Virus record (IMG/VR): IMGVR_UViG_3300025120_000619
Span: 1 to 22,349 of that record
Direction: 5' to 3' (one strand)
Origin: a virus
DNA: 22,349 nt
Part shown: positions 1-22,349 of the stretch, in pieces
How the letters are laid out: every line of letters starts with the position of its first letter
Position numbering within the stretch: position 1 is the first letter of the stretch
The notes under the pieces: model-generated
The model's database searches: none
Told to the model about the DNA's origin: nothing
What the model saw: the letters and a program-made list of their open reading frames with translations, nothing else
Made by a program: the position numbers and the translations under genes

Positions 1-2
1 CA

Positions 3-236
3 TATTTTGGTTTAGGACCAGACGATGGAAAACAAAGAAAAATTAATAAAGCTAATAAGACAGCAAAGCAAATAGTTGATTTGCAAAACAAAAGAAGTAG
101 TGTAAAAAATACATATCTTGGTGATCCTGATGATTTAGAAGGAGAAATGGTAAGAACTGCAGATAAACCTGCTAGCAGAAAAGAAGCAAGAAAAATTAAA
201 AAATTAAACAAAACAAAAAAACAATTAGGACTTTAA
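3..236 (+). CDS. C-terminal fragment of a small basic protein (5' end outside window)
   Basis: An open frame enters from the left edge and ends at TAA 234-236, giving 77 visible residues that start YFGLGPDDGKQRKINKANK. It has no start codon before the edge that explains the whole reading frame, so it is a partial gene. The visible part is rich in Lys, Arg, Asn and Gln. It ends in a very basic tail (SRKEARKIKKLNKTKKQLGL) and has a short acidic stretch (GDPDDLEGE) in the middle. I recognise no catalytic domain. Its position just before other small virion-type genes suggests a structural or DNA-associated role, but that is only inference. The next gene starts 18 nt downstream behind an AT-rich leader. 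Confidence 0.6.
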   Translation, partial: YFGLGPDDGKQRKINKANKTAKQIVDLQNKRSSVKNTYLGDPDDLEGEMVRTADKPASRKEARKIKKLNKTKKQLGL

Positions 237-254
237 CAATATTAAAATAAAATT

Positions 255-698
255 ATGGCTTACGAAGGATCACCAGCGGCAAACTTAAATAAAGGTTACG
301 CTAACCAAGAAAAATCAGACTTAATGAATGATAACCCAGTAGCAAGAGATGCTAGCGGAGGAAGACCGTGGATATCTAGACACTTTAGATCATCAATGGG
401 ATCACCAGTTAAACAATACGAAGATAAAGGAAGCATGGCTAAAATGGATGATCTTTCGGGTGATGGTGAAGTAACTCAAAAAGATGTACTAATTGGTAAA
501 GGAGTTCTTAACGAAGATGGTTCTCCAGTGAAAGCTAAGTCTATAAAAGGTAGTAAACATAACCATAGTCTAATGGATGCTGAACCAAGACATAAACACA
601 TGAAATCAGCTCATTCAGACGTATATTCAAGAGTGACGCCACGATCAGAAAACACTAGACGAAGCAACTCCGAAGACTCACAAATGAAAAGATCATAA
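255..698 (+). CDS. Small hydrophilic protein with one EF-hand/dockerin-like Ca-binding loop
   Basis: This 147-aa protein has no signal peptide or membrane segment and looks largely disordered. Residues 66-77 read DLSGDGEVTQKD, which fits a 12-residue EF-hand loop: D at 1, S at 3, D at 5, G at 6, V at 8, D at 12. Asp rather than Glu at position 12 is more dockerin-like. Three Gly-Ser-Pro motifs occur (near residues 5, 49 and 89), two of them as GSPVK. The C-terminal third is His-, Arg- and Ser-rich. The start ATG follows AATATTAAAATAAAATT, an A/T leader like those of other genes here. Small EF-hand proteins of this kind are, from memory, common near virion genes of aquatic phages. Calcium binding is inferred from the motif; the role is unknown. 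Confidence 0.7.
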   Translation: MAYEGSPAANLNKGYANQEKSDLMNDNPVARDASGGRPWISRHFRSSMGSPVKQYEDKGSMAKMDDLSGDGEVTQKDVLIGKGVLNEDGSPVKAKSIKGSKHNHSLMDAEPRHKHMKSAHSDVYSRVTPRSENTRRSNSEDSQMKRS

Positions 699-730
699 CA
701 GTAGAGAACTGTAAAAAACTCAGCCAAACA

Positions 731-760
731 CTAACACTAACACTAACACTAACACTAACA
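731..760 (+). repeat. Tandem hexamer (CTAACA)5 just before a start codon
   Basis: Five perfect copies of CTAACA run from 731 to 760, with a degenerate copy (CAAACA) immediately upstream. The array ends 5 nt before the ATG at 766, so it fills the place where a ribosome-binding site would be. It provides a long, G-free, A/C-rich and probably unstructured leader. Such a leader could help translation in a host that does not rely on Shine-Dalgarno pairing. It could also simply be a slippage-prone microsatellite whose copy number varies. Confidence 0.9.
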
Positions 761-765
761 AAAAA

Positions 766-1134
766 ATGGCAAAGTACATTAAATTTAACCTTGCAGCTCC
801 AGGAGGAGCAACAGGTTCAGAACTGTTGATTAACATCGACCAAATTACAAGAATTGCAACAGGAAGCACAACTACAACTGATATCTTTTTTGATAACAAT
901 GTAACTGCAACAAAAAAATGGAGAATAACACATACAGCACCTTTAGTTGCTAATGCTTTATTAGACTCTATACAAGCTGCAATGACTGCTAATCCAGGTG
1001 GAGTAGTATCTACAGTAGTACCATCAGTAGCACAAGCACAAGCACCATTAGCTCAATCAGGGCAACAAGGTCGTATTGCTATAACTGCACCTCAAATTCA
1101 AGTAGTTTTTGCTTCAGCAGCTTTCACAGCATAA
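766..1134 (+). CDS. Small beta-rich protein, probable virion component
   Basis: This 122-aa protein has no membrane segment or catalytic motif. Residues 1-70 alternate hydrophobic and polar positions as beta strands do (KYIKFNL, LLINIDQITRIA, TDIFFD, KWRITHT). A short helix-like stretch follows (ANALLDSIQAAMTANP), then an Ala/Gln/Pro-rich linker (about 80-103) and a last strand (QIQVVFASAAF). The Ala-, Thr- and Gly-rich composition matches the capsid and decoration proteins further along the window, which is why I favour a minor virion role. The start is set by the ATG right after the CTAACA repeat and an A-run. A separate 50-codon gene begins 1 nt after its stop codon. I do not recognise the family with certainty. 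Confidence 0.6.
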   Translation: MAKYIKFNLAAPGGATGSELLINIDQITRIATGSTTTTDIFFDNNVTATKKWRITHTAPLVANALLDSIQAAMTANPGGVVSTVVPSVAQAQAPLAQSGQQGRIAITAPQIQVVFASAAFTA

Positions 1135-1135
1135 T

Positions 1136-1288
1136 ATGAAGTCAAAAGGTTTAGGAGACGACATAGAGAAGTTTACTAAAGCTACTGGTATTAAAAAAGT
1201 AGTGGACACAATGAGCAGGGGGTTAAATATCCCCTGTGGTTGTGCTGCTCGTAAAACAACATTAAATAAATTATTTCCTTATAAATAA
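1136..1288 (+). CDS. 50-aa microprotein with a CxC motif
   Basis: A complete short frame starts with ATG 1136-1138, overlapping the AT-rich end of the previous gene's stop region, and ends at TAA 1286-1288. It encodes MKSKGLGDDIEKFTKATGIK..., then NIPCGCAARKTTLNKLFPYK. The N-terminal half is a likely amphipathic helix (IEKFTKATGIKKVVDTM). The C-terminal half carries Cys-Gly-Cys followed by a basic helix ending in LFPYK. From memory, short proteins of the form GLGD-IEK-TKATGIK-CGC-RK-LNKLFPY occur in many aquatic phages, so I consider it real. It fills an otherwise empty gap between two genes. Two cysteines are too few for a full zinc site, so any metal binding would need a dimer or partner. 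Function unknown. Confidence 0.7.
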   Translation: MKSKGLGDDIEKFTKATGIKKVVDTMSRGLNIPCGCAARKTTLNKLFPYK

Positions 1289-1291
1289 AAA

Positions 1292-1603
1292 ATGGCATTT
1301 ACACTAGATAATCCTCCATATAAAACAAACAATGTTCCGGTTTATAATATACCGATGGAAGATGGTGTTATGGGTAAAGCTAATAACAATGGAACTATTG
1401 TATTAAACCAAAACTTAGACCCTGCTGAATGCGAAAGAGTTATAGAGCACGAGATGGTTCATATAGATCAAATGAAGCGTGGTGATTTAAATTACGACAA
1501 CGAAAACGTTTATTGGAAAGGTAAAAAATACTCAAGAGCTGATATGGCGGAAGGTGCTAAAAACCTACCATGGGAAGCTGAAGCATATAAAAAAGTAAAA
1601 TGA
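1292..1603 (+). CDS. Putative HExxH zinc metallopeptidase, next to the holin
   Basis: This 103-aa protein contains H53-E-M-V-H57 in the helix CERVIEHEMVHIDQMKRGDL. That is a classic HExxH zinc-binding and catalytic motif (two His ligands, Glu as general base). A downstream WEAEAY segment (E95 or E97) is a good candidate for the third metal ligand, as in gluzincin-type minimal peptidases. The region between them (NYDNENVYWKGKKY) would shape the active-site cleft. There is no signal peptide. Its stop overlaps the ATG of the holin by 4 nt (ATGA), implying coupled translation, so it may work in lysis. It could equally trim virion proteins. The fold is clear enough to call a peptidase; the substrate is unknown. 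Confidence 0.72.
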   Translation: MAFTLDNPPYKTNNVPVYNIPMEDGVMGKANNNGTIVLNQNLDPAECERVIEHEMVHIDQMKRGDLNYDNENVYWKGKKYSRADMAEGAKNLPWEAEAYKKVK

Positions 1604-2055
1604 GTAAAAAGAAATTTCACGAAACAAAAGTCGGGCAGTTTTTGTCACAAACTGCGCCAGGTATATTAAATACTGTTGGTGAAGTATTACCAAGTAACGG
1701 TGTGCTAGGTTTAGTTAAAAACTTAATACATAAAGACCCTGCAATGCCAGTTGAAGACAAAGAAAAAGCTCTTAAGCTTTTAGAGCATGATATGATAGAG
1801 ATGCAAGAAATCTCAAAACGCTGGGAAAGCGATATGAAGTCAGATTCATGGCTTAGTAAAAACACTCGTCCAATGTCTTTAATATTTCTAACTGTAATGA
1901 CCATAGCATTTATATGGGTTGATAGCCATGAAGCGTTATCATTTACAGTAGAACAAGAGTGGATAAGTTTATTAAAAACATTAACCGCGACAGTATATGT
2001 AGCCTATTTTGGTTCACGTGGTGTAGAAAAATTTAAAACAATAAGTAACAAATAA
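1600..2055 (+). CDS. Holin of the 3-TM / gene-transfer-agent release type
   Basis: The 151-aa protein has an N-terminal cytoplasmic region with an amphipathic, charged helix (about 50-80). This is followed by RWESDMKSDSWLSKNTRP, a signature I associate with the GTA_holin_3TM family. Two strong hydrophobic segments follow at about residues 92-107 (MSLIFLTVMTIAFIWV) and 121-138 (WISLLKTLTATVYVAYF). They are separated by a short loop, and the protein ends in a basic tail. It would form lesions in the inner membrane and time the release of lytic enzyme. It overlaps the upstream peptidase gene by 4 nt, making a two-gene lysis unit. A long antisense frame over this gene is a shadow. The family call is good; the exact number of membrane passes is less certain. 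Confidence 0.82.
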   Translation: MSKKKFHETKVGQFLSQTAPGILNTVGEVLPSNGVLGLVKNLIHKDPAMPVEDKEKALKLLEHDMIEMQEISKRWESDMKSDSWLSKNTRPMSLIFLTVMTIAFIWVDSHEALSFTVEQEWISLLKTLTATVYVAYFGSRGVEKFKTISNK

Positions 2056-2065
2056 AAATTAAACA

Positions 2066-2647
2066 ATGGGAAACTTTCCGACAAACGATAGCTTTATATC
2101 TAGAGCATTAGCATACAATCCAACTAATACTATAGACCCTAGACCAGCTTGGGTATTTGAAAATCAAACTGGAACATTAGGAACAAATTTAACAGGATCT
2201 TCTGTATATGTAGGTGTAGCAGGAACCGTTAGAGGTATTGTTGCTGGTAAAGAAGGAGTAGGGGGAACTGTAGCTCATTTAGGAGCAATAATAACACCAG
2301 GTACTGGATACACTACAGCTAACGGATTAGCAACAACAGTAACTAGTATTGTGCCAAGTTCTGCTGGGACTGGATGTACAGTTGATATAACTGCAGTGGC
2401 TGGAGCTGTAACAGTTGTGACAATAAACGCTATTGGTCAACAATACGGTGTAGGTGACATTCTAACAATTGTACAAGGTGGTAATAATTGCACTATAAGT
2501 ATAGCTGCTGTACAATCTTTATCACCTGTAGCTGGTGATGCAATTGATTTTTTAAACGTACCAGCTGGATCAATACTTCCAGTAGTATTTGATTACATTT
2601 TAGTACCAGCAGCTAATGCTGCAACAAACTTGATAGTAGGTAAATAA
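2066..2647 (+). CDS. Decoration / head-fibre-like structural protein with an inserted Gly-rich beta domain
   Basis: The 193-aa protein seems to have an outer frame made of residues 1-60 and 155-193. The first part includes SSVYVGVAGTVRGIVAG; the second is DAIDFLNVPAGSILPVVFDYILV followed by a short C-terminal end. That pairing is typical, from memory, of small (~100 aa) phage decoration proteins in which 'VPAGSILPV' is conserved. Between them (about 62-150) lies a Gly/Thr/Val-rich beta module with GTGYTTANGLATTV, CTVDITAVAGAVTVVTINAIG and QQYGVGDILTI. It resembles the GSGY...VGD modules of fibre and adhesin-like proteins. No membrane segment or catalytic residue is seen. It likely sits on the capsid surface and might touch host or environment. 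The start follows an A-rich leader 10 nt after the holin stop. Confidence 0.65.
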   Translation: MGNFPTNDSFISRALAYNPTNTIDPRPAWVFENQTGTLGTNLTGSSVYVGVAGTVRGIVAGKEGVGGTVAHLGAIITPGTGYTTANGLATTVTSIVPSSAGTGCTVDITAVAGAVTVVTINAIGQQYGVGDILTIVQGGNNCTISIAAVQSLSPVAGDAIDFLNVPAGSILPVVFDYILVPAANAATNLIVGK

Positions 2648-2706
2648 CTAATATACAAGTGACTATATAAATAAGATAAACATTAACAATTAAATTAAAT
2701 TAAATT

Positions 2707-2970
2707 ATGGCAAAATCGAAAGAATCAGTAAAAGCAATGATAACTGAAGAACAGTTAAAAATTGTAAATGATCAACAATTAAACTTAAACGAATTACTTA
2801 GAAACATAGGTATTTTAGAATCTCAAAAACAAAGTATTCATTCTAAAGTTTTAGAAATTTCTAAACAAATTGACGAAACTAAAAAAGAACTTGAAGAAGA
2901 GTATGGCCAAGTAAACATCGATCTCAAAGACGGAAGTTATACTGACATCGAAAAGAAAGATGAAGAATAA
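2707..2970 (+). CDS. Small coiled-coil protein
   Basis: The 87-aa protein is almost entirely helical. Residues 13-65 show heptad spacing of Leu and Ile (EEQLKIVNDQQLNLNELL, IGILESQKQSI, KVLEISKQI) and are rich in Gln, Lys and Glu. A short C-terminal segment (YGQVNIDLKDGSYTDI) looks like a beta hairpin. From memory, small coiled-coil proteins ending in a 'YG...G.Y/FT' hairpin recur in aquatic phage genomes near structural genes, but their role is not established. The start sits behind three AAATT pentamers. The next gene begins inside its last codons (11-nt overlap), so the two are probably translated together. Confidence 0.65.
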   Translation: MAKSKESVKAMITEEQLKIVNDQQLNLNELLRNIGILESQKQSIHSKVLEISKQIDETKKELEEEYGQVNIDLKDGSYTDIEKKDEE

Positions 2971-3187
2971 TATTAGAAAAATAAGTATCGGTTCTGATTA
3001 TAAAAATGATGCTATGCATTACTCAGTAGGCCAACAAGTTTACGGAGGTCATGAAATATCTCATATACTTTTTTCAGAACTAGATAATTCTTACAATATA
3101 CATATTAAAAAAAACAACGAGGTATTGCCATGGAAAAAATTTAATTCTAACATGGCTATATCTGTTGAATATGATTTAGAATATTAA
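2960..3187 (+). CDS. Conserved-looking small protein of unknown function
   Basis: This 75-aa protein has the pattern RKISIGSDYKNDAMHYSVGQ, then EISHILFSELDNSYNIHIKK, VLPWKKFNSNM and SVEYDLEY. That looks like a compact, all-beta fold with no membrane or signal segment. I have a memory of similar short proteins ('SIG-DYK-MHY-VGQ ... WKKFN-NMPVSIEYN') in uncultured marine phages, which supports it being a true gene. It overlaps the previous gene by 11 nt and shares one base with the start of the next (TAATG). It is therefore embedded in a translationally coupled string. Its role is unknown; the position between a coiled-coil protein and a co-chaperonin-like protein gives no firm clue. Confidence 0.6.
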   Translation: MKNNIRKISIGSDYKNDAMHYSVGQQVYGGHEISHILFSELDNSYNIHIKKNNEVLPWKKFNSNMAISVEYDLEY

Positions 3188-3792
3188 TGAAAAGTTTGTT
3201 TGACTTTATTATAAAACCACTAGGTGATGAATATAATAACACGGTTAAAATAGGCGACAAAACATTAGTTCTTAATACAACTATAGAAAGCTATAAATCT
3301 GTTAATAATTTAGCAATCATTATTGAGACACCAAAAGCTTTTAAAACTCCTATTAAAAAAGGTGATATAGTAGTAATACATCATAATGTATTTAGAACTT
3401 TTTATGATATGAAAGGTGCTAGAAAAAAAAGCAGATCTCATTTTAAAGATGATTTATATTTTTTAGCTATTGACCAAGTTTATTTATATAAAAGAAACAA
3501 AAAGTGGAAAGCATTTGGTGACAGATGTTTTATTATGCCACTTAAAGATAATAATTATCTAACGCTTAATAAAGAGCAAAAGCTTATTGGTATACTTAAA
3601 ATAGGTAATAGTTCTTTAGAAGCGCTTAAAATAAATCCTGGAGACCTTGTAGGTTATACACCTAATGGGGAATGGGATTTTTTAATAGACGGTCAACGTC
3701 TTTATTGTATGAAATCTAATGATATTGTTATAAAATATGAACACGAAGGAAACGAAGTTGAATATAATCCAAGCTGGGCACATAGCAGTTGA
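3187..3792 (+). CDS. Tandem GroES/Cpn10-like co-chaperonin (two domains)
   Basis: This 201-aa protein appears to hold two GroES-type beta barrels. The first, about residues 7-102, has an N-terminal FIIKPLGDEY strand (compare GroES 'IRPLHDRV'), KKGDIVVIHHN and a closing LYFLAIDQVYLYK. The second, about 108-185, has FGDRCFIMPLKD, GILKIGNSS, NPGDLVGYTPNGEWDFLIDG and closing LYCMKSNDIVIKYE. Both keep the GD[IL]V turn followed by a terminal strand, as in GroES 'VGDIVIFN...ILAIVE'. A basic loop (about 74-86) breaks domain 1. The role would be to cap host GroEL and help fold the capsid protein, as phage T4 gp31 does. Family assignment is inferred from these patterns; divergence is high. Its C-terminus overlaps the next gene by 56 nt. 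Confidence 0.55.
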   Translation: MKSLFDFIIKPLGDEYNNTVKIGDKTLVLNTTIESYKSVNNLAIIIETPKAFKTPIKKGDIVVIHHNVFRTFYDMKGARKKSRSHFKDDLYFLAIDQVYLYKRNKKWKAFGDRCFIMPLKDNNYLTLNKEQKLIGILKIGNSSLEALKINPGDLVGYTPNGEWDFLIDGQRLYCMKSNDIVIKYEHEGNEVEYNPSWAHSS

Positions 3793-4012
3793 GGAACTTA
3801 TTAAAGTTGCTAAAGAAGCTATTGTAGATTCAGATGAAGATATATCAGCTGACAGATTAAAAAATGCTGCAGCAACTAAAAAACTATGCATATTTGATGC
3901 TTTTGAAATACACAATCGTATTATAGAAGAACAAAACATGTTAGATGAAAAGCCTAAAGAAGTTAAAAAAGAAACTACGTTTCGTGGTTTTGCTGAAGGA
4001 AGATCTAAGTAA
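3737..4012 (+). CDS. Probable small terminase subunit (or terminase-linked small protein)
   Basis: The 91-aa protein is mostly helical. AGHIAVEELIKVAKEAI is followed by an acidic turn, then RLKNAAATKKLCIFDAFEIH and NRIIEEQNMLDE, ending in a Lys/Glu tail with FRGFAEGRSK. Size, charge pattern and its place directly before the large terminase (TAATG, 1-nt overlap) fit a small terminase that recognises phage DNA and hands it to the motor. No clear helix-turn-helix is visible, so this is a positional call. Its start lies 56 nt inside the preceding gene in another frame. The conserved-looking N-terminal helix starts soon after the ATG, and no later ATG would keep it. An antisense frame across this region is a shadow. 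Confidence 0.5.
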   Translation: MNTKETKLNIIQAGHIAVEELIKVAKEAIVDSDEDISADRLKNAAATKKLCIFDAFEIHNRIIEEQNMLDEKPKEVKKETTFRGFAEGRSK

Positions 4013-6222
4013 TGTATAAGCAAACTTTATATAAAGTATTAAATGACCATATAAAACCTAAAATTCTTAAACGAATGAATAGGTATAAAAAATGGGAATA
4101 CGGATACAACGAAGAATATAATATGGTTGTTATATCTAAAACTGGTCAAATAGGAGATATATATGAAATACAAAACCTAATAATAGCTTTACCTAAAGCC
4201 AATGAAGTTCATGAGTTCAAAGAAAATAAATGGACATCATTTAATTATCCTAAAGAATTAAAAAGAATAAAAACTGTATTTGACTGGAGAGAATATCCAG
4301 AAGAATTCAAAGAAAAATATTACGACTATATTGATGAAGAGTTTAAAAGACGTGAAGAAGGTTTTTGGTATATAAACAAAAACATACCTACGTATTTAAC
4401 AGGAACACATTATATGTATTTACAATGGTCAAAAATTGATGTTGGCCAACCAGATTTTAGAGAATCAAATAGATTATTTTTTATATTTTGGGAAGCTTGC
4501 CGAGCAGATTATAGATGTTATGGTATGTCATATTTAAAGAACAGACGTTCTGGATTTTCATTTATGGCTTCTGGCGAATGTGTTAACATGGCTACAATAT
4601 CAACTGACGCTAGATTTGGTATATTATCAAAATCAGGTGCTGATGCTAAAAAAATGTTTACCGACAAAGTAGTTCCAATATCAGTTAATTATCCTTTCTT
4701 TTTTAAGCCGATACAAGATGGTATGGATCGACCTAAAACAGAACTAGCATATAGAGTACCAGCTAGCAAGTTTACTAGAAGAAGCATTGTGTCTACTGAA
4801 AAACCAGAAGACTTAGAAGGACTTGATACAACTATTGATTGGAAAAATACTGGAGACAACGCTTATGATGGAGAAAAACTAAAACTTTTAGTTCACGATG
4901 AATCAGGTAAATGGGAAAGACCTAATAATATATTAAATAACTGGAGAGTTACAAAAACTACTCTTAGATTAGGTAGTAGAATTATAGGTAAGTGTATGAT
5001 GGGATCAACATCAAACGCTTTAGATAAAGGAGGTAGAAATTTTAAGAAATTATACGATGACTCAAATGTTAACAAAAGAAACGCAAATGGACAAACTCGT
5101 TCAGGACTCTATTCTTTGTTCATTCCTATGGAATGGAATTACGAGGGATACATTGATTCTTATGGCATGCCTGTCTTCGAAACACCACAAAAACCAGTGT
5201 TTGGACCTCATGGAGCGCCAATCAAAATCGGGGTTATTGAATACTGGGATAACGAGGTAGAAGGTCTTAAAGATGATCAAGATGGATTAAATGAATTTTA
5301 TAGACAGTTTCCACGTACTACTAAACATGCTTTCAGAGATGAGTCTAAAATGTCTTTATTTAATCTAACTAAGATCTATCAACAAATAGATTTTAATGAA
5401 GATTTAAAAAATTCATTGTCTATTACAAAAGGTAGTTTACAATGGGAAAATGGTATTAAAGATACTAAGGTTATATTTGTTCCAAATAAAAACGGTAGGT
5501 TTTTAGTGTCATGGGTTCCACCAGTTGAATTACAAAATAGAACTATAAAGAAAAATGGAAAAATATATCCAGGTAATGAGCATTGCGGTGCTTTTGGATG
5601 TGATCCATATGATATATCAGGTACAGTAGATGGTCGAGGTTCTAACGGAGCTTTAAGTGGTTTAACTAAATTTAGTATGGAAGATGTTCCACCTAATCAT
5701 TTCTTTTTAGAATATATTGCTAGACCACAAACTGCTGAGATATTTTTTGAAGATGTACTTATGGCCTGTGTGTTTTATGGGATGCCAATATTAGCAGAAA
5801 ATAATAAACCTAGATTATTATATCATTTTAAAAGAAGAGGTTATAGATCATACTCTATGAATCGACCAGATAAAAAATACAATAAATTATCTATAACAGA
5901 AAGAGAAATAGGTGGTATGCCAAACTCTAGCGAGGATATTAAGCAAGCACATGCCTCTGCTATAGAATCTTATGTTGAGCATTTTGTTGGTTTAAAAGAA
6001 ACAGGTTATGGAGATATGTATTTCCAAAGAACACTAGAAGATTGGGCGCAATTTAATATTAACAATAGAACATCACATGATGCATCTATTAGTTCAGGAC
6101 TTGCTTTAATGGCTTGTAACAAGCATAGATATGCTCCAAGTAACAAAATTAAATTACAACCAGTAGATTTAGGTATAAAAAAATACGATAACAAAGGATT
6201 TACATCAAAAATTATAAGTTAA
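4012..6222 (+). CDS. terL: Terminase large subunit (packaging ATPase and nuclease)
   Basis: This 736-aa motor protein would pump DNA into the prohead and cut the concatemer. An N-terminal ~150-residue extension precedes the ATPase. The P-loop region is K176-NRRSGFSF184, which has the right position and flanks but Phe instead of Lys in GK[ST]. Walker B is clear: KLLVHDE with D296 and E297. A coupling motif follows as MMGSTSN (329-335). The nuclease part offers D531 (in GCDPYD), E596 (in LAENN) and D690 (in SHDAS), spaced as in RNase H-like terminase nucleases. Starting at 4012 shares one base with the upstream stop, and the portal ATG follows its TAA directly. Small frames inside it on both strands are shadows. 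Order terL-portal-scaffold-capsid confirms the call. Confidence 0.92.
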   Translation: MYKQTLYKVLNDHIKPKILKRMNRYKKWEYGYNEEYNMVVISKTGQIGDIYEIQNLIIALPKANEVHEFKENKWTSFNYPKELKRIKTVFDWREYPEEFKEKYYDYIDEEFKRREEGFWYINKNIPTYLTGTHYMYLQWSKIDVGQPDFRESNRLFFIFWEACRADYRCYGMSYLKNRRSGFSFMASGECVNMATISTDARFGILSKSGADAKKMFTDKVVPISVNYPFFFKPIQDGMDRPKTELAYRVPASKFTRRSIVSTEKPEDLEGLDTTIDWKNTGDNAYDGEKLKLLVHDESGKWERPNNILNNWRVTKTTLRLGSRIIGKCMMGSTSNALDKGGRNFKKLYDDSNVNKRNANGQTRSGLYSLFIPMEWNYEGYIDSYGMPVFETPQKPVFGPHGAPIKIGVIEYWDNEVEGLKDDQDGLNEFYRQFPRTTKHAFRDESKMSLFNLTKIYQQIDFNEDLKNSLSITKGSLQWENGIKDTKVIFVPNKNGRFLVSWVPPVELQNRTIKKNGKIYPGNEHCGAFGCDPYDISGTVDGRGSNGALSGLTKFSMEDVPPNHFFLEYIARPQTAEIFFEDVLMACVFYGMPILAENNKPRLLYHFKRRGYRSYSMNRPDKKYNKLSITEREIGGMPNSSEDIKQAHASAIESYVEHFVGLKETGYGDMYFQRTLEDWAQFNINNRTSHDASISSGLALMACNKHRYAPSNKIKLQPVDLGIKKYDNKGFTSKIIS

Positions 6223-8610
6223 ATGAATATATATACTAATAGCAATAGCGCCTTCCCTAGTCAAGTGGTTAGTGATGCAGACAAAGCAAGTGAAGAGTAC
6301 GGTAGTCAAGTTGCTATGGCAATTGAATATGAGTGGTTTGATCAAGGTAGAACTAACGGTAATAGATATTTAACTAATTGGAACAATTTTCATAACTTAA
6401 GACAATACGCTCGCGGTGAACAATCACCTCAAAAATACAAAGATGAATTATCTATTAATGGTGATTTGTCTTATCTTAATTTAGACTGGCAACCAGTTCC
6501 TATATTATCTAAGTTTGTTGATATTGTTGTTAACGGTATATCAAACAAAAGCTATGATATAAAAGCTTACGCTCAAGATCCTGCATCAGTTAAAAAAAGA
6601 ACTGATTACGCTTCTCGTATATATGAAGATATGATGGCTAAAGATTACTTAGATGAATTAAAAAATTCTTTAGGTATCAATTTATACCAAAGTCTAGACC
6701 CAAGTGCTATACCAGAGTCAGACGAAGAATTAGAGCTTCACATGCAATTGTCATATAAGCAAAGTATAGAAATAGCAGAAGAAGAAGCTATATCATCTGT
6801 TTTAGCTCAAAATAAATATGATTTAATTAGACGCAGACTAAACATGGACTTAACTGTTTGTGGAATCGCTGCTTCAAAAACAAGTTTTAATACAGCTGAA
6901 GGCGTAACAGTTGATTATGTAGATCCAGCTTATATGGTTTATTCGTATACTGAAGATCCTAATTTTGAAGATGTGTATTATGTTGGTGAGGTTAAATCTA
7001 TAACTATACCAGAGCTTAAAAAAGAGTTTCCAAATATTAGCAAAGATGAGTTAGAAATTATTCAAAAAATGCCTGGAAATAGACAGTACGTAACGGGCTG
7101 GGGAAATTATGATGAAAACACTGTTCAGGTTTTATATTTTGATTATAAGACTTACCACAATCAAGTGTTTAAAATAAAAAAGACTCCACAAGGATTACAA
7201 AAAGCATTAGAAAAAAACGATGAATTTAATCCACCAGAAAACGATGGGTTTGAAAGAGTATCAAGATCTATTGAAGTTTTATATAATGGAGCAAAAGTAC
7301 TAGGAACAAATACAATGCTTAAATGGGAAATGGCTGAGAACATGTCAAGACCATTAGCTGATACTACTAAAGTAGAAATGAATTACGCTATATGCGCACC
7401 AAGAATTTATAAAGGTAGAATAGAATCTTTAGTAAGTAAATGTATTGGGTTTGCTGATATGATTCAATTAACTCATTTAAAGCTTCAACAAGTAATGTCT
7501 AGAATGGTACCAGATGGTGTTTATTTAGACATGGACGGTTTAGCAGAAGTTGATTTAGGTAATGGTACAAATTATAATCCAGCAGAAGCTTTAAATATGT
7601 ATTTTCAAACTGGTTCTATAGTTGGTAGATCGCTTACACAAGACGGTGAAATGAATGCTGGAAAAGTTCCTATACAGGAGCTTAATAGTTCTAGTGGTCA
7701 AGGTAAAATACAAAGTCTTATACAAACGTATCAATACTATTTACAAATGATACGTGATGTAACCGGACTTAACGAAGCTCGTGATGGTAGTACACCAGAC
7801 AAACAAACGCTAGTAGGATTACAAAAAATAGCAGCTAACGCTTCTAACGTTGCAACTAGACATATAAAACAGTCTAGCTTATATTTAACTCTTAGAATAG
7901 CAGAAAATATTGCACTAAAAATAGCTGATGCGCTAGAGTTTCCATTGACTGCTGAAGCTTTAACTAATTCTATATCTAATTATAATGTTAATACATTAAT
8001 AGAAGTTAGTAATTTAAATCTTCATGATTTTGGTATATTCTTGGAATTAGAACCAGACGAAGAAGAACAGCAACAATTAGAACAAAACATACAAGTAGCT
8101 TTACAAAGCGGTGGTATTGATTTAGAAGACGCTATAGACTTAAGACAAATTAAAAATCTTAAGTTAGCTAACCAAATGCTTAAAATAAAACGTAAAAGCA
8201 AAGGTAAGCAAGATCAAGAAAACCAACAAGCTAATATTAGAGCTCAAGCTGAATCACAGGCTGATGCTGCTGAAAAAATAGCTATGACAGAAGTTCAAAA
8301 GCAAGAAGCAATATCTGGATCTAAAGTTCAGTTTGAACAAGCTAGTAATCAAATGGAAATACAACGTATGGAATTAGCTGCTCAGTTAGAAATGCAAAAA
8401 ATGCAAACGCAACACCAATTTGATTTACAGTTGAAACAAATGGACATGCAAGCTACTGGGCAAAAAGAACAGGAAATAGAAAACAGAAAAGACAAGCGTA
8501 TAAAAATGGAAGGTACGCAGCAGAGTCAAATGATAGATCAAAGAAAAAATGATTTATCACCTATAGATTTCGAACAAAAAAACGTGGCTGAAATAATGCC
8601 AACTATCTAA
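6223..8610 (+). CDS. Portal protein
   Basis: The 795-aa protein starts immediately after the large terminase stop, the usual place for the portal. It forms the 12-subunit ring at one capsid vertex through which DNA enters and leaves. Residues 40-130 (YLTNWNNFHNLRQYARGEQ, PVPILSKFVDIVVNGISNK) are typical of the portal wing. The middle has the stem/clip-like part with IGFADMIQLTHLKLQQVMSR and IRDVTGLNEARDGSTPDKQT, a loop pattern common in portals. From about residue 660 to 780 there is a long Gln/Glu/Met-rich coiled coil, which would extend the barrel into the capsid. The length matches crAss-like and marine phage portals better than classical 500-aa portals. A small antisense frame is a shadow. 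Confidence 0.88.
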   Translation: MNIYTNSNSAFPSQVVSDADKASEEYGSQVAMAIEYEWFDQGRTNGNRYLTNWNNFHNLRQYARGEQSPQKYKDELSINGDLSYLNLDWQPVPILSKFVDIVVNGISNKSYDIKAYAQDPASVKKRTDYASRIYEDMMAKDYLDELKNSLGINLYQSLDPSAIPESDEELELHMQLSYKQSIEIAEEEAISSVLAQNKYDLIRRRLNMDLTVCGIAASKTSFNTAEGVTVDYVDPAYMVYSYTEDPNFEDVYYVGEVKSITIPELKKEFPNISKDELEIIQKMPGNRQYVTGWGNYDENTVQVLYFDYKTYHNQVFKIKKTPQGLQKALEKNDEFNPPENDGFERVSRSIEVLYNGAKVLGTNTMLKWEMAENMSRPLADTTKVEMNYAICAPRIYKGRIESLVSKCIGFADMIQLTHLKLQQVMSRMVPDGVYLDMDGLAEVDLGNGTNYNPAEALNMYFQTGSIVGRSLTQDGEMNAGKVPIQELNSSSGQGKIQSLIQTYQYYLQMIRDVTGLNEARDGSTPDKQTLVGLQKIAANASNVATRHIKQSSLYLTLRIAENIALKIADALEFPLTAEALTNSISNYNVNTLIEVSNLNLHDFGIFLELEPDEEEQQQLEQNIQVALQSGGIDLEDAIDLRQIKNLKLANQMLKIKRKSKGKQDQENQQANIRAQAESQADAAEKIAMTEVQKQEAISGSKVQFEQASNQMEIQRMELAAQLEMQKMQTQHQFDLQLKQMDMQATGQKEQEIENRKDKRIKMEGTQQSQMIDQRKNDLSPIDFEQKNVAEIMPTI

Positions 8611-8617
8611 TTTTAAT

Positions 8618-8639
8618 TATTTAATCATATTATATTATG
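8618..8639 (+). promoter_or_regulatory. AT-rich leader element, copy 1 (before scaffold gene)
   Basis: The 22 nt ending in the scaffold gene's ATG are the same, except for one base (C at 8626), as the 22 nt ending in the ATG at 11425. The core ends in ATATTATATTATG. No Shine-Dalgarno is present. The match stops at the start codon and does not extend into the coding sequences, which suggests a shared expression signal, either a phage promoter or a translation leader. AT-richness raises the chance of coincidence, but 21 of 22 identical bases placed identically against two start codons is hard to dismiss. Confidence 0.6.
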
Positions 8640-9827
8640 TCAGAAGAAACAAAAACAAATGAACCTGTTAAACAGGAGGGTGACTTTAAAATAAAGTCTA
8701 AAAAGAAAACACCTAAAAAACTAGGTGATCCAGAACAAGAAGTTGTTAAGGTTAACATTAAAGAACCTTTAGTTGAATTACCAAAGGAAGTAACAAAAGT
8801 TATAGTGCCTAACGATTTATTAAACAAAGAAGATAATGCCATTCAAATCGGAGAAACAGAGAAGGTATCTGTGGAAGAATCATCCGGAGATAGCGCAAAG
8901 ATGGGAGAACCTGTACAAGAGCCCAACGAGATTGTTGAAGGGTTTTCTGCAATCACAGAAGTTACAGAAGAAGAAGTAAAGCAAGTTACTAAAGAAGTAA
9001 AAGAAGCTGTACGAGATGAAAAAATATTAGGTAAAAAATTACCAGAAAATATTGAAAAGCTAGTTACTTTTATGGAAGAAACTGGTGGAACTATAGAAGA
9101 TTACACAAGATTAAATGCTGACTATTCAAGTATTGATGATAATACTTTATTAAAAGAGTATTACAAAAAAGCTAAACCGCATTTAAACGAAGAAGAAATA
9201 GGATTTATCATGGAAGATAATTTTGACTTTGATGAAGACTTGGACGAGGAGCGTGACGTCCGTAAAAAGAAACTCGCTAAAAAAGAAGAGATTGCAAAAG
9301 CAAAAAACTTTTTAGAGGAAACGAAAAAGAAATATTACGACGAAATCAAGTTGATGGACTTTTTTAATCGCTACAACAAGCAACAAGATGTGGCTACTGA
9401 ACAACACGAAACATTCAAGAAAAATACTAAAGAACTATTCAACGACGAATTCAAAGGTTTTGATATAAAAGTTGGAGAAAAAAGTTACAAGTATAATATA
9501 CAGAATCGTGAGAAAGTAGCAGAAAATCAATCGAATCTCAAAAATTTAGTTAAGAAGTTCTTAAATGAAGATGGAGACGTAGTGGATACTTCTGGTTATC
9601 ACAAAGCCATGTATGCTGCTGAAAACGTTGATAAAATTGCTAGTCACTTTTACGAACAAGGAAAAGCTGATGCCGTTAAAGACGTCATTAGTAAATCTAA
9701 AAATTTAACTGATACTAAAGCTAGAACAGGAAGTTCAGGCGATATTAGTGTTGGTGGTTTTAAAGTAAAAGCAATTAGTGGATTTGATTCATCGAAATTA
9801 AAAATTACAAAAAGAAAATTTAACTAA
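8637..9827 (+). CDS. Capsid scaffolding-like protein
   Basis: The 396-aa protein lies between portal and capsid genes, where scaffolds are encoded. It is very rich in Glu and Lys. Residues 1-130 are low-complexity and probably disordered. About 130-225 is a helical block (LPENIEKLVTFMEETGGTIEDY, LLKEYYKKAKPHLNEEEIGF, DEERDVRKKKLAKKEEIA) with strong coiled-coil character. The C-terminal end (GGFKVKAISGFDSSKLKITK) is short and basic and would be the part that binds capsid protein. The scaffold guides capsid assembly and is then lost. No protease motif is seen, so removal may not be by self-cleavage. Around 8841-8940 the linker is richer in G and C (45 of 100 by my count) than typical here. An antisense frame at the 5' end is a shadow. 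Confidence 0.8.
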   Translation: MSEETKTNEPVKQEGDFKIKSKKKTPKKLGDPEQEVVKVNIKEPLVELPKEVTKVIVPNDLLNKEDNAIQIGETEKVSVEESSGDSAKMGEPVQEPNEIVEGFSAITEVTEEEVKQVTKEVKEAVRDEKILGKKLPENIEKLVTFMEETGGTIEDYTRLNADYSSIDDNTLLKEYYKKAKPHLNEEEIGFIMEDNFDFDEDLDEERDVRKKKLAKKEEIAKAKNFLEETKKKYYDEIKLMDFFNRYNKQQDVATEQHETFKKNTKELFNDEFKGFDIKVGEKSYKYNIQNREKVAENQSNLKNLVKKFLNEDGDVVDTSGYHKAMYAAENVDKIASHFYEQGKADAVKDVISKSKNLTDTKARTGSSGDISVGGFKVKAISGFDSSKLKITKRKFN

Positions 9828-9844
9828 TTTAAAAAACAAAAAAA

Positions 9845-11338
9845 ATGGCTTTAACTCCACAATTTGGTAGTTTAATACCTTCGCAACAACAACAATTGTT
9901 GCCTAGTAACTACTTACAATTTAACACCGCTGCTGCGGGAGCAAATGATTTTGCTCAACAGTACTTACCAGAAATCTACGAACAAGAAGTAGAGCGTTAT
10001 GGAAACAGAACGTTATCTGGATTTTTAAAAATGGTTGGCGCTGAAATGCCAATGACTTCTGATCAAGTAATTTGGTCTGAACAAAATAGATTACACGTTA
10101 GTTATGCATCTGTAGGTGTTGCTGCAAATGGCGCGCCAGCTGCAGGTCAAAACGTTATTGCTGTACAAGCAAACGTTTCTAATGTTATATCTATAAATGA
10201 CACAGTAGTATTAATGAATGGAAACACAGGTGCTGAAAGAAAATGTATCGTAGTAGGTTCTGTTCCTGGTGCTGGTGGTAACATTACAGTTATGCCTTTC
10301 GTAGGTGGTGCTGGACTTGTTAATCCTGGTGGTGCATCACTTGTACCTGCTGTTGTAGCTGCTGGAGCTTCAAACGTGAAAATGTTTGTATATGGTTCTG
10401 CTTACGCTAAAGGAACAAACTTAGTACCAGGTGGTACTGTTGCTGCTGGAACTGCTCCAAGAAATTCTATTACACCTCAGTTAACTCAATTTTCTAATTC
10501 ACCAATAATCATTAGAGATCAATACACTATTAGTGGATCTGATATGGCTCAAATTGGATGGGTTGAAGTTGCTACTGAAGATGGTGCTTCTGGATTCTTA
10601 TGGTATCTAAAAGCAGAGTCTGAAACTAGATTACGTTTCGAAGATTACTTAGAAATGGCTTTAGTAGAAGGTGAATATAATCAATTAGCTGCAGGTGCTG
10701 GTGTTGGTAACTTAGTTTTACCAGGTACTGAAGGTTTATTTGCTGCTATTCAATCTCGTGGAAATGTAGAAGTAGGATTTACTGCTGCTGCTGGACTTGA
10801 TGAATTTGATGCAATACTTAAAAATCTTGATACTCAAGGAGCAATTGAAGAAAACATGTTATTCTTACAGAGACAAACATCTCTTGATTTTGACGATATG
10901 TTAGCTTCTATCTCTGGTGGATTTGCTGGTGGAACTGCTTTCGGTTTATTCGAAAATTCTGAAGAAATGGCTTTAAACTTAGGTTTTAGTGGTTTCAGAA
11001 GAGGTTCTTATGACTTTTACAAAACAGATTGGAAATACTTAAATGATGCTTCTACAAGAGGTGGAATCGTAGGTATCAATTCAATTGAAGGTGTATTAGT
11101 TCCTGCTGGAACATCTACAGTTTACGATCAAATTTTAGGAACTAACATCAGAAGACCTTTCTTACACGTAAGATATAGAGCGTCTCAATCTGATGATAGA
11201 AGAATGAAATCTTGGTTAACTGGTTCTGCTGGTGGTGCAATGAACTCAACTCTTGATGCTATGGAAGTAAACTTCCTATCTGAAAGATGTTTAGTAACTC
11301 AAGCTGCTAACAACTTTGTATTATTCAAAGGAATCTAA
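9845..11338 (+). CDS. Major capsid protein (HK97-fold type)
   Basis: The 497-aa protein follows the scaffold gene behind a pure A/T leader and is followed by a strong hairpin terminator, as expected for the most abundant product. Its N-terminal arm (1-45) is Gln-rich. PEIYEQEVERYGNRTLSGFLKMVGAEMPM is kept as in crAss-like and marine phage capsids. Residues 95-185 are a Gly/Val-rich beta insert that would protrude from the capsid. IRDQYTISGSDMAQIGWVE at about 223-241 and YLKAESETRLRFEDYLEMAL at about 254-273 form the core helix region. RRSYD/RRPFLHVRYRASQSDDRR-like C-terminal strands close the fold (RRGSYDFYKTDWKYLND is present near 387-403). The codon choice is visibly biased, consistent with high expression. 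No prohead protease gene lies nearby. Confidence 0.9.
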   Translation: MALTPQFGSLIPSQQQQLLPSNYLQFNTAAAGANDFAQQYLPEIYEQEVERYGNRTLSGFLKMVGAEMPMTSDQVIWSEQNRLHVSYASVGVAANGAPAAGQNVIAVQANVSNVISINDTVVLMNGNTGAERKCIVVGSVPGAGGNITVMPFVGGAGLVNPGGASLVPAVVAAGASNVKMFVYGSAYAKGTNLVPGGTVAAGTAPRNSITPQLTQFSNSPIIIRDQYTISGSDMAQIGWVEVATEDGASGFLWYLKAESETRLRFEDYLEMALVEGEYNQLAAGAGVGNLVLPGTEGLFAAIQSRGNVEVGFTAAAGLDEFDAILKNLDTQGAIEENMLFLQRQTSLDFDDMLASISGGFAGGTAFGLFENSEEMALNLGFSGFRRGSYDFYKTDWKYLNDASTRGGIVGINSIEGVLVPAGTSTVYDQILGTNIRRPFLHVRYRASQSDDRRMKSWLTGSAGGAMNSTLDAMEVNFLSERCLVTQAANNFVLFKGI

Positions 11339-11361
11339 TTGATTCAAAATTAATGTAATTT

Positions 11362-11388
11362 TTACCCTCGTTATATCAACGGGGGTAA
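11362..11388 (+). terminator. Hairpin terminator after the capsid gene
   Basis: TTACCCTCGTT (11362-11372) pairs with AACGGGGGTAA (11378-11388) around a 5-nt loop. This gives 11 base pairs with one U-G wobble, starting 23 nt after the capsid stop codon. It is one of the few GC-rich stems outside genes. The run of T after it is broken (TTATTACTTTTA), so it may be partial and allow read-through. It could also protect the capsid mRNA 3' end. Confidence 0.8.
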
Positions 11389-11405
11389 TTATTACTTTTA
11401 TAAAC

Positions 11406-11427
11406 TATTTAATTATATTATATTATG
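11406..11427 (+). promoter_or_regulatory. AT-rich leader element, copy 2 (after capsid terminator)
   Basis: This 22-nt stretch ends in the ATG at 11425 and differs from the copy at 8618-8639 only at 11414 (T instead of C). It lies just after the capsid terminator, a logical place to restart transcription or to boost translation of the next gene. I see no Bacteroidota TAnnTTTG -7 box around it. Confidence 0.6.
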
Positions 11428-12243
11428 GCTAAACAAGCTAAAGCAGAAACTATTGAGGTTGCACCTCAAGAGGTAGCAGTAAAAACTGCACCTACAAAAC
11501 CAGCTAAACCTAGTTGGGAAATAAAAGATAGAACATATTTTTTAGATGGAGAAAAATCTCCTTTAACTTTAACTATTCCAGGTAAACATACAAGAAAACA
11601 CTCTTTATTATTTTTTGATGAAAAAACTGGAACTCAAAGAGAAATTAGATACGCGACCAATATGGATTCACCATTTGTAGACGAACAAAAAGGTGAAGCA
11701 ACAATGGGACATATAACGTTTCATAACGGTACGCTAATGGTTCCTAAAGCAAAACAAAACTTACAAAAACTATTATCATTGTATCACCCTTTGAAAGGAA
11801 GGTTGTATCATGAGTTTAGTGCAGTTGAAGTTGCTGAAGATGAACTAGACGTTTTAGATCTTCAAATTGATGCGTTAAACGCTGCAAGAGAATTAGACAT
11901 AGATCATGCTGAAGCTATACTAAGAGTAGAAAAAGGATCAGCAGTAAATGAAATGAGTTCAAAAGAACTTAAAAGAGACTTGCTGTTATTCGCTAAAAGA
12001 AATCCTGCAATGTTCATGAGTTTAGCTAACGACGAAAATGTTCAGCTTAGAAACTTTGCAATTAGAGCTTCTGAAACTGGAATTATATCATTATCTCCTG
12101 ATCAAAGAACTTTTCACTGGGGTACAAATAACAGAAAGTTAATGAACGTTCCGTTTGATGAAAACCCATACTCTGCATTTGCAGCTTTCTTAAAGACTGA
12201 TGAAGGTGTAGAAATCTATAAATCTATAGATAAAAAACTATAA
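11425..12243 (+). CDS. Head-associated structural protein of unknown function
   Basis: The 272-aa protein sits between the capsid gene and the connector genes, flanked by two terminators, so it forms its own short transcription unit. The first 30 residues are Ala/Lys/Pro-rich and look flexible (APTKPAKPSWEIKDRTYFL). About 35-125 is a beta-rich part (SPLTLTIPGKHTRKHSLLFF, RYATNMDSPFVDEQKG, HITFHNGTLMVPKAKQNLQK). A helical half follows (DVLDLQIDALNAARELDIDHAEAI, SSKELKRDLLLFAKRNPAMF). From memory, proteins with 'SPFV-EQ-G' and 'LMVPK-NLQKLLSLYHPL' occur directly after capsid genes in uncultured marine phages. It is likely a cement, head-completion or internal head protein, but I cannot say which. 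No enzyme motif is visible. Confidence 0.6.
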   Translation: MAKQAKAETIEVAPQEVAVKTAPTKPAKPSWEIKDRTYFLDGEKSPLTLTIPGKHTRKHSLLFFDEKTGTQREIRYATNMDSPFVDEQKGEATMGHITFHNGTLMVPKAKQNLQKLLSLYHPLKGRLYHEFSAVEVAEDELDVLDLQIDALNAARELDIDHAEAILRVEKGSAVNEMSSKELKRDLLLFAKRNPAMFMSLANDENVQLRNFAIRASETGIISLSPDQRTFHWGTNNRKLMNVPFDENPYSAFAAFLKTDEGVEIYKSIDKKL

Positions 12244-12252
12244 AAACAAGTG

Positions 12253-12291
12253 ATACTATTATAAGGCGGCTTTACGTCGCCTTTATAGTAT
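12253..12291 (+). terminator. Hairpin terminator after the head-associated gene
   Basis: Two stems stack here. 12253-12259 pairs with 12285-12291 (7 bp), and 12263-12270 pairs with 12276-12283 (8 bp, including one G-U). They are separated by a small internal loop, and the apical loop is TTTAC. The inner stem has the GC-rich AAGGCG/CGCCTT core. It starts 9 nt after the stop codon and is followed by a short T run, then A. Because the outer arms carry A and T runs, it might act in both directions, although no gene on the other strand needs it. Confidence 0.75.
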
Positions 12292-12306
12292 TTAAAAAAA
12301 ACAATA

Positions 12307-13068
12307 ATGGCGGTAAATATAAACACAGTATATACAACAGTCTTGTACATATTAAACAAAGAACAAAGAGGTTATGTTACTCCAACGGAGTTTAACAGTC
12401 TGGCTGCTCAAGTACAAGAAGAGATATTCAATTCATATTTTCCAGATGGTAATCAACTAAATAGATTTAACCAAAACAATCAACAAAACGATACAGAGTT
12501 TTTTAACATGTTTAAAAATCAGGCTTATAAATTGTATCCTTTTGAACAAGACGCTGCGTTTATTTTAGACGTACCTTCTCAAACTTTTTATTATAATGGT
12601 ACTCGTACTGTTTATAAGTTAGGCGAAATAATATCTACATACTCAGGTAATCCTACTTATAATTCTATAACTCAACTAACAAGTAAAAGTGATTTTTCTA
12701 CAATAACAAGATCAAACTTAACTTCACCAACAAGTCAATATCCTATTGCCTTTACTACACACGCTGTAATAGTAACAAATCCAGTAACTCCTGCTAGACT
12801 TGTAATAAACATATCACCATTACCTACTTCAGTAAGCATTAATTGCTTGTTTAGACCTGTTAACCCTATATGGGGTTTCACTATTGGTGGACTAGGTCAA
12901 TATACTTACAACCCTACTACATCTACTAATTTTGAATTAGATATATCAGAACAAACAAATATTATAACAAACATACTTAAGTATTGTGGTATAATAATAA
13001 GAGATCCAGAAATCGTTCAATCTGCACAAGCTGAAATACAGCAAGTAGAAACTAATGAAAAAAGTTAA
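12307..13068 (+). CDS. Neck ring / head-tail connector protein
   Basis: The 253-aa protein begins with a helical part (VYTTVLYILNKEQRGYVTPTEF, QVQEEIFNSYF) that I associate with crAss-like and marine phage ring/connector proteins. It continues with a beta-rich middle (about 70-200) and closes with two helices (ITNILKYCGIIIRD, PEIVQSAQAEIQQVE). It would bind the portal from outside and join it to the next ring and muzzle. The gene directly precedes the adaptor-type protein, with only 6 nt between them. There is no catalytic motif or signal peptide. The start follows TTTAAAAAAAACAATA, an A-rich leader after the terminator. The family call is moderate; the place in the virion is inferred from gene order. 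Confidence 0.65.
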   Translation: MAVNINTVYTTVLYILNKEQRGYVTPTEFNSLAAQVQEEIFNSYFPDGNQLNRFNQNNQQNDTEFFNMFKNQAYKLYPFEQDAAFILDVPSQTFYYNGTRTVYKLGEIISTYSGNPTYNSITQLTSKSDFSTITRSNLTSPTSQYPIAFTTHAVIVTNPVTPARLVINISPLPTSVSINCLFRPVNPIWGFTIGGLGQYTYNPTTSTNFELDISEQTNIITNILKYCGIIIRDPEIVQSAQAEIQQVETNEKS

Positions 13069-13074
13069 TAAAAT

Positions 13075-14301
13075 ATGCCAATTCCAAACGGAGGTTTAAT
13101 AACCGAAACTAATGAACAATATTACGCAGGCGCGCAAGGCTTTAGAGCACTAACCGCAGCAGCAGGTCAATCGTTTGCAACAACTTTTAATACAGACTTA
13201 ATTTTTGGTAGTTTTAATCCTGCTTTACTTAACTATGCTTTAAATAATTTTAAATTATATACTAGTGCTGACGGTGTAACATACGCAGAATATACAGCAG
13301 CTTATACTGTAGTAAATAACACGGTAACAATAACAGGAGCTATTGCTCTTGGAACTTATATAGTAGTTCAATTAAAAGCTTTAGATGGTGGTTCTTATGG
13401 AGCTAGAAATGCTACAGGTGAAACCGTTGAAGAAAACTACGGTGGTTATTCTTATATTACTATCGGTGATATTATAGATAACTTTATGGTTGGTTATGTA
13501 GGTGACGGCAAATTAATACAAACATGTAAAAAATCAGATGTAGTATTTCATGTTAAACGTGGTATGCAAGAATTTAGTTATGATACTTTAAAAAGTATTA
13601 AGTCGCAAGAATTAAATATACCACCAAGTCTAGCTGTTATATTACCACAAGATTATGTTAACTACGTAAGAATATCTTCTATAGATCAACTTGGTGTTAA
13701 ACGTATAATATATCCTGCAAATAATCTTACAATAAGTCCTTATGAAATGCCTTTACAAGATAATGCAGGACAACCAACTCAAGATAATTTTGGTGATAAT
13801 TTAGAAGGAACTTCTATAACTGAAGAAAGATGGGCAAATGCAAATGATAGATTTATAACAGGTACGTTTAATAATGCTAATTTTGAAGCGTTTTTTGATT
13901 TTATGCAAGACGGATATGGGTATGGACTTGATGCTTATGGAAGAAGATATGGTTTAGACCCTGCTTTATCTCAAATTAACGGTTGGTTTAATATGAATGA
14001 AAGAGAAGGTAAAGTAGCTTTTTCTAGTAATCTAGCAAATAGATTAATTGTATTAGAGTATATATCTGATGGACTTGCTTATGATTTAGACAGTAGAGTG
14101 CCTAAGATGGCTGAAGACGCAATGTATTCTCATTTACTATATTCTATATTATCTACAAGAGCTGGAACACCAGAAGGCATAGTTCAACGTTTTAAAAGAG
14201 ATCGTAGTGCAAAGCTTAGAAATGCTAAGATAAGATTATCTAATATTAAGCTTGATGAAATAGTTCAAGTAATGAGAGGTAAATCTAAATGGATAAAATA
14301 A
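13075..14301 (+). CDS. Tail adaptor/tubular-A-like ring protein with an extra N-terminal beta domain
   Basis: The 408-aa protein has two parts. Residues 20-105 form a beta-sandwich-like module (FATTFNTDLIFGSFNPALLN, FKLYTSADGVTY, YTVVNNTVTITGAI, TYIVVQLKALDGG). From about 125 the conserved adaptor begins: ITIGDIIDNFMVGYVGDGK, DVVFHVKRGMQEFSYDTLKS, PPSLAVILPQDYVNYVRIS, then GRRYGLDP and LANRLIVLEYISDGL. It closes with basic helices rich in Arg and Lys (IVQRFKRDRSAKLRNAKIRL, IVQVMRGKSKWIK). The second part matches the tail tubular protein A / ring family that sits between portal and muzzle in podoviruses. It follows the other ring gene by 6 nt and precedes the muzzle gene by 8 nt. The extra N-terminal domain may decorate the neck. 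Confidence 0.72.
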   Translation: MPIPNGGLITETNEQYYAGAQGFRALTAAAGQSFATTFNTDLIFGSFNPALLNYALNNFKLYTSADGVTYAEYTAAYTVVNNTVTITGAIALGTYIVVQLKALDGGSYGARNATGETVEENYGGYSYITIGDIIDNFMVGYVGDGKLIQTCKKSDVVFHVKRGMQEFSYDTLKSIKSQELNIPPSLAVILPQDYVNYVRISSIDQLGVKRIIYPANNLTISPYEMPLQDNAGQPTQDNFGDNLEGTSITEERWANANDRFITGTFNNANFEAFFDFMQDGYGYGLDAYGRRYGLDPALSQINGWFNMNEREGKVAFSSNLANRLIVLEYISDGLAYDLDSRVPKMAEDAMYSHLLYSILSTRAGTPEGIVQRFKRDRSAKLRNAKIRLSNIKLDEIVQVMRGKSKWIK

Positions 14302-14309
14302 TAAACTAG

Positions 14310-17300
14310 ATGGCAAATATTAGTAATAATTTCCTAAAAGGCAAAATGAATAAAGACCTAGATGCTAGGTTGTTGCAAAATGGAGAATATAGAAACGCGA
14401 TCAATGCTCAAGTAAGTAAATCAGAAGGCGCTAATGTTGGTGCTTTAGAAAATGTATTAGGAAATACGTTGCTTCAAGATTTTAATACTTTAACTGGCGT
14501 TACTGGTTTAAAGTCTATTGGATATCTAACTGACGAAATAAATAACACTGTTTATATTTTTCTTACTAATCATCAAGTTAACAAATACGATCCAGGTGCT
14601 AAAAACTTTATAATATCATATAATTCTCTTCAAGACACTTATGTTATTTTAGTGCAAGGAGCTTTTTTAAATTTTTCACAATTAAATCCTATATACGGAG
14701 TTAATATATTAGAAGAACTATTATTCTGGACAGACAACAGAAATCAACCTAGAAAAATAAATGTTGTTAATGCTGGCGTTAGTGGATACTATACAACAGA
14801 AGATCAAATATCTGTAGCAACATATAACCCTTATGAATCTATAGAGCTTTTTCAAATTATAACACCAGCTATGGTAACTGCTAATTCTTCGCTAGCGCCT
14901 GCTGTAAATGATTATCAAACTACTATGTTTGATGTGACTAGTAAATTTTATCCTAACGGTGGATCAGCTTTTAGCGAATTACCAAATCCATTACAAACAG
15001 CTACAGGCCAAACGGTTCCAATATTAGTAAATGATGTTACAGCTGAAGGAAACATTACTTCTGGTATGAGAGTTTCTTATATAGACAATGATGGTGTGAT
15101 GGTTAATACAAATGTAATTGTTGCCACTGCTCCAACTCTTGCAACTAAATCTTTTACTACTAGCGCTAATATACCTGCGTACTCTTCTACTACTACTATT
15201 GAGTTTGTTTTTGAATCTAACCCTTATTATGAAAACGCTTTTAGTGGAGACTCTGAGTTTTTAAAAGACAAATTTGTAAGATTTAGCTACAGGTTTCAAT
15301 TTGATGATAACGAATATTCTATATTTGCTCCGTTTACACAACCAACTTTTATACCAGAACAAGACGGTTATTTTATGTACAATAAAGACTGGCATGATAT
15401 AACTACTCAAACAACAGACGAACAAGATACTTACAGAAGCACTATAGTTGATTTTATGGAAAATAAGGTTACTAAAATAGGACTTAGAATACCTTTACCT
15501 TCTACAAAAGCAACTTTACAAGCACTACACAAAGTAATTGGTATTGATATTCTTTACAAAGAATCTGATGCTTTAGCTGTTAAAGTTGTAGATACAATAC
15601 CTATAGAAAACATAGTAGCGCAAACAGTAGAACCAAATATATTTACTTATAACTATAATTCTAAAAAACCTTTTAAAACATTACCATCCGACGAAATAAC
15701 AAGAGTTTTTGACAAAGTACCTGTAAAAGCTTTTTCACAAGAGATATCTGCTAATAGAGTTATATACGGTAACTTTCAAACTAAACACACGCCACCTGCT
15801 AGCATAGATTATAGCGTTGGGGTTAATTTAAAAGAAGATAACACAGCTACTGTTACTCCTAGAACAATAAATAGTAAGGTTGGTAAATTAGAATATCCAA
15901 GTAGTACATTAAAACAAAACAGAACATATCAAGTTGGTATAGTGTTGTCTGATAGATATGGAAGACAATCAACAGTTATACTTTCAGACCAAGACGCTTC
16001 ACAGGTAAATAGCTCTGAAGACTTTGGAGGATCAACAACTTATACTGGTTATTTAAATAATTCTATTAATAGATCAGGATTTCCGGGTAATGCTTTAAGA
16101 GTGTTGTTTAATCAACCAATTGGACCGTCTCAACCTAACTTAAACACTGGTTGGCCTGGTATATATAATGGAGATAAAACTAATGCTAATTACAATCCTC
16201 TTGGTTGGTTTTCATATAAAATAGTTGTAAAACAACAAGAGCAAGAATATTATAACGTATATCTTCCTGGAGTTTTAGCTGCTTATCCAAATGATAAAAC
16301 ACTAGAATTAGGTAAAACTTCTCATACAGTTTTAATAAATGATAATATAAATAAAGTTCCTAGAGATTTAACTGAAGTAGGTCCAACGCAAAAACAATTT
16401 AGAAGTAGTGTAAATTTGAATGGTAGAGTACAAAATCTTGATTCAAGTCCAAGTACCTCAGGTTTAACAAATACACAGTTTTTTCCAAAAAAAGCTGGGA
16501 GCATTGTAAGTACCATAGCTAGCGACGATGATTTGTTTAATGGAGAAAATATTTTAAATAATTATATTCCAAGTCAAGCTTTCTACAGTATTGATTCTGA
16601 TCCATTTATTGCTAGAATATCTACAACAAAAGAATTTGGAGTTGTGAATACTAATGCTACTAGAATAACTGCTGCTCAAGCTGCTCCAAATACTACAACA
16701 ATTGATTTAAGTCCTGCTGGTGGCGTAGGAGTAATTCAAGTTGGTGATACAGTAACAGGTGGAACTATTGTGCCTGGTACTATTGTTGTTTCAATTACTA
16801 GCGCTACTGTTATAGTAGTTAACAAAGCACAGACTTTAGTAGCTACAACTGAATTAAACTTTCACAAATCAGTTCCAATAGAACGCTTACAAAATTTAGC
16901 AGTTTTTGAAACAAATCCAGTTTTGTCTGAATTAGATATATATTGGGAAACATCAAGTAGTGGATTATTAACAGACTTAAACACAGCTATAATAGAAAAT
17001 AGTTCTGCAACAGCTAATTTAAATGGTTTTAATGCTACTAATTTTAAAGAATCAATAATACCTGGAGTTTCTGAAACACCAGCGTCTAATGGACCTGTTA
17101 TAGGTACAGGTACTTTTAATTTAATAAATCAAGCTGGCGCAGCTATTGTGTATGGAACAGGAACTAATCAAGGAGTTTTAAGTTTAATAAGTGTTTTTGA
17201 TACGCAAAGCACGCCTCAAGACAGATCATCAGAGTTTGTTTTTAATGATAATACATCTGGAAACTATACTATTAGCGTCAAAGGTAGTGTGGCTAATCCT

Positions 17301-18044
17301 TATTATTATTATGGATTTCCAATAGAAGCAAGATCTTTTAGATTTTTATTTCAAAGTGTTGTAAATGGTATTACTCAAACTTTTTATGAAGACGTTACGT
17401 TACAAAACTTAGCTCCAGTTATAACAGGTTGCCCAAGTGGTAATGTTACTTTGACTGGTGGTAATGGTAGTCCTTTTTCAGTTGCAGCTACGTTGTATGC
17501 TGTAAACGGAAGCGCTTACCCATCGAATAAAGCTACAGATTTAACATGGACTTTAACAGAGCCTTCAGGTAATAATTATTTTGATATAACTATTTCTACA
17601 CAAAACAATTATCCAACCACTGGTAACAATGCTTTAAAAGCTATTATAACAGCAAGAACTATTGGTGGTGATCCTCCAAATGGAACTTATCAATTAAGAG
17701 CTAGCGTTGCAGACGCTGGTAATTCTACAGCAGCTTGTATATTTAATGTTATAATCGCTGTACCTGTATGCCAATTTTTATCATCAACATTAGCTAATCC
17801 TTTACCGGATTATGATTTTAACGCTAGCGGAAGCATTCAAATGGTTACTATTGCTTATCAAGATTGTAATGGTATTAATCAAACAGATACAGTAGAAGCA
17901 GACGGTACTCAGTATTGTCAACAAGCGTTAGGATCATCAATGACGTGGACGTTAGTTAATCCACCAGGAAGTATACCGCCTGCAGATAGAACTGGAGTGT
18001 TTAATGCAGTTGTAGCTAGTTGCGGAAGTGGACCAACGCCATAG
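14310..18044 (+). CDS. Tail muzzle / stabilisation-type protein, N-terminal part
   Basis: This 1244-aa protein is the largest product here. It begins NNFLKGKMNKDLDARLLQNG, then EYRNAINAQVSKSEGANVGA, a signature of the podovirus tail closure protein family (crAss-like muzzle; functionally like P22 gp10 or T7 gp12). Beta-propeller-like strands follow (VYIFLTNHQVNKYD, EELLFWTDNRNQPRKINVV). Extra beta modules seem to be inserted at about 240-302 and 785-852 (TIDLSPAGGVGVIQVGDTVT...). Residues 1037-1244 form a Cys-containing Ig-like tail (six Cys at 1041, 1143, 1154, 1186, 1203 and 1238) that ends in CGSGPTP. The propeller motifs expected after this point (YSGIFNSRTG) are instead in the next gene, so it appears to be half of a split protein. 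One antisense frame inside is a shadow. Confidence 0.75.
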   Translation: MANISNNFLKGKMNKDLDARLLQNGEYRNAINAQVSKSEGANVGALENVLGNTLLQDFNTLTGVTGLKSIGYLTDEINNTVYIFLTNHQVNKYDPGAKNFIISYNSLQDTYVILVQGAFLNFSQLNPIYGVNILEELLFWTDNRNQPRKINVVNAGVSGYYTTEDQISVATYNPYESIELFQIITPAMVTANSSLAPAVNDYQTTMFDVTSKFYPNGGSAFSELPNPLQTATGQTVPILVNDVTAEGNITSGMRVSYIDNDGVMVNTNVIVATAPTLATKSFTTSANIPAYSSTTTIEFVFESNPYYENAFSGDSEFLKDKFVRFSYRFQFDDNEYSIFAPFTQPTFIPEQDGYFMYNKDWHDITTQTTDEQDTYRSTIVDFMENKVTKIGLRIPLPSTKATLQALHKVIGIDILYKESDALAVKVVDTIPIENIVAQTVEPNIFTYNYNSKKPFKTLPSDEITRVFDKVPVKAFSQEISANRVIYGNFQTKHTPPASIDYSVGVNLKEDNTATVTPRTINSKVGKLEYPSSTLKQNRTYQVGIVLSDRYGRQSTVILSDQDASQVNSSEDFGGSTTYTGYLNNSINRSGFPGNALRVLFNQPIGPSQPNLNTGWPGIYNGDKTNANYNPLGWFSYKIVVKQQEQEYYNVYLPGVLAAYPNDKTLELGKTSHTVLINDNINKVPRDLTEVGPTQKQFRSSVNLNGRVQNLDSSPSTSGLTNTQFFPKKAGSIVSTIASDDDLFNGENILNNYIPSQAFYSIDSDPFIARISTTKEFGVVNTNATRITAAQAAPNTTTIDLSPAGGVGVIQVGDTVTGGTIVPGTIVVSITSATVIVVNKAQTLVATTELNFHKSVPIERLQNLAVFETNPVLSELDIYWETSSSGLLTDLNTAIIENSSATANLNGFNATNFKESIIPGVSETPASNGPVIGTGTFNLINQAGAAIVYGTGTNQGVLSLISVFDTQSTPQDRSSEFVFNDNTSGNYTISVKGSVANPYYYYGFPIEARSFRFLFQSVVNGITQTFYEDVTLQNLAPVITGCPSGNVTLTGGNGSPFSVAATLYAVNGSAYPSNKATDLTWTLTEPSGNNYFDITISTQNNYPTTGNNALKAIITARTIGGDPPNGTYQLRASVADAGNSTAACIFNVIIAVPVCQFLSSTLANPLPDYDFNASGSIQMVTIAYQDCNGINQTDTVEADGTQYCQQALGSSMTWTLVNPPGSIPPADRTGVFNAVVASCGSGPTP

Positions 18045-18082
18045 TTAAAAACAAAAAAAACAAGTAATAATATTAATATAAC

Positions 18083-19624
18083 ATGGGAGTAGTAGTAGAA
18101 GTTAAATACTTTAACAGTTTTTTATTAAGAAAAACTATGACAAACAGCCAACCATCACCTGGTCCAAATATGGCACCGGTATGGAATGGTTCTTTTGGTA
18201 TACCTAAAACTATTGGTGGTTTTAACGTTTATTCTACAACTATTGCTTCACCTGAAAATGTTAACAACTGGATAATAGAAGAAGCAAGGATAAGAGGTGG
18301 TTATAATAATACATCTGTAGATTTTGGAGTAAAAGCTTATCTTGTAGAAAACGAACCAAATTCTTCAGTAAGAAGTAACACACTTATATATTCAGGTATA
18401 TTTAATTCTAGAACAGGTGTTAATGATACTAATGTTTTTCCAGTTGGTCAAGACATCACAAAAAGTGCTGATCCTGCAAATGGATCAATACAAAAACTTT
18501 ACGCTGAAGACAGTAATCTAGTTATATTTCAAGAAAACAAAATAAGCAGAGCATTAGTTAATAAAAGTGCTATTTATTCTGCTGAAGGAAACGCAACAGT
18601 AACTTCTTCTAATTTAACTATAGGTGTTATACAGCCTTTTCCTGGTCAATACGGTATAAGCAGAAACCCTGAAAGTTTTGCTGTTTATGGTTACGATAAA
18701 TATTTTGCAGATGAAAACAATAATGTTATGTTAAAGTTATCAGGTGGATCTGTAAGAGAAATATCAGGAGAAGGTATGACTGATTTTTTCAGAGATACTT
18801 TAAATTCTATAAATCAACCACAGTCTGCTGGTTTTGTTCAAGGTGGTTGGGACATACATAATAAACAATACGTTGTTTCTTTATATAGAAATCCAATACA
18901 ATTTCCTACAGCATCATTTTCAACATTAGCTTATGGTCAATCAATAGGTGGTGGAGAAGGTTGGTCAACTTTTTATAGTTTTAAACCTGATCAAATGCTT
19001 AGCTTAAGAGATAAGTTATACACACTTAAAAACGGACAATTATGGCAGCATTATTCTACAGTATCTACTGCACTGCGTGGTAATTTTTATGGAGTATCTA
19101 CACCTAGTTCAATAACTTTTGTTTTTAATCCTCAACCTAATTATTCTAAAACCTTTAAGACAATATCTTACGAAGGAAGTAGCGGTTGGCAAGTTAATAG
19201 CATTATAAGTGATTCTACAGGTGAAGATCTTTTAAGTGGAGTTCAATATCAAGAAACGCAAGACGAAACAGTAAACTCATCATATGATTCATCAGAACCT
19301 ACTATTGTATCTCCTGCTACATTACCACCTTCAATTTACAGTTATCAACAAGGTCAATATGATGCATTGGGTAACGAATATCCTCAAGCTTTAACTCCAC
19401 CAATATTGCGAGCAGGTTTTGATAGAAAAGAAAATAAATACGTTGCAAATCTAATAAATAATAGTGTAGTATCTACAGGTGAAATTGTTTTCGGTGGTGC
19501 AATGAGTGGCATAAAAGGTTATTATTCTACAGTTACTATATCTACTGACAATACAACAAACGTAGGTGGTGAAAAAGAATTATTTAACGTTGGTTCAACA
19601 TATGTAATGAACAGCGGATATTAA
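18083..19624 (+). CDS. Tail muzzle-like protein, C-terminal propeller part
   Basis: The 513-aa protein starts 38 nt after the 1244-aa gene, in another frame. Its N-terminus (VKYFNSFLLRK) is followed by NNWIIEEARIRGGYNNTSVD, NTLIYSGIFNSRTGVNDTNV, DPANGSIQKLYAEDSNLVIF and SAIYSAEGNATVTSSNLTIG. GISRNPESFAVYGYDKYFAD and GMTDFFRDTLNS come next. These repeated strand patterns are those of the beta-propeller in phage stabilisation/muzzle proteins, where I recall them within one long chain with the preceding part. It would assemble with that part to plug the tail and open on infection. The C-terminal ~120 residues are less conserved-looking and Ser/Asn-rich. ATG 18083 is preferred over the internal ATG at 18137 because YFNSFLLRK looks conserved. 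Confidence 0.72.
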   Translation: MGVVVEVKYFNSFLLRKTMTNSQPSPGPNMAPVWNGSFGIPKTIGGFNVYSTTIASPENVNNWIIEEARIRGGYNNTSVDFGVKAYLVENEPNSSVRSNTLIYSGIFNSRTGVNDTNVFPVGQDITKSADPANGSIQKLYAEDSNLVIFQENKISRALVNKSAIYSAEGNATVTSSNLTIGVIQPFPGQYGISRNPESFAVYGYDKYFADENNNVMLKLSGGSVREISGEGMTDFFRDTLNSINQPQSAGFVQGGWDIHNKQYVVSLYRNPIQFPTASFSTLAYGQSIGGGEGWSTFYSFKPDQMLSLRDKLYTLKNGQLWQHYSTVSTALRGNFYGVSTPSSITFVFNPQPNYSKTFKTISYEGSSGWQVNSIISDSTGEDLLSGVQYQETQDETVNSSYDSSEPTIVSPATLPPSIYSYQQGQYDALGNEYPQALTPPILRAGFDRKENKYVANLINNSVVSTGEIVFGGAMSGIKGYYSTVTISTDNTTNVGGEKELFNVGSTYVMNSGY

Positions 19625-19639
19625 ATTAAATTAAATGAA
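19622..19639 (+). repeat. Identical stop-to-start junction, copy 1
   Basis: TAAATTAAATTAAATGAA spans the stop codon of the muzzle-like gene (TAA 19622-19624) and the ATG (19635) of the cupin gene. The same 18 bases recur at 21853-21870, again from stop codon to two bases past the start codon, with the same 10-nt gap. It likely reflects a reused translation-initiation module built of AAATT pentamers. Confidence 0.7.
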
Positions 19640-20084
19640 ATTAAAAAACATTGAAAGCATCGAAGCTTTAAAAGATGTTATGTTTAAAGGTGATGAAAAA
19701 AATGGATTTTATGGAGATGGAAAAAGCATAGCAACAATACCAGAAATACCAATAAAACATAGTTTTGCAGATCAATTATATGTAAGACAAATGAATTTAA
19801 AAAAAGATCAAGTGATAGTAGGTGCTGTTCATAATCATTTACATGTTTGGTTTTTACTAACAGGTAAAGTTATTATAAATAATAATGGTGAAAAAATAGA
19901 ACACATAGCGCCATGCTACACAGTGTCTAAACCAGGGTCACAAAGAATTATATTAGCTCTTGAAGATTCTATATTTGTAAACGTTCACAAGAACCCTACA
20001 AATATTAAAAACATACCTGAATTAGAAAAAGAAATAGTCTCAATGACAATAGAAGAATATAACATTAAATATAAAAATATATGA
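19635..20084 (+). CDS. Cupin-fold protein in the tail operon
   Basis: The 149-aa protein has a single cupin barrel. Strand YVRQMNLKKDQVIVGAVHNH leads into HxH at H66/H68 (H70 also possible), then VWFLLTGKVIINNNGEKI with the conserved Gly, PCYTVSKPGSQRII with the PGS turn, and SIFVNVHKNP with H118. The canonical second-motif His after PxG is replaced by Arg, and the first-motif Glu is missing. A full three-His-one-Glu metal site is therefore doubtful; H66, H68 and H118 could still hold a metal. No partner enzyme genes are near, and it overlaps the next virion gene by 4 nt, so a structural or sugar-binding role is as likely as catalysis. It starts behind a TTAAATTAAATTAA leader right after the muzzle stop. 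Confidence 0.78.
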   Translation: MKLKNIESIEALKDVMFKGDEKNGFYGDGKSIATIPEIPIKHSFADQLYVRQMNLKKDQVIVGAVHNHLHVWFLLTGKVIINNNGEKIEHIAPCYTVSKPGSQRIILALEDSIFVNVHKNPTNIKNIPELEKEIVSMTIEEYNIKYKNI

Positions 20085-20755
20085 GTTTTGTAATCGCTGG
20101 AGCCGTAAGCGCCGGAACAAGCATAATCGGTGGTATCATAGGAGGTGGTAAAGCTAGAAGAGCAAAAAGAAGAGCCGCTAAGAAGCTAAAAAAAATGAAC
20201 GCTAAAATGTCTCAATTAGAAGCTAACAGACAAGATATAATAAACCCTTATGAAGATTCTACTAACTTAAGTTCTATGATGAGTAATCCTATGGCTAATT
20301 TATCTGTAGCTACTCAAGCTGCGGAAATGCAAATAGAACAATCAGACATAAGTTTAGCTAATACATTAGATACTATCAGAGCTACAGGCGGTGGAGCTGG
20401 TGGTGCAACTGCTTTAGCTCAAGCTGCGTTAGCTAGTAAAAAAGGAGTTGCTGCTGACATTGAAGCACAAGAAAAATCTAACGAAGATAAAAGAGCGGCA
20501 GGTGAACAAAGACTACAAGATGCTAAAATAAGTGAAGAACAAAGAATGCAAAATTTAGACGCTGCCGGAAAACAATTTGTGTATGGTCAAACAGAACAAA
20601 GAGAAATGGGTCAGTTAAATAGATTACAAGCTCAAATAGATAATCAGCAAGGTATAAAAGCTCAAGCGTCAAGAGATCAAACCTCTGCATTAACTGGTAT
20701 GATTAGCGGAGTAGCTTCAGCTGCGGGTAGTTACATGACTGCAAAAGGTAAATAA
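20081..20755 (+). CDS. Small internal virion (ejection-type) protein
   Basis: The 224-aa protein opens with a Gly/Ala/Ile-rich hydrophobic segment (FVIAGAVSAGTSIIGGIIGGG) directly followed by a strongly basic helix (KARRAKRRAAKKLKKM). Then come Gln/Met/Ala-rich helices and a Gly-rich hinge (TGGGAGGATALAQAALASKK). A second small-residue hydrophobic end (LTGMISGVASAAGSYM) closes it. This pattern fits proteins that are packed in the head and ejected to form a channel in the cell envelope (as T7 gp14 or P22 gp7 do), but the family is inferred, not recognised by motif. ATG overlaps the cupin stop by 4 nt (ATGA), so they are coupled. The next gene starts 8 nt downstream. Confidence 0.6.
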   Translation: MSFVIAGAVSAGTSIIGGIIGGGKARRAKRRAAKKLKKMNAKMSQLEANRQDIINPYEDSTNLSSMMSNPMANLSVATQAAEMQIEQSDISLANTLDTIRATGGGAGGATALAQAALASKKGVAADIEAQEKSNEDKRAAGEQRLQDAKISEEQRMQNLDAAGKQFVYGQTEQREMGQLNRLQAQIDNQQGIKAQASRDQTSALTGMISGVASAAGSYMTAKGK

Positions 20756-20763
20756 TATTCAAC

Positions 20764-21855
20764 ATGGAAAATAGAAACATTACAACAAACACTTTAATAA
20801 AGCAAATGATACAAAGCGATGCTATAGCTTATAACATGGACTATGTATCTAAACCTGTTGACACTGACTTTGGAGTTTTAAACAGAGCTTACCAAGAAAC
20901 TGGTCGTGAGTATGCTGCAATAAAAGTAGCTATACAACAAGGTAATTGTGCAGATCAATATTGTACTGTTGAAAACGCTAGAATGGTTCAACTAGAGGCT
21001 GCGCCTAAATTGTCTTTAGAATTTTTAGCTAATGTTACTGGTGAACTAGCAATAGTTGAAACACCTTATTACGACGTTAATAATGATTTTTCTTTTATGA
21101 TAGCTAATTGTATATTAACTAAAAAACCTGGGTTTTCTAAAACAGATGGTTACGATATATTATTAGAATTAGTACCAAATGGAACACAACAATTAACTTT
21201 TATAGGACCTGGTTTTGATACTCCTTTATCTATAAATAGCGCAGCTCTTCAAACATTATTAGAAGCAGACACTTCTTTAGTAACTGAAACACCAGATATA
21301 AATACTAGTATGATGGAGCTTTTAGTAGAGTCTCAATTATTTAGACCTGACATGATAGGTGAAGATAAAAAATTATCATCTGCAGCAAAAATATCAGAAG
21401 AATTTATATTAAAATTTAACGGTGAACCTGATTATGAAATCATAGATATAGGTAATGGTAAGGGTAGAAATATACTTAGATATGACTTAGACAAAATTGA
21501 AAGAAAAATAACTCCTTTTATCAATGCTGAAGTTTCTGGTATACTAAGCGCTGAACAAGAAGCTATAGCAGCTTGGAACGTGTTTTTATCTAAACTAACT
21601 AGTGAAGAAGAAGATGATCAAATGGTTCAAAACGCTAACGCTGGAAATTCATCTTGGTCTTATGAAGATGATCTGCCTTTAATGCAAGACAAAAAAGTTT
21701 TATTCTTAAAAAATTATAAACAATATTTTTATAAAAATTATTTAGAGCAATTTATAACAAATAAACTACCAAGCGTAGAAGCAGACGCTGCGGTATTTGA
21801 TTTAGCAGAAGCTAGAACAGCTAAAGCTCAACAGTTCATGCAAGATAACCAATAA
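20764..21855 (+). CDS. Virion-associated protein of unknown function
   Basis: The 363-aa protein is acidic and mixed helical. Its N-terminal part (TLIKQMIQSDAIAYNMDYVS) and a Cys pair (C63 and C68 in GNCADQYCTVENARM) precede a beta-rich segment (about 90-170, with ELAIVETPYYDVNND, FSFMIANCILTKKPGF). The C-terminal half is helical, with AWNVFLSKLTSEEEDDQM and FLKNYKQYFYKNYLEQFITN. No signal peptide, transmembrane segment or enzyme motif is seen. Between two ejection-type genes and in the same tight operon, it is most likely a tail or internal virion protein. I do not recognise the family. An antisense frame over its end and the next gene is a shadow. Confidence 0.6.
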   Translation: MENRNITTNTLIKQMIQSDAIAYNMDYVSKPVDTDFGVLNRAYQETGREYAAIKVAIQQGNCADQYCTVENARMVQLEAAPKLSLEFLANVTGELAIVETPYYDVNNDFSFMIANCILTKKPGFSKTDGYDILLELVPNGTQQLTFIGPGFDTPLSINSAALQTLLEADTSLVTETPDINTSMMELLVESQLFRPDMIGEDKKLSSAAKISEEFILKFNGEPDYEIIDIGNGKGRNILRYDLDKIERKITPFINAEVSGILSAEQEAIAAWNVFLSKLTSEEEDDQMVQNANAGNSSWSYEDDLPLMQDKKVLFLKNYKQYFYKNYLEQFITNKLPSVEADAAVFDLAEARTAKAQQFMQDNQ

Positions 21856-21870
21856 ATTAAATTAAATGAA
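21853..21870 (+). repeat. Identical stop-to-start junction, copy 2
   Basis: These 18 bases (TAAATTAAATTAAATGAA) are identical to 19622-19639 and again join a TAA stop to an ATG with 10 nt between. The pentamer array at 2691-2705, before the ATG at 2707, is a longer relative. Confidence 0.7.
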
Positions 21871-22349
21871 TAAGTTAGAATACATAGAAAGCTTAATAGC
21901 TGAAGGAGCAAATAGCACCGAGGTGTTTGAAAAAGCAAGACAATACGATATAGATAATCCAGTAAAGACATACGACACCCAGAACCAGGATGCAACTGCG
22001 GTGTCAACGAACGCCAACGCATCCAATACGGGATCACAATCGGGAGATGGTTCATCGGGATCTCAACCTACAATTAATCCAGGTCAAGTTTTATCAAGAG
22101 ATGATGGTTTTGAATATAAATATGAAATAGACCCAAATGATCCAAACCAAGGTATTTATTATTCTAGGCAAGCAGGATCAGAAGATGAGTGGGCAAACGC
22201 AAACGAAGACACTAGCGAACGTGGAAACGTTGCTAAAATGTCAATAGCTAATTTATTTGGTCATTCTTCTTTTGGCGAAAAAGAACAAAAACAATATTTT
22301 GATAATTTAGAAAAATTAGAAGAACTTAAAAAAGCAAAGAAAGAAGCTA
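21866..22349 (+). CDS. Start of a probable large internal virion protein (3' end outside window)
   Basis: A frame opens at ATG 21866 and runs 161 codons to the right edge without a stop. It begins MNKLEYIESLIAEGANSTEV with a short helix. A low-complexity Ser/Gly/Asn/Thr/Gln linker follows (about residues 33-72). Then comes FEYKYEIDPNDPNQGIYYSR and QAGSEDEWANANEDTSERGN. A YYYR-like segment after a disordered linker is, from memory, how very long internal/ejection proteins of marine phages start, which fits its place at the end of the tail block. The linker DNA at 21971-22070 is unusually GC-rich (53 of 100 by my count, against 32 of 100 just after it). The total length cannot be known from here. 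Confidence 0.65.
   Translation, partial: MNKLEYIESLIAEGANSTEVFEKARQYDIDNPVKTYDTQNQDATAVSTNANASNTGSQSGDGSSGSQPTINPGQVLSRDDGFEYKYEIDPNDPNQGIYYSRQAGSEDEWANANEDTSERGNVAKMSIANLFGHSSFGEKEQKQYFDNLEKLEELKKAKKEA

Follow-up and report, generated by a model that had tools for sequence, protein, structure and literature searches.

The muzzle is a gate conserved among the tails of crAss-like phages. Is it made as two proteins, rather than one, in the aquatic crAss-like phage studied here? The question arises from the virus record IMGVR_UViG_3300025120_000619, of which we analysed positions 1 to 22,349 (the window, 22,349 bases, to which the analysis of the record is confined). The window is a head-to-tail cassette in which the genes run in the order terminase, portal, scaffold-like, capsid, ring-like genes and muzzle, as they do in Cellulophaga phage phi38:1. 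Two ORFs, MUZ-N and MUZ-C, match one muzzle family (Table 1). A first reading made from the sequence alone had proposed a muzzle split into two genes, and both ORFs are present, with consecutive matches to phrog_14478 and to gp44 of Bacteroides phage phiCrAss001 (PDB 7qok, 7qol; PMC10172136). A ring- or neck-like gene precedes them, as one also precedes the muzzle gene in phi38:1 and Elemovirus. The nearest cultured phages are found in Pervagoviridae, Elemovirus and Pachyviridae. The window capsid has no significant match to the Crassvirus-type major capsid protein that would place the phage in Crassvirales proper: it scores 11.7 bits against PF23898 (E 0.083, where the cut-off is 27), and its hhalign match to crAss001 gp32 is weak (E 0.039, probability 1.3).

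Table 1. Features of the muzzle locus in the window, with coordinates, strand and the basis of each assignment.
Feature	Position	Strand	Basis
Upstream structural gene, probably tail ring or neck protein	13075..14301	+	phrog_13977, E 3.9e-42
MUZ-N, chain 1 of the split muzzle, 1244 aa	14310..18044	+	ORF; phrog_14478; hhalign
Muzzle core of chain 1, residues 1-897	14310..17000	+	AF2/gp44 alignment; conserved anchor ends at residue 897
Final conserved core segment of chain 1, FETNPVLSELDIYWETSSSGLLTDLN, residues 866-891	16905..16982	+	motif position
C-terminal extension of chain 1, residues 898-1244, 347 aa	17001..18041	+	anchor measurement
Tandem Ig/cadherin-like domains, residues about 900-1152	17007..17765	+	VIA-align rows
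Chain-1 tail, residues 1153-1244; holds four of the six cysteines	17766..18041	+	Cys positions
38-nt intergenic leader, stops in three frames	18045..18082	+	translation of frames
Leader element ACAAGTAATAATA	18060..18072	+	exact match
MUZ-C, chain 2 of the split muzzle, 513 aa	18083..19624	+	ORF; PF25729; hhalign; AF2 model
VKYFNSF, strand where the core restarts, 7 residues into chain 2	18101..18121	+	motif position

MUZ-N and MUZ-C are consecutive parts of one crAss-like muzzle. Along the 1474 positions of phrog_14478, MUZ-N matches from position 2 (E 3.8e-40) and MUZ-C matches 923-1225 (E 9.1e-36); MUZ-C is also found by the Pfam family crAss_MUZ_C (PF25729) with 54 bits against a cut-off of 27. 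Profile alignments built from 56 MUZ-N and 62 MUZ-C proteins place the two in the same order on single-chain muzzles, covering residues 1-400 and 875-1174 of gp097 of phi38:1 (hhalign probability 100% each) and residues 1-150 (92%) and 1034-1292 (97%) of gp44. The chain-1 hhalign match to gp44 is limited to those first 150 residues. The N-terminal muzzle signature noticed earlier in the first protein has its motifs at residues 11 and 26 of MUZ-N; the propeller motifs that had been placed in a separate gene 38 nt later, in another frame, are there at MUZ-C residues 71, 103 and 130. Alignment to full-length crAss-like muzzles, the check that the sequence-only reading proposed, maps both products consecutively and onto one fold; the contrary outcome that it had named, two genes always separate and not belonging to one fold, is not what is found.

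Fold comparison gives the same relationship. The best Foldseek match of the AlphaFold2 model of MUZ-C (mean pLDDT 75) is gp44 (E 2.6e-14), and in VIA the model aligns with 7qol_P over 299 residues (Z 15.9, rmsd 3.4). As the range aligned by VIA starts at gp44 132, some blades are paired out of register, and the order of the parts is taken from the sequence comparison. MUZ-N was modelled as residues 1-1200 (mean pLDDT 77), the final 44 residues lying outside the model, and its residues 53-891 align with gp44 54-934 (VIA; Z 11.8, rmsd 4.8, 359 aligned), the region to which chain 1 corresponds; chain 2 corresponds to the C-terminal third of gp44. These are matches of two separate models rather than of a co-fold. 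That of MUZ-N surfaced only in the follow-up comparison by VIA; gp44 was absent among the best 50 Foldseek matches of MUZ-N, which were other beta proteins, with cadherins foremost. Within the PDB only fold comparison linked MUZ-C to gp44, and searches of PDB sequences with phmmer and the MUZ-C profile returned no match at E up to 1. Model confidence is low at both N-termini, over 51 residues in chain 1 and 120 in chain 2; this would fit parts that need the partner chain, though shallow alignments could equally cause it. In sequence homology, fold and position beside the ring and head genes the pair is a crAss-like muzzle of the gp44 family. The single chain, a typical but not a defining trait of the family, is replaced here by two genes, as it is in the cultured phage phi18:3. 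The homologue of gp44 is therefore the pair of chains and neither alone, a variant crAss-like muzzle by fold. Like gp44 it lies after a ring gene and matches along both chains; unlike gp44, which is one chain of 1371 aa, it is divided between two and carries about 350 additional aa at the break.

Where does the cut fall? In the alignment of single-chain muzzles a FETxP...DIFYET segment is followed by a short loop and then by the strand YFNCF-FGNG-VES. The core of MUZ-N leaves this path at about residue 891-897, closing with FETNPVLSELDIYWETSSSGLLTDLN, a motif that also precedes the loop in single-chain muzzles, and about 350 further residues follow. MUZ-C starts MGVVVEVKYFNSF, directly at the core strand and fewer than 10 residues after its ATG. 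The earlier proposal, which put the split at the site of an added surface domain, is thus exact. In gp44 numbering the loop is at about 980-998 and falls within the 940-1012 insertion that PMC10172136 describes between strands G and H of IG2; from that paper we also take the gp44 domain names (ring-joining part, propeller blades, IG1, IG2, crass domain).

The 347-residue extension of chain 1 is missing at the corresponding place in short-loop relatives. Its residues from about 900 to 1152 resemble tandem Ig/cadherin domains (Z about 8.6-9.7, rmsd mostly 6.5-11 in VIA), the best local fit being the GspB Siglec domain over 1034-1152 (Z 8.9, rmsd 2.6, 100 aligned). All six cysteines of the two proteins lie within MUZ-N 1041-1238 and none is in MUZ-C; those of the tail are 1154, 1186, 1203 and 1238. 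The first protein does therefore end in a Cys-rich Ig-like tail, as had been noted from its sequence. The extension evolves faster than the core (dN/dS 0.21-0.66 versus 0.12-0.32), MUZ-C has values of 0.11-0.27, and both genes are under purifying selection.

How widely is the split found? Loci were collected with MUZ-N, with MUZ-C, with the phi38:1 muzzle, with MUZ-C in bacterial genomes, and with capsid and ring alignments. A profile match is present in 301 of 339 sequences, 240 of them readable on both sides and 61 incomplete. Dropping identical chains leaves 211 loci, of which 127 are split at the window's site, 81 are contiguous and 3 are broken elsewhere. MUZ-C begins with ATG in all 127 split loci, and in all of them the core strand lies at chain-2 residues 7-10. 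In L307 and L312 the muzzle is broken at other places. Panino (L003) was rejected as a split locus, since homology continues through the gap in the next frame, a frameshift-like break; an earlier tally that included it stood at 121 split and 4 fused of 125. L072 and L414 have apparently broken MUZ-C genes, and L072 is still counted within the 127.

Muzzle queries favour the window's kin, and a query with the window's capsid protein was therefore added. It fetched 80 loci: 41 end before MUZ-N, 13 run off inside MUZ-N, 2 are uninformative, and all 24 informative loci are split. L414, with its broken MUZ-C, is among these 24. On the capsid-protein tree a single branch separates the 43 split rows from the rest (support 100/94), and with the sister group added 15 split rows are again set apart in this way (support 100/98); L004 and L280, long branches on the larger capsid tree, were left out of both. 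The split is thus not peculiar to the phage of the window but is fixed in one clade, by a single change on the capsid-protein tree. Cultured relatives outside that clade, phages of Cellulophaga, Flavobacterium and Bacteroides, are contiguous at the window's cut site. The expectation that these parts belong to one chain in the family accordingly holds at this site; it does not hold for the protein as a whole, in which there is a second, separate break elsewhere (see below).

These counts bear on whether the split is an artefact of sequencing or assembly, or a sign of gene decay. Such breaks do occur, as Panino, L072 and L414 illustrate, but 127 deduplicated loci with identical architecture, and dN/dS well below 1 in both genes, have already refuted this for the window locus, including the sequencing error that had been named as what might undo the claim; as an account of the split it has almost no probability left.

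Could a single muzzle instead be expressed from both frames, by way of read-through, frameshift or bypass? The products belong to one fold and the genes mostly lie within about 40 nt of one another, which would suit such a mechanism. In the window the frames of MUZ-N and MUZ-C differ and the gap is 38 nt. Reading through the TAG at 18042 adds 15 codons, as previously noted, and so cannot join the genes; the frame then closes with three consecutive TAGs and not the two first described. In the frame of MUZ-C three TAAs lie in the gap ahead of the ATG, and the remaining frame is closed as well. With stops in every frame of the gap, no single frameshift, read-through or recoding event joins MUZ-N and MUZ-C, whereas programmed recoding calls for frames that one such event can join. 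Over the 127 loci the relative frames of the halves are spread 46/42/39 and the gaps range from -1 to 528 nt (median 32), and in five loci (L093, L108, L138, L163 and L134) an extra ORF of 129-159 aa sits between them. Moreover a leader motif related to ACAAGTAATAATA marks MUZ-C, lying at most 32 nt from it in 54 of 69 representative loci, compared with none of 69 before MUZ-N and 16 of 445 before other ORFs. We therefore regard joined expression as exceedingly improbable.

The leader, together with the loci in which another gene separates MUZ-C from MUZ-N, might be taken to mean that MUZ-C stands apart from the muzzle body, as a virion protein located elsewhere. Against this, the segment that corresponds to MUZ-C is propeller in single-chain relatives, and in the 127 loci the MUZ-C profile matches the second ORF only, with no second copy of the missing part in MUZ-N. 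We consider a separate role very unlikely.

The split muzzle is not confined to one cut. A second site is used in 44 loci. There the first ORF matches the muzzle as far as about position 266 of the MUZ-C profile and then carries 29-1278 extra residues; the second gene (241-293 aa where complete) takes up the profile again at 267-275, and with the exception of one locus it does so in its first eight residues. The gap between these genes is -16 to 5309 nt. The tally at this site, which is not deduplicated, is 44 split, 21 contiguous and 22 unresolved, and two of the contiguous rows (L291 and L334) depend on additional matches that are weak. The site-2 label (S2), mapped on the larger capsid tree, requires 15 changes, so that a single origin is not shown for site 2 and some rows may be misread. 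The extensions of the two sites have no common match at E 1e-4, and we therefore make no claim of common domains; the site-2 split is an independent parallel to that of the window.

Four cultured Cellulophaga phages of the Pachyviridae, phi18:3, phi13:2, phi19:3 and phi46:3, have the site-2 split, the MUZ-C profile having been run on phi13:2 and phi19:3 among them. Like the window they have a two-chain muzzle whose second chain starts where the core restarts, but the cut is at MUZ-C profile about 268/274 and the chains are of 1612-1613 + 241 aa, compared with 1244 + 513. In phi18:3 (KC821620) gp114 and gp115 carry the GenBank note 'annotation based on experimental MS/MS proteomics analysis'. 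According to this database note, the sole source, both halves of a split muzzle are reported from virions, in another phage and at the other split site. In the literature that we searched (crAss, Cellulophaga and nozzle context, with few subscription journals covered) the split muzzle is not described, and the phi18:3 halves have apparently not been recognised there as one.

How did the two-chain muzzle arise? Single-chain relatives supply a comparison. From the anchor to the core there are 17-129 residues in 67 single-chain loci, and 48 from the FET motif to the YxN strand in gp097 of phi38:1 (Pervagoviridae; 1324 aa), which is among the closest cultured relatives by muzzle and has the same flanking genes, but is one chain and lacks the hundreds of residues of the window's chain 1. 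From the anchor to the chain-1 stop there are 115-943 aa (median 434.5) in 128 split loci, a set that still includes L307 or L312 where matched; 16 chains had no anchor. The sister group of the split clade, fetched with the muzzle of L308, lies between. Its 74 deduplicated loci comprise 70 of one chain and 4 of two chains broken elsewhere, and its loop holds 12-239 residues in-line, at least 83 of them in 44 of 59 measured chains (the 59 include four from two-chain muzzles, contiguous at the window's cut site). At site 2 likewise, 11 single-chain sister loci have 123-250 residues in-line. The series of short loop, in-line insert, and insert with break points to insertion followed by fission just downstream, and this, yielding a two-chain muzzle, is in our judgement the best explanation and a highly probable one. 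An ancestor would have gained a surface domain in the IG2/crass-region loop; a break of the gene just downstream would then have left this insert at the free C-terminal end of chain 1, with chain 2 acquiring its own ATG and leader. By comparison with gp44, chain 1 would then provide the ring-joining part, the first propeller blades, IG1, the crass domain and the greater part of IG2, and chain 2 the end of IG2 and the remaining blades of the beta-propeller. With the parts of the propeller divided in this way, neither chain alone could close it. Both chains are probably present in the virion of this phage, and by analogy with gp44 may assemble together as six of each, with the chain-1 extension predicted to point outward at the tail tip and to contact the host surface.

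Fission might instead have been neutral, in a tolerant loop, with the chains assembling as before and with insert and break unrelated and of no functional value. Propellers and Ig domains tolerate loop cuts, and other breaks exist (L307, L312 and 4 of the 74 deduplicated sister loci). At both main sites, however, the first chain usually bears a long extension at the break, and single-chain relatives have in-line inserts at both loops. The break is thereby tied to the insert, although a benefit is not thereby demonstrated, and we think the neutral account rather unlikely. The break could also be useful, a less probable reading that we put forward tentatively. A free C-terminus on chain 1 might turn the crass-domain loop into an open slot for fast-evolving tail-tip surface domains, and completion by a second chain might let the muzzle separate or slide open at the join between its chains during gate opening, such a two-chain gate having perhaps been reached at least twice by insertion and then fission at two loops.

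A large group of aquatic crAss-like phages thus makes the gate protein of its tail tip as two proteins, and a second group has reached a two-chain gate by a different cut. The two-chain gate shows how a large tail protein gains surface domains and then divides, and its split sites offer natural cut points for studying gate opening; assembly can already be tested in the cultured Cellulophaga phages that are split at site 2. Genome annotation is liable to miss half of such a muzzle, or to label half of it unknown. The nozzles of podoviruses, including P22 gp10, T7 gp12 and SU10, are likewise propeller tail proteins that match the MUZ-C model, but are listed as single chains, and the gp44 paper (PMC10172136) describes them as being without the crass domain. 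Among them the MUZ-C model matches P22 with Z 10.8 and T7 with Z 9.3.

The AT-rich element ACAAGTAATAATA, or variants of it, lies directly 5′ of MUZ-C, the gene for the second muzzle chain, in 54 of 69 representatives. Such an element is found at none of the 69 starts of MUZ-N, which encodes the first chain, and at 16 of 445 other ORFs. A variant also precedes the first ring gene, and in the relatives L098, L100 and L120 is then followed by a hairpin-like repeat. The element may be a promoter, a processing site or a ribosome site.

Features of the window near the muzzle genes
Feature	Position	Location
AT-rich element, variant before first ring gene	12246-12258	
Ring-like protein gene	13075-14301	
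AT-rich element ACAAGTAATAATA	18060-18072	Directly 5′ of MUZ-C
Gene for 149-aa protein	19635-20084	Between muzzle and next genes

The muzzle halves of four relatives (L093, L108, L138 and L163) are separated by an ORF of 129-159 aa that, judged by eye, is nucleotidyltransferase-like (LYLVGG...DIDICMIG); an unrelated ORF of 145 aa occupies this place in L134. In L198, L216, L218, L244, L330 and L337 the extension found at site 2, the second muzzle break of other phages, is a separate gene following the first chain. Further break places occur in L307 (10955-20117), where the muzzle appears to comprise three chains, L312 (1929-6949), L431, L432, L451 and L488. The annotated break in L003 (Panino; 5403-9316) looks like a frameshift, because the muzzle homology crosses the gap and extends into the next frame.

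The ring-like protein of the window is longer near its N-terminus, by ~100 residues, than its counterparts in five cultured relatives. By eye the 149-aa protein looks like a cupin; a Pfam search with it gave no match.

Contigs of this kind of phage (L174, L175 and L180) lie in genome bins named Ilumatobacteraceae, Woesearchaeota and Pelagibacter. Other bins with such contigs are Bacteroidota, and these three are therefore probably misbinned.
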